Source: Planctomycetia bacterium
Lineage (GTDB): Bacteria > Planctomycetota > Planctomycetia > Pirellulales > Thermoguttaceae
Assembly: GCA_026401055.1 (NCBI GenBank)
Contig: JAPLNP010000094.1
Coordinates: 1 to 61,399 of the forward strand
DNA length: 61,399 nucleotides
Reading direction: 5' to 3'
Shown here: positions 1-61,399 of the stretch, piece after piece
Position numbering within the stretch: position 1 is the stretch's first letter
Layout of the letters: each line of letters starts with the position of its first letter
Position numbers and translations under genes: made by a program
The notes under the pieces: generated by a model
Seen by the model: the letters and a program-made list of their open reading frames with translations, nothing else
Databases searched by the model: none
Told to the model about the DNA's origin: nothing

Positions 1-785
1 CGCGACTTCTTCGTCACCAGGGAAATGACGGCCAAAGTCTTGGGCGCCTGCCCCGACGCGGAATGGCGGCTGCTGGTGGCTCTGGCACGATTCGGCGGCG
101 TGCGGACGCCGTCCGAGTCTCTGGCCTCCAGTGGGCCGATGTGGACGGGGCGGGGGAGAAAGTGACGATCCACAGCCCCAAGACGGAGCATCACCCCAAC
201 GGTGCGACGCGGACCATCCCCCTATTCCCAGAACTGCGACCGTACTTGGAGGCCGTCTTCGACGCGGCGCCCCCGGGAACGACCTACGCTATCACCCGCT
301 ACCGCGATGCCAACGCGAACCTGCGGACCCAATTCGAGCGGATCATCCGCCGGGCGGGATTGGACCCCTGGCCGAAACTGTGGCACAACCTGAGAGCATC
401 CCGGGAGACAGAGTTGACCCAGCAATTCGCCCTGCACGTGGTATGCGCGTGGATCGGCAATTCTCAGCCCGTGGCACAGAAACACTACCTCCAAGTCACC
501 GAGGGCGACTTCGCCCGAGCCGTCGAACCACGGCGGGACTATCCCTCTCCGCCCCTCCCGACGAGCGCCGACGAAAATGGGTGCAACCGTTGGGTGAGAG
601 TTGGTTCAGAAGATGGGTGCAAGGGGTGGGATACGCCGGATTCCGCCGATTCTCGCCACGATAACACAACGGGCCGCAAGCCCCAGGATGACAAGGACTT
701 GCGGCCGGTGTTGGCTGGTTGTGGCGAATCGTGGCCACAGGTGGTAGTACCCCCTAGGGGAGTCGAACCCCTGTCCTTGGACTGA
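1..785 (+). pseudogene. Tyrosine recombinase (phage-type integrase), partial and frameshifted
   Basis: The catalytic half of a tyrosine recombinase, cut by the window edge. Reading from base 1, the protein runs through [11 protein letters not shown] (catalytic Arg I). It then has to change frame near 118-125 to continue as LQWADVD; one missing C explains the shift. After the shift come the Lys loop (SPKTEHH), the H-x-x-R box (HNLR), WIGNS in place of the common WLGHS, and the nucleophile Tyr in KHYLQVT. This looks like a decayed integrase or a single-base sequencing error. The C-terminal tail is not domain-like: its last residues (VPPRGVEPLS) are simply the reverse reading of the 3' end of the tRNA-Glu gene on the other strand. 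That placement is typical of integrative elements using a tRNA 3' end as attachment site. No other element genes can be seen because the window starts here. Confidence 0.8.
672..706. repeat. Inverted repeat upstream of tRNA-Glu
   Basis: Arms GGCCGCAAG (672-680) and CTTGCGGCC (698-706) pair perfectly around a 17-base loop. The hairpin lies in the non-domain tail of the integrase frame and downstream of the tRNA in the tRNA's orientation. It could be a tRNA transcript terminator, although no T-run follows on the minus strand. Confidence 0.4.
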
Positions 786-820
786 GAATCCAATGTCCTG
801 GGCCACTAGACGAAGGGGGC
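748..820 (-). tRNA. tRNA-Glu (anticodon CTC)
   Basis: On the minus strand the cloverleaf is complete: acceptor 5' strand GCCCCCT, D-arm GTC...GAC, anticodon stem TTGGA/TCCAA with loop TTCTCAG (anticodon CTC, Glu), T-arm AGGGG-TTCGACT-CCCCT, and acceptor 3' strand AGGGGGT with discriminator A. Position 1-72 is a G-T wobble. CCA is not encoded. The arm sequences match the bacterial tRNA-Glu pattern closely. The 3' end lies inside the integrase reading frame on the opposite strand. Confidence 0.95.
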
Positions 821-941
821 GCGGCATACCGGGTCGATATCGGCCCGGTGGACCGGCGAATTTGAAATATAGACGCTTGGCCGACATGCGTCAACCGGAT
901 GCGGAGGCCGGAGAAACACTTGATCGCTCCGGTTCGCTCGA

Positions 942-2483
942 CTAAGGTGCCCCTTGTACCGGGGGGGCGCCCGCCTTGTCTGCCGCCGGCGGGGTCAGGG
1001 GATTCAACTCGCTCAGGAGTTGCTCGTCTTTGAGTTCGTCGCGTAACGGTTCGAGTTCGGTCATCAGGGCAGCGGACTGGTCATGCTTCTCTTGCCGGGC
1101 CAGCACTATCGCCTGCCCGGCCAGTCCGAAGGCTCGCAACTCGTCCTGCCGCGGGTTCAAATCCGCCAGTTCGCGGAAGGCGGCCAGGGCTCGTTCGTAT
1201 TCGCCTGTTTGGAGGTACAGTCGGGCAAGTTGCTGTTTGGCGCGGCGGACGTAGTTTTCCTTGTCGGAAAAGTTGTCGATCACCGCCCGCCACGCCGCCT
1301 CGGTGCCGAGGCGACTGGCATGAACGTACTGCATCTGGGCCGAACTCTGACGCTCGACCTGCGGCAACGTCGTTTCGGCGTCCGCCAGCAGCGCCGCGGG
1401 CCGCGTCAGCCGCCAAGCCAGGCCGGCGCCGATCAACAGAGCCGCCAGTAAGCCCAGCGCGGCAAAGGGCCAGATCAGGCGTCGGGGCGTGGCCGTCGCG
1501 GCGGTTTCCATCAGGCTCTGGATCCGCTGGGTCGCTTGAACGGGTCCGATCGTCGTCGTCTCCAGCCCGATCGCCTCCCAACCGGGAAGGTCTTCCGGCC
1601 ATTGGTCGCCGAGTTGCTCGGTCTGCAGTTGTCGCAGTTCGTGCAGCAGTTGGCGGGCCGACTGGTAGCGATCCTTGGGGTCCTTGGCCAACATTTTGTG
1701 GACGATGCGGCACAGATCGCGCGGCAGGTCGCCGCGCAACGTTTCCAGCGGGGGCGGCTCCTTTTTGAGGTGCTGAACCGCGACGCTCAGGGGGCTCTCG
1801 CCGGCAAACGGAGGCGAGCCGGCGAGCATGTGATAGCAGGTCACGCCGAACGAGTAGAGGTCGCTACGCGGATCGAGCGGCTTGCCTTCGACCTGTTCGG
1901 GGCTCATGTACAGCGGGGTCCCCAGCGTGATGCCCACTTGGGTGAGGTCGAGACCGTCGCCTTGGCGTGGCAGCCGCGCAAGTCCGAAGTCGGCCACTTT
2001 GACGTCGCCGGAGCGGGTGAGGAGGATATTTTCGGGCTTGATGTCGCGGTGGACGATTCCGCGTTCGGCGGCCTTCGCCAGCGCGGCGGCGACCTGGCGG
2101 ATGATGCTCAGGGCGTGAGGCAGGTCGGGCTTGTCGTTGCGGCCGATCCAATGCCGGAGGTTCTGGCCTTCGACGTATTCCTGGGCGATGAAGTACACGC
2201 GATCGATGCAGCCGACTTCGTGGATCTGAACGATGTTGGCATGGACCAGGGAGGCGGCGGCTTCGGCCTCGCGTTGGAAGCGTCGGACGTAGGTTTCGTC
2301 GTCGGCGAGATTGCCGCGGAGCACCTTCAGCGCGACGCGGCGCTTGAGCGAGCCCTGTTCGGCCAGGTAGACGACGGCCATGGCTCCCTGCCCCAGTCGT
2401 CGCAGCACGCGATAGTCGCCCAGTTGGCGTCCCGACAGATCGACGTCGGACGGGATCGGGTCGGGCTCAGTGGGAGTGTTCAT
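942..2483 (-). CDS. Ser/Thr protein kinase, PknB type, with TM segment and TPR tail
   Basis: A 513-residue transmembrane Hanks-type kinase. The kinase domain covers about residues 22-285: Gly-rich loop GQGAMAVV (31-38), ATP-binding Lys53, catalytic HRD (145-147) with Lys149 and Asn152, DFG (165-167), and SPE (194-196) in place of APE. A single transmembrane helix lies at about 337-358. The C-terminal part (about 370-490) looks like two or three TPR units and would face outside the cytoplasm. Tail TPRs are common in planctomycete PknB proteins. The next gene upstream on the same strand is a giant TPR protein starting with a membrane anchor (gap about 105 bases), so the two may form a signalling pair; that link is inferred from position only. 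The substrate is unknown. Confidence 0.93.
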   Translation of the reverse strand: MNTPTEPDPIPSDVDLSGRQLGDYRVLRRLGQGAMAVVYLAEQGSLKRRVALKVLRGNLADDETYVRRFQREAEAAASLVHANIVQIHEVGCIDRVYFIAQEYVEGQNLRHWIGRNDKPDLPHALSIIRQVAAALAKAAERGIVHRDIKPENILLTRSGDVKVADFGLARLPRQGDGLDLTQVGITLGTPLYMSPEQVEGKPLDPRSDLYSFGVTCYHMLAGSPPFAGESPLSVAVQHLKKEPPPLETLRGDLPRDLCRIVHKMLAKDPKDRYQSARQLLHELRQLQTEQLGDQWPEDLPGWEAIGLETTTIGPVQATQRIQSLMETAATATPRRLIWPFAALGLLAALLIGAGLAWRLTRPAALLADAETTLPQVERQSSAQMQYVHASRLGTEAAWRAVIDNFSDKENYVRRAKQQLARLYLQTGEYERALAAFRELADLNPRQDELRAFGLAGQAIVLARQEKHDQSAALMTELEPLRDELKDEQLLSELNPLTPPAADKAGAPPVQGAP

Positions 2484-2588
2484 GGTCGTGCGCGCCGGTG
2501 GAGTTCCTTGCCGGCGGGTCGGTGCGCCGTTGCCGGTCGAGCGGGGTTCAACTTGCGTCAGCCGGCGGTGGCTACGCGAGGTCCGTCG

Positions 2589-5500
2589 CTATTGGAGATC
2601 CTGTTGCAGTTGGCGATAGGCGGGCCGTTCGATCGGCCGGAGGTCGTCGACGGTAAGTCCGGCCTTGTCCGCTTCCTTCATGGCGGCCGAGGCCGCCTCT
2701 TTTTGGCCGCCCAGGAAGAGCGCCTGGGCTTGATGGAAGTACCGAGTGCCGTTGGGTTCGTCGCCCAGCGCGGTTTCCATGTCGTCGAGGGATTCTTTCC
2801 ACTGACCCTTTGCCAGATAGACGGTTGCGCGGGTATCGTACAGGGCGGCCAGCGGGCCGGCCAACTGGATCGCCTTGTCGACCAGTTTGAGCGCCTCATC
2901 GAGTTTGGACTTACGGAGCGAGAGGAAGCAGGCGAGGTCGTTCATGGCGACGAAGTTGTTCTCCTCGTCCCGAATCGCGTCGCGATAGAGTGTCTCGGCG
3001 TCGTCGTAGCGTTGCTGGACGATGCGAAGGTCGGCCATGGCCAGCAGCAAAGGAACCGACCGGCCGTGTTTTTCCGTTGCGCCGGCAAGGATTTTTTCGG
3101 CCAGCTCGACTTCCTCGGGCGTCGGCGTACCCTTGATGACGAGATCGACGAGCGTCGTGGCCAGCGGCGCCGGTTGTGCTTTCCCCGCGGCCGTTTCGGC
3201 CAGCTTGAGCGCTTCCTCCCGGCGCCCGCGGCGGCCGAGGAAGCCGACGAGGACGATTTCCTGATCGGGGCGCAGCGTGACGAAGTCGCGGTAATAGGCT
3301 TCTGCCTGCTGGAGGTACTTCTTGGCGGCCTCGTCGCGCTCGGCGGCGGGCAACGACTTGGCGAGTTCCTCCAGTGCCTGGGCAGCCAGGCTCAGCCGAA
3401 TGGTCCGATCGTTGGGGTCGGCCTTCGGCAATTTCAGGAAGTCCGCCAGCGCGGCCATCGCCGCATCGTGTTTCCCTCGTTGCGAGAGGATTTGCGCGCG
3501 GAAGAAGGCAACCGAGAAGTGATTGGGCAACAGTTGCTCGAGGCGTTTGAGGTTCGCCTCGGCGCCCTCGAGTTCGTTGTTTTCGATCTGGGCGCGGACG
3601 TAGAACTGCAGCCAGGTGGGCTCGACGTCGTTCATGGCCAAGAGCGGCTGCATCTGGCGGCTGGCGGAGTTCCAGCCCTCGTCGACCATGACGATCTTGG
3701 CCAACTCGAAACGGTCTTGCGGGAGCGGTTGGGGGATGCCGACAAGCGACTCGAGCATCGCGCGGGTTTCCTGGCGGTCCTTTCGGGTGCCCTTGAGCGC
3801 CAGGGCCCTTGCCTTGAGACGTTGATCGACCAGGGATTGGGGATCGGTTTTCAGGTTGTCGTCGAGCATGGCGATAGCATTGCGCCGGCCTTCCAGGTCG
3901 CCTCGCTCCAGAAGCAGCAGGGCCAGACGGCGGCGTGCCCAGGTCAGGTCGTCGGGTGAGACTTTCCTTTCGCCCTGGACAATGCTCTTGACGATCGCCT
4001 CGCCCTTGGCCTTCTGCTTGCCGCGGAGATAGAAGTCGGCGGCACTGCGAGCAACGCCCTCGCCGTCGGGCGTCTCTTCCACCGCGGCCTCATACTGCTG
4101 TTCGGCCTCGGCCAGCCGCCCGAGCAACTCGTAGCACTGGGCCAGGGCCAGGTGGGCCTTGTCGGGCGGGAGAGCCTTTCGGGCATCGGCGATCGCCTGT
4201 TCCGCCTCGCGCGTCTTGTTGCGACGGTGCAGCAGTTGCACCCATTTCAGCCGGATCGCGGGTTGCTGCGGCGCCAACTCGATCGCGCGGCGCAAGGTCG
4301 TCTCGGCCTCGTCGAAGGTTCGCCGGGCGTCGTCGGCGCGCTTGTGTTCTTCGGCGATCTGACCCTGGGCCACCAGGATTCCGGCCAGCCGCATTTGATC
4401 CTCGTACTTGTTCGAGTCGGCCGCGATTTTTCTCAGGTCGTCCGCCGCCCGGTCGAGGTCCGCCATCCCCTGGTCCACGTTGCCCTCGCGCAGGTTTTCC
4501 TGGGCGCGGCCGAGCAGCGCCTGATACGGAACGCCCGCCTTCTGCTGCTCGAGCATGTCGAGGACGCGCATGGCTTCGTCGGTGCGTCCTTGCTGCATCA
4601 ACAACTGTTGCAGGCGGCCGAGGCCCGCCACCTCGCGCGAGCCCTGTGCCACGCCTTCCTTGTAGTTGTTGATCGCGGCTTCCTGGTTGCCGAGTTTGTC
4701 GTGAATCCATCCGATCAGCATCGGCACCTGGGCCCAGGTGGGACGTTGGATGCGAGCTTGGGCGAGATGCTCCAGGGCCTTGTTCAGGGACTCTTGTGTC
4801 GGGGGGGGATCCGAGGAGGCCAGACGCACGGCCTGCATGTAGTGCCAATAGGGGCCCTCGTTCTCGATCCGCCGCACCTCGTCGACGACCTTCTCGATGA
4901 CGGCCTCGTCGCGCGCCACCCTCGCCATATCGAACAGGACCTGGCGGATCTGCAGATTGTTCGGCTGCGCGTCGGCGGCTTTCCGGCAAAGCGAGACGGC
5001 CAGGGCGAGGTCGCCGGCCTGGCGAGCCAGCAAGGACAGTTGGGTCCAGAGTTGCTGCTGGTCCTGTTCCGAAAAGGCGTCGGCGTCCCGGCCCAGTTTT
5101 TGGAGCGCCTCGGACACGTCTTCTCCACCCCGCTGGACGAACAGCAGCCCGCGCGCCCCGCGCAACGAAACGCTGTCGCCCATCTGTTTCTCGGCGTCGT
5201 CGAGCAGCGTGGCGGCGCGGTCCCAATTCTTGTTCCGCTGGGCGAGTTGGACCAGCGCCATCCATAGCTCGGAGCACTTGGCTTGTCTTGCGCGTGCCAA
5301 CGCGAGCAATTCGGCGACTTTGGAGCGATCGTCCGCTTCAAGAAGCGTTTTGGCCCGCGTCAGGTCGGGGTTGTCCTTGGCCCAAGTCTGGACGGCCCCG
5401 TCCAGCACGGCCGCGGCCTGCTTGGCGTCCTTCTCCTTGTCGACGTCCCGGATCAGGGCGGTCCACTGATTCCACCGTTTTACGTGTTCCTGGAGGGTAT

Positions 5501-7124
5501 CCTGCAAGAGCTTCTCGGCGTCCGGCTGCCGGTCCTGAGCGATGAGCAGTTCGGCCCGAAGCAAGGTTGCCTGGAGGTCGTCGGGAGCGGCTTCCGCGGC
5601 CTTCTGCAGCGCCGTTTCCACCTCCGACCAGTCGCGTTTGGACTTGTCCGCCAAACGCATGTTCTTGGTGAACAGAAGCATGGCCAGATCCCGCCACGCG
5701 GTGGCCGGGGCCCCGCCGGAGGCAATGACGCCGCGGTACTCGACCACGGCGGCGTCGAGATTGCCGGAAGCGGCCAGCGCCTTGGCCTTAGCCAGCGGGA
5801 CGAAGGCGTCGCCGCTGTGCACGGCGCCGAGCTCTCGCGACCGTTCAATAGCGAGCTTCTGATTCTCGGGAAGGCCCAGCCGCTCGTAACACTGCGAGGC
5901 GAGCACATCGCCATGGCGGGCCAGAGCGGCCCATCGGCCCAGCTTCAGCAATTCAGGCCGATTCCCCTCGAATCCCTTGCTGGCGCTGGCCCAGTTGCCG
6001 TTGAGAAACTCCACCCACGACCGAAGATGGGAAAGCAAGGGCGCGGGCAACCCCGCGCGTTCGAGCTTCTCGATGATCACTCCGGCTTTCTCGGTCTCGC
6101 CGGCGGTGAGTTCGTACCGGGCTTTGTCAAAAAGCAGCTCGGGGTCCTCGTCGGTCTCCAACAACCCCTTGTCGAGCCACTCCCTCGCCACCGCCGGTCG
6201 CCCGGCCGTGTTTTCGATCGAACTCAATACGCCGTAGCACTCGGCGGACTTCGGAAACGACTTGACGGCGTGCTCGGCGTGACGGCGCGCGTCGTCGTAT
6301 TGCTCTTTGTCCATCGCGCATCGGGCCGCCAACAGGAGAGCGTCCTTATCGTCGGGCGCAAGTTCGATCGCCTTGGCCGCGTCCTTGTCCGCGTCCTCCG
6401 CCTTGCGCGCCATCCTCCAATACTCCCCTCGGCGACAGTACGCCGCGGCGGCCTCGGGATTCGCTTCGACCAGCTTGTTCATCCAGACATCGGCGTCGGC
6501 ATCGCGGTCCATGCGCTGCCGCAGGAGAGTCGCCAGAAGCACGTACGACTCCAGCCGCGTCGGGTCCTTCTCGATCGCCTTGGTGAGCGTCTCTTCGGCG
6601 GCACTGTTCTCGTCGTTGGCGATCTGACACTGCGCCATCATTTCCTTCAGAGCGGCATCCTCAGGGGACGCGTCGAGAAGGATCTTCAGGTGGTCTCTCG
6701 CGTCGCCTGGCCGGGTGTGCATCGCGACTTCGACCAGCTTTCGCCGGACGTCGGACCTGGTCGGATCTCCGCGCAGGGCCTGTTCGAGCGTGAGGTATGC
6801 CGGGCGGTAGTAGCCGGGGTTCTCGCGTTTGGCGGGGTCGGCGGGGTCGGGGAGCGCCAGATAGGCATAGAGCATTCCCAGTTTCGCCCTGGCTTCGGTA
6901 GCCTCCTCCGAGTCGGAGGACACCACGCTGAGATATTGGCGGTAGTAGTTGGCCGCCTCGAATCGCTCGGTGAGGGTCTCCTTCGCATCGGCCATCTCGG
7001 CCTTGTCCAGAAAGAAGCTTGCGTGGCGACGCATTTGAAGATAGTGTACGCCGACGACGCCGATACCCAGAGCCACCGCGCAACCCACAAGGATGGCGAG
7101 GAAACGAACGTTCAAGGTTTTCAT
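2589..7124 (-). CDS. Giant membrane-anchored TPR repeat protein
   Basis: About 1511 residues. An N-terminal signal anchor (roughly residues 8-28, a Leu/Val/Gly/Ala stretch) is followed almost entirely by helical repeats of TPR/PEP-TPR type, recognisable by recurring patterns such as A-x-x-x-Y/F-x-x-A and frequent W-x-x-L starts. The start is placed at ATG 7124 because AAGG lies seven bases upstream; a GTG six bases earlier has poorer spacing. Proteins of this size and build act as protein-interaction scaffolds. In exosortase-bearing genomes a TPR protein called PrsT is linked to the PEP-CTERM/EPS system, and this one sits just outside such a locus, but PrsT identity is not shown. No enzymatic motif was seen. 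Confidence 0.85.
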   Translation of the reverse strand: MKTLNVRFLAILVGCAVALGIGVVGVHYLQMRRHASFFLDKAEMADAKETLTERFEAANYYRQYLSVVSSDSEEATEARAKLGMLYAYLALPDPADPAKRENPGYYRPAYLTLEQALRGDPTRSDVRRKLVEVAMHTRPGDARDHLKILLDASPEDAALKEMMAQCQIANDENSAAEETLTKAIEKDPTRLESYVLLATLLRQRMDRDADADVWMNKLVEANPEAAAAYCRRGEYWRMARKAEDADKDAAKAIELAPDDKDALLLAARCAMDKEQYDDARRHAEHAVKSFPKSAECYGVLSSIENTAGRPAVAREWLDKGLLETDEDPELLFDKARYELTAGETEKAGVIIEKLERAGLPAPLLSHLRSWVEFLNGNWASASKGFEGNRPELLKLGRWAALARHGDVLASQCYERLGLPENQKLAIERSRELGAVHSGDAFVPLAKAKALAASGNLDAAVVEYRGVIASGGAPATAWRDLAMLLFTKNMRLADKSKRDWSEVETALQKAAEAAPDDLQATLLRAELLIAQDRQPDAEKLLQDTLQEHVKRWNQWTALIRDVDKEKDAKQAAAVLDGAVQTWAKDNPDLTRAKTLLEADDRSKVAELLALARARQAKCSELWMALVQLAQRNKNWDRAATLLDDAEKQMGDSVSLRGARGLLFVQRGGEDVSEALQKLGRDADAFSEQDQQQLWTQLSLLARQAGDLALAVSLCRKAADAQPNNLQIRQVLFDMARVARDEAVIEKVVDEVRRIENEGPYWHYMQAVRLASSDPPPTQESLNKALEHLAQARIQRPTWAQVPMLIGWIHDKLGNQEAAINNYKEGVAQGSREVAGLGRLQQLLMQQGRTDEAMRVLDMLEQQKAGVPYQALLGRAQENLREGNVDQGMADLDRAADDLRKIAADSNKYEDQMRLAGILVAQGQIAEEHKRADDARRTFDEAETTLRRAIELAPQQPAIRLKWVQLLHRRNKTREAEQAIADARKALPPDKAHLALAQCYELLGRLAEAEQQYEAAVEETPDGEGVARSAADFYLRGKQKAKGEAIVKSIVQGERKVSPDDLTWARRRLALLLLERGDLEGRRNAIAMLDDNLKTDPQSLVDQRLKARALALKGTRKDRQETRAMLESLVGIPQPLPQDRFELAKIVMVDEGWNSASRQMQPLLAMNDVEPTWLQFYVRAQIENNELEGAEANLKRLEQLLPNHFSVAFFRAQILSQRGKHDAAMAALADFLKLPKADPNDRTIRLSLAAQALEELAKSLPAAERDEAAKKYLQQAEAYYRDFVTLRPDQEIVLVGFLGRRGRREEALKLAETAAGKAQPAPLATTLVDLVIKGTPTPEEVELAEKILAGATEKHGRSVPLLLAMADLRIVQQRYDDAETLYRDAIRDEENNFVAMNDLACFLSLRKSKLDEALKLVDKAIQLAGPLAALYDTRATVYLAKGQWKESLDDMETALGDEPNGTRYFHQAQALFLGGQKEAASAAMKEADKAGLTVDDLRPIERPAYRQLQQDLQ

Positions 7125-7594
7125 GAACACACCTTCAATCGCTGGTGACTAATGCAAGTCGCGCGCGGGGCCGGCGGGCGTCTCCCCGCCGCTTGAAGTC
7201 CCTGGCTGGTCGCCTTGTTGCCCACACACCCCGCCGGACGGACTCCCGGCACGGCTATGCCCCCCTCGGACACCGCAGTGCGGTATTCCCGCCACGGACG
7301 CGAAACCGCGTCGCCGTGGGACCGCGCGAGGGCGTATCTCACGTTGTGAAAAGGACTTCAGACGACCGCCGCGGCACGCCCCCCGATAATCCCCCATTGT
7401 ACCACGGATTTCCTTTTCTGAACCACATGGTAATCCCGATGAGGGGCCACCCAAGTCTAGGTCAAGATCGGCCAAGCCATCAGTGGATGGGTGACTCTAT
7501 TTGTACTGGTGTGTTACCAGCCGAAGGTAGTATACCACACCCTCCGCAGCCATCGCATCTCCTACAATCCCGTCCCGCGGCGAGCGGCGACGTC
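7125..7594. other. Intergenic region, no gene recognised
   Basis: About 470 bases between the start of the TPR gene and the end of rfbA, both on minus. Frames on either strand give Arg/Gly/Pro-rich translations with no recognisable family. The 7125-7450 part should hold the promoter and leader of the TPR-kinase unit; no clear -35/-10 pair stood out. The 3' end of the EPS operon also falls here, without an obvious terminator hairpin. Confidence 0.5.
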
Positions 7595-8479
7595 TCATCG
7601 GCTGAGCAATCCGAGCAGGTAGCTGCCGTAGCTGTTGTCAAATTCGGCGGCGAGCTTCTCTAACTGCCCGTCGGTGATGAACCCCTTCCGGTAGGCGACC
7701 TCTTCGACGCACGCGATTTTCAGGCCCTGGCGATCCTCGATCGTCCGCACGAAGTCGGCGGCCTGGAGCAAGGACGCTCCGGTGCCCGTGTCCAGCCAGG
7801 CGAAGCCGCGGCCGAGCTTCTCGACGTACAGCCGGCCGCGCTGGAGGTACGCCCGATTCACGTCCGTGATCTCCAACTCCCCCCGAGCCGAATGCCTCAG
7901 ACCCGCCGCAAGCTCGACCACCTCGTTGTCGTAGAAGTACAAGCCGGTGACCGCGTAGTTCGATCGGGGAACCGCCGGTTTTTCCTCGAGCGACAGCGGC
8001 GCTCCGTCCGCGTCCAGTTCGATGACGCCGTATCGCTCGGGATCGCGCACGGCACAGGCGAACGTGGTCGCCCCGACCGGCCGGCTGGTCGCCGCGTCCA
8101 GCTTCGACTGAAACCCATGCCCGTAGAAAATGTTGTCCCCCAAAATCATCGCCACGCGATCGGCGCCGATGAACTCGCGTCCGATGAGCAGGGCCTGGGC
8201 AATGCCCTCGGGCTTGGGTTGGACGGCGTAGCGGATCGAGATGCCCAGGTGGCTGCCGTCGCCCAGCAGCCGCTCGAAGCCGCCGATGTCCAGCGGGGTC
8301 GAGATCAGCAGGATGTCCCGGATGCCGGCCAGCATCAGCACCGACAAGGGATAGTAGATCATCGGCTTGTCGTAGACCGGCAGAAGCTGTTTGCTCACCG
8401 CCCGGGTCATCGGGTACAACCGCGTGCCGGAGCCGCCGGCAAGGAGGATGCCTTTCGAGAAGCAGGGTTCCGCGCTCAT
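7595..8479 (-). CDS. rfbA: Glucose-1-phosphate thymidylyltransferase
   Basis: A 294-residue nucleotidyltransferase making dTDP-glucose from dTTP and glucose-1-phosphate, the first step to dTDP-rhamnose and related sugars. It shows the G-G-S-G-T-R-L-Y-P signature near the N-terminus, [17 protein letters not shown], and the metal-binding ILGDNIFYG loop, at the length usual for RmlA/RfbA. ATG 8479 is preferred over an in-frame start at 8494 because AAGGG lies seven bases upstream of it. It is the last gene of the minus-strand EPS locus. rfbB, rfbC and rfbD are not in the window, so the final sugar cannot be told from here. Confidence 0.95.
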
Positions 8480-8490
8480 CGAGATTCCCT

Positions 8491-8745
8491 TCACGGGCTA
8501 CCGTTGACCAGGATTTTGGCAATCCGCTCGGCGGCCTTCCCGTCCCACAAGGCGGGGCAGGTCCCCTTTTTATACGTTCCGTCCAGCACCGAGGCGAGAC
8601 CTCGACGCAGCTTGCCTGCGTCGCTACCGACCAGCGTGCTGGTGCCTTGCTCGACGGTGATCGGTCGCTCGGTGTTGGGGCGCGCCGTCAGGCACGGGAT
8701 GCCCAGCGCGGTCGACTCCTCCCGCGGGCCGCCGGAATCCGTCAC
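8491..8745 (-). pseudogene. UDP-GlcNAc 2-epimerase, C-terminal fragment
   Basis: Only the last 84 residues of a WecB-type non-hydrolysing 2-epimerase remain, starting at the TDSGG loop and keeping the TERP-x-T-x-E-x-G segment and the C-terminal helix (KAAERIAKIL). In the same frame the homology extends a few codons upstream (AAKVIV), inside the end of the glycosyltransferase gene. A GTG overlaps that gene's TGA, so it could be translated, but the N-terminal domain and most catalytic residues are gone. It differs clearly from the intact WecB at 24769-25971 (PNTERPITVEQGTS here, DTTERPEAVEMGTV there), so it is not a copy of that gene. Probably a relic left when the upstream cassette arrived. 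Confidence 0.85.
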
Positions 8746-9971
8746 GATGACCTTCGCGGCAAGAGGATCCTCTGAAGAAACTCATCCCACCCATCAATCA
8801 CCTTGTCCCGGGAGAAATTCTCCTGGTAACACTTCACGGCATTTAGCTGCATCTCCTGAAGCAGCGTGGGTTTGTCGGCAAGATCACAAAGCTCGTCCGC
8901 GATTTGGCATATGCTACTATTGTTGACAACATATCCCACTCGATACTGATCGATCCACGTCTTGATCGCCGAGTTCGGGGCGCCTGCGTAGAGCAAAGGC
9001 CTGCCGGCAGCGAGCGATCCAAAAAACTTGGACGGCACCACCACGCCTTCCCAGCCTGAACGCAGGCTAATCATGTGAATATCGCCGGCACTTAGACGTT
9101 TAGCTAACTGGGATTCATCCGCAAAACCGGCAAAGGAAACGTTACGATCCTCTTCGCTAACCATGGCACGCAACTCATCGTAACGGTTGCCGCGACCAGC
9201 AAAGCAGAACGATATGCCGGCGCCACGCCGTCTCAGTTCTCGAGCCAGGCCAATAAAGCATTCAAACTCGTGGGCCTTGCCAATGGTGCCGGAATAGAGC
9301 ACAGTCAACCGCGCGTCGCCAAACAACTCCCTGCGCGCCTGAGGGTCGGGTTTGACTGGTGCATCCGATTCAGATAATGCCCAGGGAACCAAGGTCGCTC
9401 GGACGGCGCGATGTCCGTAGCTGTCCAGCAACCGCCGCATGCAGGGCCCGATATCCACCATGCCGTCAAGCCGACGATAGCAAAGACGCGTCACGGGGCG
9501 CACTGCGTAAGCGAGTTTCGACGCGAGGCCCATTTCATCGGCTGTGATTGCTTCTGGGTAAAGGTCAAAGCCCCAGTAAACCAACTTACTCCGGGGCTTC
9601 ATCAACCGGATGAACGGCAACATAAAATAGCCAAACTGGGGATCAGTCCCCAGAACCACTGCGTCATACGCAGGCTGCCTGATGACAAAAGCCAACCAAC
9701 TGACCATCAGCCAGAATGCGTTCAGTAGGCGCCCCAGATTGCTCGACTGCTTGAACGCGGGCCGGTAGGCGCGGTGGATTCGGACCCCGCGCCACACTTC
9801 TTCCCTTCTCTCAACCCGCGCTTTTGGGTCCCGGCAAAAACGGTTGCTGGTCAGGGCGGTCACCTCCCAGCCTCGTTTAGCCAAGCCTTCGGCGAAGTCC
9901 GACATGTGCCGGGAACTGACCACGTCGTCCGGATAGAAGAAATGGTAAATTACTAGAACGCGCTTACTCAC
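8742..9971 (-). CDS. Glycosyltransferase, GT4/WcaI-like
   Basis: A 409-residue GT-B fold glycosyltransferase. The N-terminal acceptor domain opens with VLVIYHFFYPDDVVSSRH, typical of WcaI-type enzymes. The C-terminal donor domain has VLYSGTIGKAHEFE and a modified EX7E region (GWEGVVVPSKFFGSLAAGRPLLYAG). It probably adds a sugar to the undecaprenyl-linked repeat unit at the inner membrane. It is the last gene of an AT-richer block; its final codons (ILLPRRSS) overlap the frame of the wecB fragment, so its C-terminus may be partly derived from the joint. Donor and acceptor are unknown. Confidence 0.85.
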   Translation of the reverse strand: MSKRVLVIYHFFYPDDVVSSRHMSDFAEGLAKRGWEVTALTSNRFCRDPKARVERREEVWRGVRIHRAYRPAFKQSSNLGRLLNAFWLMVSWLAFVIRQPAYDAVVLGTDPQFGYFMLPFIRLMKPRSKLVYWGFDLYPEAITADEMGLASKLAYAVRPVTRLCYRRLDGMVDIGPCMRRLLDSYGHRAVRATLVPWALSESDAPVKPDPQARRELFGDARLTVLYSGTIGKAHEFECFIGLARELRRRGAGISFCFAGRGNRYDELRAMVSEEDRNVSFAGFADESQLAKRLSAGDIHMISLRSGWEGVVVPSKFFGSLAAGRPLLYAGAPNSAIKTWIDQYRVGYVVNNSSICQIADELCDLADKPTLLQEMQLNAVKCYQENFSRDKVIDGWDEFLQRILLPRRSS

Positions 9972-10057
9972 AATGACATTCGCTCCAATGCCCCCTCGAA
10001 CTCGGTTTAACTCGGTGAACCGCTCACGATGCTACGCCGAATTTGGTCCGACTTGGT

Positions 10058-11038
10058 CTAAGCTCTCTTTTTCACCTGCTCGGCTATCCACTTGTAAGTG
10101 ACCCGCATGCCGTCGAGCAGTTTGGTGGCCGGTCTCCATCCCAGCTTTTCCTCGATCAGAGTGTTGTCGGAAGAGCGGCCTCGCACGCCGAGAGGCCCTG
10201 AGATATGCTTGATGGAAAGATTCTTGCCAGCGATACTCATGGCCATTCTTGCCAGATTATTGATGGAGATCAACTCGTCGGAGCCAATATTGACAGGGCC
10301 CAAGAAGTCGCTTTCCATCAGCCGTCTAATCCCGTTGAGGCATTCGTCAATGTACAGAAACGTGCGGGTCTGCTCACCATCTCCCCAAATCTCAATCTCT
10401 CCGCCTTCCGGCGTTTCAGCCACCTTGCGGCACATGGCGGCCGGAGCCTTCTCACGGCCGCCGTCCCAGGTGCCGTAGGGTCCGAAGATGTTGTGAAATC
10501 GCGCGATATGCACCTCCATCCCGAAGTTGCGATGATACGCCAAATACATCCGCTCGCTGAACAACTTTTCCCATCCATACTCGCTGTCCGGACCTGCCGG
10601 GTAGGCGTCCGACTCCTTTAGGCCCGGGTTGTCGCACTCCAACTGAATCGCCTCTGGATAGATACAGGCGGAAGAAGAGTAGAATATGTTCTTGATGCCC
10701 GTGCGATTGGCCTCTTCAGCCATGTTCAGATTGATCGTTGCGGAATTGTGCATGACGACGGCGTCGTGCTCGCCGGTGAATATGTAACCGGCGCCGCCCA
10801 TGTCGGCGGCCAACTGATACAGTTCGTCAAACTGGATGTCCGACACGATCTTCTTACAGACCCGTTGGTCGCGCAAATCACCCAAGACAAAGTCATCCGC
10901 CGCACTCTTCCGGTATTCGTGTTCTTTGATGTCAACGCCACGAACCCAATAGCCTTCATCTTTGAGACGTTGGCACAGATGACCGCCGATGAAACCGCCC
11001 GCGCCGCAAACCAACGCCTTCTTGTGGTTGTCTTCCAT
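10058..11038 (-). CDS. GDP-mannose 3,5-epimerase
   Basis: A 326-residue extended SDR enzyme that converts GDP-D-mannose to GDP-L-galactose (and GDP-L-gulose). It closely follows the plant enzyme: Rossmann motif GAGGFIG (13-18), AADMGGAGYIF, active-site block SSSACIYPE with Ser123 and Cys125, Tyr154-x3-Lys158, GREKAPA with Lys197, and the VRGRSSDN stretch. These equal plant residues Ser143, Cys145, Tyr174, Lys178 and Lys217 with a constant offset of 20. ATG 11038 is chosen because GAGAGGA lies just upstream; an earlier in-frame start adds 22 residues unlike the family. It would supply L-galactose-type sugars for the glycan. It lies in the AT-rich cassette, and no GDP-mannose-forming gene is in view. 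Confidence 0.93.
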   Translation of the reverse strand: MEDNHKKALVCGAGGFIGGHLCQRLKDEGYWVRGVDIKEHEYRKSAADDFVLGDLRDQRVCKKIVSDIQFDELYQLAADMGGAGYIFTGEHDAVVMHNSATINLNMAEEANRTGIKNIFYSSSACIYPEAIQLECDNPGLKESDAYPAGPDSEYGWEKLFSERMYLAYHRNFGMEVHIARFHNIFGPYGTWDGGREKAPAAMCRKVAETPEGGEIEIWGDGEQTRTFLYIDECLNGIRRLMESDFLGPVNIGSDELISINNLARMAMSIAGKNLSIKHISGPLGVRGRSSDNTLIEEKLGWRPATKLLDGMRVTYKWIAEQVKKRA

Positions 11039-11097
11039 ATCGAAATCCTCTCTTAACTTGTTTGCCACGTCAGCCAAAGACCACGTCGGTCGTGAGT

Positions 11098-12090
11098 TCA
11101 ACACGAAATCAGTTCAGCTTCTCGTAGCCACTTGATGGTTTCGTCGACACCTTGTTCCATCGCATAGGGTAACGGCCCGGATATTTCTTTCATCGAATCG
11201 AGAGGTATCCCCGCCGTATCTTGCCACATGTTCCTCAGCCGGAACGAGGTCAGCGGGGGATTCTTCATCCCGATTGCCTTCGCAAGATCCCCGCAAACGG
11301 CCGCGGCTCGGACAAGGGGCGTTGGAATCGCCCGTATTCGCGTGCCATGAAACTTCATCGAAATCGTATCCGCCCATTCCCTGATTCTGTATTCCTGATA
11401 ATCGGAGAGATAGAAGGTCTTGCCAGCAATCTTTTCAGCGGGAGCGTCGAGAAGCTTCACAATTTGGTGGACAACGTTCCCAACGTATCCGAAACCCCTT
11501 GGAGGGTCTATCGATCCAGGGTGAAAATACCGTTTTCGCGCTATCGCTTGGAAGAATCCACGGTAGGGAACGCCAAACCACGGACCCCAGATCGAGCTTG
11601 GCCGGACAATACACCACGCGCATTTCAGCTTCGTACTGTTGCGGACGATCTTCTCACCGATAACCTTGCTTTCCCCGTAAAGCGTAGCCGGACAATAATC
11701 CTCGTCGTATTGGGGGCGGTAGCCATTCTTGCACACCAGCTTGGACGAGCACATAATGCACCTTGTGACGGAACCAGCCGCACCTACCGCGTCTATTAGG
11801 TTCTCAACGCCCTCCGTGTTTGCTTGATACTCATCCAACGACGTCCCGTCGAGGTCCGTACGCGCCGCAAGATGAACGACAACGTCAGGCAAGAATGAAC
11901 ACAACGTCGCCGTAAGTGTCTCGCGGTCGCACAAATCCATGCGGCGATACACGTCGACGTGTTGAGGATTAACGGGGGGATTTACGTCAGCCGACAGAAT
12001 CAGGCCTCGCGGGCAACCAAGAAGGTGTTCGACCAAGTTCGTGCCAATGAACCCGGATCCACCGGTAATCAGGATCTTTCCCACGAGCAC
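11098..12090 (-). CDS. NAD-dependent epimerase/dehydratase (extended SDR)
   Basis: A 330-residue nucleotide-sugar modifying enzyme. It begins with the Rossmann motif TGGSGFIG, then VVHLAARTDLDG, MCSSKLVC and YGESK (the Tyr-x3-Lys pair), followed by RPSSIWGPW. The exact sugar reaction cannot be told; it resembles UDP-glucose 4-epimerase/dTDP-glucose dehydratase relatives found in capsule clusters. The start is GTG: 12090, or 12084 which is better spaced from GGAG. The stop codon of the acetyltransferase upstream abuts the 12090 start, so the two are probably translationally coupled. Part of the AT-rich four-gene cassette. Confidence 0.85.
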   Translation of the reverse strand: MLVGKILITGGSGFIGTNLVEHLLGCPRGLILSADVNPPVNPQHVDVYRRMDLCDRETLTATLCSFLPDVVVHLAARTDLDGTSLDEYQANTEGVENLIDAVGAAGSVTRCIMCSSKLVCKNGYRPQYDEDYCPATLYGESKVIGEKIVRNSTKLKCAWCIVRPSSIWGPWFGVPYRGFFQAIARKRYFHPGSIDPPRGFGYVGNVVHQIVKLLDAPAEKIAGKTFYLSDYQEYRIREWADTISMKFHGTRIRAIPTPLVRAAAVCGDLAKAIGMKNPPLTSFRLRNMWQDTAGIPLDSMKEISGPLPYAMEQGVDETIKWLREAELISC

Positions 12091-12639
12091 CTACTCCTTC
12101 TTCTCCAAGATCCGGGGCCGAATCGCCTTCGCCGGCGTCCCGACGCAGACTGTCCATGGTGGCAAGTCGCGAAATGCGCTGCTCCGCGCGCCGAGCACCG
12201 CGCCTTCTCCAATCGTCACGCCGGGGCCCACAAAAGTACAAGCTGCGAGCCACGATTGGCTCCGAATGACAATCGGCGCGGTAATTGTCGGAAACAGCGG
12301 ATCGGATAGATCATGGCTCGCCGTATAGAGCAGTACATGCTGCGCCAAAGCAACATTGTCCTCGATGGTAATGGAGCCTGCTGAGTAGAGCTCGTTCGCG
12401 GGACCTATCCAGCAATTTCGGCCAATCGAGATGTTTCGGGGATTGAATATTATACACGTACGGTCAATTCGCACTCCCCGCGCGACGCGGGCGCGAAAAA
12501 GGCGAAGCAACAGACGCCGCCAAGACCACGCACACCGGGGAGAATACTTAAAGGCCGTACATTGTACCAGAGACCAAGCAAGACGATATACTATAGGAAA
12601 GTGTACGGTCTTACGAAATTTGGACAGGTCCACACCCAT
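12091..12639 (-). CDS. WcaF-like hexapeptide-repeat acetyltransferase
   Basis: About 182 residues. Left-handed beta-helix hexapeptides run through the middle and C-terminal part (IDRTCIIFNPRNISIGRNCW, VALAQHV, VGPGVTIGEGAVLGARS), ending with the VGTPAKAI motif shared by colanic-acid acetyltransferase WcaF and relatives. YTASHD carries the probable catalytic His. It would O-acetylate a sugar of the repeat unit using acetyl-CoA in the cytoplasm. ATG 12639 is preferred to an upstream TTG because GGAGG lies eight bases before it. First gene of the AT-richer cassette 8742-12639. Confidence 0.88.
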   Translation of the reverse strand: MGVDLSKFRKTVHFPIVYRLAWSLVQCTAFKYSPRCAWSWRRLLLRLFRARVARGVRIDRTCIIFNPRNISIGRNCWIGPANELYSAGSITIEDNVALAQHVLLYTASHDLSDPLFPTITAPIVIRSQSWLAACTFVGPGVTIGEGAVLGARSSAFRDLPPWTVCVGTPAKAIRPRILEKKE

Positions 12640-12798
12640 ATTTAGGGCCTCCAATGCGTGTTACTGTAACAATGGAACCAGCCGACGAGACCACTCATAA
12701 TCGCTCATGCACGGAAACCGGAAAAGGCGAGTCCCGCAACGGATACAGCGACAAGATGTCACCCGCAAACACGATCGACATCGTTCCCCCTCGAGTCT

Positions 12799-14013
12799 TC
12801 ACCGTGCCTTCTCGGCAAGGGCTTCTTGATACAGGGAGTCGATTTGTCGAGCGATCGATTCCCAGGAAAGGTTCTGCTCGATATACCGTCGTCCCTTTTC
12901 TCCAATGGCTTTGCCGTCCGCGGCGAGCAGTTGTCGCAAGCCGTCGACGACCGACTCGATATTGTCCTCAACGGTGATCCCCCCGCCACTGGCATCGACG
13001 TAGACATGGCTGGCCACGCCGGGCGTCACCAGTGCCGGCACGCCGTGCGCCATGGCTTCCGCCACAACGATGCCGAAATTCTCATCGATTGACGGAAGGG
13101 CAAACACCTCGGCGACCGCAAACGCACCGTGTTTCATATCCCCCTCGAGGAAGCCGCCATCGATAACGCGGTCCTCGACGCCGAGCCGTCTGGCGACGTC
13201 GTCAACCACCTTCATGTGGCCGCCGTCTCCCCCGGCCAGCAGAAGAACCAGATCGGGGTGCTCGGTCCGCAGACGAGCCACCGCTTCCACCAACCACTGC
13301 GGACGCTTCTTTGACGCAACACGAGACAAAAAAAGGATGACGCGTTTGCCCTCCAATTGCGGGAACTTCGCAAGAAACCCGCGAGCGGCTTCGGCGGCGT
13401 TGAAATCGGGAATATCGGCGCCATGGGGAATCACCTTGATGCGGGCAGCGGGCGCCCAAAGCCGGATGTCCACTACCTCGTGCTCCGAAGCGGGGTGGAC
13501 CCAGGCCGCCCGGCGCATACTGTTTCGCAGGATGAACCACATATACATTCTCTTCAGGAAGTGGTTGCGGGCCCGGAAGAGAACCCCATCCAACATGCCG
13601 TACGGCTCGATGAGGTAGGGAATCGAGTGGCGGCGAGCCAGCCTGCTCGCCACGGCCGTCCCGAAGTCGAACGTGCCGTGAAGATGGATGAGATCGGGCC
13701 TTCGCGCGGGATCGGCGAGCCTCAACCGCAGCCATCGCCGCTGTTGCGGCGAGAACGAAAAACTGTGGAAGGGCCCCCGGCGACCACCGTATGCCCGGGC
13801 AAAAACGATCTCAACGCCGGCATACGAGGGGTGCTTCCGCAGTTTCCCTTGATACTCGGTCTGAGGGTCTCGGGCGTCAACGCCCTGGGAAGTCGTTGTC
13901 AGAATCGCGACGTCGTGGCCCAAGTGGACTTGTTCCCTCACCAGATTCTGAACGACGGTGGGCGGGCCCCCGAGACGAGGATCAATACTCCTAATGACGT
14001 GAAGAATGCGCAT
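12799..14013 (-). CDS. Glycosyltransferase, GT4
   Basis: About 404 residues. It begins MRILHVIRSIDPRLGGPPTV, the classic GT4 opening with a Gly-rich acceptor-binding loop. The donor domain carries VILFLSRVASKKRPQWLVEA and the EX7E motif (ENFGIVVAEAMAHGVPALVT). A longer in-frame extension upstream is Arg-rich and non-homologous, so the start is set at ATG 14013. The gene returns to the high-GC composition of the rest of the locus, in contrast to the cassette just downstream. Specific sugar unknown. Confidence 0.88.
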   Translation of the reverse strand: MRILHVIRSIDPRLGGPPTVVQNLVREQVHLGHDVAILTTTSQGVDARDPQTEYQGKLRKHPSYAGVEIVFARAYGGRRGPFHSFSFSPQQRRWLRLRLADPARRPDLIHLHGTFDFGTAVASRLARRHSIPYLIEPYGMLDGVLFRARNHFLKRMYMWFILRNSMRRAAWVHPASEHEVVDIRLWAPAARIKVIPHGADIPDFNAAEAARGFLAKFPQLEGKRVILFLSRVASKKRPQWLVEAVARLRTEHPDLVLLLAGGDGGHMKVVDDVARRLGVEDRVIDGGFLEGDMKHGAFAVAEVFALPSIDENFGIVVAEAMAHGVPALVTPGVASHVYVDASGGGITVEDNIESVVDGLRQLLAADGKAIGEKGRRYIEQNLSWESIARQIDSLYQEALAEKAR

Positions 14014-14251
14014 GTGTCGGTTCTGCCGTCGGTGCCTGTGCCCATCGAGAAGAATGAGGGGGGCGGCCGAAACGCCTGCCTTCGCGGCCGGTGATCCCCA
14101 ACGTCCTTTCCTCTCGCGGTAAACGCGATGCTCTGGAAATTGCCTCTCGGTACGCGCTGGGTCGTCTTCGGCCGGCTTGCTCACCGGCGCCGTCGCCCGC
14201 CAATCTCGGCTTCCGACCCGCGGGCGATGTTGTCGATTATGTGGAGAGTCT

Positions 14252-15382
14252 TCACGAACACGCCTTTCCATTGAGCGATGGATGAGCCGCGATCTTGGAG
14301 GCGAGCTGGTTGCAGTGGCTTCTTTCCTCCCGCAAGCTGAGGATCGGCCTCATGGTGACAACACCGTTGTCGCTCAGACGCTTCCGCAACGCGGCGTCCG
14401 CCAGGGCTCTTTCGATGGTATCGGCCAAGGCGACGGGCGACCGCACGTCCACGCGAAGGCAGTTCACGCCGTCTTCCATGATGCTGGCGATGCTTCCCAC
14501 GAACGTGGTGACGATGGGGACGCCGTGGACCATCGCTTCGTAGAGGACGCGGGGGAATCCCTCGTCGTGGCTTGGAAAGCAGAACAGATCCGCCTCTGTG
14601 TAATATCGCCCCAAAAGGTCGTCGTCCGTCACCACCCCGACACAGTGGACTCGATCTCCGAGTCTCGCGACGTGCTCGGGCATGCGGTCCAGCCAGTTCT
14701 GCCCCACCAGATCGAGTCGGAAGTCGATGCCGCGCTGGTCGAGCAGGGTCATCGCTTCGAGAAGCTCCAGCGTGCCCTTTCTCTCCTCAAGTCTCCCGAC
14801 ATAGAGAAGCCGCCAAGGCCCGTGTGTCCGAGTAGACTGCTTCCGATCAGGAGACATCGTTGGCAGAGGGCACATGGGAACCGCCAGATCCACGTCGTCG
14901 CAGAAGCGCCGGGCGGCGTCCGCCAAGACGCCCCCCGTTGCGATGACGAACGTCGCGCCCGACATTGTCCACCGCCACCAACATGAGTTGGCGCCGATTT
15001 CACAGCGCAAATAGACGGCATAAGGTTTGCGTAAGAGCCGTGCCGCCGCCAAGCTCAATAGCGGCAGGTTCCCAGAGAAGAAAACATAAAGAAAGTCCGC
15101 TTCCCGAACCGCCCTCCAGACGATTCCGAAGTTGCACAAATAGGAAAGCAACCGGGTCCAGCGACGCCTTCCCCGCGCCGGCACCGGAAGCGGTCGCACT
15201 CGATCACAATCCAGCGGGACGCCGCGGTATTTCTCGAGCGAAGACGACGGCGAGGAACATAAGTAGGTGGTGCCGTCGAAGCGTCTGCCGCAGTCGAGCA
15301 AGAACTCCCGTGCTCGCAAGTCGACGAAAGTCTCCTCCCGTTCGGCGCGAATCCAACCGTTATCCACAACAAGCAATTTCAC
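14252..15382 (-). CDS. Glycosyltransferase, GT4
   Basis: About 376 residues. The N-terminal half is hydrophobic in parts (LYVFFSGNLPLLSLAAARLL), fitting a GT-B enzyme associated with the membrane. The C-terminal half has LLYVGRLEERKGTLELLEAM and the EX7E motif (DEGFPRVLYEAMVHGVPIVT). GTG 15382 is chosen because GGAGG precedes it; a TTG further upstream overlaps that site. It follows the Wzy-like gene in the operon. Acceptor and donor cannot be assigned. Confidence 0.87.
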   Translation of the reverse strand: MKLLVVDNGWIRAEREETFVDLRAREFLLDCGRRFDGTTYLCSSPSSSLEKYRGVPLDCDRVRPLPVPARGRRRWTRLLSYLCNFGIVWRAVREADFLYVFFSGNLPLLSLAAARLLRKPYAVYLRCEIGANSCWWRWTMSGATFVIATGGVLADAARRFCDDVDLAVPMCPLPTMSPDRKQSTRTHGPWRLLYVGRLEERKGTLELLEAMTLLDQRGIDFRLDLVGQNWLDRMPEHVARLGDRVHCVGVVTDDDLLGRYYTEADLFCFPSHDEGFPRVLYEAMVHGVPIVTTFVGSIASIMEDGVNCLRVDVRSPVALADTIERALADAALRKRLSDNGVVTMRPILSLREERSHCNQLASKIAAHPSLNGKACS

Positions 15383-15462
15383 GTTTCCCTCCAACCGGCC
15401 TTTTCACGGAGACTCCTCGAGCCGCGGAAATCCCGTTTGTCCTGTCGACCATCGGCCCCCCA

Positions 15463-16836
15463 TCAGCGCCGACGCGCCGACACTCGGCGGACTTCCTGCG
15501 GAATGGCGGCGGGCGACGTCTGCGCGCGCCCCATGGGATTCCACGCATCGGATTGACTCGACAGATGGTACAGCAGTCCGATGACGATCCAACCCGCCAC
15601 CATGTTCTGTGTCGAGTGCGCAAGCCCATAGGCCAACACACCCAGCAAAGCCGCGCACAACACCATCGTCTCCGCGGGCACGCGTCGGCGGATCATGAGT
15701 CGCAATATCGGCCACAGGAACACGATGACCAGGATGAACCCCAACAGGCCCGCCGGGCGGAGATGCTCGGTCAAGATCGAATGCATCTGGATAAGGTGTC
15801 CCTCGACGACCACCCTGCTAAAGCCCATCCCTTGCGGATTCTGGAGCAGATCGCCCACGGTATTCTCAAACGTTCCGATGCGCCAGGATGCTCCCGACTC
15901 AACCGCGCTGCCCGAGCCGAGGGACGTGAAACGGGCCACGAGCGTCTCGAATTCGTCCGGGAACTTGCGCACGACCACCGCGAACAAGATCGCAAACAGG
16001 GGCACGACCACCAACAGAATTCGGAGTACCTTGCGGTAGTCCGTCGTATAGAGTGCATAGAGGCCCGCAAAACCGACCGTCAGATACAACGCGCGAGAGT
16101 AGTTGACCAGGACGGCAAACGTCAACACCGCCAGCGCGCCCGCCCAGAGGGCGATCTTCAAGGGGTTCTTCGATCTACCGTGAATCAGCTCTATCAGCGG
16201 CACCGGCCACGCCAGCGCCAAATAGGGTCCCAGGATCGACCTGCTGGCGAACGGCCCGATCAGCGACCTCCCCACGTCGGTGCTGTTCTTCGTCGGATCC
16301 AACCGGAAACCCGAATACGCCTCGTTGAATCGGGGGACGTCCACGACGTGGAAGTAGTCGATCAGCGATACGAAGGACATCGCGGTCGTCGACACTGCGA
16401 ACAGAATAAGGAACGACCGGCTCTTCTCCTTGCTCAGATGCAGCGACATGACGGCCACCATCAAGATCCAGTAGCCGCCGCGGTTGATGCCGCCCACCAG
16501 GGTCTCGGCCAGCGACGTGCTCTGCAACATGCCGGCGAACATCCCGAGAAAGAGGAAGGCGGCAAAAAACAGCACCCGCGGACGCGCCCCAATGGCCGCC
16601 ACGAGCTTGAACGTGAAGAGCGATATGAGGATGACGCCGATGGCAAAAACGGTCGTCACTCCACGATCCGAGGCGTCGTACGCCATGCCGAATCGCAGAA
16701 CGCCTCCCCAGGGAGAACACAGCGCGATCAGCGCGATAAGGTAGAACCCAAGCCGGGCCGTCATGTTCTCGTACTTGGCCGCGCTGCCGACGAGAAGATT
16801 CCGGCCAGCCATCGAATTCGCGTATGCGGTTGACAT
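15463..16836 (-). CDS. O-antigen ligase/polymerase-like membrane protein (Wzy candidate)
   Basis: About 457 residues with ten or more hydrophobic helices and one large periplasmic-type loop between later helices (about FPDEFETLVARFTSLGSGSA to VVEGHLIQMHSILTEHL). That build and the H-x-I-L-x-E-H pattern fit the O-antigen ligase/Wzy superfamily (PF04932-like). It would join repeat units in the periplasm. ATG 16836 has GGGGA upstream; 71 further codons upstream in frame are Arg-rich and not membrane-like. It is the only Wzy candidate in the locus. Confidence 0.82.
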   Translation of the reverse strand: MSTAYANSMAGRNLLVGSAAKYENMTARLGFYLIALIALCSPWGGVLRFGMAYDASDRGVTTVFAIGVILISLFTFKLVAAIGARPRVLFFAAFLFLGMFAGMLQSTSLAETLVGGINRGGYWILMVAVMSLHLSKEKSRSFLILFAVSTTAMSFVSLIDYFHVVDVPRFNEAYSGFRLDPTKNSTDVGRSLIGPFASRSILGPYLALAWPVPLIELIHGRSKNPLKIALWAGALAVLTFAVLVNYSRALYLTVGFAGLYALYTTDYRKVLRILLVVVPLFAILFAVVVRKFPDEFETLVARFTSLGSGSAVESGASWRIGTFENTVGDLLQNPQGMGFSRVVVEGHLIQMHSILTEHLRPAGLLGFILVIVFLWPILRLMIRRRVPAETMVLCAALLGVLAYGLAHSTQNMVAGWIVIGLLYHLSSQSDAWNPMGRAQTSPAAIPQEVRRVSARRR

Positions 16837-16877
16837 TTGCTTTGGTCCCCGTTGAGCAACAACCTTGGTGTTGGGAG

Positions 16878-18185
16878 TCAGCCTACGGACAATCTGGGCG
16901 TGGGCCGAGTCTCTCCGGCAAGACTGCCGCGCGCCACGACGCCGCTGAGCAGCTCGTGAACTCGCTGGGCCACGTTCTCCGACGAGAATCTGCCCACATA
17001 GTCCGCGTCCGCCCGATATATCTCGTGGAGGCGCCCGCGTTGGCTCCACAATTCCAGGATGCTCCGGCCGAGCGACTCCGGGTCCCCGTATTCCGGGACG
17101 ATCCCCACGCCCGAACGCCTCAGGATCTCGGCGGCTTCGGTCGAGCCGCGCAGGATGCCGAGGATCGGCTTGCCGGTTCCAAGATACTCGAACAGCTTGC
17201 CCGGTATCTGCATCTCATATTGTTCCTCGACGTACTTGATCACCAGCAACACGTCCGCGGCCTGCAATTCGTTCTTGAACTGATCGTAGGGGACTTCGTC
17301 GACGCACTCCAATGCGTCGGACACGTTCATCCGCTCGGCAAGTTGCCTGAACGGGGCCGTTGCCCCGCCGCCGACCAGGCGAAGACGGATGCGGCCCCGG
17401 CACGACGGATGCTTCGCGAACACCAGCGCCAGCGCCTCGAGCAGCGTCCGCGCGTTTTGCCCGCGGCTCGTCGTCAACGAGCCCGCATGTAAAAGCACCA
17501 GGCTGTCGCGCTGGGGGGGCGCGGCGGGCACGATCAGCCCTCCGCGATAGGAAAGGTAGATCGGGACCACCCGCTCCGGCGGCAGCTCGTATTCGTCCCT
17601 CAAGTAGCGCGCGTAGGCCGCCGTTGTCGTGACGATCGCCGAACTCGCGCGGATGCACCTCTGGAACGCTCGCGGGATCTCGGAATTCGACGCGCGACAG
17701 CCCGGATACAGCGGGGGGTCGTGCAGTTCAACAACAAGCGGTCGCGCGAAAATGTGCGACAGGTAGCGTCCGGCGATGGCGCCGCCGAGATTGGAGGAGC
17801 TGACCGTCCAGACCACATCCGGCGGGGCGGCGCGCCAGGCGTGTCTTGCCCATCGGGCCGTTTTGGCCGCCCATCCGAACTGGAACGCGCGGTCGTAATT
17901 CGCCCTTCCTTTGAGCTTCCACAGTCCCCGGTTCGCCCGGCGCAGCCAGTCGTGGGTATCCATCCACGTAGCGTACGCGCCGGAGAAGGGCGTGCGGAGG
18001 ATGCGTCCGGGAAAGGCGATCTCCAAGGCGGAATGGTCAACCGACAACGAAAGCCGCTTCGTCAGCAGGGAGACGTTCCAGCCATGGTCGGTCAGCCCCC
18101 GCGCGATGTCCATCACCCGCGGCGTCGCGCCGCGCCATCCCATCAAGAAGGCGTCCGGATTGACGATCAGTACGGAGGGATTCAT
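16878..18185 (-). CDS. Glycosyltransferase, GT4
   Basis: A 435-residue GT-B glycosyltransferase. It begins SVLIVNPDAFLMGWRGATPR, followed by LTDHGWNVSLLTKR, and has VVWTVSSSNLGGAIAGRYL and VVELHDPP in the acceptor domain. The donor domain contains VLLHAGSLTTSRGQNARTLL and an EX7E-like stretch (EMQIPGKLFEYLGTGKPILG). It probably extends the lipid-linked repeat unit. It is followed by the Wzy-like gene 41 bases downstream. Sugar specificity is unknown. Confidence 0.87.
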   Translation of the reverse strand: MNPSVLIVNPDAFLMGWRGATPRVMDIARGLTDHGWNVSLLTKRLSLSVDHSALEIAFPGRILRTPFSGAYATWMDTHDWLRRANRGLWKLKGRANYDRAFQFGWAAKTARWARHAWRAAPPDVVWTVSSSNLGGAIAGRYLSHIFARPLVVELHDPPLYPGCRASNSEIPRAFQRCIRASSAIVTTTAAYARYLRDEYELPPERVVPIYLSYRGGLIVPAAPPQRDSLVLLHAGSLTTSRGQNARTLLEALALVFAKHPSCRGRIRLRLVGGGATAPFRQLAERMNVSDALECVDEVPYDQFKNELQAADVLLVIKYVEEQYEMQIPGKLFEYLGTGKPILGILRGSTEAAEILRRSGVGIVPEYGDPESLGRSILELWSQRGRLHEIYRADADYVGRFSSENVAQRVHELLSGVVARGSLAGETRPTPRLSVG

Positions 18186-18370
18186 CGGCTCACTGTCCTA
18201 ACGGCACGGCTGCCACCCAATGGGCATACAATGCCACCGAAACGAACTGCCAGGCGAGCGTCCTGCCTTTCCTGACATTTTTCTACCCTAGCATTATACG
18301 TTGCCTTGCCTCACGACTGCGGCGTTGCGCAGACCCCAACAGCCCAGCGCGGGCCATACCACACTCAAGT

Positions 18371-18490
18371 ATGGCATCCCCCGTTGGAACGAGTCGATCG
18401 GCGATTGTCATCAATACCGTGTTTGCCGACTACCGGCACGGCGTGGAACCCCGCAAGGAGCTGCCCGTACGAGTGTTACCAACCCCCTCA
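18371..18490 (+). mobile_element. IS66-type transposase C-terminal remnant
   Basis: On the plus strand, about 30 codons (from about 18395) read RSAIVINTVFADYRHGVEP followed by RKEL and VRVLPT. This matches the end of IS66-family transposases (RSAV-I-Y-T-L...C-R-R-x-G-I/V-x-P...Y-L-x-D-V-L-x-R-L-P-T) residue by residue, with a few substitutions. No DDE catalytic part, start or partner orfA/orfB is present. It overlaps the 3' end of the pyruvyl transferase gene on the other strand. The call rests on my reading of the family pattern. Confidence 0.6.
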
Positions 18491-19734
18491 CTATGGCATC
18501 GCCCCGCCAGCAGGCCGCGCAATGTCGTCATTGGCCGATGGGCGTCCCGTTGGATCTCGGGAATCCGCTTGGCCAGATGCGCGTGAATCTCGGACCGTCG
18601 CTGCAACATCGAGCTTACTTTTCGCTCCAAAGCGCCCTGCGTGGCGAGCTCGTCCAACAGCATAACCCAATCGTCGCTCCCGTAAACATACCGGCACATG
18701 CCCACGGATTTGCGGCTGTAGGAGAGAAAGATCGCGGGAACCCGGGCGGCCAAGGCATTGACCGCGCAGTGCATCCGCGCGACGACGACCAGGTCGCACC
18801 GGGCCAATTCCTTCTTGACCCCGATGAAGCCCGCGTCGTTGTCCAGCAAGCTGACTTGCCCCCGATGCTCCGGCGCGACGGCGTCCCGGATCTTTCGCAG
18901 GTATCCCAGGTCATCGTCGCCCTCGCGAAAATCGCAGACGACGTGGGGCGCCAGGACGACACGAGCGCCGAGGTTGGCGATCAGATCTTGCACGGCCCCG
19001 GCTTGAATGCGAATGGACTGCTCGCGGGAGTGAGCGGTGTACGCCACGGATAGCGGGCTGAGATTGACGGCAATCGTCGGGCCGTTTGGCCGCGAAGCGT
19101 AGTCGGCCGTGATCTCCGGCGCGACCGTGAAGGCCGGGTCGGCGCAGGAGACCACGTTGTCGACGACACCGAGCGTCCGCAGGTAGTCCACGGTTGCCGA
19201 CTCGCGAGCCGCAATGAGAGGCAGCCCGCCGAGATGTTTGGCGAACACCTTCTCGGCCTCGGGATTCTCCGAGAACGGCCCGACGGAGGCGCCCCACAGA
19301 ACGTATGGTATTCCACGCCGGCCAACGAGATCGCCGAATTCTAAGAGGAACGGTCCGAACTCTCCGCTGGCGCTAAGCGTGTAGATGTCGCCTCCGATGG
19401 ACAGCACGGTGTCCACGCCCCGAAGCAGCGACATGCGGTCCATGTTGGGCGTCCACCGGATGCCGATCATGGAAAGCAGTTTTCGGCAGATGTTTCTGCC
19501 CGAATAGCGTCCGTAGCGTCGTCGCGCGATGACGCGCACGTTCGAGCCGGCGAGTCTCTTCCGGTCGTCGTCGGGGCGGCGCGAGGCGTAGACGATGTCC
19601 GCGTCGGGAAACTCCTCGCGAAGGATATTCTCCGTGCCGCGGACAATGGCCTCGCAGCCGTAGTTGTACACGCCCCCGATGCCGATCAACAGAATTCTCG
19701 GTGAGCGCCGCGCTGTGTTCAACTCAGGTGCCAT
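18430..19734 (-). CDS. Polysaccharide pyruvyl transferase family protein
   Basis: A 434-residue member of the PF04230 family. It shows ILLIGIGGVYNYGCEAIVRG at the N-terminus, VLSIGGDIYTL, YVLWGASVGPF in the middle and, late, VVARMHCAVNALAARVPAIF. These enzymes transfer pyruvate ketals from PEP to sugars, adding charge to exopolysaccharide. The start overlaps the end of the iron-sulfur protein gene by 11 bases, so the pair is probably co-translated. The last 25 or so residues (SEGVGNTRTGSSLRGS...) lie antisense to an IS66 remnant and are likely not native. Confidence 0.9.
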   Translation of the reverse strand: MAPELNTARRSPRILLIGIGGVYNYGCEAIVRGTENILREEFPDADIVYASRRPDDDRKRLAGSNVRVIARRRYGRYSGRNICRKLLSMIGIRWTPNMDRMSLLRGVDTVLSIGGDIYTLSASGEFGPFLLEFGDLVGRRGIPYVLWGASVGPFSENPEAEKVFAKHLGGLPLIAARESATVDYLRTLGVVDNVVSCADPAFTVAPEITADYASRPNGPTIAVNLSPLSVAYTAHSREQSIRIQAGAVQDLIANLGARVVLAPHVVCDFREGDDDLGYLRKIRDAVAPEHRGQVSLLDNDAGFIGVKKELARCDLVVVARMHCAVNALAARVPAIFLSYSRKSVGMCRYVYGSDDWVMLLDELATQGALERKVSSMLQRRSEIHAHLAKRIPEIQRDAHRPMTTLRGLLAGRCHSEGVGNTRTGSSLRGSTPCR

Positions 19735-21094
19735 GACACAACATCTTTCTGCATTTCCTAGCGACTCTCTTGGGTAGGGCCAGCGTCCACGTCACGCTCC
19801 TCGCCAAGCATTGCATGAGGACCACGTCCGCAACGGCCAGCCAGAACGCGCGTGGGCCGTACTTGCGGCCAACCTTCGCCCATGCCTGCTTGCTTCTTAT
19901 CTGCGCGCGCCGCTGCAACAGCCAGTCGATTCTCTCGGCCATCGTCGGCCTTGCGTCAGCCGCGTGCTCCGGCGCGCCGATACGGCGTCGCATGTATACT
20001 AGTTCCCGTTTTCGTCGTACGTGTCCACGTTGGCTTGCCACGGCCATTTCCGGGCTGATTTCGCCGATCCACAGTCTCTCCTCGCGCGATCCTTCCTGGA
20101 ACATCTCACCAATAACGCTATTCCTTATCACAACCAGCGACGTCCCCTTTGGCTCCCGCCAATAGGCGGGCAACCAGGCATCCATGAAACACGCATCCGC
20201 TGTTTCGGCAAACACGTCCATGCAGAAGTTGCAGGCGTTGAGGCGAAAGAAGCCGTTCCTCCCGAGATAATAGGGCAGCCCGCGATACGGTACCTCAACT
20301 CCCGGTCCCCGGGCGTCGACCCCGCGAAATCCAAAGTTGGATGCCAAGCCGCTGTCCGACTTCCGACGGTACTGGACCGCGGAGACATGGCTGCCATCGA
20401 CGCCGCTCGTGGCAAGCAGCATCTCGGTGTAGAATCGGTTCTGGTACATGCCGCAGGCCAGCCCGAACACATAGGGAACTCTTTGCCGCAGGCGGCGACT
20501 ATTGCGAATCGCGGCGCAGAGACAGGGAACGCCCACCACGGCCCAGGGTTCCCCGTCGCCCCCGGCGAGGATCTGCCTGACAATGGCGGAGATCTCGACG
20601 GGATGATAGACACTCCCCGCGGCTTGTCGCAACTCGGCGACCGAAGAAGCCCCGCGGAACTCGAAGAAGCCGTTCTCGTGATGGTCGGCCAGCCGGACGA
20701 CGGCCGCGTGGGCCACAATGCCCTTTTCCAGAAGCATCTCCAAGCACCAGGTGGCAAGCCCTCCGGAAGCGCTCGCCTCGCGCAGTGATCGGTCTTGCCG
20801 GAAGCCCACAATCGAACGTCGATGCCATCCGATATTCTCGTCGTAGGTCGCGCCGGGTTGGTCGCGAAACAGCTCGATGTTTCTTTCGCGAGGATTGTGG
20901 ACGCCCCCGGAGAACGGGCACGCGTCCAGGCAAAGATGACACTTCTCGAGGCATCGCGGCGTGTCCACCCGAGGCGCCAGATCGCCGTCCTCCCGTATAC
21001 TCATCGCAAGGGCCTTGGCCGGGCAAAGTCCCGCGCAGACCCCACAACCCGAGCAGAGCCCCCGACGCACGACTTCGCGAACCACGTCGGTCAT
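19724..21094 (-). CDS. Coenzyme F420 hydrogenase/dehydrogenase beta-subunit family iron-sulfur protein
   Basis: About 456 residues. Two [4Fe-4S] clusters are evident at the N-terminus: C14-x2-C17-x2-C20-x3-C24 (CSGCGVCAGLCP) and C48-x3-C52-x2-C55-x3-C59 (CLEKCHLCLDACP). FrhB-like N- and C-terminal domains follow, with SGGLATWCLEM and VVGVPCLCAAIRN. FrhB-family proteins pass electrons between ferredoxin, flavin and F420 or related acceptors. In many EPS loci one sits beside a pyruvyl transferase, as here, with unknown role. ATG 21094 is chosen since the 37 codons upstream are not family-like. The gene starts seven bases after the flippase gene's end. Confidence 0.88.
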   Translation of the reverse strand: MTDVVREVVRRGLCSGCGVCAGLCPAKALAMSIREDGDLAPRVDTPRCLEKCHLCLDACPFSGGVHNPRERNIELFRDQPGATYDENIGWHRRSIVGFRQDRSLREASASGGLATWCLEMLLEKGIVAHAAVVRLADHHENGFFEFRGASSVAELRQAAGSVYHPVEISAIVRQILAGGDGEPWAVVGVPCLCAAIRNSRRLRQRVPYVFGLACGMYQNRFYTEMLLATSGVDGSHVSAVQYRRKSDSGLASNFGFRGVDARGPGVEVPYRGLPYYLGRNGFFRLNACNFCMDVFAETADACFMDAWLPAYWREPKGTSLVVIRNSVIGEMFQEGSREERLWIGEISPEMAVASQRGHVRRKRELVYMRRRIGAPEHAADARPTMAERIDWLLQRRAQIRSKQAWAKVGRKYGPRAFWLAVADVVLMQCLARSVTWTLALPKRVARKCRKMLCHGT

Positions 21095-21101
21095 TGGTCT
21101 A

Positions 21102-22613
21102 TCATGCCTCCGCCTGGAGACGCGGTTTGGCGATTCGGACAAACGCAATCGCGACAAACAGCAGACTGGGCACAAGAGCGATGCCGCGAACCAAAAGCGA
21201 GACATCCGCCAGACCCAAGAGTGTCAGAATGGCCAGAATACCCCAGATCACCAGCGACTCCGCGGAAACCAGGGTCCCGCTGGGGACGAGTCTTCGGAAA
21301 TGATAGAGGGGCACCAACAGAAGCGTGTTCACCGCATACGCGATGGCAAACGAAGCAGCCAATCCCATGGCGCCCCAGGCCACGAGATGCCAAGCCAAGC
21401 CAATCGCGACCACCGCCCAGATCGAGTTGCTCAAGAAGCTCCACCACATCAGACTATTCGCCGCGAGCACGCGAGCCAATCCTTGCTTGAACATGAGAAT
21501 GCAGGTATAGAACATCATCAAAACGAAGGTCGTGCGGAACGCCGCGCCGCCGTAGGCTTTGCCGAACAGGAGTTCCGCGATCTCCGGAAAACAGAGCAGC
21601 GGAACGATCACCATCACGGCGATGCACCAGGACGACAGCATGTTGACACGGCCCAGCCGGTCACTCACCTGTCCTTCGGCGTTGCACAACATCGCCAACA
21701 AGGGAGCGCTTAGCATCTCGCCGGCGAAGAGGATGGTGGTCTGGAAGATCATGACGGCCGAGAAGACGCCCATCTGGGCGTAGCCCCCCTCCTGGTTGAC
21801 CAGGAACGCGTTGCAGATCCATTGTGCCGGCGCGACCATGACGCCGGCGGCGACCACCGGCAGGCTGAACTGCCAAAGGACGGGCCATTCCGCCGTGCAT
21901 TGCCGAAGCGTGAACGCCACGTGAAAGCGCGCGGCTTCCTTGCGCAAGGCGAGATGGTTCAGCAGCCAGTTGATGGCCATGTTGATGGCCAAGGCCCAAA
22001 CCGCGCCGGTCAAGCCGCCGAGATAGGCGCCGCCAACCAGCAGCGGGAACGACGAAAGTCCGACTCCGAGATTCACGCGGGCGATAGTTTTGAACGCTTC
22101 GAAGCCGGCCAGCGCGCCGGTCTGGGCGCCGTTGGCCGAGTTGATCAACAGGATCAAGGCGGCGATGCGCAACACGCCCGTCAGGTGCGGCGCGTTGAGC
22201 GTGTGCGCGGCCAACCAGGGCGCGAAAATGACGACGCCCGCCGCAACGAGACCCCCCGTGACCAGGGCGAACACGCCCGACATGGCCATGATCCGTCCGG
22301 CTCGTTCCGGATCGCTGTCGCGACATTCGGCGACGTGTTTCGAGGCCGTCAGACCGAGTCCGAAGCCGGCGAAGACGACGAACATATTGACGGTCGATCG
22401 GACGATGCCGTATTCACCGTAGACTTCGGGCCCGAGTATATGGGCAACGAACACGGCGGCGACAAACATCAGGCCGCGAGAGATCACCGCGCCGGCCATG
22501 GACCAGAAGATCCCCTTGGCCAGCCGGTAGCCAATCGGCGAGCGTTCGATGCGCTCGAACGTCGGGCGCAAGAACGGGGGACAGCAGGCGGAGGCGAGTG
22601 ACTTGATGTTCAT
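21102..22613 (-). CDS. Wzx-type oligosaccharide flippase (copy 1)
   Basis: About 503 residues and 12-14 hydrophobic helices, polysaccharide biosynthesis/MOP superfamily. It would flip the lipid-linked repeat unit across the inner membrane. The N-terminus (MNIKSLASACCPPFLRPTFE onward) is almost identical to that of copy 2 at 23414-24772 over roughly 50 residues, after which the two diverge steadily. The start is placed at ATG 22613 to match copy 2. This copy is longer at the C-terminus. A methyltransferase gene separates the two. Confidence 0.9.
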   Translation of the reverse strand: MNIKSLASACCPPFLRPTFERIERSPIGYRLAKGIFWSMAGAVISRGLMFVAAVFVAHILGPEVYGEYGIVRSTVNMFVVFAGFGLGLTASKHVAECRDSDPERAGRIMAMSGVFALVTGGLVAAGVVIFAPWLAAHTLNAPHLTGVLRIAALILLINSANGAQTGALAGFEAFKTIARVNLGVGLSSFPLLVGGAYLGGLTGAVWALAINMAINWLLNHLALRKEAARFHVAFTLRQCTAEWPVLWQFSLPVVAAGVMVAPAQWICNAFLVNQEGGYAQMGVFSAVMIFQTTILFAGEMLSAPLLAMLCNAEGQVSDRLGRVNMLSSWCIAVMVIVPLLCFPEIAELLFGKAYGGAAFRTTFVLMMFYTCILMFKQGLARVLAANSLMWWSFLSNSIWAVVAIGLAWHLVAWGAMGLAASFAIAYAVNTLLLVPLYHFRRLVPSGTLVSAESLVIWGILAILTLLGLADVSLLVRGIALVPSLLFVAIAFVRIAKPRLQAEA

Positions 22614-22704
22614 TCCGTCATGGTTCCGAAAAACGCGGTAGGGTCGATCTCGGCGCTGCGATCGGTCGCACTGCTCGCGCGATGCGTCAGGCGGATCCTC
22701 GGGG

Positions 22705-23370
22705 TTACGCGGCGGGCTGATTCCGTCGGCCGCGAATGTGAAACATGATTTGTCTGTGTCGACGAACCAGACGCTTGCCAAGAAACGGCCGAACGAAATT
22801 CTTCATATAGATGTTGATGACTCGGCGGCGCCCATACTCGGAATAGCCGCGAGCGGCGTAGACCTTGACCTCGCAGGGCTCGAAGGAGGCGAAATAGTCC
22901 TTGTCGTAGCTATTCACGTGCTCGTGGTGCAGCGGGTTTTCCTTGTAGGGAACAAAGATGTACAGATCCGAACACTTCGTCAGCAGCGTCTCCGCGGTCA
23001 AGACATCGTCGTCGAGATGCTCCAGAATGTTCGACGCGACGATGACATCGACCTCGGGAACGCGGTCGCGATCCCCGTGGATGAACGTCGCGAGTTCGCC
23101 GTAGTGCTGCCGGCACAGTTCGATCGCCGTCTTGGAATGATCCAAACCAAGGAACGTGGCCCTGGGGAATCGCCTCTTGTAGACCGGGATTGCGTCGCCC
23201 AGGCCGCAGCCGAAATCGAGAATAGAACCGGCGAAGTCTTCCGGCAGTCGCAGCAGATGTGCTTGCTCGGCGGCGAAAAGGCGAGTCTGGCGTCTTCCGT
23301 TGCTCGCCTCCCAGTCGCCTGAGGCGAATCTGCCATCCCAGTAGATTTCCGTATTGACATTCGGGCCCAT
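22705..23370 (-). CDS. Class I SAM-dependent methyltransferase
   Basis: A 221-residue methyltransferase. SAM motif I is ILDFGCGLGDA, the acidic end of beta-2 is FLGLDHS, and motif post-II is VDVIVASNILEHLDD. The length fits a small-molecule or sugar methyltransferase. Because it sits between two Wzx copies, it may methylate a sugar or the non-reducing end of the glycan. Its translation shows no membrane helix. The specific acceptor cannot be told. Confidence 0.88.
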   Translation of the reverse strand: MGPNVNTEIYWDGRFASGDWEASNGRRQTRLFAAEQAHLLRLPEDFAGSILDFGCGLGDAIPVYKRRFPRATFLGLDHSKTAIELCRQHYGELATFIHGDRDRVPEVDVIVASNILEHLDDDVLTAETLLTKCSDLYIFVPYKENPLHHEHVNSYDKDYFASFEPCEVKVYAARGYSEYGRRRVINIYMKNFVRPFLGKRLVRRHRQIMFHIRGRRNQPAA

Positions 23371-23413
23371 TGTGTGTCTCGCGTTTTCACCCGGGAGTTT
23401 TTGGCGCGTGTGT

Positions 23414-24772
23414 TCAACTGGGGCGGCCGTTTCGCAGGAGCCTCCATGCGTAGCAGCCAGTCCATCCGGTGTGGCAGAGGTAGGAGACGCAATACGCCAT
23501 GGCGAGTCCCAGCGCTCCGCACCGCAGGTCCACGGTGAAGATCCGAGCCGACGCGATCATGGCGACCGCCCAACAGGCGTTCAGCCAAAAGCCGGCCCAC
23601 ATTCGGCCTTGGCTCACGATCGCCTGGCCGACCACGTTGTTCACGGCGATCAGCACCGCGGTCAAGGACAGGCACGCCAGCACCCACGATCCCTGTTCGA
23701 AACCCTCGCCGTAGCTGCCCATGATCCACGGCGCCGTCAGGGAGATCAGGGCCGCCATGACCAGCGCCGCGCCGCCGTTGACCAAGACGTTGCTCTTGAG
23801 CACCTTGAGATAGGCGGCGCGGCGGTTCTGGCCCTGGAGACTGGAGAGCATCGGAAGGACAACTTGGCTCATCGTCGCGGGAACAAACAGGATCGCCAGT
23901 CGCCATTGATCGGCCGCGCTGAACACGCCCATCTGGCCGTAGCCGTCCGGTTGGTTGACCAGGAGCGCGTTGCACACCCAGAAGACCGGGCCGACCATGA
24001 TGCCGCACATCGCGGCCGGCAAGCTGAAGCGCCAGAGGATCGGCCATTCCCCCAGGCAGCCCCGGAAACCAAACGCGATGCGCCAGCGGGCCGCCTCCGC
24101 GCGCAAGGCCAGGTGGCTCAGCAGCCACAGGACGCCCGTGCTGAGCGCCAACCCCCAAATCGCGCCGTTGAGGCCGCCGAAGTGGGCGCTGGCCACCAGC
24201 AAAGGAAACGACGCCAAGCCACCCCAAAGATTGACCTTGGCAATCGTCCTGAATGCCTCGAAGCCGACGAGGGCGCCGTTCTGCGCGCCGTTGAGCGCGC
24301 TGAGGAACAGGATCACGGCCGCGATCCGCAAACCGCCGGCCAGATGCGGGGCGTTCATCGAGTGCTCGGCCAGCCAGGGGGCGAAAACGATCAGCGCCGC
24401 CGCGACCAGGCCGCCGGTCACCACGGCGAACAGACCGGAGATTCCCATGATCCGGCCCGCGCGCCGCGGATCGCTCGCCGCGAACTCCGCCACGTACTTC
24501 GAGGCGGTCATGCCGAAGCCGAAGCCGGCAAAGACGCCGAACATGGCAACCGTCGAGCGCACCATGCCCAATTCGCCGAAGGTTTCCTTGCCGAGCATCC
24601 GGGCGACCCAGATCGACGCGGCAAGCATCAGCCCGCGTGAAATCACCGCGCCGGCCGTCGACCAAAACACGCCCTTGGCCAGCCGGTAGCCGATCGGCGA
24701 GCGCTCGATGCGCTCGAACGTCGGGCGCAGGAACGGGGGGCAGCAGGCGGAGGCGAGTGCCTTGACGTTCAT
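23414..24772 (-). CDS. Wzx-type oligosaccharide flippase (copy 2)
   Basis: A 452-residue paralogue of the flippase at 21102-22613, with the same N-terminus (MNVKALASACCPPFLRPTFE) and parallel motifs throughout: FWS-x-AGAVISRGLM, ASK-Y/H-VAE, PWLAEHSMNAPHLAG and LLVNQPDGYGQMGVFSAAD. About a dozen transmembrane helices are expected. Its ATG overlaps the TGA of wecB by four bases (24769-24772), indicating translational coupling. Two flippases in one cluster may serve two substrates, or one may be redundant. Confidence 0.9.
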   Translation of the reverse strand: MNVKALASACCPPFLRPTFERIERSPIGYRLAKGVFWSTAGAVISRGLMLAASIWVARMLGKETFGELGMVRSTVAMFGVFAGFGFGMTASKYVAEFAASDPRRAGRIMGISGLFAVVTGGLVAAALIVFAPWLAEHSMNAPHLAGGLRIAAVILFLSALNGAQNGALVGFEAFRTIAKVNLWGGLASFPLLVASAHFGGLNGAIWGLALSTGVLWLLSHLALRAEAARWRIAFGFRGCLGEWPILWRFSLPAAMCGIMVGPVFWVCNALLVNQPDGYGQMGVFSAADQWRLAILFVPATMSQVVLPMLSSLQGQNRRAAYLKVLKSNVLVNGGAALVMAALISLTAPWIMGSYGEGFEQGSWVLACLSLTAVLIAVNNVVGQAIVSQGRMWAGFWLNACWAVAMIASARIFTVDLRCGALGLAMAYCVSYLCHTGWTGCYAWRLLRNGRPS

Positions 24773-25971
24773 TCACTCCTCCGTCGCGTGGCGAAAAACT
24801 GTTCGCACGCGGCCACGATCCGCCCGCACGCCTTGCCGTCCCCGTAGGGATTCACGGCGTTGGCCATGGCGGCGTAGGCCGTCTTGTCGGTCAGGAGCGT
24901 CGACACGCCATCCAGAATGGCTTGTGTGTCCGTGCCCACCAGCTTGACCGTGCCCATCTCGACCGCCTCGGGACGCTCGGTGGTGTCGCGCATGACCAGG
25001 ACCGGCTTGCCGAGACTGGGCGCCTCCTCCTGGACCCCGCCCGAATCGGTCAGCACCAACGTCGCGCGATCCATCATGGCCACGAAGGGCAGATAGCCGA
25101 GCGGGTCGATCAAATGAATCGTGCCTTGGCCCACCCGACCATCTTGGACGACCGCTCCGAGCAAGCGGTTGACCGGCTCGCGAACGTTGGGATTCAGGTG
25201 GACGGGGTAAACGAAATGGGTGTCGGGAAACCGCCTGGCCAAGCCGGAAATCGCCCGACAGATGTTCTCAAAACCGCCGCCGAAACTCTCCCGGCGATGG
25301 CCCGTGATCAGCACCACCGGCGGGCCTGCGTTCTCCTCCGGGCCGCGACGGGGCTGGAGGAACTCGGGCAACCCGGCCACCCGCGGCGGATCCTCGCGCA
25401 CCCGTCGGACCGCGTACAGCAAGGCGTCGATGACCGTGTTGCCGGTCACGAAGACCATCTCCGCGGGCACGGATTCGTTGAGAAGATTGCGTCGAGCGGT
25501 CTCCGTCGGCGCGAAATGCAGGTCGGTCACGCGGGACGTCAGCACGCGGTTGATCTCTTCCGGGAACGGAGACCACTTGTTGAAGGTCCGCAGACCCGCC
25601 TCGACGTGGCCGATGGGGATGTTCCGATAGAAGGCGCACAAGGCGGCGCAGAACACCGTCGTCGTGTCGCCTTGCACGATCACGAGATCGGGACGGCTCG
25701 CGTCCAAGTAGGCGTCCACCGCGGCGATCGTCCGGGAGGTAAGATCGGCGAGCGTTTGGTTCGGCCGCATCAAATCGAGATCCGCGTCCGGCGTGACGCC
25801 GAAGACGGCCAGCACCTGATCGAGCATCTGGCGATGCTGGCCCGTGACGCACACTCGCGGCTCGAACTCGCCGTGCTCGCGCAAGGCCAGCACGAGCGGG
25901 CAGAGCTTGATCGCCTCGGGGCGCGTTCCGAAGATGAGGGAAATGCGTCTTCGGGGTTTTTTCACGGTCAC
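24769..25971 (-). CDS. wecB: UDP-N-acetylglucosamine 2-epimerase (non-hydrolysing)
   Basis: About 400 residues. It converts UDP-GlcNAc to UDP-ManNAc, a precursor for surface glycans. Family landmarks: SLIFGTRPEAIKL at the start, VTGQHR, QGDTTTV, GHVEAGLRT, PEEINR, TGHRRESFG, TDSGGVQEEAP and TERPEAVEMGTVKLVG. The start codon is uncertain: GTG at 25971 or 25965 fits the family better than a TTG at 26022. The 3' end overlaps the flippase start. A palindromic repeat lies just upstream (26027-26095). Confidence 0.94.
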   Translation of the reverse strand: MTVKKPRRRISLIFGTRPEAIKLCPLVLALREHGEFEPRVCVTGQHRQMLDQVLAVFGVTPDADLDLMRPNQTLADLTSRTIAAVDAYLDASRPDLVIVQGDTTTVFCAALCAFYRNIPIGHVEAGLRTFNKWSPFPEEINRVLTSRVTDLHFAPTETARRNLLNESVPAEMVFVTGNTVIDALLYAVRRVREDPPRVAGLPEFLQPRRGPEENAGPPVVLITGHRRESFGGGFENICRAISGLARRFPDTHFVYPVHLNPNVREPVNRLLGAVVQDGRVGQGTIHLIDPLGYLPFVAMMDRATLVLTDSGGVQEEAPSLGKPVLVMRDTTERPEAVEMGTVKLVGTDTQAILDGVSTLLTDKTAYAAMANAVNPYGDGKACGRIVAACEQFFATRRRSE

Positions 25972-26026
25972 ATCCACCTGGAGGCCGAAGGGTTCGCGAA
26001 GGAATAACCGGGTGACGTCCAATATT

Positions 26027-26095
26027 GTGGGAGGCGACTCCGTCGCCGACCGTCCCGGGATCAGTCCCTCTTTCGGCGACGGAGTCGCCTCCCAC
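26027..26095. repeat. Palindromic intergenic repeat, 23-base arms
   Basis: Arms 26027-26049 and 26073-26095 are perfect reverse complements of each other (core GGCGACTCCGTCGCC) around a 23-base loop. It sits between the EpsI gene and wecB, both on minus. Such a strong hairpin could stabilise or attenuate the transcript or be a mobile REP-like unit; no long T-run follows. Confidence 0.85.
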
Positions 26096-26139
26096 GATCC
26101 GGGGAATCCGTCAATTATTCCCGTGCCGAGTTGAAGCGT

Positions 26140-26856
26140 TCACTCCGCCTGAGCCGCGGCGGCCGGAGCCTCCTCGTCGGAATCGGTGGATGGCGCGGGC
26201 GTCCGGTCATTCTGGAGCTGGCTGGTCCAGGCATACAACCGGGCGCCAAAATCCTTCAGCCGTTGCTCGTCCTGTTCCGGATTGGTGATCTTCGTCTGGA
26301 GAAGCACCTTGACGATCGCCGGCCAGGTCGCGTTTTGGCGGAGTACCCGACGCGCGTCGTTCAGCCCCTGGTCGTCGGTAAACACATGGTCGCCCAACTG
26401 GAACCAGAACATGACGAGGACTCGCTCTCCTGCCTGATCGTAGGTTATCACCCGCGTAGGCGCTGGCGGCGCGCCGGGGGCCTCCAGAATCACCTCTTTC
26501 TCATTGGTCTGTATCCAGCCAGAGGAAGGGTAGCACACAGTTGGCGGATGCGGCACGCCGCGAAAGTAGTCGCCAAAGACCGCCACGTGCATGGTCAACA
26601 CTTTGCCGACCGAGTTCGTGTACATTCGGCTGACGACCTCGTCGGCGCTGATCACCCGTAACAGACGTTCGTCGACTTTCGTCTCCTTGCCATCCCAGGA
26701 CCAGGAGCCGAATTGTCCGGGCATGGTTTGGAGGCTGGTCTCGGGAAGAGTGATGTCCTTCGTGGCTCCGCCGCGATACCTCAAGTACTCGGTTCCGAGG
26801 CAGACCATGGCCAGCAGGGCCCCCGCGCCAATAATTCGCGGTAGTGGTGCGTTCAT
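26140..26856 (-). CDS. EpsI-domain, exosortase-associated protein
   Basis: A 238-residue protein with an N-terminal signal anchor (IIGAGALLAMVCLGTEYL) and an EpsI-type domain. The family's hallmark H-P-P-T-V-C-Y-P-S-S-G-W is present (HPPTVCYPSSGW), plus VSRMYTNSVGKVLTMHVAVF. EpsI domains occur either fused to or next to exosortases, and are thought to take part in EPS/PEP-CTERM export outside the inner membrane. Here it is a stand-alone gene separated from the exosortase by the WecA-like and Wzz-kinase genes. The tail is Ala/Glu-rich and disordered. Confidence 0.88.
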   Translation of the reverse strand: MNAPLPRIIGAGALLAMVCLGTEYLRYRGGATKDITLPETSLQTMPGQFGSWSWDGKETKVDERLLRVISADEVVSRMYTNSVGKVLTMHVAVFGDYFRGVPHPPTVCYPSSGWIQTNEKEVILEAPGAPPAPTRVITYDQAGERVLVMFWFQLGDHVFTDDQGLNDARRVLRQNATWPAIVKVLLQTKITNPEQDEQRLKDFGARLYAWTSQLQNDRTPAPSTDSDEEAPAAAAQAE

Positions 26857-26901
26857 TGCGGTGGATATCCTCTCGATCAGAATTTGTGATTGGGGGTCGT
26901 G

Positions 26902-28320
26902 CTATTTAGGAGTCGTGCCGGAGCAGGTCGATTTCGGCTGGCCGGCCATATCGGGCCGGTCCAGGACCGCCTCGTCGCCGGCCACGCCGCGGACCGGCTG
27001 CCCCGCCAGCGATTGAATCCGCGCTTCGAACGGCTCGATCAGTTCCATGAGTTGTTGGATGTCGAGGCAGGCCGACTGTCCGTTGCGCTGCCCGCTGATC
27101 CGCACGCGTCCGATGGGACAATCGTTGATCACCAACGGGATTTCGACGCGCCAGCAGCGATCGTTCTTGGAGCGCCGGGGACGTTCCCAGGAGGCGTGGT
27201 AGGCCTCGTGCATGGTCGGCACGTGGACGTCCAAGCGGATTTCCGTCAGCCGCAGCTTGTCGGCCGACTCGACGAACGCGGACCAGAGCAGTTCCCATTG
27301 GTGCATGCCCTGCAACTGGATGCTGGTCTGCCAGGCGGTAGGCTGGCGCGAGATGATGGGGGCAACGAGCATGCGTCCGACCCTGCGCAGCCCCGCTCCA
27401 ACCAACAGCAGTTCCACCCGCCCAAACGCGCCGGTCGCGACGAAAATGGCGACGACGGCGAAGCAGGTCAGGAGCGTAATTCGGTCGTCCCGGCGGATCA
27501 GTCCGGCCAAGGTCGCCACGGAAATGACCGCGCAGCAGGCGGCCACCCAGCCGAGCACCTTTCGGTTGCTGCCCAATAGGTTCAAAAGGCGGTGGTGCAG
27601 GTGTCCGCGGTCGGTGGCGTAGATGCTCTGTCCGGTCAGTTTCCGGCGGAGGATCGCGGCCACGGAGTCGAAGATGGGGATGGTCCAGACGGCCAGCGGC
27701 GCGGCCAGCAGGACGGTGCCGGCTCCCTTGAGCGATCCGCGGATAGCCAGCGCGCCGACGACCAACCCGATCAACATGCTCCCGGTATCGCCGAGAAAGA
27801 TGCTCGCCGGGGGGAAGTTGTACCGCATGAAACCCAACAAGCTGCCGGCGAACACCATGGCGACGATGGCCACCCCGTAGTTGCCCGTCAGGACCGACAT
27901 GGCGGCGATCGTGCAACTGAGGATGATGCCGAGCATGGCTGCCAGGCCGTCGATGCCGTCCAGAAGATTGAGGGAGTTGATGGCGCCCAAGAACCAGAAC
28001 AACGTGATGGGGTAGGCAAGCCAGCCGAACCCCACCAGCCACCCAAAGCACTCGACTCGCTCGATCAACAGTCCGCCCGCCAGCAGGATCGATGCGGCCA
28101 CGATCTGGCCGAGCAGCTTCTGTTTGCCCGACAGGTTCCGAACGTCGTCCACCAGTCCCAAGATGACGATCACAAGGCCGGCCAGCAACAGCCACGGCAA
28201 GTCGGGGTACCCCAGCCGCAGCTTCTCCTGGACGCTCTTCTCCTTCGGCGGAGCCGTAACCGTGTTACTCCACGCCGAATCGTCGCCCTGCGCCCGGGCC
28301 ATATACGTGTTGCCGCCCAA
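26902..28320 (-). CDS. WecA/MraY-like glycosyltransferase family 4, C-terminal part (frameshifted gene)
   Basis: About 472 residues, read from TTG 28320 (an ATG lies at 28302). It contains the later helices and active-site loops of the polyprenyl-phosphate HexNAc-1-P transferase family: GLVDDV (the Asp-Asp pair), NSLNLLDGIDGLA, FMRYNFPPASIFLGDTGSM and the HLHHRLL His motif. A 150-residue cytosolic tail follows. The first two helices and the RKLHGRATPLGGG motif are in the separate frame at 28361-28741. A shift of one base is needed to join them, so the enzyme that should start the lipid-linked oligosaccharide is either inactive, made by frameshifting, or misread in the assembly. Confidence 0.85.
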   Translation of the reverse strand: MGGNTYMARAQGDDSAWSNTVTAPPKEKSVQEKLRLGYPDLPWLLLAGLVIVILGLVDDVRNLSGKQKLLGQIVAASILLAGGLLIERVECFGWLVGFGWLAYPITLFWFLGAINSLNLLDGIDGLAAMLGIILSCTIAAMSVLTGNYGVAIVAMVFAGSLLGFMRYNFPPASIFLGDTGSMLIGLVVGALAIRGSLKGAGTVLLAAPLAVWTIPIFDSVAAILRRKLTGQSIYATDRGHLHHRLLNLLGSNRKVLGWVAACCAVISVATLAGLIRRDDRITLLTCFAVVAIFVATGAFGRVELLLVGAGLRRVGRMLVAPIISRQPTAWQTSIQLQGMHQWELLWSAFVESADKLRLTEIRLDVHVPTMHEAYHASWERPRRSKNDRCWRVEIPLVINDCPIGRVRISGQRNGQSACLDIQQLMELIEPFEARIQSLAGQPVRGVAGDEAVLDRPDMAGQPKSTCSGTTPK

Positions 28321-28360
28321 CGGGAACCCGCTCGTGGAACCCGTCCACGTCCAACCGCCG

Positions 28361-28741
28361 CTACGCGGAAGTCGACTCGGCGGACGTGGAAGCGATGTCG
28401 CCGGCGTGGCCGTCGGAAGTCGACTCGGCGGACGCGGAACTCGTGGTGCCTCCGTTGCCTTCAGAAGTCGACTCGGCGGGTGCGGAAATCGTGGTGTCTG
28501 CGTTGCCTTCGGGTTCCGGGGTACTCAGGTCGGAGGGGGCTACCCAGAGCGTGCCGAGGATAATGGCCGAAGTCAGGTAGACGGCGACTCCGCCCCCCAG
28601 CGGCGTCGCTCGGCCATGAAGCTTGCGATAGCCGTCGGGGTTGTCGGTCAATCCGATCCGGGGCGCCACCTCGCGGATCAAGGCCGTCAGCGCGAGACTG
28701 ACGAGGCAAGCGATCAGGAAGATCGTCGGTTCAGAGCCCAT
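28361..28741 (-). CDS. WecA/MraY-like glycosyltransferase family 4, N-terminal part (frameshifted gene)
   Basis: About 126 residues starting at ATG 28741. It has helix 1 (PTIFLIACLVSLALTALI), the conserved D-N-P-D-G-x-R-K-L-H-G-R-x-T-P-L-G-G-G motif and helix 2. It then runs into a Ser/Glu/Thr-rich repeat tract and a TAG at 28361-28363. The remaining family motifs resume 40 bases on, in the +1 frame. Both frames are open through the repeat tract, so the exact break point cannot be fixed. This is the same gene as 26902-28320. Confidence 0.82.
   Translation of the reverse strand: MGSEPTIFLIACLVSLALTALIREVAPRIGLTDNPDGYRKLHGRATPLGGGVAVYLTSAIILGTLWVAPSDLSTPEPEGNADTTISAPAESTSEGNGGTTSSASAESTSDGHAGDIASTSAESTSA
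28362..28525 (-). repeat. 48-base tandem repeats inside the WecA-like gene
   Basis: Three imperfect full units of exactly 48 bases (starting at 28525, 28477 and 28429) plus a partial fourth (28381). The last three starts share GCCGAGTCGACTTC. They encode 16-residue units of the type AESTS-[E/D]-G-x-x-G. The tract sits between helix 2 and helix 3 of the protein, and the frameshift lies at its 3' end. Confidence 0.85.
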
Positions 28742-28873
28742 AGTTGTCCCAATCACCCGGTGCGATAATCGCGTGCTGTCGCCACTAACCGAACCGACCC
28801 TTCCGGCTCGCGAGCGAGGCGGCCGTGTCCGCTCCCGCTGGCGAGCCGTCGGAGCCTTGTGCCATGCCGGATA

Positions 28874-31105
28874 CTACCGTTCGATTGCGCCGTAGCCGTC
28901 CTCGCTCGCGCTCGTGACCACGGCTTCCACGTTATGCACGCCGAACGTCTCCAGGATCTCGCAGGCGGCCATCACCTTCGGGGCGCGGCTGAAGTCGCGG
29001 AAGATGGAAAGCACGACGGCATCCACGTGCTGGCTCAAGTATCGCGAGTCGGCCACCGGCAGGATGGGACTGCCGTCAACCACGACGAACTCGTACTCGG
29101 CGCGAAGCTCCTCGAAAAGACGCTCGTCGACGCCGCTGGACAGCGCCTGCAACGCGTGAACGTCGCAGCGACCGGCGGTCACCACCGACAGGTTCTTCAT
29201 GCCGGTCGGCTGGACCAGATCCAGAATCTCCTTCTCCCCGCAGAGCGCTTCGCTCACGCCGGGATGCAACGGCAACTGGAACGCCTTGTCGATCGCCGGG
29301 CGCCGGAGGTCGAAATCGACCAGCACGGTGCGGCGTCCGGCCCGGGCAAGGCTCATCGCCACTTGCGTGGCCAACGTCGTCTTTCCTTCGCCGCTGACGG
29401 CGCTGGTGATGAGGACCACGTGGGTCTGGTCGATGGCGGCGTCGCGCAACAATTTCGCCGCGATGCTGTCGATCGACTCGGTCAGCCGCACGTTCCATTG
29501 CTGATTCTTCGCGCCCGGCGAATTGAGCCGCCGTATGGCGCGACCGGGGACGATGGGGATCGAACCGATCACCGGCACGCCGAGGCCCTTGGCGACTTCC
29601 TCGGACGAATTGATTCGCCGTTTGCGGACGTCCCACCAGATGATTCCCGAGATCGGCAGGATCAGGCCCACCAAGCAGGCGACGGCGCTGACGGCCGCGT
29701 TCACCCGGGGATTGTCGTAGGCCGGCGGCACGTCGGCCGGCTGTCGGAGCCGAACGCGTGCCTGCGCGCGAAGCTCGACCCCCAGGGCCTCCTTCTCCTG
29801 CGACAGTTTGGCGAGCGACTCTTCGAGACTCGCCAGTTCCTGCTGCGCCATTTGGACCTCGACGAACGACTTCCCGATCAACTCGACCTCTTCTTGTTGT
29901 TTTTTCACTTCTTCGACGAGCTTGCTCTCATCGGCTTCTTGCCCCGCGACGCGCACCGTCAGGTCGTCGACCTTCTCCTGAGCCTCCGCCCGCTTGGCCC
30001 CCTTCACGAGCTCGGCCAGTTCGGCTCTTCGGGCGTCGAATTGGGCTTGGGACGCGGCCAACTTCTGCCTGAACTGGTTTGCGTGGCTACTATTGGTCGC
30101 GCCGGGAATCGAAACCCGATCCTGCTCCCCCGCAACCTGCTCGAGTTGGGCAATCATCTGCTGGCACGCCCGGCAGATCTCGTCCCTCTGGATCAACTCC
30201 TGGAGGTCGAGTTCGCTGACGGCGCCCTGGTCGATTCGTTTCAGCATCTCTTGGGCCGCGACGAGATCTCCCCGGATCTTCGACAATTCGAATTGCAGTC
30301 TTGAAAGCTGCGCTCGATACTCGCCATAACGCTGCATGGCGACCTGCTGCTGCACGCTGAGGGTCTCCTTGTCCGTCGTTTTGAGCTGCTGGGCCAACGC
30401 GGTAAGGGCAGCGCGCTTCTTGCGAGTTTCTTCTTCCTTGTCCCGGTAGACTTGGCTGACCTCGTTGAACCGGCGGTTCCGCTCGGCCTTCTCGCTGTCG
30501 ACGATCTCGTTCAGATAGGCTTCCACGACGGCGCGGACCACATCGGTCACCTCCTTCGGATCACGGTCGGTCAGGCTGACTTGCATGATCTCCGCGTCGC
30601 CGGGGAACTTGACCACCAAGTGATCCTGGAGCCAAACGATCTCGTTGGGCTTCTCGCGCTGGATCATCGCCAGGTTGCTGATTTCCGGCTTCCGCAGCGC
30701 GGTCGTCAGAACGAAGGGACTCGTGAGCCACCCGCGCTGGGTATTCTTGTAGACATCGAACTCTTGCTGAACGGCGAAAGTGCTCTTCGGGGTGACCACC
30801 GTGTCTTCCCGCATTCTGACCTGGATCAACGACTCGGCGGTGTAATTCCTGGGCAACAAGAACCACGCGCTCACGCCGACCACCGCGCCGCAGATCACGC
30901 CCAACAGCGTCCCCAACAGCCAGTGCCTTCGGAGGGCGTGCAAGTAAACCGAAGCGTCCGCGTGGTGCGGTCCGGCGCCGCGCGGAGTCACGGCCACCGT
31001 CGTCCACTCGCCGTCCCTGGTCGTCACGGGCGCGGTACGGGGCACCACCAGCGACTGTCCGTTGGTGGGTTGCTCCAGCGATGATGTGTCGTCTTTGGTC
31101 GACAT
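28874..31105 (-). CDS. Wzz-type copolymerase fused to bacterial tyrosine kinase
   Basis: A 743-residue exopolysaccharide chain-length regulator. A Wzz domain starts with helix 1 (about 63-82), followed by a long periplasmic coiled coil (about 200-450) and helix 2 (about 472-491). The cytoplasmic BY-kinase has Walker A SGEGKTT (571-577), Walker A' VLVDFDLRRP (594-603) and Walker B FVVVDGSP (673-680). The C-terminus (SEDGYGAIER) has one Tyr rather than the usual Tyr cluster. It would set polymer length and control export by ATP-driven assembly. It sits directly after the exosortase gene in the transcript. Confidence 0.93.
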   Translation of the reverse strand: MSTKDDTSSLEQPTNGQSLVVPRTAPVTTRDGEWTTVAVTPRGAGPHHADASVYLHALRRHWLLGTLLGVICGAVVGVSAWFLLPRNYTAESLIQVRMREDTVVTPKSTFAVQQEFDVYKNTQRGWLTSPFVLTTALRKPEISNLAMIQREKPNEIVWLQDHLVVKFPGDAEIMQVSLTDRDPKEVTDVVRAVVEAYLNEIVDSEKAERNRRFNEVSQVYRDKEEETRKKRAALTALAQQLKTTDKETLSVQQQVAMQRYGEYRAQLSRLQFELSKIRGDLVAAQEMLKRIDQGAVSELDLQELIQRDEICRACQQMIAQLEQVAGEQDRVSIPGATNSSHANQFRQKLAASQAQFDARRAELAELVKGAKRAEAQEKVDDLTVRVAGQEADESKLVEEVKKQQEEVELIGKSFVEVQMAQQELASLEESLAKLSQEKEALGVELRAQARVRLRQPADVPPAYDNPRVNAAVSAVACLVGLILPISGIIWWDVRKRRINSSEEVAKGLGVPVIGSIPIVPGRAIRRLNSPGAKNQQWNVRLTESIDSIAAKLLRDAAIDQTHVVLITSAVSGEGKTTLATQVAMSLARAGRRTVLVDFDLRRPAIDKAFQLPLHPGVSEALCGEKEILDLVQPTGMKNLSVVTAGRCDVHALQALSSGVDERLFEELRAEYEFVVVDGSPILPVADSRYLSQHVDAVVLSIFRDFSRAPKVMAACEILETFGVHNVEAVVTSASEDGYGAIER

Positions 31106-31255
31106 GATACCGGTCCTCAGCTTCTTGGGTCGTGTGCCAACTTTCGAAATCGTGTTCAGAACGAAAACGCCTCCAATGAGGTCGGAGCGAACCTCGCCGG
31201 ACGAGTCTCGCGGCCGGCCGCCGGCGAAGCGTGCCGGCCGCGCAAAACGTGGTGC

Positions 31256-32251
31256 TTACGCCGTGTCTTCTTTTCCGCGAACGGTTTCCTTGTGAACCGC
31301 GGCCGCGTCCTCTCTTCCATGGACAAAACGCGACTCCCGATCGCGCGGGATCTCCTCGCCAAGGGTGCCGAACGCCAGCGGGGTTTCCCGCTCCGGAGCG
31401 GCAAACAACTTCGCGAACAACGCCGTCTCCAGCCAGAGAATCCCAATGGCCATCGGCATCATGAACCAGCCGGCGAGGTCGTGAAAAACCTTGTCGCCCA
31501 ACTCCTGACTCACCGTTTCATACAGAATCGCCGTGACGGTAATCCGCGTCACGTTGGCGACAATCGCGATCGGAATCGCGCTTAAGGCGATGAGAATCCG
31601 GGTAAACAGATCGCGCCGGATGATCAGCGCCGCGCCGATGCACGCGGCGAAGAACAACATCAACATCCGGATCCCACTGCAGGCCTCGACCACGCCCAAT
31701 CGCGCGTTGGACAGAACGATCACGTTTCCCTCCGCAACGGCCCGTACCCCCAGCGTCTGAAGCGTGTACACGCTCACGTGGGTGCCGATTTGCTGAAGCT
31801 GACGACTGAGCAAATCGGCATAACGCCCCGGCAAGGGCACCATGAACGTCAGAAACGCAATCCCCGGCCACGACCATTGTAGCGCCTTCCACCCTCCCAC
31901 CAGGATCACCAGTCCCAGCAGCAACGGGATCAGCGACAGGGCTTCGGCCACCTGAAGGAACTCGTAGGCCGAGTACCCTCGCATTGCCGCGGCAATCGCC
32001 AAAAACGGAAGTCCCCAAAGGTTCCCCTTGAACTCCGCGTCCTTGATCATCTCGCGCCGATCCCACAACAGCAGCACGGCGAACGGAATCACGAGAAAAC
32101 CGTAAACGTAGTCCTGGACTTCATACCAGAACCGGACGAGCCAAGCGAACGTCGACCCGTACGCCAAAACCACCACCACCAGCAGCGCGATGCTGCCCGC
32201 GATGAGAACGGTCCGCGATTTCGAGTCCACGGGTCTTGTCAAGGTCTGCAT
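31256..32251 (-). CDS. Exosortase
   Basis: A 331-residue membrane protein with about eight helices and the exosortase catalytic set: Cys in EACSGIRM (Cys191), Arg in NVTRITVTAIL (Arg236) and His in KVFHDLAGWFMM (His257). Exosortases cleave and sort proteins ending in PEP-CTERM tripartite signals, as a transpeptidase-like step coupled to EPS export. Likely substrates are at 38010, 38952 and 47128. ATG 32251 is preferred (AGGTG upstream) over a GTG at 32260. No EpsI domain is fused at the C-terminus; that is the separate gene at 26140. The C-terminal 45 residues are polar and acidic. It is the first gene of the EPS transcript. Confidence 0.95.
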   Translation of the reverse strand: MQTLTRPVDSKSRTVLIAGSIALLVVVVLAYGSTFAWLVRFWYEVQDYVYGFLVIPFAVLLLWDRREMIKDAEFKGNLWGLPFLAIAAAMRGYSAYEFLQVAEALSLIPLLLGLVILVGGWKALQWSWPGIAFLTFMVPLPGRYADLLSRQLQQIGTHVSVYTLQTLGVRAVAEGNVIVLSNARLGVVEACSGIRMLMLFFAACIGAALIIRRDLFTRILIALSAIPIAIVANVTRITVTAILYETVSQELGDKVFHDLAGWFMMPMAIGILWLETALFAKLFAAPERETPLAFGTLGEEIPRDRESRFVHGREDAAAVHKETVRGKEDTA

Positions 32252-32923
32252 TATCAACACCTAAAGGGGCCGAGAATCATCGTGAGGACAGTCCCCAAAG
32301 CCGGTTGACGCCATGCGCCGACGCTTCGCGCGACGTGTCTCCACGCACCATCCTTCCACTTTGGGGGGACGCCCGAATCCAACCGTGGCCCCACGTCGAT
32401 CACCCACCCGGTTGGCCAAGCTTGCGGGACAAACGCCGCCCGCCACCATGCCTGAGCGGAGCGTCCAAAAGACTCGTGAGGGGATGAGATCACCGAACCG
32501 TCGCCGAGCGCCCACCTTCATCCCCACAGCATGATTCAATACTGCCAAAATGTCAAGGTGCGGCGTCGACACGCTCTCTGGCAAAGCAATCCGAATGCCA
32601 ACGACGCGCGCCGCCGCGGACACCGCGATGTAACTCGTGAGAAAGGCACGGTTTGCGCCGATTTCCCGTGGGCAGACCTTCCAGGCCGCCGTGTTGGTTT
32701 TCGGCATCAACCGCCACGCCCGACGTGGTGTCGATCGCACACGGCATTGGGCGCAGTTGCCGGCCTGTTGCGCCAGCCGTGCCGCAAAGCGGCATGCCCG
32801 AAAGAGAACTCTGAGAAAGCCGCCGCTAGCCACAACATATTGCGCAAGCACAAGACCGCCAGCGCACAACATAGGGCGTGCTTGCATGACTTCTTCAGCA
32901 CTCTCAGGATGGCCGCGCCACCC

Positions 32924-32945
32924 GCGCGAAAACAGGACTGTCCCC
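32924..32945. repeat. Short palindromic element (GGACTGTCC core), copy 2
   Basis: CGCGAAAACAGGACTGTCCC matches the reverse complement of the copy at 42381-42406 apart from a few bases. It ends 26 bases before the -10 box of holA. Confidence 0.55.
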
Positions 32946-32970
32946 CTCGCGGCGCGCTCGGGCGAGCCGC

Positions 32971-32976
32971 TATACT
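32971..32976 (+). promoter_or_regulatory. -10 box of holA, suggesting a leaderless transcript
   Basis: TATACT stands six bases before the holA ATG (32983), in a GC-rich setting where it is conspicuous. A transcript starting at the usual distance from this box would begin at or next to the ATG. No Shine-Dalgarno sequence is present (GGGGCG directly precedes the ATG). No convincing -35 was seen. Confidence 0.5.
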
Positions 32977-32982
32977 GGGGCG

Positions 32983-34104
32983 ATGTCCGAAGCCGTCAAT
33001 GCCCTCGACTACCTCGCCAAGGTGAAATCGCACCCCATCGCCGGCGTGTGCGTCGCGTTTGGGGACGATCCGTTTCTGAAGCGGCAGGTGGTCGGCCGGC
33101 TGCGGCGCGAGGTGCTCGGCGACGAAGACGGCGAGTTCTCGCTGACAGTGTTCGACGGCCGGACCGCCGAACTCCGCGACGTGATGGAGGAACTGGCCAC
33201 GATGGCGATGTTCGGCGGCGGCCGGCGGCTCGTGGTAGTCGAGGACGCGGACGAAGGCGTCAGCCGCCGTCGGGCCAAACCGGAGGAGCAGCAGAAGGAA
33301 GGGGAGGAGGAGGACGCCAAGTCCAGCTTCGTCAGCCGCCATCGGACCGAACTGGAGGACTACGTCGCCCGCCCCAGCCCCAGCGGGGTGCTGGTCCTGC
33401 TGGTCAAGTCGCTGCCCTCCAACACACGGCTCTACAAGGCCGTGGTGGCCGGTGGGCTGGCGGTCGACTGCAACGCCCCCAAGAAACTCACCCCATGGCT
33501 CACGACGTGGGCCGAGAAGGCCCACCATGTGACGCTCGCGCCCGGGGCCGCGGACTTGCTCGTCGAGTTGGTCGAGCCCGAGTTGGGGCTGCTCGACCAG
33601 GAACTGGCCAAGCTGGCGCTGAGCGTCGGACCGGACGGCCGGATTACGCCCGAAACGGTCGCCCAAATGGTCGGCACGTGGCGGAGCAAGACCGCCTGGG
33701 TGATGCTCGACGCCGCCCTGGACGGCAACGTCCGCGAGGCCCTCGTGCAGTTGGACCGCCTGCTGCTGGCCGGCGAGGTTCCCATCGCGATCCTCGGCCA
33801 GATCTCCGCTTCCTTGCGACGTTTCGCCGCCGCCACCCGACTGATCCTCCAATCCGAGGCCGCCGGACGACGACCGGATTTGCGCGGGGCGCTGGAGCAA
33901 TCGGGCGTGAAAAGCTTCGTCCTCCAGAGGGCGCAGAGTCAACTCCGCCAGTTGGGCCGCCACCGGGGAGCCCAACTCTATCGCTGGTTGCTGGAAACCG
34001 ACCTTGCCCTCAAAGGCGCCAGCGCCCTGCCGCCGCGGCTGGTGCTGGAGAGTCTCGTCATTCGCATTGCCGCGCCCGAAGCGAAGGATCTTGGCCGGCG
34101 GTGA
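32983..34104 (+). CDS. holA: DNA polymerase III subunit delta
   Basis: A 373-residue clamp-loader subunit that opens the beta sliding clamp during replication. The N-terminal Rossmann-like domain has VCVAFGDDPFLKRQVVGRL, FDGRTAELRDVMEELATMAM and MFGGGRRLVVVEDAD, as in HolA proteins. The middle has LAPGAADLLVELVEPELGLL, and the C-terminal collar domain has GEVPIAILGQISASLRRF. An acidic insert (EEQQKEGEEED) lies in the first domain. It is transcribed away from the EPS operon and is unrelated to it in function. Confidence 0.9.
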   Translation: MSEAVNALDYLAKVKSHPIAGVCVAFGDDPFLKRQVVGRLRREVLGDEDGEFSLTVFDGRTAELRDVMEELATMAMFGGGRRLVVVEDADEGVSRRRAKPEEQQKEGEEEDAKSSFVSRHRTELEDYVARPSPSGVLVLLVKSLPSNTRLYKAVVAGGLAVDCNAPKKLTPWLTTWAEKAHHVTLAPGAADLLVELVEPELGLLDQELAKLALSVGPDGRITPETVAQMVGTWRSKTAWVMLDAALDGNVREALVQLDRLLLAGEVPIAILGQISASLRRFAAATRLILQSEAAGRRPDLRGALEQSGVKSFVLQRAQSQLRQLGRHRGAQLYRWLLETDLALKGASALPPRLVLESLVIRIAAPEAKDLGRR

Positions 34105-34253
34105 GTGGCAAGGGGCAAGGGGCTGACGGCAATTAGGAATACAGGGCAATGTGGCGCGATTAGCGAAGAAGTGCCGCACGACGGTCCGCAGTGATTGCCG
34201 CTCAATGTCGCCAATCACGCTCTTGCGCCTCCCGACCGTCTCTACCACTTATC

Positions 34254-35609
34254 ATGTTCGCACTGCGTTACACAATCGTCTTGGTGTTGATCGGCCTGGG
34301 TCTGGCGGGCGGATGCCAGTCGGCGCCCTGGTCGGCCGACGGCGCCGCGCCGGGGCTCCCGGCGGCGGCGCGAAGTGCGCCGGCGCCATTCGGCGCCGCG
34401 CCGGGCGTTCCTCCGCCGCCGGTCCCGGACGCGGCCTCGGCCCCCAGCCGGCCGACCCCACGGCAAATCATGGCCGAGGCCCATGATCTCGGCGCCAGCG
34501 ATCCGGAGGCCCAGGCGAGGCTGCTGGCCGAATTGCGGGACTCCGATCCGAGTCTCTGGCCGCTGGTCCTCGAGAGCTTCCGCGCGAGGCTGGCATACGC
34601 ACGGCAGGCCCGGCAGAACGAGACGTCCAACCCGCGCGAGGCCGCGCCGGTGGCGTCGAACCAAGCCCCGGCGGCCGAGCCGTCCGCGCCGGCAATGGCC
34701 GCCGCGACGTCGCCGACGGCGAGCGTCGCCCGACTGCCCGTCCCCGCCGACACGGCATTGCCGCCGGCAGCCGCGCCGGAGGGGCCTTATCCGCAAACCC
34801 GCGAGCCCGGGCCGACGGAGATTCTGACGCGTCGACCGTCCGACGCTCGCCCGGCGGCCCCGCCAAGAGCCGACGGCGTCGTGCGAACCTCGTACGCGGA
34901 GGACTCGCCGGAGGACTGGCGTGGGCCGTTGTCCGAGGCGATCGCGATGTTGGAGTCGGCCGGCGGCGGCGAGCCCGGCGCCAAGTCCGACGTCGTCCGG
35001 CAGGCGAGGTTGCGGCTGTTGCTGTTGGCGGCGGGGCGTCGCGACGAAGCGCTCGAACCGATCCGCTCGGCGGACGCCGCGGCGAGCGATTTTTGGTCCA
35101 ACGAGTTCTTCGGGCTGAACGTCCTGTTGACGCCCGAGGAGATCCCACAGGAGCCTCGCCGCGCGGCCGAAGCGAAGCGGCGTCTGGCCGGCGCTTTGGA
35201 CAGCCTGGGCGAGACGGCGGCGCTGGAGGTTCGCAACCTGGCTTTCTGCAGCGACGTGCAGAGCTACGGCGCGGTCAAGCGGTTCGACAAGTACGAGTTC
35301 AGCCCCGGCCAGCGGTTGCTGCTCTACGCCGAGATCGACAACTTCAAGAGCGAGGAGACGCCGCGAGGCTATCACACCTCGCTGCGGAGCAGTTACCAGA
35401 TTTTCGACGCCGCCGGCCGGCGCGTCGACCAGCAGGAATCGACCGCCACCGAGGAACACTGCGCCAACCCGCGTCGCGACTACTTCCTCGGCTGCGACTT
35501 CCATCTGCCCAAGCAGATCTATCCCGGCGAGCACACGTTGAAGCTCACGGTCGAAGACCTCAAGAGCCGCAAGGTCGGCGAGTCGTCGATCACGTTCACG
35601 ATCAAGTAG
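34254..35609 (+). CDS. Lipoprotein of unknown function
   Basis: About 451 residues. The start at ATG 34254 gives a clean lipoprotein signal (YTIVLVLIGLGLAGGC with lipobox LAGGC), so it is probably anchored in a membrane. Residues 25-230 are Ala/Pro-rich and low complexity. The C-terminal 130 residues (FCSDVQSYGAVKRFDKYEF onward, LLLYAEIDNFKSEETPRGY, DFHLPKQIYPGEHTLKLTVE) look like a beta-sandwich, a pattern found in planctomycete proteins of unknown role. An upstream start at 34191 would destroy the signal peptide. Function not recognised. Confidence 0.75.
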   Translation: MFALRYTIVLVLIGLGLAGGCQSAPWSADGAAPGLPAAARSAPAPFGAAPGVPPPPVPDAASAPSRPTPRQIMAEAHDLGASDPEAQARLLAELRDSDPSLWPLVLESFRARLAYARQARQNETSNPREAAPVASNQAPAAEPSAPAMAAATSPTASVARLPVPADTALPPAAAPEGPYPQTREPGPTEILTRRPSDARPAAPPRADGVVRTSYAEDSPEDWRGPLSEAIAMLESAGGGEPGAKSDVVRQARLRLLLLAAGRRDEALEPIRSADAAASDFWSNEFFGLNVLLTPEEIPQEPRRAAEAKRRLAGALDSLGETAALEVRNLAFCSDVQSYGAVKRFDKYEFSPGQRLLLYAEIDNFKSEETPRGYHTSLRSSYQIFDAAGRRVDQQESTATEEHCANPRRDYFLGCDFHLPKQIYPGEHTLKLTVEDLKSRKVGESSITFTIK

Positions 35610-35630
35610 CCGCCGGCCGGGGACAAGCGA

Positions 35631-35757
35631 GCCGAGCCGCGACCGTAACAAAACCGAGCCGCGACCGTAACAAAACCGAGCCGCGACCGTAAGGGAGCGG
35701 TGTCAGAACATCGCCAATCGTGGCGCGCCATGCCGCTCCCTCACGGTCGCGGCTCGG
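35631..35757. repeat. Inverted-repeat element, left copy, with 22-base tandem units
   Basis: It begins with two and a half units of CCGAGCCGCGACCGTAACAA. The third runs into GGGAGCGGT, followed by a spacer containing GGCGCGCCA, and closes with the reverse complement arm ending CGGTCGCGGCTCGG (35733-35757). The arm-spacer-arm part (35677-35757) recurs at 37735-37818 on the other side of the GDSL-DUF1080 gene, in the same orientation. Confidence 0.85.
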
Positions 35758-35761
35758 CTTC

Positions 35762-37588
35762 CTAACGGATCTCCAGCACCTCGATGTCCTTGAACTGGAC
35801 GTCCATGTCCATGCCGCCGTGGAGTTGCAGGGCGAGGAAGCCCCGGGCGCGGCCGGGATCGTCCAGCAGTTCGGCGGTCTTTTGGCCGTTGACCTCGACG
35901 ACCACGCGGCGGCCGACGGCGACGACCGACATCGCGTTCCACTCGCCCGGCTTGAAGCACTTCTTGACCGTTTCCGCCGTGGGCTGAACGACCCAGGCGC
36001 GGCCGCCGGTTTCATAGAGCCCGCCGGCGTCCTTCTCGGGATCGATTTCCGCCTGGAAGCCCAGCACGCCGGCCGTGCCTCCTTCCTCGACGCGGAAGTA
36101 CAGCCCGCTGTTGCCCTTCGCGGCCTTGTACGCGAGCCGAACCGCGAAATCCGCAAACGGCCGCGTCGTGATGAGGTGGCCGTGACGGGTTTCCGAGGCG
36201 GCCGAAGTGCCGTGGATCACGCCGTCCTCGACCGTCCATTGGCCGCCGCCGATCGCCCGCCAGCCGTCGAGCGTCTTGCCGTCCATGAGCGGCTTCCACG
36301 TGCTTCGGCCGAGGTCCTTTAGCCGGATATTGCGCCAGCGGATCTTGCCTTGCTCGCCCGCGTGCACTTGCAGGGCGATGAAGCCGTCGAGGTCCACCGT
36401 GTCGATCAGGTCGGCGCACGCGACGCCGTTGATCCAGGTCTTGATCGACGGGCCGACCGCCTGGATGACGAATTCGTTCCAGCCGTCCACCTTGAAGGCT
36501 TTTCTCGCGGCTTCGCGGCCTTCGAGCGAATAGAGCCAACCGCGGCGCGACTCGTCGTAGATTCCACCCGACCAGGCCCTGTCCGACGGATCGATCTCGC
36601 ACTGGTACCCGAACACGCGGCCGTCGGCCTCGCGCTGGTGGCTGCGGAGCTGGATGCCCGAGTTGCCGGCCACGTCGAACTTCGCCTCGAGCTTCAGGAT
36701 GAAGTCGCCGTAGTTCTTCTCGGTGCAGAGGAAGGTATTCGAGCCGGGGCCAACCTCGCCGACGATCGAGTCGCCCTCGACCTTGTACGTCGCCTCGCCG
36801 CCGGCCTTGCGCCAGCCGCCGAGCGTCTTGCCGTCGAACAGCGGCGCGAAGCCCTCCTCCTCGCCCATGGCCTTGGACACCGCCGGCTCGATCGCCTCTG
36901 CCCAAGTGCGGTAGCTTGCGGGCGTGAGGTGCAAGAGGTCGGGCATGACGTCCGTCGTGAGCGCGCCGTCCGGCTTGAGGAACCGCGGGCCGATGTCCAG
37001 GTACTGGATCGCCTCGCCGTCGGCCAACTTCGCGATGAGCTTGTTGGCCTTCTCGTTCACCTGGCGCCGCTTGTCGCTCGGGTCCGCGCCGCGGGGGAAG
37101 ATCGCCAGCACCAGCACTTTCGTCTTGGGGAGCTTCTCGCGGAGCTTCCGGACGATTTTGGCGACGCCGTCGGCGATTTCCTCCGGCGTGTTGTCGCCGG
37201 AGTTGTTCGTGCCGATCATCAGCACGGCCAGCTTGGGCGCGATGCCGTCGATGTTGCCGTTCTCCAGCCGCCACAGGACGTTCTGGGTGCGGTCGCCGCC
37301 GATGCCGAGGTTGACCGCGTTGCGCTTGGCGTAGTATTCGTTCCAGACGTCCTTGCCGTTGCCTTCCCAGCCGTGGGTGATCGAATCGCCGATCAGCACC
37401 AGATCGACGTTGCCCTGTTTGACCCGCTGGTTCATCGCCTCGTGGCGTTGCTTCCACCAGTCGGCGTTGACCGGCGCCGGGCTGATGGCCGAGTGGAGCT
37501 TCGCCTCCTCGGCCGCGCCCGACGCGCAGAACCAGCAGAGCAACATCGCCACCATCAACGGCATCGCGACCGATCTTGTTTTCGTCAT
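35762..37588 (-). CDS. Secreted GDSL/SGNH hydrolase fused to two DUF1080 domains
   Basis: About 608 residues. It has a signal peptide (SVAMPLMVAMLLCWFCASGA), then an SGNH esterase domain with catalytic Ser in GDSITHGW, Gly in IGGDRTQN, Asn in GTNNSGD and the D-x-x-H pair in DLLHLTP. Two DUF1080 (3-keto-disaccharide hydrolase/LamG-like) domains follow, each opening with D/MDGKTL-x-GW and carrying NSG-I/L. It probably de-esterifies and processes polysaccharide in the periplasm or outside. ATG 37588 is favoured by AAGGAG six bases upstream. Both flanks hold copies of the same inverted-repeat element, which may have moved the gene. Confidence 0.88.
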   Translation of the reverse strand: MTKTRSVAMPLMVAMLLCWFCASGAAEEAKLHSAISPAPVNADWWKQRHEAMNQRVKQGNVDLVLIGDSITHGWEGNGKDVWNEYYAKRNAVNLGIGGDRTQNVLWRLENGNIDGIAPKLAVLMIGTNNSGDNTPEEIADGVAKIVRKLREKLPKTKVLVLAIFPRGADPSDKRRQVNEKANKLIAKLADGEAIQYLDIGPRFLKPDGALTTDVMPDLLHLTPASYRTWAEAIEPAVSKAMGEEEGFAPLFDGKTLGGWRKAGGEATYKVEGDSIVGEVGPGSNTFLCTEKNYGDFILKLEAKFDVAGNSGIQLRSHQREADGRVFGYQCEIDPSDRAWSGGIYDESRRGWLYSLEGREAARKAFKVDGWNEFVIQAVGPSIKTWINGVACADLIDTVDLDGFIALQVHAGEQGKIRWRNIRLKDLGRSTWKPLMDGKTLDGWRAIGGGQWTVEDGVIHGTSAASETRHGHLITTRPFADFAVRLAYKAAKGNSGLYFRVEEGGTAGVLGFQAEIDPEKDAGGLYETGGRAWVVQPTAETVKKCFKPGEWNAMSVVAVGRRVVVEVNGQKTAELLDDPGRARGFLALQLHGGMDMDVQFKDIEVLEIR

Positions 37589-37631
37589 CGTATTCTCCTT
37601 AGTCATGGCGTCAGAATAAGTTGATTACATT

Positions 37632-37690
37632 TTGTGGTGCAGGCGTCTCGCCTGCCACCGGAAAATGCAGGCGAGACGCCTGCACCACAA
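37632..37690. repeat. Palindrome with 24-base perfect arms
   Basis: Arms 37632-37655 and 37667-37690 (TTGTGGTGCAGGCGTCTCGC onward) are perfect reverse complements with an 11-base loop. It lies just upstream of the GDSL-DUF1080 gene start. Such hairpins may be REP-like mobile units. Confidence 0.9.
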
Positions 37691-37734
37691 GTAAACATCA
37701 GCCAATTTATTATGACGCGGATCCTCACTGGGAA

Positions 37735-37839
37735 ACCGAGCCGCGACCGTGAGGGAGCGGTTATGGAGACTCCCGAATCTCGGCGCGCCACAGCGCTCCC
37801 TCACGGTCGCGGCTCGGTACGGTCGCGGCTCGGTTTTGT
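37735..37839. repeat. Inverted-repeat element, right copy
   Basis: ACCGAGCCGCGACCGTGAGG...spacer with GGCGCGCCA...GCGCTCCCTCACGGTCGCGG, followed by an extra half arm (37819-37839). Same orientation and layout as the left copy (35677-35757). Confidence 0.85.
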
Positions 37840-37889
37840 CACGTCGTCAATATATCGCGGGGTCGGGGACGGTGCAAACAGAGCGGGCC

Positions 37890-37949
37890 AAGAAAAAGAC
37901 AAGGGCCGGGCAAGTCGCTCGTCCGGGGACGATTGGCCTTGCCCGGCCC
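37890..37949 (-). terminator. Rho-independent terminator after PEP-CTERM gene 38010
   Basis: On the minus strand, GGGCCGGGCAAG and CTTGCCCGGCCC form a 12-base-pair stem (37938-37949 with 37903-37914) followed directly by TTGTCTTTTTCTT. Position and polarity fit the end of the PEP-CTERM dockerin gene. Confidence 0.8.
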
Positions 37950-38009
37950 GTTGTACGGGTCGAAATTTTACGACTCCCCAAGCCCGAAAGGGCGGGGAAT
38001 CGAACGGTT

Positions 38010-38849
38010 CTACTTACGCAGCCGATAGCCGGCCAGGCACAGGGCGCCCAGGATCAGCATCGCAATGGTGCTCGGCTCGGGAACCGCGGTAGCAGCCTCT
38101 CCGCCGCCGCCGCCAGTGCCGTGCGGGCCGTACCAACCCTGCCCGAACAACGACAGGTCATCGGCGGTGCAGGTGCCGGTGCCGTTGAAGTCGCCATTCA
38201 ACCATGTAATCGGCAGCGGTACGGTGCCATACCAGCCCTTGGCGAAGTTACTCAGGTCATCCGCGTTGATATGGCCATCGCCGTTGGTGTCACCATTCTC
38301 CAGACTCGGAGACGCGACCGTAAGTGTGCCTGAAGGATACGCGACCACGTTGCTGCCCTCGACGGCCCACACGGTCAGGATGACATCCACAGAGGCGTTC
38401 CGCGGAAGGACGATCCGCAGCATGTCGATAGGTGTGCTGCCATCCGGCAGGCTGGTGGACGTGTGGAGATAGTCGTCCCAAGTCGGCCCGGTTGCGCTGT
38501 AGTTGGTCAACGTACCGCCCGCCTCGCTAGTGACTGCGGTCGGCCGCGTGCCCTGCGCGGGATCCCAGGTGCCGCCGGCAACGTCCGGGAGGCGGAGGTC
38601 GCCGAACACGACGCAACTGTCGGTGGCCGGGTTGGCACTCCCGGCCCCGGTCCACTCGTCGCCGTTCTGGTTGACGGTACCGGTGACGTTGAACGTGCCC
38701 AGCGTGTTGATTCCGGCGCCCTTGGCTCGGACCGTGTAGCTGTACAGGCCCGCGGCGGGATCCGGATTCTGGAGAACATCGAACGTCACCGCATAGGTAA
38801 CGCTGGTCATGGCCAGAATGGCCATTAACGTAAAAGCGATTTTCCTCAT
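38010..38849 (-). CDS. PEP-CTERM protein with dockerin-like EF-hand repeats
   Basis: About 279 residues. It has a signal peptide (KIAFTLMAILAMTSVTYA), a beta-rich middle, two dockerin-type calcium loops (GDTNGDGHINADDLSNFAKG and GDFNGTGTCTADDLSLFGQG), a Gly linker, and a C-terminal PEP-CTERM signal: VPEPSTIAMLILGALCLAGY followed by RLRK. The signal predicts export and processing by the exosortase at 31256. ATG 38849 is used because AAGGAG sits ten bases before it. The gene has its own terminator. The role of the middle domain is unknown. Confidence 0.88.
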   Translation of the reverse strand: MRKIAFTLMAILAMTSVTYAVTFDVLQNPDPAAGLYSYTVRAKGAGINTLGTFNVTGTVNQNGDEWTGAGSANPATDSCVVFGDLRLPDVAGGTWDPAQGTRPTAVTSEAGGTLTNYSATGPTWDDYLHTSTSLPDGSTPIDMLRIVLPRNASVDVILTVWAVEGSNVVAYPSGTLTVASPSLENGDTNGDGHINADDLSNFAKGWYGTVPLPITWLNGDFNGTGTCTADDLSLFGQGWYGPHGTGGGGGEAATAVPEPSTIAMLILGALCLAGYRLRK

Positions 38850-38909
38850 AGCTGCCATTCTCCTTACGTATCAAGGGAAATTAGGAAAGTACATTCGGAA
38901 GAGAGGCCA

Positions 38910-38937
38910 GGGCAGCCCGCCACGGGGCGGGCTGTCC
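38910..38937 (-). terminator. Probable terminator hairpin after PEP-CTERM gene 38952
   Basis: Arms 38910-38921 and 38926-38937 pair over 12 bases with one wobble and a 4-base loop. On the minus strand a pyrimidine-rich stretch (TGGCCTCTCTTCC) follows, weaker than a true T-run. Confidence 0.55.
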
Positions 38938-38951
38938 GAGGGCCGGTTAGT

Positions 38952-39584
38952 CTACTTGCGGAAACGGGCAACGACGAGGCACAGGGCCCCGGCGATCAGC
39001 AACGCGATGGTTCCCGGCTCGGGAACGCCAAGGGTCTGACGGATAACGCCACCCCCCTCCGTCGTGCCGCTCAGCACAACCATGGTTCCGGCGGGGATGA
39101 CGACTTGCATGAACGGGGAGTTCGCACCGAGTTGGGCGCTAAACGTGAACGCCGAACCTGCATCGGATCTGAACGTCCCCAATCCACACCAGTAACTGCT
39201 GGCGGACGGAATAATCGGCGTTGCATCCTCATACCCGTCGTTCGTCTCGTTCCCCGTGACGCCCAAAGTGAGGCTGGGCTTGGCCATCATCATGTGCGTA
39301 TCCATCGCCTTATGGAGTGTGGGCATGCCGGGGAGCCACACCGTCGGGATCGGGGCAAAACCGTATGGCGGATCGAAAAGCTCATCAAACTTGTTCGATT
39401 GAACCACCGTACCGTCGATGTTGATGTTGACGAACGTGTCCGCTCCGCTAGCCCGGACCAAGTAGCTCTCGTAGCCGGCCAAAGGAATTGTCGGCGCATC
39501 AACGGTAATCACCAACCCCGCGAACGCCGTGCTCGCCATTGCCAGAACGGCCAGCACCACCAAAGCCATCTTCATGTTTCTCAT
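38952..39584 (-). CDS. PEP-CTERM protein
   Basis: A 210-residue secreted protein. It has an N-terminal signal peptide (MALVVLAVLAMASTAFAG), a central beta-rich region of no known family, and a C-terminal sorting signal VPEPGTIALLIAGALCLVVA followed by RFRK. The start ATG has AAGGAG seven bases upstream. It stands just upstream of the other PEP-CTERM gene on the same strand; each has its own hairpin at the 3' end. Presumed substrate of the exosortase at 31256. Confidence 0.85.
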   Translation of the reverse strand: MRNMKMALVVLAVLAMASTAFAGLVITVDAPTIPLAGYESYLVRASGADTFVNINIDGTVVQSNKFDELFDPPYGFAPIPTVWLPGMPTLHKAMDTHMMMAKPSLTLGVTGNETNDGYEDATPIIPSASSYWCGLGTFRSDAGSAFTFSAQLGANSPFMQVVIPAGTMVVLSGTTEGGGVIRQTLGVPEPGTIALLIAGALCLVVARFRK

Positions 39585-40519
39585 CTAGTGTCTCCTTTTC
39601 CTCAAAATAGCCAAGAAGCAGGTTACAATAATTTTTGAGGCTCGAATCGCCTCTCCCACGAACGCATTCTCTCATCTCGCGTTTATGCCAAACGCCGCCG
39701 CCGACCTAGCAGCAGCGATCATCAAACACACTGGCCGACCGCATCCGCGAGGCCAGGTCTCCCGCCGGGACAACATCCGCCACTGCTTCCTGCCGGTGGC
39801 TAGCCAGGGCCGACGCGGCTGCGCCGGTAAAAACTCGGTCCCTACCGACGCCGCCCAAGCTCCACCCCGGGCGGACCCGGACGTCCCGACACACGCGGGC
39901 TGGAAAAGACGAACGACCAAGCGATGCCTCGAGCGAGTCGCGCGCGGCGGAGCCGATCCCGAGCGATTTCGCGGTTGCGGTCATCACTTCGTCCTTGCGT
40001 CTCTTTCGTGCCGAGCGGGTGTCGAACCAACGTTCTTCGTCTTACCCGGCACGAATTCAAGCCCTCAAACCAGCCCCAAAAAACGCGACCTTGACCTCAC
40101 AAACCAGCCTTCACCCCGGTCAATCAAGGCAAGGTTCTTAACGCACAGCTACGAGTATCAACAGATTAAATGGAAAAGTCAAGAGTTTGGGGACGCTTTT
40201 TCCAAAATATCCGGTGGTTCCGAATAATGAGACCCCCTCTTGCGACGTAACCCCCCTCTTCTTGTGCATCCGAACCGTCCAAAAACCACTCACTCGGGTG
40301 GTGTTTTCGCCGCATGAACCCCGGTCAATGTCGCCATCGGGTCCGAGATTAGGGATTAGGGGGAAAGGGTCAGCGAGGAAGGGAGGCGGTGAAGGGCGAC
40401 GGGTTACCCGTCGCGGATGACGTAGAGTTGCTTTGGGATGAGCGGCCGTGGGCAGTGGATGGGCATCGTGTATTCGTCATGACGCGCGCGGTTCTCGCAA
40501 TCGTATAAGGAGTCTGTCG
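39585..40519. other. Long gene-poor region
   Basis: About 930 bases. Open frames on both strands (for example 39685-40227 plus) give translations that I cannot tie to any family and that look like non-coding shadows. It contains a perfect GCGACGGG/CCCGTCGC hairpin (40396-40414) and a purine-rich stretch near 40355-40395. The promoters of the PEP-CTERM gene (minus) and of the small secreted protein (plus) should lie at its two ends. Confidence 0.5.
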
Positions 40520-40978
40520 ATGAGTCGTCGTGTCGCGATGTTGGCCGTCGTCGCAGCGATGTGGGTTATTGTCCCGCCGCTTCACGCCGAGGACCCCGCA
40601 TCGAATCACCTCGAGCGCCCGGCGCAAACGCAGTCGCGCACGGAGGACAACGATCGCAACGAAAAGCAACCGGAGCAAAACGATCCGAACCAAGCGGCTC
40701 CAACGCAAATGGATCCGGAAGAAACCAACTGGACGTTCGATCGGGGACTGTACACGAACAACCCGACGACGGGCGCGCGCGTTTGGCAGTATGCGAAGAA
40801 GAAGCCCGCCTATCGCGATCCGTATTCGTTCTTTGATTCGCCGCACGAGGCGTATCCCTTCGCGCCCGATCCTTTCTACGGTCCGAACTACTTCGCGCCG
40901 TATCCGTACTACGGCGGCTATCCCTATTCTCGTCCGTATCCTTACGGTCCGATGCCGTACGTGCCGTCGGCGCAGTGA
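40520..40978 (+). CDS. Small secreted Tyr/Pro-rich protein
   Basis: About 152 residues. AAGGAG eight bases before ATG 40520 marks the start; the GTG at 40448 adds non-signal sequence. The signal peptide is VAMLAVVAAMWVIVPPLHA. A hydrophilic Gln/Asn/Asp/Glu-rich part follows, then a C-terminal tail of repeated PY/YP dipeptides (PYPYYGGYPYSRPYPYGPMP). Such tails occur in surface or wall-associated proteins. No family recognised; likely exported. Confidence 0.65.
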   Translation: MSRRVAMLAVVAAMWVIVPPLHAEDPASNHLERPAQTQSRTEDNDRNEKQPEQNDPNQAAPTQMDPEETNWTFDRGLYTNNPTTGARVWQYAKKKPAYRDPYSFFDSPHEAYPFAPDPFYGPNYFAPYPYYGGYPYSRPYPYGPMPYVPSAQ

Positions 40979-41014
40979 GCGCGCGTCGCAACGGCGGATG
41001 GAACGACGCGCGAG

Positions 41015-43960
41015 TCAGCGTTTCTCCGCGGCGGACGCGAATTCCTGCTTGACCTCGCGTTCGGACAACGCGCGGGCGTAGAACCGCAGGCCCGAGAGTC
41101 GGGCGGCGAGAAACTCGGGACCGGCGAACTTGGGATTGCCGCCCAGCGCGAAACACCCGGCGCCGGACGAGACTCGCGCCGGGACCGCGGCGGAAGCGAG
41201 GGCGCGAGCGTCGACGTACAGGGTCAGCTTGGGGCCCTGTTTGACCGCGGCCAAATGGTGCCACTTGCCCGGCTGAATCTCGACGCCTTCGGTGCCGAAG
41301 CCGCCGCCGGCCTCGATCCGCGCAAAGAGCTTGCCGCCTTCGACCACCAATCGCAGCGGATCGTCCATCGCCGCGGACCACGCGCTGAAGACCTGGCCGT
41401 AGTGGGTTTTGGGCAGTCGGGACACCGATACCCAAATCGAAACGCTGTAGTCTTCCTCGGGAAAAGCGGGGAGCGAGTACTTGACGATGCCCGTCTCGCC
41501 GTCGGTCTCGACGGCCGTGCCGGGCGAGCCGTCGGGCCCCGGCGCCGGCTTCCAGCCCGCGGCTTCCAGAAGCGTGCCGTGCGAGGGCTTCACGTCGCCG
41601 TGAAGCGGCGCTTCGGTCACCATCATGTCGCTGTCCCGCTGGCCGTAGGGCCAGTTGAACTCGGTCGGCGGAACGTTCGGATCGACCGTGAACTGTTTCC
41701 ACGGGCCGAGGCTCTCGGCCTCGCCGTGCTCGTTCCTCGCGACGACTTTCCAGTAGTACGGCGCGCCGGGCTGGAGCTTCGCCACCTCCGCTTCCGGCAG
41801 CACGAGCCACGCGCCGGCCGCGTCGCCGTAGTTGATGACCGGCGCCTTGAAGGAAAGATCGTCCGAAATCACGATCGCGTGGCGGCGCGTCGCGGCGGCG
41901 GGACGTCGCCACGCGAAGGCGATCTTGCCCGGGGCCACTTTCGCCCGGTCCGCCGGACGCCAGGCCACCGGCCGGGGAGGCCGCATGTTCGTCGCCGGCA
42001 GCCACGAGACGTAACTGCTAAGCGGCTTGCCCTCGAGTGTCGTCGCGCCCGCGCTGGCGAAGTCGATCAAGCGCGCCGTGCCGCCGTCGGCCGTGGGAAC
42101 GTCGACCACGAGCCAGGGCTTGTACGCTCCGGCGGTCCGGGCGATCTCGTCGTCAATCGGAACCAGTCGGGCCTCGGAGAGCTTCGCGACGTCGATCGTC
42201 GGCGGGTTGCCCGGGTGAAATCGGCTGTCCAGGGCCAGCAGGATCGGCCCCCAGTACAGCGACGCCTTACCGGACTGTTCGAGGTCGCCGGGCTCGTAGC
42301 GAGGACCTACGTCCAGTTCGAGGACCACCCGGTCGCCGGGCTTCCACGTCCGGGCCAACTCCAGGTACGTGCCGGGGCGTAAGGGGACTGTCCCGATTTT
42401 CGCGGCGTCGATTGCGTCGCCCGACCCACTGGTGACTTCGCCGCGAATAGCGGACTCTCCCCCTTGCGTCGCGGCGACAACCTCGCCGCCGACTGAAACC
42501 CGGGTTTTCTCCGACCAGGCGGGGATTCGCAGCGCGAGCGTGAACGGCTTCGCTTGGGCCGGCTCGACAGTCATCGTGACGTTGCCGCCGGCCGGATAGT
42601 CCGTCTGCTGGCGAATTCGCACCGGCGTGCCGTCGGCCAGCGAGGCGCTCGCTTCCATGGGCCCATAGTAATTGACAACCAGCCCCCGATCGCTACGCAT
42701 TACGCCCCACTGGCTGATCGAGCCGTAGCCGCGGGGTCCGTTGACCGAGCAGCAGTTCAGGTGGGGGGTGTCCGGCTTCGCCTGAAAACGGATATCGATG
42801 TGCGACGGGATCCGCTGCCCGTCCATCGGGGTATTGTAGGTACACCATGCGCCGGACGGATGCTGGGCGCCGAGCATGGCATTGAGTGTGCTCGATTCCA
42901 GGTCGTCGGCGATGGTCGGCTCGCCGGTCAGCCGCAGGGCGTCGATCATGACGGCCTGCCAGGCGACGACGCAGCAGGTTTCGATGGCGTTGTTGACGTA
43001 GGGATCTCCGGTCGCCTGCTCGCCGGACGAGAAACCGCCCGTGTTTCGGAAGTCGAACCGCCGGATGCTGGCCCAGTGGTGCAGGAAAGCGGCGCGAAAC
43101 GTCTCGTCGCCGGTGACGCGGAACAGTTCGACGAGCCCTTGCAGGCTGTGCAGGCTCTCCCAGCGTGGCCGGGGCGTGCGGTAGAACTCTTCGCCGGCCA
43201 ACCCGGTCCGATAGTAGTCGCCCGCCGTCTCGAAGTCCTTGAGAACCTCTTGGGCCATGCGGAGGTGGCGGGGGTCGCCTTGGGTGCGATAGATGCGGCC
43301 CAGGCCGTGAATGATGCCCATGTTCATCTCGGGCGAGCCGGCGTCCTTGACCCGAAACGGCGTGTCCAGACAGGTGTTGCAGACCGCCTCGGCGATTCGC
43401 CGGGCCGCCGCGGCCGCCCGGGCGTCGCCCGTCTCCTCGCTCCAGAGCATCAAGCCGAGCATCACGTGGTAGTGTCCCCACAGGTCCCAGTGCCCCCGGA
43501 GCCGCTCGTTCTTCGGCCACGGGCCGAGGTAGCCGTCGTCGGCCTGGAGTTCGACCAGACGCTTGACGACGTGCTGGAGCGTCTCCTTGAGCTTCGGATC
43601 GCGGGACATGGCCATCGCCTGCACCCCCGAAATGAGGTACTTACCCACGAACTCGCCGGCCCAGGGCATCAGGTCGGGCTCGCCGCCGGCGTCGCGCCGG
43701 GCGAACATGTCGAGCAAGCCGGGGTTATTCTTGGGGGCCACGATCAACCAGTTGTCCACGTCGGCCTTGACCCGCCCACCGACGAAGCCGTCCAGTTGGA
43801 ACGTGGCTTGCGGGATGCGGTCGAGCGTCAGCTTGCCCTTCTCGGGCACCGGCGCGGCGTGGAGTTCGCCGGTTTGCGGTACTGCCAACAACAATAGTGC
43901 GACCGCTATCGCCACGGTCCGAGGCAAGCGGTGGGCCATGGGCGGTGTATTCGACGACAT
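41015..43960 (-). CDS. Secreted GH127-like (DUF1680) glycosidase with LamG-type domain
   Basis: About 981 residues. It has a signal peptide, then an alpha/alpha-barrel of the beta-L-arabinofuranosidase family (about 45-620) with the zinc/nucleophile set conserved: Glu327 and Cys329 in AIETCC, and Cys403-Cys404 in LNCCSVNG. A fibronectin-like segment and a C-terminal concanavalin/LamG domain (SVSIWVSVSRLPKTHYGQVF onward) follow. It probably trims arabinose-type sugars from polysaccharide outside the cytoplasm. Start ATG 43960 has GAGGG upstream; longer readings run antisense to ldh. A 20-30 residue insert around TSGSGDAIDAAKIGTVPL contains a repeat element. Confidence 0.88.
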   Translation of the reverse strand: MSSNTPPMAHRLPRTVAIAVALLLLAVPQTGELHAAPVPEKGKLTLDRIPQATFQLDGFVGGRVKADVDNWLIVAPKNNPGLLDMFARRDAGGEPDLMPWAGEFVGKYLISGVQAMAMSRDPKLKETLQHVVKRLVELQADDGYLGPWPKNERLRGHWDLWGHYHVMLGLMLWSEETGDARAAAAARRIAEAVCNTCLDTPFRVKDAGSPEMNMGIIHGLGRIYRTQGDPRHLRMAQEVLKDFETAGDYYRTGLAGEEFYRTPRPRWESLHSLQGLVELFRVTGDETFRAAFLHHWASIRRFDFRNTGGFSSGEQATGDPYVNNAIETCCVVAWQAVMIDALRLTGEPTIADDLESSTLNAMLGAQHPSGAWCTYNTPMDGQRIPSHIDIRFQAKPDTPHLNCCSVNGPRGYGSISQWGVMRSDRGLVVNYYGPMEASASLADGTPVRIRQQTDYPAGGNVTMTVEPAQAKPFTLALRIPAWSEKTRVSVGGEVVAATQGGESAIRGEVTSGSGDAIDAAKIGTVPLRPGTYLELARTWKPGDRVVLELDVGPRYEPGDLEQSGKASLYWGPILLALDSRFHPGNPPTIDVAKLSEARLVPIDDEIARTAGAYKPWLVVDVPTADGGTARLIDFASAGATTLEGKPLSSYVSWLPATNMRPPRPVAWRPADRAKVAPGKIAFAWRRPAAATRRHAIVISDDLSFKAPVINYGDAAGAWLVLPEAEVAKLQPGAPYYWKVVARNEHGEAESLGPWKQFTVDPNVPPTEFNWPYGQRDSDMMVTEAPLHGDVKPSHGTLLEAAGWKPAPGPDGSPGTAVETDGETGIVKYSLPAFPEEDYSVSIWVSVSRLPKTHYGQVFSAWSAAMDDPLRLVVEGGKLFARIEAGGGFGTEGVEIQPGKWHHLAAVKQGPKLTLYVDARALASAAVPARVSSGAGCFALGGNPKFAGPEFLAARLSGLRFYARALSEREVKQEFASAAEKR
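42381..42406. repeat. Short palindromic element inside the GH127-like gene
   Basis: GGGGACTGTCCC followed by GATTTTCGCGG, related to the copy at 32924-32945 and to the core at 32285. It is read in frame and codes for part of a segment unlike the family. Confidence 0.55.
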
Positions 43961-44107
43961 GACAGCGACCCTCTTTGCGAGTAGTTGAGTGCGTCGCGAC
44001 GCACCACGAGAATGCGGCGACTGCCAACTTGGCCAGAAGATACCATATTCCTTCGCGGGACGGTATGATCTTTCTGGGGGCTGAGCGGTTCGCGGGAGGC
44101 CAACGTG

Positions 44108-45076
44108 ATGAACGAACACCCGATCTCGGGAAAACGCAAGGTGGTCATCGTCGGGGCGGGGGCGGTCGGATCGACGTTCGGCTATGCCTTGGCGCAGAGT
44201 GGACTGGCCGACGAGATCGTGCTCGTCGACCAGAACGACGATCTCGCTCATGGACAGGCCCTCGACCTGGTCCACGGACAGCCGTTCTTTCCGCCGGTCT
44301 CTATCCGCGTGGGCGATGCGTCGGACTATGCCGGCGCGAGGGTGATCGTCATCACGGCGGGCACGGCCCAGCGACCGGGTGAGACGCGGCTCGATTTGCT
44401 CCAGAGAAACGCTTCGATCGTCGGCCAGATCGCCGGAGACGTCGCCGGGGCGGATTCGTCGGCCGTGATGCTCGTCGTGACCAACCCGGTGGATGTGCTG
44501 ACGTATGTTGCCCTGCGGCGTACCGGATGGGAGCGTGGCCGGGTGATCGGCTCGGGAACGGTGTTGGACAGCGCGCGGTTTCGGCACCTCCTGAGCCGGC
44601 ATTGCGGCATCGACTCGCACAACGTCCACGGGTATATCCTTGGCGAGCACGGCGACAGCGAAGTGGCGGCGTGGTCGATGACCCACGTTGCCGGCATGAC
44701 GATGGACGAGTACTGCCCGGCCTGTGGCCGCTGCGACGATTGGCCCGCCCAGCAGGCCCGGATCGAGCAGGAAGTGCGAGACTCCGCCTACCACATCATC
44801 AACTACAAGGGGGCGACGTGTTTCGGGGTCGGGCTGGCGCTGGTTCGGATCGTCGCGGCGATTCTGCGAGGGCAGCACAGCGTGTTGACGGTTTCGACGT
44901 TGCTCGACGGCGAGTACGGCCTCGGCGACGTGTGCCTGAGCGTGCCGTGCATCGTGTCGGAGCGGGGCGTCGAGAGAATCGTCGAGAGCCGATTGCCTCA
45001 AGGAGAACTGGAATCCCTTGCGGCGTCGGCGGCGCTGCTGAAGCAGTCAATGGGCCAACTCGAAGGGAGCCGATGA
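44108..45076 (+). CDS. ldh: L-lactate dehydrogenase
   Basis: A 322-residue NAD-dependent dehydrogenase interconverting pyruvate and L-lactate. It has GAGAVGS (16-22) for NAD, Asp41 for the adenosine ribose, Gln88 in TAGTAQRPGETR (Gln indicates lactate; malate dehydrogenases have Arg), TNPVDVLTY, Asp154/Arg157 in LDSARFR and catalytic His181 in GEHGDSE. A Cys-rich insert C-P-A-C-G-R-C (203-209) is present in the mobile region after the active-site His. GGGAGG upstream supports ATG 44108. Single gene, divergent from the GH127-like gene. Confidence 0.93.
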   Translation: MNEHPISGKRKVVIVGAGAVGSTFGYALAQSGLADEIVLVDQNDDLAHGQALDLVHGQPFFPPVSIRVGDASDYAGARVIVITAGTAQRPGETRLDLLQRNASIVGQIAGDVAGADSSAVMLVVTNPVDVLTYVALRRTGWERGRVIGSGTVLDSARFRHLLSRHCGIDSHNVHGYILGEHGDSEVAAWSMTHVAGMTMDEYCPACGRCDDWPAQQARIEQEVRDSAYHIINYKGATCFGVGLALVRIVAAILRGQHSVLTVSTLLDGEYGLGDVCLSVPCIVSERGVERIVESRLPQGELESLAASAALLKQSMGQLEGSR

Positions 45077-45196
45077 CCAACGGCAAGAACGGAAAGCAAA
45101 GCGGCGGCGGGGCGGCACTGTGGTAGTGTGCCACTGGCTGAGAAGCGGCACCCGCGTCCACGCCATGGGCAAGACCGGCTGCCGAACAAACCGATC

Positions 45197-45394
45197 TCAC
45201 TCGGCGTCGGTGTCGTTGTCGGTCGGTGGCGGGGAATGGTCCTCCGGCGGGGGACGCGTGGCGTCGAGCCAATCGAGATACTCCTCGATCTCATTCAGGG
45301 GCATTCCCAACGAAACAGCCGCTGCAATCGCCTGGGTGCGCTCGATGGACGTACCGGCTTGTTCCAGCAACAACTTGGCGATTTTGTGGGCCAT
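45197..45394 (-). CDS. Small hypothetical protein
   Basis: About 65 residues from ATG 45394 (a TTG at 45454 would add 20). It is helical and hydrophilic, with GMPLNEIEEYLDWLDATRP in the second half and an acidic tail (TDNDTDAE). Codon use looks coding and the frame is stable, but I recognise no family. It is convergent with ldh, ending 120 bases beyond it. Confidence 0.55.
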   Translation of the reverse strand: MAHKIAKLLLEQAGTSIERTQAIAAAVSLGMPLNEIEEYLDWLDATRPPPEDHSPPPTDNDTDAE

Positions 45395-45847
45395 GCCGCT
45401 TCCCAAAGGTCGAATCTCACGGTCGGAAGCATCAATTCCTTCTTGCCGCCGCAAAGGGGAAGAGATGGAGGCTGGGCAGACTGAGGTCGCGGACGCCAGC
45501 CATCAACAAACTCCAAAATCCTCCAAAAACCGCCAAGAGACTTCAAAAAACCCGCCGATTTCGCAACAGCGACTCGAACAGCCTCAACCGAATTATACTT
45601 CAGGCAATGTGCCGCCTCCAAGTGACGTTTTTTGCCCAGGCGGATGGACGGAAGAAGGGCGGCAACGCCCAAGATAACCCATGCCCGGCAAGAAGCTCAG
45701 ACAGCTTCCAGCAAACGGCGCTGCCTCGCGGGCGAAGACCTGCCCCCTGCCGGTGAGAGCCGGTGGGACTGCCCGGCATTTCCCGGGGCTGAGCGAAGCT
45801 GGCGCGGCGCCAACAGCGGCTGGCGGGCCGTATTTCGCCGCCGAGCG
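45395..45847. other. Intergenic region, no gene recognised
   Basis: About 450 bases between the small hypothetical gene and the EEP gene. It includes an A-rich stretch (45500-45550) on the plus strand, perhaps the promoter side of the small gene. No family-like frame or strong hairpin was seen. Confidence 0.45.
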
Positions 45848-46978
45848 CTACTGCTCGTCCTGCCGCCCCGGGGCCCGCGACGGCTCGTCACCGCCGCCGA
45901 TCCAGACGAGATCGGCAATCAGTGGCAGGTGATCGGAGCCGACGTCGGGCCCCACCCAGCAATGGCGAGGCCGCCAGTTGGGTCCTGTCAGAATGTGGTC
46001 GATCCTGGCGCCGAATCGCCAGCCGTGAACGTCCGCCCGGATCGTGTTCCCAAATCCGAAGCCGCTGGTTGAGAACGCGTTCCGATAGCGGCCCCACGCC
46101 TGTCGGTAGATGGGGCTGTCCGCCGGCATATTGAAATCCCCGGCGAGAATCACGGACGCGGACTTATCTTCCACCCGCCCGGCGATCTCCTCCGATTGCC
46201 CTCGCCGCTCGTAGGTCTCCGCAGCGATCATCCCACTCCTGGACGGAGCGACCACGGTCGATCGATCCAGGACGGCTGCGATCCCCTCGCGAGGCGTGGG
46301 CAAGTGGATGCAGCAGAAATCCACGTCCCGGTCCGGCGTGGAAACAACGCACTGTAGCAGCGTCCAACGCAGCGAGACATGCCCGGGGTGACGGCCGTCC
46401 ATCTCCTGGATCTCCTGGACCGGGTAGCGCGACGCCACGAGCAACTCCCCGTGCTGAACAACGTGCCACCCTTCGGGCCATTGATAACTCGCCCCGCCGC
46501 GGCACTCCTCGAGCGCTACCATGTCGGGCCGCACCGTTTCGACGAGCTTGCGTATTGCCTCGGGCGTCGCGGCTTCGCCGGCGACGTTGCAGGTGAGCAC
46601 GCGAACCGTGGGACCGTCCGGAGCGAACGCTCGGCCCCACGGAAGGCATAGTCCCATGATCGGCCAGGCCACGACGATCGCGCCCAGCGCCAGCGGCCAC
46701 GGCAGGCGCCGCCGGAGCAGCACGGCCCCGGCGACGAGCGGCAAGAGTGGCAGACCGTAGACCCACCGAGGCCCAAAGAGCATCACCGTGGCCAACCACC
46801 ATCGCTCGGCGGCAAAGCGAAGCAGCAGCCAGACGATGACGACAAAAAGGAGATAGAGCCAGACACATGGCCGAAGCACGCGCGCCAGCTTGTCGCGCCA
46901 GCCCGGCTTCACCGCCCGGTCGAGAAGCGCCAATGCCGGCGCGATGCGTCTCCACTCCTCGTGGGCATGGGAAGCCAT
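45848..46978 (-). CDS. Membrane-anchored endonuclease/exonuclease/phosphatase family protein
   Basis: A 376-residue protein. Three hydrophobic helices (about 38-55, 62-88 and 93-113) precede an EEP domain with N131 (TCNVAGE), E157-E158 (VALEEC), GDFNMPADSP, RIDHIL and SDHLPLIADL, the metal and catalytic positions of this fold. By analogy it hydrolyses phosphodiesters, and it would act at the membrane, probably on the outer side. The substrate (nucleic acid, phospholipid or inositol phosphate) cannot be told. Preceded by a terminator-like hairpin. Confidence 0.88.
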   Translation of the reverse strand: MASHAHEEWRRIAPALALLDRAVKPGWRDKLARVLRPCVWLYLLFVVIVWLLLRFAAERWWLATVMLFGPRWVYGLPLLPLVAGAVLLRRRLPWPLALGAIVVAWPIMGLCLPWGRAFAPDGPTVRVLTCNVAGEAATPEAIRKLVETVRPDMVALEECRGGASYQWPEGWHVVQHGELLVASRYPVQEIQEMDGRHPGHVSLRWTLLQCVVSTPDRDVDFCCIHLPTPREGIAAVLDRSTVVAPSRSGMIAAETYERRGQSEEIAGRVEDKSASVILAGDFNMPADSPIYRQAWGRYRNAFSTSGFGFGNTIRADVHGWRFGARIDHILTGPNWRPRHCWVGPDVGSDHLPLIADLVWIGGGDEPSRAPGRQDEQ

Positions 46979-47026
46979 GTGATCCAGTTTATAGGCTCGG
47001 CATCCGCGCGGCGACGGCGCGCAAAC

Positions 47027-47064
47027 GAAGGAGGAGTCGTTGCCCGGGCGACGACTCCTCCTTC
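47027..47064. terminator. Hairpin after PEP-CTERM gene 47128
   Basis: GAAGGAGGAGTCGT (47027-47040) and ACGACTCCTCCTTC (47051-47064) pair perfectly, with a 10-base loop that can itself fold (CCCGGG). It lies between the PEP-CTERM gene and the EEP gene on minus. The T-run on the minus side is weak (GTTTGCG), so termination is likely but not proven. Confidence 0.6.
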
Positions 47065-47127
47065 AGTCTTGCTTCTTCTGGTGCTATTGCGTTTCCGATG
47101 CGCGGAACCCGTTGTCGGTCCCCGCGA

Positions 47128-48105
47128 CTATGCCTTTCGGCCGCGCTCGATCAGATCGCAGATCGCCTCACGGTTCGCTCGGTTCCAGCGGGGAGAACCG
47201 GTTTCGCTCGAGTCGCCCCGACGACGACGCGACCAAGCCAAGCCGGCGGACCCAATCCCCAGCACCGACCAGATCAGAAGGCTCGCCGGCTCGGGGGTGA
47301 TGTTCTCAACGGGCTCCCCATGGAGCATCTCCATATCCTGCTTTAACGTCCCGCTATTGTCCTGAACGCTGATGACGCCGTAACTTTGGACCACAGCCAG
47401 CTTCTCGAAGTTCGTGGCGTGGGGCGCATCGTGCCACCAGGACCAAGCCGCGTAGAAGGAATTCAGGTCGATTCCCGCAGCAACCAGGTCAGCGTTATTC
47501 GCGTTACCCACCAATTCGGCGCCAGCACCGCCGGGTTCCACGTTGAGGGTGTCCACCCCTGGGTCGTACCTGCCAGCAGTCCCTCCCACATTGGTATATG
47601 GGACCATGCCCATCCAGATCGCTTCTTGGTAGTGTCCAATCAACGTCTTGGTTGCCTCCAAATTGTCCCTGGGATGGATAATGTCATCTCGAACGTTTAC
47701 CAGGAACTGGTTGTACACCCATGCGGAGTAACCCGTCATCGCCCGATTACTGGCGACCGAACTTTGGGGAAGACTTTCAATGTCGTACCAATTGGGCGGG
47801 TTGAAGTATTCGTATCGCTCCAGACAGAAGGTGTAGAACGCACCGTTCTCTATGTTCTTGGTGTTATCCGAATGAGAGCTTGCGACCCAGGCGTTCTTAC
47901 CCTGAGGAGTGCGATCGGAGTCATCATAAAGAACGGCCCAAAATGCCCCTCCATAGTTGGGAAAGTGAATGTCAACGCTACCCGGAGGGGGGGTAGTGAC
48001 ATAGCCCAGCCAAATGTCGTCATGGGCCTGCACGTCAATCGAACCGAAGGCGAATGTCGCCAATCCCAAAACTACCAAGACTGCCCAAACTGCTGATGTT
48101 CTCAT
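47128..48105 (-). CDS. PEP-CTERM protein with extended C-terminal tail
   Basis: A 325-residue secreted protein. The signal peptide is VLVVLGLATFAFG. The body is rich in Trp/Tyr/Asn, with no recognised fold. A PEP-CTERM signal (ITPEPASLLIWSVLGIGSAG, then SRRRRGD) follows. Unlike classical PEP-CTERM proteins, the basic cluster is not the end: about 30 residues follow, ending N-R-A-N-R-E-A-I-C-D-L-I-E-R-G. AGGGGA precedes the ATG. An ECF-like sigma factor gene lies immediately upstream. Confidence 0.82.
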   Translation of the reverse strand: MRTSAVWAVLVVLGLATFAFGSIDVQAHDDIWLGYVTTPPPGSVDIHFPNYGGAFWAVLYDDSDRTPQGKNAWVASSHSDNTKNIENGAFYTFCLERYEYFNPPNWYDIESLPQSSVASNRAMTGYSAWVYNQFLVNVRDDIIHPRDNLEATKTLIGHYQEAIWMGMVPYTNVGGTAGRYDPGVDTLNVEPGGAGAELVGNANNADLVAAGIDLNSFYAAWSWWHDAPHATNFEKLAVVQSYGVISVQDNSGTLKQDMEMLHGEPVENITPEPASLLIWSVLGIGSAGLAWSRRRRGDSSETGSPRWNRANREAICDLIERGRKA

Positions 48106-48349
48106 AGCTTGTGTCCCCTGAAGAAGTGATTCCCACGCTAGACTCCCTACTCATCACACCCTATTGGCCGCCGAGGGCCGAATCCTGACAGAGTATCTGG
48201 CAAAATCCTCAGAAATACCTCTATGGAAGGGGTAAAACACTGGTGCAGACCCCACGTATTATGGGAAATGGTCATCCCTGCCCAAGGACCGCTGCCGGTT
48301 TCGTGAGGACCTGCTTACGATCCGGTCATCCCCCACCTGAGTATGTGTC

Positions 48350-49042
48350 TCAACGCCTGTGGGAATCTGCACGAAAGAACTGCCTGATCTTCCGACGAAT
48401 CCGGGAGGCCAGTTTCCAGGCGCTTGTGGATGAATACTCCCGGGGCGACTCGTCCGCCGAATCCTCGCCCAGCAGATACTGGTCGAGAAACTCCTGCTCG
48501 CCGGGCGTCAAGGTCTCGGCGAGATCCGCCATCGTCGAGCCGGCGTCACCGGAGGCCCCATGCTTCACCGGCTGCCGTTTTCCCGCCGCCCGCTCCCTCC
48601 GCCGCCGGCGGTATTCGCTTCGGAAATAACGCGAGGTCACGTCTTTGGCGATGCACCGCAAAAAAGTACCCAGTCGGGCCTCCCGGCGGACGTCGAACCG
48701 CCCCAGCAGCTTGCCGTCCTCCGCCACGAGGGCATACCAGACCCGCGCCGCCAACTCGTCCACCAGGTTTGGATCGGCATGGTCGGACCCGAGAACGTGT
48801 TCGATGGACCGCAGCAAGGGCTCGTGGCATTGGTCGTAGAGCCCTTCCCACGCATCCACCTCGCCGGCGACGCACCGCTTCACCAGTTCGGCGTCGGCCA
48901 GTATGCCGTCGGAGTTCGCCCGCCGCTGTCCAGAGTCAACCCCTTCCTCGTCGGGGCACGCACTCTCGGCTTCCGACAGCCGGCCCAATGCTTCCAGCAG
49001 GTCGGCGCTGATCTCCATTTCGCTCACTGGTTGGTTCTCCAC
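48350..49042 (-). CDS. ECF-like RNA polymerase sigma factor
   Basis: A 230-residue sigma-70 family protein. Region 2 runs from about residue 50 to 150 (LVKRCVAGEVDAWEGLYDQC, LRCIAKDVTSRYFRSEYRRR) and a region-4-like helix-turn-helix is near the C-terminus (LTPGEQEFLDQYLLGE... SAWKLASRIRRKIRQF). The first 50 residues are an acidic extension. No anti-sigma factor gene is visible. Planctomycetes carry many such divergent sigma factors. It lies 244 bases upstream of the PEP-CTERM gene on the same strand, so control of that gene is possible. Confidence 0.82.
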   Translation of the reverse strand: MENQPVSEMEISADLLEALGRLSEAESACPDEEGVDSGQRRANSDGILADAELVKRCVAGEVDAWEGLYDQCHEPLLRSIEHVLGSDHADPNLVDELAARVWYALVAEDGKLLGRFDVRREARLGTFLRCIAKDVTSRYFRSEYRRRRRERAAGKRQPVKHGASGDAGSTMADLAETLTPGEQEFLDQYLLGEDSADESPREYSSTSAWKLASRIRRKIRQFFRADSHRR

Positions 49043-49231
49043 GCTTCCTTATTGACTACTTGGACAAGACGGTGTCGTCCGGCGCATTCGCGATGCGGTA
49101 GGCGGCGATCAATGATCGGACTTGATCGACGACACTGAATTCTTCCTCGCAGCGGCGAACGAAGTCGCTGAGGTAGAATACATTGGAAACAGGGCGGTTT
49201 ATCTGCCGAACGAGCAACCGTCTCCACGACT

Positions 49232-50641
49232 TTACGAGTTGTCCTGCCGATTCTCCTTGTGTCCCTCGAAATCACGATTGCTCGACCGAATATGGGCGAG
49301 TGCCTTCCTCCACAGTCTCCGCGCCATTGCGCCTACAAATCGACTTCCCTCGGCCAGTGCGGGCCGGAGGTCGCTGAGCGAGAAGTATGGGCCGACGTGG
49401 GGACGCCAGACATTCGAGAGATAGTCGTATAGTATGGAAAGTAGTCTTTCACCATCTTCGACGCGAGAATAAAGATCGCTATGCAGCGAGAGGTAGATGA
49501 CCCCATCACGCTGGGCTCGACGACTCGGTCCAACATCTGTGCCCGCGGCAAGCCGATACGTCTGGTAGACGTTATTTACGCCACAAGTGGTGTCGAAGAA
49601 ATTGCACATACCGATACGGGGGTTCAATTCAAGGTACTTGTACTGCCCGTCGCGTGCGTCGAACTTGAATTCGACCATTGCCGGGCCGGTGTATTTGAGC
49701 CCGCGGCCAAGACGCGCGACGAGTGACAGAACCTGGTGGTTTCTTTCGCTCACGGCGTAGCTTGTGACTCCTCGATGAGCGGGCGACAGATGGAATCGCC
49801 GAAACACAAAGGCACAGAGCAGATCGTTCGACCGGCCAAACGTGCAGTTGCAGACCCACTGCTGACTGTCGTCGCCGGGAATCACCTCCTGCGCCAAGAG
49901 GCTGTCGAGCATGTCTTCGTGCGCGGCCACGACCGTCTGAAGTTCCCGCGGCGAACGAACCACGCGATTCTTCTCGCCGAAGCGTTTCGCGTCCCATGCG
50001 GTTCTCGGCTTGATGATCACTGGGAACTCGATGTCCTCGTGTTGTTGACACAACATCCTGAGATCCAGGAACGTCTTGGGCAGCGGAATGCCCGCGCGCC
50101 GAACCAACTCCGTCTCCCGTGTCTTGTCAAGCAGGGTTTCCGCCAGCCACGGCTCGGGCATGCAGACACGGAATTGCGACGCCAATCGTTCATGGTGTCG
50201 CGCCATGAACGAGACCAGGAAGTCATTGGTCGGAATAAGAACGGGACGCTCGTAGGGTAAGGATTCGAGTACGGCCAGCAGTGCCGCATCGCGATCACTG
50301 GAAGAAGGAATGAGTACTCGCCGCACGGGATAGCGTGACAGAAAGGCCGGATTGTTCTGATCGCCGGTTACCACGACCGTGGAGATCCCGGCCAGATGAA
50401 GGCTTCGCACGGCGCCGAGAGGATTGGCGCCGATGCCCACGACAACCGCTACCGGCAAGCGGCGCGCGTTCGGCGAGGGGCTGACGCTACGCGGTGAAGC
50501 CGGCTCGGCACGAAGTCCACGCGGATTCGCCAAAGAGTGGACCTCCGCGTCCGCATGAGGCGCGGCGAGGAACTCCGTTGGTAAGAGTGAAGCAAAGTCC
50601 TGTTTCATACGATTACGAAAAGGGGATTCGTGCGTGTCCAC
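49232..50641 (-). CDS. ATP-grasp ligase (copy 1)
   Basis: About 469 residues from GTG 50641, or 458 from ATG 50608. A Rossmann-like pre-domain (VVVGIGANPLGAVRSLHLAG) is followed by an ATP-grasp domain (LLDKTRETELVRRAGIPLPK, FPVIIKPRTAWDAKRF, ELNPRIGMCNFFDTTCGVNN). The Glu/Asn of ELNPR are the metal-binding residues. These enzymes make amide or peptide bonds through acyl phosphates. It is related in layout to ATP-grasp copy 2 (54683), with the same C-G-V-N stretch after the NPR motif. Carboxylate and amine substrates are unknown; it ends the second locus. Confidence 0.85.
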   Translation of the reverse strand: MDTHESPFRNRMKQDFASLLPTEFLAAPHADAEVHSLANPRGLRAEPASPRSVSPSPNARRLPVAVVVGIGANPLGAVRSLHLAGISTVVVTGDQNNPAFLSRYPVRRVLIPSSSDRDAALLAVLESLPYERPVLIPTNDFLVSFMARHHERLASQFRVCMPEPWLAETLLDKTRETELVRRAGIPLPKTFLDLRMLCQQHEDIEFPVIIKPRTAWDAKRFGEKNRVVRSPRELQTVVAAHEDMLDSLLAQEVIPGDDSQQWVCNCTFGRSNDLLCAFVFRRFHLSPAHRGVTSYAVSERNHQVLSLVARLGRGLKYTGPAMVEFKFDARDGQYKYLELNPRIGMCNFFDTTCGVNNVYQTYRLAAGTDVGPSRRAQRDGVIYLSLHSDLYSRVEDGERLLSILYDYLSNVWRPHVGPYFSLSDLRPALAEGSRFVGAMARRLWRKALAHIRSSNRDFEGHKENRQDNS

Positions 50642-50706
50642 TCTAGCGAGACTGGTTGTCTCAAGGAGTGATCAGAAAAACATCGCAACCGGCGGCGCCG
50701 GTCATG

Positions 50707-51765
50707 TCACAATTCACTCGATTGGGGTGAACCTCCCATAAGTGCCAATTCAATATTCCACACGAAGTCCGTCTTGTTCATTGCGGCCACCACCCTTGGA
50801 AGCGACAGGGCACGGTTCCCGCGGCCAGCGGACCCGCTCGCGCAAGTCACGGCAGTCCGGTAGCCTACCTGGGCCGTGGCCAAGACCGTGTCTTCGGTCC
50901 AGTGCGGCTGGAGCGTCGGCACGGGATAGGAGAAATGAACGATTGTCTCCCCAAGACGCTGCTCCAGGAGTCGCTTTGATTCTTGCAGTTCTCGAAGGAC
51001 ATCGTCTGGGCCAATGTGAGCAACGTTCGGATGTGACATCGTGTGCGATCCGATAATGTGACCGCGCCGGCGCAACGATCGGATCTCGTCCCAATTCATC
51101 ATCAGGCGATCGTTGGGTTCGAGTTTGGGTAGGTCGAGTCCCCGTTCGATCGTGCGGAGCAATTCCTCCAGTGAGTCACCGCTACGTCGCGCGCAGGCTC
51201 GCATTACGTTCTGCCTCGCCTCGATCCGGCTGGTCAGGTCACTGATCTTCCACGGCCGGCCATCGATCGGATCCGTCCAATTCGGCACCTGCGTCGTTAG
51301 AAACGCTCGCCTCAACCGACAAAACCACGGGAGCTTATCCTCTTCGACACAGCCGACAGCAATATAGAAGGTGGCTTGTAGGCCAAGACGTTCCAGAATC
51401 GGAGCGGCAACGTCGTAGTTGTCTCTGAAACCGTCGTCAAACGTAATCGCGACGGCCCGACGCGGCAGGTCCTTTCCTTCGTAGAAGAAGCTGCTGACGT
51501 CGTCAAGCGAGACTGGATTGAAACGCTTTGCGAGACTCTCCATGTGTTCGGCAAACACGGACGCGCAATGAACGATACCCCTTCCAATAATGTCCGTCGT
51601 GGCCCCCAGGCTTTCCTGCACTGAATGATACCGGAGGATCGCTACGGAGGCTGGCGCGACGCGCGAGAGCAGCCCGGGGATCCCGGATCTTAACAGGACT
51701 CTCTTTGCGAATCGTTTTCGCTGAGATCGACGATTCGTCGAATTGTCCTGAAGTGACGAGATCAT
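50707..51765 (-). CDS. Polysaccharide deacetylase (NodB type)
   Basis: About 352 residues; ATG 51765 is favoured over TTG 51789. The NodB domain has VAITFDDGFRDNYDVAAPIL (metal-binding and catalytic Asp pair) and IIGSHTMSHPNVAHI (His-x3-His). It opens with SVAILRYHSVQES and then lists CE4 features. It would remove N- or O-acetyl groups from the glycan; membership in exosortase-linked clusters is known for related enzymes. No signal peptide is clear, so its side of the membrane is uncertain. Confidence 0.9.
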   Translation of the reverse strand: MISSLQDNSTNRRSQRKRFAKRVLLRSGIPGLLSRVAPASVAILRYHSVQESLGATTDIIGRGIVHCASVFAEHMESLAKRFNPVSLDDVSSFFYEGKDLPRRAVAITFDDGFRDNYDVAAPILERLGLQATFYIAVGCVEEDKLPWFCRLRRAFLTTQVPNWTDPIDGRPWKISDLTSRIEARQNVMRACARRSGDSLEELLRTIERGLDLPKLEPNDRLMMNWDEIRSLRRRGHIIGSHTMSHPNVAHIGPDDVLRELQESKRLLEQRLGETIVHFSYPVPTLQPHWTEDTVLATAQVGYRTAVTCASGSAGRGNRALSLPRVVAAMNKTDFVWNIELALMGGSPQSSEL

Positions 51766-51860
51766 GGTTATTGTTTTTTCTGACGACAATCGAAAAAGCC
51801 GTGACGTGCAAACCTATCGGGCGGAACCATGGCGATGGCCAGCCGCTTATCATCAGCGAG

Positions 51861-53408
51861 CTAGACCTTCATGCGCGCCAGAATGGTTCTTGGATGAAGC
51901 TGGTTAAGCGCCCAGTGGACAAGGCTTTGGATTTGTTTCTTTTCATCCGGCGCAATCATACCGGTGGTCCACACGAGAGCCGGCCAGGCGACCCAAAGCA
52001 CGGACTTCGCTAGAATTGCAGATGGATCCGTGCCAAAAGCTTGAGACGCAAGGACGATCGCCGTGCCAAGAAGGAGCATCCCGATCACTCGTACGGTCTC
52101 GTACTGGACATGAAATACGCGTTGAGACACAAGCACCGTGCAGACAAACCGGACCAGCATGCCCACCAACGTCGCGTAGGCGGCCCCCATGGCGCCATGT
52201 GTGGGGATGAGCCAAGCATACAGTCCCAACGCGGTCGATGCGGAAACCGCGCTGATGTACGGTTTCAGGCCGGTTCGTCGACGCACGTAGAATGCCGCGT
52301 CCGCGAGGTTGGCGGCCGTCATGAAGTAGCTGGCCAGCACGATCGGACAGACAACGAGTGCCGCGCGGGCGTATTCGGGGGGGCTGAGGACTGCGATCGC
52401 TTCGCGATGAAACAGACACAGCCCGACTCCCATGAACACGTAAACCGCCAGAAGCTTGCTGAACATCCGCCCCACGGCGATCGACCCGTGCGGTTTCTCA
52501 AACACGTCATAGAGCTGCACGTTCCAGACTCGAAGGAGGGGTACCATTCCGAGAGAGCTGACCACTGCCGCCAGCTTACAGCCCAACGCATAGCATCCCA
52601 ACTCCTCAGCACCCGCGTACCGAATCAGAAAGAATCGATCACCGGAGGCCAGCACAAAACCAAACACCCCCACCGGAACAAACGGCAGGGCGAATCGCGC
52701 GATTCCCCAAAGCTTACCCAACTGTGGGCGAAACGAGCCGATGGCCAATTCCCGTAGAGTCAGAAAGAGCCCGAAAACAGCCGAAGTGACGGCCGTGGCG
52801 ACGAGGATGCCCCAGATTCCCCATTGGAGGACCACCACGGCGACTATCGTGAGCGTCACTCGGCACAGGAAGACTGCTATACTGACAAGCACAAACCGCG
52901 CCGATTCGAGACGCGCTTGCATCAGCGTCATGGGGATGGACGAAGTGGCCTGCAGCAGGATAGAGGCTATGCCGAGTACAAGGAGAGCCGGATTCTCGAT
53001 GCCGACCAGCCCACTAATCGACTGTGCGAAGCCGATTGTGAGCAAGAACGCGCCGCCGAGAACGGTGGCCAAGAACAAGCTCAGTGTTGCGGCCGTGCTG
53101 CCGCGTTCCTCATCACTCACGGCCTGCTTATAAAACGTTAGCGCGGCCATGCGGATTCCGTTTGCCATCAAGCAGATGAGAAACACGTCGCCGATTCGGT
53201 CGAGGATTTCCAAGATGCCGAACTCGGCGGGGACCAAGTACCTCGTATACAATGGCACGAGGATGATCCCGGCTCCCTGAAGGGCCAGCGTGCCCAATCC
53301 ATAGATGGCGGCGTGGGCCAGAAACGATCTGCCTCCAAGCACGGCATGTTCGTCTGCCAGATGCTCGGTATCAGTTGTGGTATCGTGTTCAGGAGATGAA
53401 TCGTTCAA
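51861..53408 (-). CDS. Oligosaccharide flippase (Wzx/MATE-like)
   Basis: About 515 residues from TTG 53408, with 12-14 hydrophobic helices (for example IYGLGTLALQGAGIILVPLY). It has no close likeness to the two flippases of the first locus, so the second locus probably exports a different glycan. The GNAT gene ends six bases upstream of its start and the deacetylase gene begins 96 bases past its end, consistent with an operon. No ATG lies near; a downstream GTG is possible. Confidence 0.85.
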   Translation of the reverse strand: MNDSSPEHDTTTDTEHLADEHAVLGGRSFLAHAAIYGLGTLALQGAGIILVPLYTRYLVPAEFGILEILDRIGDVFLICLMANGIRMAALTFYKQAVSDEERGSTAATLSLFLATVLGGAFLLTIGFAQSISGLVGIENPALLVLGIASILLQATSSIPMTLMQARLESARFVLVSIAVFLCRVTLTIVAVVVLQWGIWGILVATAVTSAVFGLFLTLRELAIGSFRPQLGKLWGIARFALPFVPVGVFGFVLASGDRFFLIRYAGAEELGCYALGCKLAAVVSSLGMVPLLRVWNVQLYDVFEKPHGSIAVGRMFSKLLAVYVFMGVGLCLFHREAIAVLSPPEYARAALVVCPIVLASYFMTAANLADAAFYVRRRTGLKPYISAVSASTALGLYAWLIPTHGAMGAAYATLVGMLVRFVCTVLVSQRVFHVQYETVRVIGMLLLGTAIVLASQAFGTDPSAILAKSVLWVAWPALVWTTGMIAPDEKKQIQSLVHWALNQLHPRTILARMKV

Positions 53409-53413
53409 TCGCG

Positions 53414-54544
53414 CTACCCTACTTCGTCTTCCGCCATGGTGGTCTTCCGAGACCCGTTACCGGGCATTTCACGCCGCCGCAGTTGCCTATATGTGTAGAG
53501 CGCGAGTCGTCCCAGGAGTCGCCGTGGGGCGACGACGATCCGGCCAATGGGGTGCGATTCAGGCTTCCATCTGGAGATTGCCTCCGTCAGGCGGCCGAAG
53601 AAATCCACGCCTTGGCATTCCCGGTCCCGGTGTGCATGTTCCAGCACGCGAGAGAACAGAAGTTGCCCGGGCGAGACCGAGGCGTACTCGGGGTCGTAGC
53701 CGATCTTGCAGAGATGGCGAACGCCCTTCGAATAATAAACGTACGCAAAGGCGATGAGACTTCCGTTACATTCCAGGAAGTGCAACTCCAGTTGTTTCCA
53801 TTTGGCCAATTGTTGCGCTTGGTGCAGCAAGTACTCAAACTCCCCTCGCTCGACCACGGAGCTGCCGGCCTTGCCCTTCCAACTCTGATTCTCGATTTCG
53901 AACGCTCGGTGCATGGAAGCGGCAACTTCGCCGGGCTCCACTGGTGTCTCGGTAACGAAACGTGCCTCACCTGTTGTGGCCAACCGGCGTTCGCAGTTCG
54001 ACAGCTTGTTGCGATGCTTCTTGGACCAAGTCGCCTTGTAGGCCTCCCAGTCGCGTTTCGTGTCCAGAAATCCAGTCGAGGATTCCTCATCCACATCGAG
54101 AGCCATTCCGGCGCGGCCTACTGCTTCTTGAAACACTCCCCAGTATCGCGCGTGCAGGCGGACCTCCTTCAGCCACAAGAGTTGCCACGGGAGTTCTCGG
54201 ATACCTTGGACCAGCAGGTCGGTCACTTTGTCGCCCGGACCTGTCTCGTCCAGCAGCAGTGCGCCACCCGGGATCCAAGTGCTCCCGCACATTCCACCAG
54301 CGGTCAGGAAACGCCTGATCCTGGTCCGTAACAGAGGGAGCGCAGCCGCCCACCGTCCGTCGTGCTCCACGACAATCGCATGGAAGTCCTTGTGCGGCGC
54401 AAACTGCTCGAGCCACTGCGCCACCAAATCCGCGCGGGCGGTGGGCGTCGTCACGTTGCTTCGTGACCACAGATCGTCCCAGTCGGCTGCCGAGTTGCGC
54501 AGATCGTCCGTCGATGTCAAATGAACTAGTCTGAACCCATCCAT
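53414..54544 (-). CDS. CelD/BcsL-type GNAT acetyltransferase (FemAB-like)
   Basis: A 376-residue protein with an N-terminal domain of LADLVAQWLEQF type and a C-terminal GNAT/FemAB fold (KHRNKLSNCERRLA, LHFLECNGSLIAFAYVYYSK, YDPEYASVSPGQLLFSRVLE, GVDFFGRLTEAISRWKPES). CelD/BcsL-type proteins acylate cellulose or other polysaccharides; FemAB relatives transfer amino acids from tRNA. Either activity would fit with the ATP-grasp and CapK genes. ATG 54544 is clear. Acyl donor not known. Confidence 0.85.
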   Translation of the reverse strand: MDGFRLVHLTSTDDLRNSAADWDDLWSRSNVTTPTARADLVAQWLEQFAPHKDFHAIVVEHDGRWAAALPLLRTRIRRFLTAGGMCGSTWIPGGALLLDETGPGDKVTDLLVQGIRELPWQLLWLKEVRLHARYWGVFQEAVGRAGMALDVDEESSTGFLDTKRDWEAYKATWSKKHRNKLSNCERRLATTGEARFVTETPVEPGEVAASMHRAFEIENQSWKGKAGSSVVERGEFEYLLHQAQQLAKWKQLELHFLECNGSLIAFAYVYYSKGVRHLCKIGYDPEYASVSPGQLLFSRVLEHAHRDRECQGVDFFGRLTEAISRWKPESHPIGRIVVAPRRLLGRLALYTYRQLRRREMPGNGSRKTTMAEDEVG

Positions 54545-54682
54545 CGCCGCACGCGTCCCTTACATAATCGGGCGACTCCCCGAAGGGGCCAGAGGCATGC
54601 GCGGGACTCGACCGCAACGTTGGCTCGCCATTAGTACCACACTACTTGTCTGACTCATGCGATGTCCAATTCCAGCTAACTG

Positions 54683-55966
54683 CTATTTCGCTCCCTTCCT
54701 CGAGGCGGGACAGAAAAGATGGCGCAAGACACTCTTCGCGCGCGCGGCCAAGCTGCGAAAGCGATCCCACCAAGACACCAGTAGCGGGCGAGGGTCGTCC
54801 CACGCGAGCACGTGAAATTCAATCTTCCCCGGATGAGAAAAATAGGACCTGACCCACTGCCACGGCGTGAGTTCGCCGCATTTCCAATAGCTCCACATCG
54901 CTCTCATGTCCGCTTCAAACCGAACCCATCGACGGGGTTGCCCATTGACAGACATGGGGGGGATCTCCAGCCCCAGAGCGTCACAGTACTGCAATAGGGG
55001 AAGATTCACGCCACAATGCCAGTCCAGGATGGTCGAAATGCTGAACCGCGGGTTAATCTCAAGAATATAATCCTTGCCGGTGTGTGAATGTCGCTTGAGG
55101 TTAATATTCGCCGCCCCAACATATCCGATCTTTGTAAGCGCATCCAGGCAGATCGCGGCCAGCGCCGGTTCGTCCACGTACTCTACGTAACAGCCCATCC
55201 CGAAATGAATTGGATGGGTGCGCAACTTGTGTACAACAAGATGCCCTCGCGACCTCCCGGCTTGATCGAAATAGGCGTGGAAATCGAAGTGCTGGCTATC
55301 CTCGCCTGGAATGTATTCTTGAATCATCTCACCGCCGGCAATCGGCGGCAGACTGTCGAGCAATCGCTCCAGATCGTCGTGCGACGAAATCAAGGCGGCC
55401 TTCCGCACTCCAATCCCGTTGATGACTTCGGGGTTATGCCAGCGCCATTGCGTGATCGGCTTGACGATACACGGATAGCCGATCTCCTCAGCCGCAGCGT
55501 AGCACTCGTCGCGATTTCGCGGGATGCGTGTCGTGGGCACTGGAAGGTCGTACACTTTTGCTAAGTGCGCAAACCGACTCTTGTCGACAAGGCTGCAGAT
55601 CAATTCGTCGGGCGCGAGGACAATATGGAAGTACTTCTCCAGCCTCTCCCTGTGCTTAGAAAACAGCAAAACATCGTTCTCAGCGTTGAGAAATACCACT
55701 GGCTTGCGCTGTTGCGACGCGCCATAGCATTCGAGTCGTCTTAACGCCTCGTCCGTTTCGGAGCCGAGGTCCGGCAAACGGATGAACTCTTGAAAGTAAC
55801 GAGAGGCATATTCAGGCCCCCACGTGTTCTCTCGCGCCAAGGCCACAGCAATCCCCTCGCGCCCGAGGCTTCGAACTAGGCCAATTCCCCCAATCACGAA
55901 GGCTTTCTCTGTCGAACGCCGCAGCACGGGTGCGACACTTCTCTGCCAAAGGCGAAGGGCGCTCAT
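54683..55966 (-). CDS. ATP-grasp ligase (copy 2)
   Basis: A 427-residue protein with the same build as copy 1 but little sequence identity. An N-terminal pre-domain (AFVIGGIGLVRSLGREGIAV) is followed by an ATP-grasp fold (LVDKSRFAHLAKVYDLPVPT, YPCIVKPITQWRWHNPEVIN, MIQEYIPGEDSQHFDFHAYF, EINPRFSISTILDWHCGVNL). The E-I-N-P-R motif supplies metal ligands. It would activate a carboxylate and join it to an amine on a sugar or peptide. It lies 138 bases from the GNAT gene. Confidence 0.86.
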   Translation of the reverse strand: MSALRLWQRSVAPVLRRSTEKAFVIGGIGLVRSLGREGIAVALARENTWGPEYASRYFQEFIRLPDLGSETDEALRRLECYGASQQRKPVVFLNAENDVLLFSKHRERLEKYFHIVLAPDELICSLVDKSRFAHLAKVYDLPVPTTRIPRNRDECYAAAEEIGYPCIVKPITQWRWHNPEVINGIGVRKAALISSHDDLERLLDSLPPIAGGEMIQEYIPGEDSQHFDFHAYFDQAGRSRGHLVVHKLRTHPIHFGMGCYVEYVDEPALAAICLDALTKIGYVGAANINLKRHSHTGKDYILEINPRFSISTILDWHCGVNLPLLQYCDALGLEIPPMSVNGQPRRWVRFEADMRAMWSYWKCGELTPWQWVRSYFSHPGKIEFHVLAWDDPRPLLVSWWDRFRSLAARAKSVLRHLFCPASRKGAK

Positions 55967-56097
55967 TTAGTCGACATCCTGTGCTTGACCTGGCTCGCCG
56001 TGTGCTGACGGCTCAGCCGATGAAGGATCAGTGTTGTGGCCTGTTGAACAGGCGCGAGAATACGTGCACGTCCGCAGGCGGCTGGCTACGGGAAATG

Positions 56098-56796
56098 TCA
56101 CGCGCGTTCAAACTGCCAAAAATAGACCAACCTTGGACCTTGGGTTACACCCTTGCCTGTGCGCGGAATCTCAACTATTTCTTCCGCCCTTACATTGAGT
56201 GTCCAGTCTCCGATCAACTCTCTATCGATTTGATGGTGCTGTGGGTAGTTAGCGTTCTCCCTTGGGCAATCCCACATGAAGGGGAAACTCAGCACCGCGG
56301 TCTTTGATATCCGCATCACTTCTCGGAAAGCACGGCTTTGTTTGTTGTCGAGGTGCTCCCAAACCTGAAGAGCGATAAATAGATCATATGCCTTGTCATC
56401 TATGGGCCACGGCTTCTGTGTGGCGTCGTGTTCGATCACCTTGCGAGCTTTGTTCGCGGGTCTCCCCCACTGGTCATCCCCTGGCGTGACCATGATGTCA
56501 CAACCGTGAACAATCGTGTGTGGCCCTGGACCGAGTTCAAGTACATTCGACGGATTCAGGCGTTGGAAGATGTCAATGGCAACCTTAAAGTACTCCCACC
56601 TGCCTACGTAGTACCGCCCCCATTTCGGATGCTCGAGCAGTTCTGCAAAATCGTCATGGGTCATTGCCCTCAATTCCCCTGCCTCATCCTGCCGGCTTAC
56701 ACCCGGTGCAGGCTGTGCAGCAGGGCGTGTGGGAATCCCGCGGATGAACCTCCAAACGTCGCCGTACCGTTCGGTCAGTCTCTGGAAAAACTGCAT
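56098..56796 (-). CDS. SAM-dependent methyltransferase
   Basis: About 232 residues from ATG 56796. Motif I is VLELGPGPHTIVHGCDIMVT, and motif post-II is YDLFIALQVWEHLDNKQ. It overlaps the end of the CapK-like gene by 22 bases on the same strand, so the pair is probably co-translated. A longer reading in the same frame is antisense-like Arg-rich sequence and is not used. It could methylate the glycan or the group attached by CapK. Specific target not known. Confidence 0.82.
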   Translation of the reverse strand: MQFFQRLTERYGDVWRFIRGIPTRPAAQPAPGVSRQDEAGELRAMTHDDFAELLEHPKWGRYYVGRWEYFKVAIDIFQRLNPSNVLELGPGPHTIVHGCDIMVTPGDDQWGRPANKARKVIEHDATQKPWPIDDKAYDLFIALQVWEHLDNKQSRAFREVMRISKTAVLSFPFMWDCPRENANYPQHHQIDRELIGDWTLNVRAEEIVEIPRTGKGVTQGPRLVYFWQFERA

Positions 56797-58214
56797 TGCA
56801 CTTTCTCGACCTTGGAAATGCAAAATCGGTACTTGCCCGAGGGCTCTTGGGGGATCCGGTCGACGTACTCGCACTCGTAACGCACCTCCGGGCCGAATCG
56901 CTCCTTCACCAGTACGCCGATGGTCTCCAGGCTCTTCGGGCCGAAATCGGACCCCTTGACGATGCGAAAGACGAATCGGTCGACCTCTTCCTGGACAATT
57001 TGCAGTTGCGCGATGCCGGGCACCATCACGGCGAAGTTCTCGGTCAGCGAGATGCCCGAGATCAACTCGCCGCGGGGCGTGACCACGTAGTCGGCCACGC
57101 GGCCCTCGATCCGCTCCAAGAGCGGCAGCCCCCGGCCGCAAGGGCACTGCCGGTCGCTCAAGACGCCCATGTCGCCCACCTGATAGCGAATCATCGGCAT
57201 GGCCCGATTCACCAGATCGGTCACGACGATCATGCCCGGCTCGCCCGGCGGGCAGGGCGTGCCGTCGGGGCGCAGCACTTCGAGGTAGATGCCGTCGGCG
57301 TTGACGTGCAGCCCGTCGTGCCGCTCGCACTCGCAGGCGATCAGGCTCACCTCTTCGCACCCGTACCGATTCGTCACCGGACACTGGAATACCGCCTCGA
57401 TCAGCCGGCGCTCCCAGTCGTGCAGGACCATGGCGGCCGAGATAATGCCGCGGGGCCGAATCGCGACGTTGGGACGCTTCGTTTTGAGGTAGACGGCGAA
57501 CAGGTGGAGCGAGTGGGCATGGCCGAACAGGAGCGACGGCGGCGTGCGCACCAGAGCGTCGGCGAAAGCCCCGATCGCCGCTTCGTCCATCTTGAGCGTG
57601 TCGAGATGGACGTAGTCACGATCCAAGAGGAGGCGGCGCAGCCGGCCCTTCCAATCGGTGCGGACTTGTGGGTTGCCCCAGATTGCGGCCACCCGTTCTC
57701 CCAGCCGCCAGCCCGACCATTCGTCGGAGCGAAGGACGCAAGCCCGCTTGAATTGTTGGGCCGCTTCGTCGACCAGGACTTCGACCGAGACGCCGGTCGA
57801 GCCGGAGGTTCTTTTCTTGTGCAGCGATTCCTTCTCGTTCCGATACAGGTCGGAGAGCATTTCGCCGGCTCGCTCACGGAGGTCGGCCTTGGTCAACAGC
57901 GGCACGGCCCGAAAATCGTCGAACGAGCGGATGCGCCCCGGCTCCAGCCCGGCGTCCGCCAGCCGGCCGCGCCAGAAGCGGGTAGTCCGATACGCATGGT
58001 CCAAGAGCGACTCGATCTCATGCCACTGCCTTTGGCGGATCGTCTCCGGCGGGTCGAACTGCGTGCGCAGCAGCCGGCGATGATGCCGCAAGTACGGGCT
58101 GCGCTCCCACGCGGCCCAGGCCGGGGCGATCAGGTGGCGGGTGATGGGAGCGAGCCAATTCAAAAACGAACTCCAAACGTCAACTGACGCGTGAAACCGT
58201 CCACGGCGGCTACC
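56775..58214 (-). CDS. CapK/PaaK-like adenylate-forming enzyme
   Basis: About 479 residues from ATG 58214 (start uncertain). Adenylate-forming signatures: KRTSGSTGVSVEVLVDEAAQ (P-loop), IISAAMVLHDWERRLIEAVF, YGCEEVSLIACECE (the adenine/aryl region), RYQVGDMGVLSD (Asp binding the ribose) and RIEGRVADYV. Phenylacetate-CoA ligase relatives called CapK are common in capsule loci and are thought to activate an acid for transfer. GC is clearly higher than in neighbouring genes, suggesting separate ancestry. The start overlaps the GINT1-like gene's end. Confidence 0.88.
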   Translation of the reverse strand, partial: GSRRGRFHASVDVWSSFLNWLAPITRHLIAPAWAAWERSPYLRHHRRLLRTQFDPPETIRQRQWHEIESLLDHAYRTTRFWRGRLADAGLEPGRIRSFDDFRAVPLLTKADLRERAGEMLSDLYRNEKESLHKKRTSGSTGVSVEVLVDEAAQQFKRACVLRSDEWSGWRLGERVAAIWGNPQVRTDWKGRLRRLLLDRDYVHLDTLKMDEAAIGAFADALVRTPPSLLFGHAHSLHLFAVYLKTKRPNVAIRPRGIISAAMVLHDWERRLIEAVFQCPVTNRYGCEEVSLIACECERHDGLHVNADGIYLEVLRPDGTPCPPGEPGMIVVTDLVNRAMPMIRYQVGDMGVLSDRQCPCGRGLPLLERIEGRVADYVVTPRGELISGISLTENFAVMVPGIAQLQIVQEEVDRFVFRIVKGSDFGPKSLETIGVLVKERFGPEVRYECEYVDRIPQEPSGKYRFCISKVEKVQCSFSRD

Positions 58215-59113
58215 CATTGCGTGTCTGAGACTCGATGGAGGTCTGCATGGTGCATGCCTCCACGGTTCCAACCCTTACCCGTTCCGTGGAGCAGAGGACG
58301 CCCCAGCGCCTCGCGCTCACGATAGGTCGTCGATGACAGGTCCACTATCTCAAAGACGCGAAGCGCCGTCCCATAGCTCGGAAAGGTGTCCTGAGCGAGA
58401 CGAAACAGGCGTCCGTCGTACGCAAACACCCTCCCCCCGGGCCTTGCCGAGCGACGATTGCCTTGAATGATCGGGCTGCGCGGATGTTCTCTCCACGGTC
58501 CGGTGAGATCTTTGCTGGAGAAGAGCCGCAACACATTATGTGAGGCAACCGACGTAAACAGCCACCAGGTATCCCCGTCGTAGAAAGGAGTTGCATCGGC
58601 GACGTCTGCAACCTCAAGCAGCGTTTGCTGGAACGTCCACTCGTTGGGAAATCTGTCAGCCTTGTACAGCCTGACCGAATTCGTCCACGAGGTCTCTGGG
58701 ATCATGTAGAAGTTGCCATTCCACTCGAATACGAATGGATATGACAAATGGAAACGCTCCGAAAGCACGATCTGCTGGTACTGCCACGTCAGCGCGTCAC
58801 CGCTGGTCGCCAGGCCGATTTCTCCCCGGCCGTTGTCTTGCCTAATGACTTCAAAGAACATGTGCCACTTCCCGTTGTGTTGCGTCATGAACGGATCGGC
58901 CACGGCTGACGCCTGCACATCCGTGACGGACCTGGCTGTCAACACAGGATTAGCCAACCCGGGATGGGGTGCAAGGTCCAATGGTGAATCACCGGCATAT
59001 ATCCCGATCGACCACTCTTTTGAGTACTCAAGTAGCACAGAGTCCTTGTGCGAAAAAACATGTGCGATGGCGGATGCTGCCATCGCTAGGGGCCGAAAGA
59101 TAGACGAACCCAC
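58160..59113 (-). CDS. GINT1-N-like beta-propeller protein
   Basis: A 317-residue protein resembling the N-terminal domain of glucosamine inositolphosphorylceramide transferase: KEWSIGIYAGDSP, NPVLTARSVTDVQASAVADP, WHMFFEVI, GLATSGDALTWQYQQIV, HLSYPFVFEWNGNFYMIPET, RLYKADRFPNEWTF, and repeated W-x-L-F-T-S blades. The fold is a five-bladed propeller like GH43-family enzymes. In bacteria this domain is found in surface-glycan loci, sometimes fused to formyltransferase or glycosyltransferase domains; here it stands alone. Role may be sugar transfer or recognition. Confidence 0.85.
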   Translation of the reverse strand: MGSSIFRPLAMAASAIAHVFSHKDSVLLEYSKEWSIGIYAGDSPLDLAPHPGLANPVLTARSVTDVQASAVADPFMTQHNGKWHMFFEVIRQDNGRGEIGLATSGDALTWQYQQIVLSERFHLSYPFVFEWNGNFYMIPETSWTNSVRLYKADRFPNEWTFQQTLLEVADVADATPFYDGDTWWLFTSVASHNVLRLFSSKDLTGPWREHPRSPIIQGNRRSARPGGRVFAYDGRLFRLAQDTFPSYGTALRVFEIVDLSSTTYREREALGRPLLHGTGKGWNRGGMHHADLHRVSDTQWVAAVDGFTRQLTFGVRF

Positions 59114-59290
59114 AGTGCGAACTCCCTGCGCGACCGGATGGTGTCCGGGCCTTCCCGATGTGATCGTGAGTTGTGCAACTTTGTCACCTGCTTACCCACC
59201 CGTGGACGCGAGTAACGATGGGCCGGTTCTAGACTACTCAGCACTCTCTCAGTTTTGGGTTAATTCCAGCTTTCGGCACACGGCTATTAG

Positions 59291-59380
59291 AACCAAACCA
59301 GCCAGTTCTTCGCCAATGTGTACCTCGACCCGCTGGACCATTTCGTCAAAGAACGGCTGCGTTGCCGCAGTTACCAGTGA
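59291..59380 (+). mobile_element. Reverse transcriptase remnant
   Basis: On the plus strand, 29 codons read N-Q-T-S-Q-F-F-A-N-V-Y-L-D-P-L-D-H-F-V-K, then ERLRCRSYQ and a stop. This is the N-x-T-S-Q-F-x-A-N-x-Y-L...D-x-F-V-K block just before the catalytic Y-x-D-D of retron/DGR-type reverse transcriptases. A stop (TAG, 59288-59290) directly precedes it and the YxDD part is missing, so it is dead. The last 40 bases lie under the 3' end of the acyltransferase gene on minus. Confidence 0.75.
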
Positions 59381-59894
59381 TGTCCCGTTTTCCTTGCCCC
59401 GGCGGATCGAGTTGTCTGATCACGCGTGCCGGAACACCCGCCACCAGAGTGTATGCTGCGACATCCCTGGTGACGACGCTGCCGGCTGCAACCACGGCCC
59501 CTTCTCCAATCCTCACGCCCGGGAGGATGACTGCCCGGACGCCGATCCAGACGTGATCTTCGATGACGACGGCCGCGGAGTGGTGAATCCGCAGTTCCCT
59601 ATCTCCGTTCAAATCGTACCCACCCGTGAGGACCAGGACATCGTAGGACAACGTCACGTAGTTGCCAAGTTCAATGGCCGCCCGGTCGCAAGACTGCAGG
59701 ATTACGCGTTCGTTGAGGTTGACATAGTTGCCGAAGACGATGTTCTCCGGTGCAGTGATGAGCACCCCCTCCTCGATATTGCACCCTGTGCCCATGCGCC
59801 GGAAACGGTGTCGATAGTACTGGCGCCGAAGACGTCGCCGCCCTCCGATCGCCACACGGTCCAGGAAAGCCAGGAGTTTTCCCACAAGAGTCAT
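59346..59894 (-). CDS. Hexapeptide-repeat acyltransferase
   Basis: About 182 residues, starting at ATG 59894. Left-handed beta-helix repeats (NIVFGNYVNLNERVILQS, VVIEDHVWIGVRAVILPGVR, IGEGAVVAAGSVVTRDVAAY) and the VAGVPARVI end motif place it with sugar O-acetyltransferases (WbbJ/maltose type). Its last ~10 residues (ITGNCGNAAVL) are antisense to a reverse transcriptase remnant and are probably not original. The ATG overlaps the stop of the methyltransferase fragment (ATGA). Confidence 0.87.
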   Translation of the reverse strand: MTLVGKLLAFLDRVAIGGRRRLRRQYYRHRFRRMGTGCNIEEGVLITAPENIVFGNYVNLNERVILQSCDRAAIELGNYVTLSYDVLVLTGGYDLNGDRELRIHHSAAVVIEDHVWIGVRAVILPGVRIGEGAVVAAGSVVTRDVAAYTLVAGVPARVIRQLDPPGQGKRDITGNCGNAAVL

Positions 59895-60226
59895 GGCATC
59901 CCGCTCTCGTCTACGCCGATTGGTGCGAACCCACTCACATGTCCTAGAGCCCCGGGGAACGGATAAGGGAGTCCATCGGCACACGACCCCCAGCAAGTGA
60001 TAGAGGCTAAACGTTTTCGGTGTGGTGAGGCAGCATGCCATCGAACGAAATCATGCCCCCAGAGACGCAGAGCGTACATGTTATTCACGGAATGCTGGAC
60101 GCAGCCGACGTCCAGGACGCGCTTGCCGCGAATTAGGGGAAGAACGGTCTGCAAGACGCCATCCCGCGAGATGGCCTTCAACAACACAGCCTCGCCTTCA
60201 TTACCTCTTCGGATGCGGTTTGTCAT
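59891..60226 (-). pseudogene. Methyltransferase, N-terminal fragment
   Basis: A reading frame of 111 residues. The first ~70 (MTNRIRRGNEGEAVLLKAIS, RGKRVLDVGCVQHSVNNM, RLWGHDFVRWHAAS) are the start of a SAM-dependent methyltransferase with motif I (VLDVGC). The remaining 40 (SPHRKRLASITCW...) match no methyltransferase and look like an out-of-frame tail; the acidic beta-2 residue and the rest of the fold are missing. GT gene 60231 ends four bases upstream. Very likely a truncated gene. Confidence 0.75.
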
Positions 60227-60230
60227 CGGG

Positions 60231-61364
60231 CTACGCCCACGAGTCGCCACCCTGTAGATCCGTGAATTGTCTGCCGCAGCGGTTGCCGAGGACGGTTGTA
60301 TAGAGCCTGTGCCACTTCGCGCAAATGATGTCAGCGGCATAGCTTTGCGCTGAACTCCATGCATTGCGGGAGCAGGTTTCCCAAAACGTCCGGTCCTCAA
60401 CGATACGGCGGATGCCCCGAAGTAATGCCGCAGGATCTCCCGGTTCCACGAGAAGACCCTGGACCCCGCTCGAGACTTGGTTGGGACAGCCTCCGACCCG
60501 CGTCACCACCATAGGTGTTCCGCAACTCATCGCCTCCAAGATCACGTTTGGGAACGCCTCCTTATGGCTCGGAAGCACCAAGACTTTTGCCCTTCTTAGG
60601 ACGTCGAGTTTCTCATCTCCGTCAATCCACCGATGGAAGCAACACCTACTAGGTATGTCCGTGGGGCGACGACCATCTCCCCAGAAATGGTATTCAATCT
60701 CAGAATCGTGTTTCATGTGTAGCAGAGCAGCGTCGAGCAAGTCATAAATCCCCTTCTCCCTACAGAAGCGTCCCAAGAATATGACCTCATGTTTGCGATC
60801 CGAGAAGCAGAGGGGTGGACGTGCTAGGTAACCTAGCGCAATGGGATTCGGAATGACGACACAGGGAAACTTCCCAACCTTCTGTTTGAAATCGTCCTGA
60901 AGCCCTTCTGCCAAGAAGCACAAGCAGTGTGATCTTCCATAGAACCACCTCACGACCATTCGAAGAGGAAGTGGCAGCCGTCTGAAGGCAGGTCCAATAT
61001 CGTAACGAAATTGAAGCACCACGCGGAGGCCCGCCAAGCGTGAGAACAATATGTAGGGCAAATTGCGGATCTGATCAGCCGGCGACGCGACAAGAATATG
61101 TGCCAGACGGGGTCTGTATCGTGCTAGGCACGTAAGGAACTTGAAATACGCTGTGACACTAAACAACGCGGACCTGAATTTGCTGCGATAACCCTTGACC
61201 GACGCGTGAAAGAGCATTTGGGGAAAATAGGATCGAATTATCGCCGCAACTCGCTGGACGGTGGTCTCAAATCTCAATCGCAATTTAATTTCAGGTTTTC
61301 TTCGGAAATTCAGCACTGCTGGCAATGCTATCAGGAGCCGCACACCTTTGAAAAGAAACAACAT
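60231..61364 (-). CDS. Glycosyltransferase, GT4
   Basis: A 377-residue GT-B enzyme. The acceptor domain is hydrophobic at the N-terminus (FKGVRLLIALPAVLNF) and the donor domain has VIFLGRFCREKGIYDLLDAA, LDVLRRAKVLVLPSHKE and the EX7E region (EAFPNVILEAMSCGTPMVVT). Composition is AT-rich like most of the second locus. It is the first gene visible of the second locus; the operon may continue beyond the window edge. Specificity unknown. Confidence 0.87.
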   Translation of the reverse strand: MLFLFKGVRLLIALPAVLNFRRKPEIKLRLRFETTVQRVAAIIRSYFPQMLFHASVKGYRSKFRSALFSVTAYFKFLTCLARYRPRLAHILVASPADQIRNLPYILFSRLAGLRVVLQFRYDIGPAFRRLPLPLRMVVRWFYGRSHCLCFLAEGLQDDFKQKVGKFPCVVIPNPIALGYLARPPLCFSDRKHEVIFLGRFCREKGIYDLLDAALLHMKHDSEIEYHFWGDGRRPTDIPSRCCFHRWIDGDEKLDVLRRAKVLVLPSHKEAFPNVILEAMSCGTPMVVTRVGGCPNQVSSGVQGLLVEPGDPAALLRGIRRIVEDRTFWETCSRNAWSSAQSYAADIICAKWHRLYTTVLGNRCGRQFTDLQGGDSWA

Positions 61365-61399
61365 GCGTCAACGCACGACGCAACTGCTTATTTCCAGTA

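Follow-up and report, generated by a model that had tools for sequence, protein, structure and literature searches.

A WecA-like transferase gene divided between two frames at an Ig-like gene fragment in a planctomycete exosortase locus

The closest described relatives of the protein considered here are WecA (TIGR02380) and MraY (TIGR00445), with which it shares the PF00953 match, the motifs and the predicted fold. However, it differs from both in a disordered segment of ~100 residues between TM2 and TM3, a predicted GAF-like tail and a coding sequence split between two frames. Its nearest counterparts are the intact orthologues of other Pirellulales, which have the same gene order and a long linker rich in S, T, A, D and E, but which are encoded in a single frame and contain no recognised Ig-like fragment. 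Slipped-strand phase-variable surface genes also carry tandem repeats in a glycan-synthesis gene; here, however, the unit length is divisible by three, and a gain or loss of copies cannot switch the frame. In programmed +1 frameshifts of the prfB type, as in this gene, the frame is displaced by +1 at a stop codon that is itself in frame; this gene nevertheless differs in having no slippery re-pairing codon, no Shine-Dalgarno-like stimulator and no conservation in relatives. The Big_7 domain (PF17957) of planctomycete repeat proteins is matched by one piece of the gene, with 72% protein identity to the C-terminal half of the repeat unit; but this piece has only ~35 residues, is too short for an Ig fold and lies inside the loop of a membrane enzyme.

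The window, that is, the whole stretch of 61,399 nucleotides that was analysed, comes from a metagenome-derived draft assembly (673 contigs, 87% complete), which is the sole representative of its genus in our comparison. At 28741..26902 on the minus strand, it holds one transferase gene of the WecA/MraY type whose coding sequence is divided over two frames. The parts of the gene are as follows:

28361..28741, minus strand: ORF A, with an ATG start, 126 aa and the stop codon TAG at 28363-28361; N-terminal part of a WecA-like transferase
28368..28510, minus strand: tandem array with a 48-base unit, 3.0 copies, 82% matches and a TRF score of 179
28361..28367, minus strand: junction with the +1 frame change, where array homology passes into Ig homology within a few bases
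28259..28362, minus strand: apparently captured Ig-like (Big_7) gene fragment, SGGWTWTGSTSGFPLGGNTYMARAQGDDSAWSNT(VTA), in frame B, directly after the array
26902..28320, minus strand: ORF B, in the +1 frame relative to ORF A, covering TM3 to the C terminus of the transferase
27736..28191, minus strand: PF00953 Glycos_transf_4 domain, with GLVDD, NSLNLLDGIDGL and GDTGS all intact
27001..27333, minus strand: C-terminal domain whose predicted fold is GAF-like, kept in relatives, without a Pfam match

The first-pass annotation had assigned the motifs in the two frames to one HexNAc-1-P transferase and had placed the break at the 3' end of the 48-base array, between TM2 and TM3. Both statements are borne out, coordinates included. 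ORF A contains TM1, the cytoplasmic GLTDNPDGYRKLHGRATPLGGG loop (HGRATPLGGG), TM2, the start of the linker and the AESTS repeats; it aligns with six intact relatives and has predicted helices at 4-29 and 50-67. ORF B carries GLVDD, NSLNLLDGIDGL, FLGDTGS and HLHHR. Its reading frame is open from ~28527 down to 26902, and the first start-type codons ahead of TM3 are TTG 28320 and ATG 28302. Codon-position GC is that of frame A up to the end of the array and that of frame B right afterwards. Apart from TAG 28363-28361 and the +1 change that follows, no second stop or frame shift was found in the gene, and a Pfam scan of ~30 other genes of the window found no split like that of the transferase. 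It had also been pointed out that both frames are open through the repeats. They are; however, this carries little weight, because the unit length is divisible by 3 and because a given frame in 165 random bases of the same composition is free of stops 21% of the time.

For alignment and folding only, we used a bridged protein in which the frames were joined at TAGC. The match to PF00953 (E 1.6e-39 for ORF B; 135.9 and 139.8 bits in two scans, against a gathering cut-off of 27) places the gene product among the polytopic phosphoglycosyl transferases, and in the bridged alignment the motifs K-x-H..GG, DD, N..N..D-G-x-D-G, GD-x-GS and H-x-HHR are invariant with those of the relatives, yet divided between the frames. 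The best PDB matches of the predicted structure are MraY and DPAGT1. The protein scores below the curated cut-offs of both the WecA equivalog TIGR02380 (118 of 326 bits) and MraY TIGR00445 (61 of 192 bits), and therefore we name it WecA-like only. Within the WecA/MraY superfamily, the gene appears to encode, or until recently to have encoded, a polytopic polyprenyl-phosphate HexNAc-1-phosphate transferase. Most of the top structural matches of the C-terminal tail are GAF domains (VIA Z up to 8.7, with an rmsd of 3.3 over 100 residues), and Foldseek gave E-values of 0.06 or worse; the predicted model is no more than suggestive of a GAF-like domain. It would be unusual for an initiating transferase to carry a domain of the sensory type.

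The neighbours that are conserved in relatives are the following:

28874..31105, minus strand: Wzz-type chain-length determinant/BY-kinase, upstream
31256..32260, minus strand: exosortase (PF09721)
26140..26856, minus strand: EpsI/DUF3485, downstream
24769..26022, minus strand: UDP-GlcNAc 2-epimerase (WecB), downstream

As far as their contigs reach, the relatives have the gene order exosortase, Wzz/BY-kinase, transferase, EpsI, with WecB next in most. The transferase is presumed to be the initiating enzyme of this conserved exosortase/EPS locus. Close to the locus, three secreted proteins with PEP-CTERM-like tails are encoded on the minus strand (38010-38858, 38952-39584 and 47128-48105); they are candidate exosortase substrates and had no match in NCBIfam at 1e-5. 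Two flippase (Polysacc_synt) genes at 21102-22781 and 23414-24772, both on the minus strand, have almost identical N-terminal stretches (ASACCPPFLRPTFERIERSPIGYRLAKG) and look like a tandem duplication, with a methyltransferase gene between them. Intergenic 22-base repeats (CCGAGCCGCGACCGTAACAAAA) occur at 35623-35692, and a reverse-complement relative lies 2 kb off at 37803-37834; together they flank a GDSL/3-keto-disaccharide hydrolase gene. At the start of the window, a tRNA-Glu gene (747-820, minus strand) overlaps the end of an ORF at 63-785 on the plus strand, which resembles the C-terminus of a tyrosine recombinase and has no Pfam match. It is possible that 63-820 is the edge of an integrated element.

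We compared the tract in related genomes. In six members of the same family of Pirellulales, the orthologues (L041, L011, L012, L013, L042 and L066) are all intact, each in one uninterrupted frame, and their linkers are long and hypervariable. Core identity to the window gene is 77% for L041, 75% for L011, 74% for L012, 71% for L042 and 69% for both L013 and L066. The distance from GG in the first loop to G-x-x-DD after TM3 is 81-119 residues in these six, against 41-51 in the other homologues measured. S, T, A, P, D and E abound in the extra segment, whose sequence and length are different in each genome. In L066 (G092) the same TM2-TM3 loop holds an in-frame (PVET)n array of 12-base tandem repeats, which is an independent repeat expansion. 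In the predicted model of the bridged window protein, residues 71-166 lack secondary structure and stay under a pLDDT of 50. By analogy with the known topology of WecA and MraY, the extra segment would face the outer side of the membrane. The comparison shows that this clade habitually enlarges the TM2-TM3 loop by repeats that keep the frame, and that this extracytoplasmic loop has become a long, disordered and fast-changing linker.

In frame A, the array of the window gene encodes 16-aa units of AESTS-(E/D)G-(N/H)..., and in this frame alone its composition resembles the linkers of the relatives. Frame B was rejected as its true frame, with an R+K fraction of 0.20 and a D+E fraction of 0.02, unlike those linkers. 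The TRF score of 179 is far above chance, the best score among 10 codon-shuffled windows being 57. The longest exact repeat within the array is 21 bases, and the break holds no homopolymer of 6 bases or longer.

What follows directly on the 3' side of the array is a fragment of an Ig-like gene, unrelated to transferases, and not native linker. Its protein matches the repeat units of G017:C452 (L050), from another genus of the family, with an E-value of 2.8e-14, and its DNA is 82% identical to G017 over 95 nt (E 9.5e-21). The DNA alignment with L050 begins at 28362, within ~4 bases of the end of the array homology, so that the frame change sits on the seam between two unrelated sequences. The G017:C452 protein has Ig-like domains of the Big_7 type (PF17957, E 4.1e-11) along with SBBP propeller repeats. 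The fragment covers only the C-terminal half of a repeat unit, not a complete domain, and by itself had no match in Pfam. No such fragment was recognised in the linkers of the six relatives. A search of 396 genomes from this order gave a close DNA match in G017 alone, and no true match was found in the organism's own assembly (87% complete); weak matches there (L002-L005) were rejected as chance matches. Similarity between the fragment and the donor-type units is roughly what is seen among these units themselves, and therefore the capture is not ancient.

We favour, with about as much belief as doubt, the reading that capture of the Ig-like gene piece at the edge of the array, joined in +1, recently inactivated the presumed initiating transferase of the locus. 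A piece of ~100 bases from a Big_7 surface-protein gene would have entered the gene at the 3' end of the array, presumably by illegitimate recombination. With the array-side junction +1 out of register, translation from the normal start would halt at the TAG just past the array, and the product would be a 126-residue stub of two helices without the catalytic loops. The enzyme, and initiation by its route, would be expected to be lost, and silencing of the locus is plausible. Because the break lies exactly at the seam of unrelated sequences, it is most simply explained by one event.

The orthologues are intact and the lesion is specific to this lineage, as in a recent pseudogene, and the remainder of the gene is undecayed, which would make the lesion a recent one. 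The window core is nested in the clade of the relatives, with a terminal branch of 0.233 within a clade range of 0.211-0.395, and the pN of the gene (0.19-0.24) is as between intact pairs. Since the branch is not accelerated, pN is normal and there is no further lesion, the gene appears to have been under normal selection until very recently. An old pseudogene was rejected for the unaccelerated branch and the lack of extra lesions. That the break is present in the living organism is what we infer from the sequence. However, the Ig fragment shares its reading frame with the 3' part of the gene, which would be a 1-in-3 coincidence if the capture had never been selected, and this counts against the preferred reading, as does the failure to find the true donor. 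Of the four options raised in the first-pass annotation, a dead gene and an assembly error are still live, with a real and recent break favoured, whereas a repeat-driven switch and a programmed frameshift have failed. In itself, the break is probably a recent lesion of an ordinary kind, or else an error in the sequence.

Sequence error is the main rival, rather unlikely but deserving serious weight. By that account the living organism does carry the Ig fragment, with the frame kept at both of its ends, the +1 is an error of consensus or assembly, and the gene encodes an intact enzyme with a chimeric, extra-long linker. The shared frame of the fragment and the downstream half points this way, as do the draft, metagenome-derived state of the assembly and the transferase core, which is undecayed and under purifying selection; absence of decay is equally expected of an intact gene that carries a sequence error. 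A seamless join can also be imagined, given S-T-S-A at the end of the array and D-T-S-A ahead of GW in the donor-type units. A frameshift present in one genome only is often a sequencing error (PMC3711429; PMC11017572). However, there is no homopolymer at the site, an exact repeat of 21 bases is short for a modern assembler to confuse (on which ground collapse at the array was rejected), the ~30 other genes of the window show no such break, and a random error would seldom fall on the seam.

It is improbable that the gene was lost in two steps, first by an in-frame capture that was tolerated and later by a separate indel at the seam. The fragment is in frame downstream and the linker of the clade clearly tolerates changes of length, but two events are required, and the second must strike by chance a few bases of a 400-base linker.

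Split membrane proteins can reassemble, and the enzyme might still be made, either as the stub together with a chain running from TM3 to the end and started at TTG 28320 or ATG 28302, or through low-level +1 recoding at the TAG. We regard this as quite doubtful. Start-type codons do occur ~40-60 bases past the stop, and ORF B is open and undecayed; however, neither codon is preceded by a Shine-Dalgarno-like sequence, there is no slippery P-site codon or stimulatory structure (z = 0.21), and the arrangement is found in none of the relatives. Clustered frame transitions also argue against it, with 146 recoding clusters against 4010 pseudogene clusters (PMC3711429). An extension of this idea is very unlikely: that the loop is an evolvable, outward-facing slot for repeats and foreign pieces, with the enzyme made as two chains or by bridging of the stop and the variable segment displayed.

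A phase-variable on/off switch driven by the repeats is extremely improbable, even though this is a surface-glycan gene with tandem repeats and the corresponding loop of L066 holds an array as well. A unit of 48 bases amounts to 16 codons, and therefore the copy number cannot alter the frame and a switch by this array is excluded; slippage of the 12-base units of L066 would be equally frame-neutral, and the break has no short non-triplet repeat. A literature search turned up no relevant account of phase variation in a WecA whose outer loop varies. Nothing supports a programmed +1 frameshift, given the single frame of all six relatives, the context GCG UAG C, which allows no codon re-pairing in +1 and has no Shine-Dalgarno-like motif upstream, and the absence of an RNA structure signal at the break (the fold z-score given above).

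The genome holds two other PF00953 genes, at C286, taken to be MraY, and at C19. The latter (G000:C19:13512-14405, L092, minus strand) is a second WecA-like gene with an in-frame loss of ~66 codons, which removes the catalytic N..N..D box that is retained in the relatives examined. A GATCGCC stretch at the joint of this deletion could be microhomology. Because the window gene is split and L092 is without its catalytic segment, there is no intact WecA-like enzyme in the assembled genome (87% complete), which fits pathway loss and assembly faults alike.

Two features of this locus stand out, the hypervariable outer loop, which is specific to the clade, and the Ig fragment captured at the break. 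A real break would show that loss of the initiation step of a conserved exosortase/EPS locus can occur in nature; a sequence error would mean that the enzyme tolerates ~100 extra residues on its outer side. Either way, repeats together with a frameshift should not be called phase variation before the unit length has been checked. The locus is a clear example of a membrane enzyme whose outer loop has turned, in a single clade, into a hypervariable, low-complexity linker, which grows by repeats and, once, by capture from an unrelated surface-protein gene.
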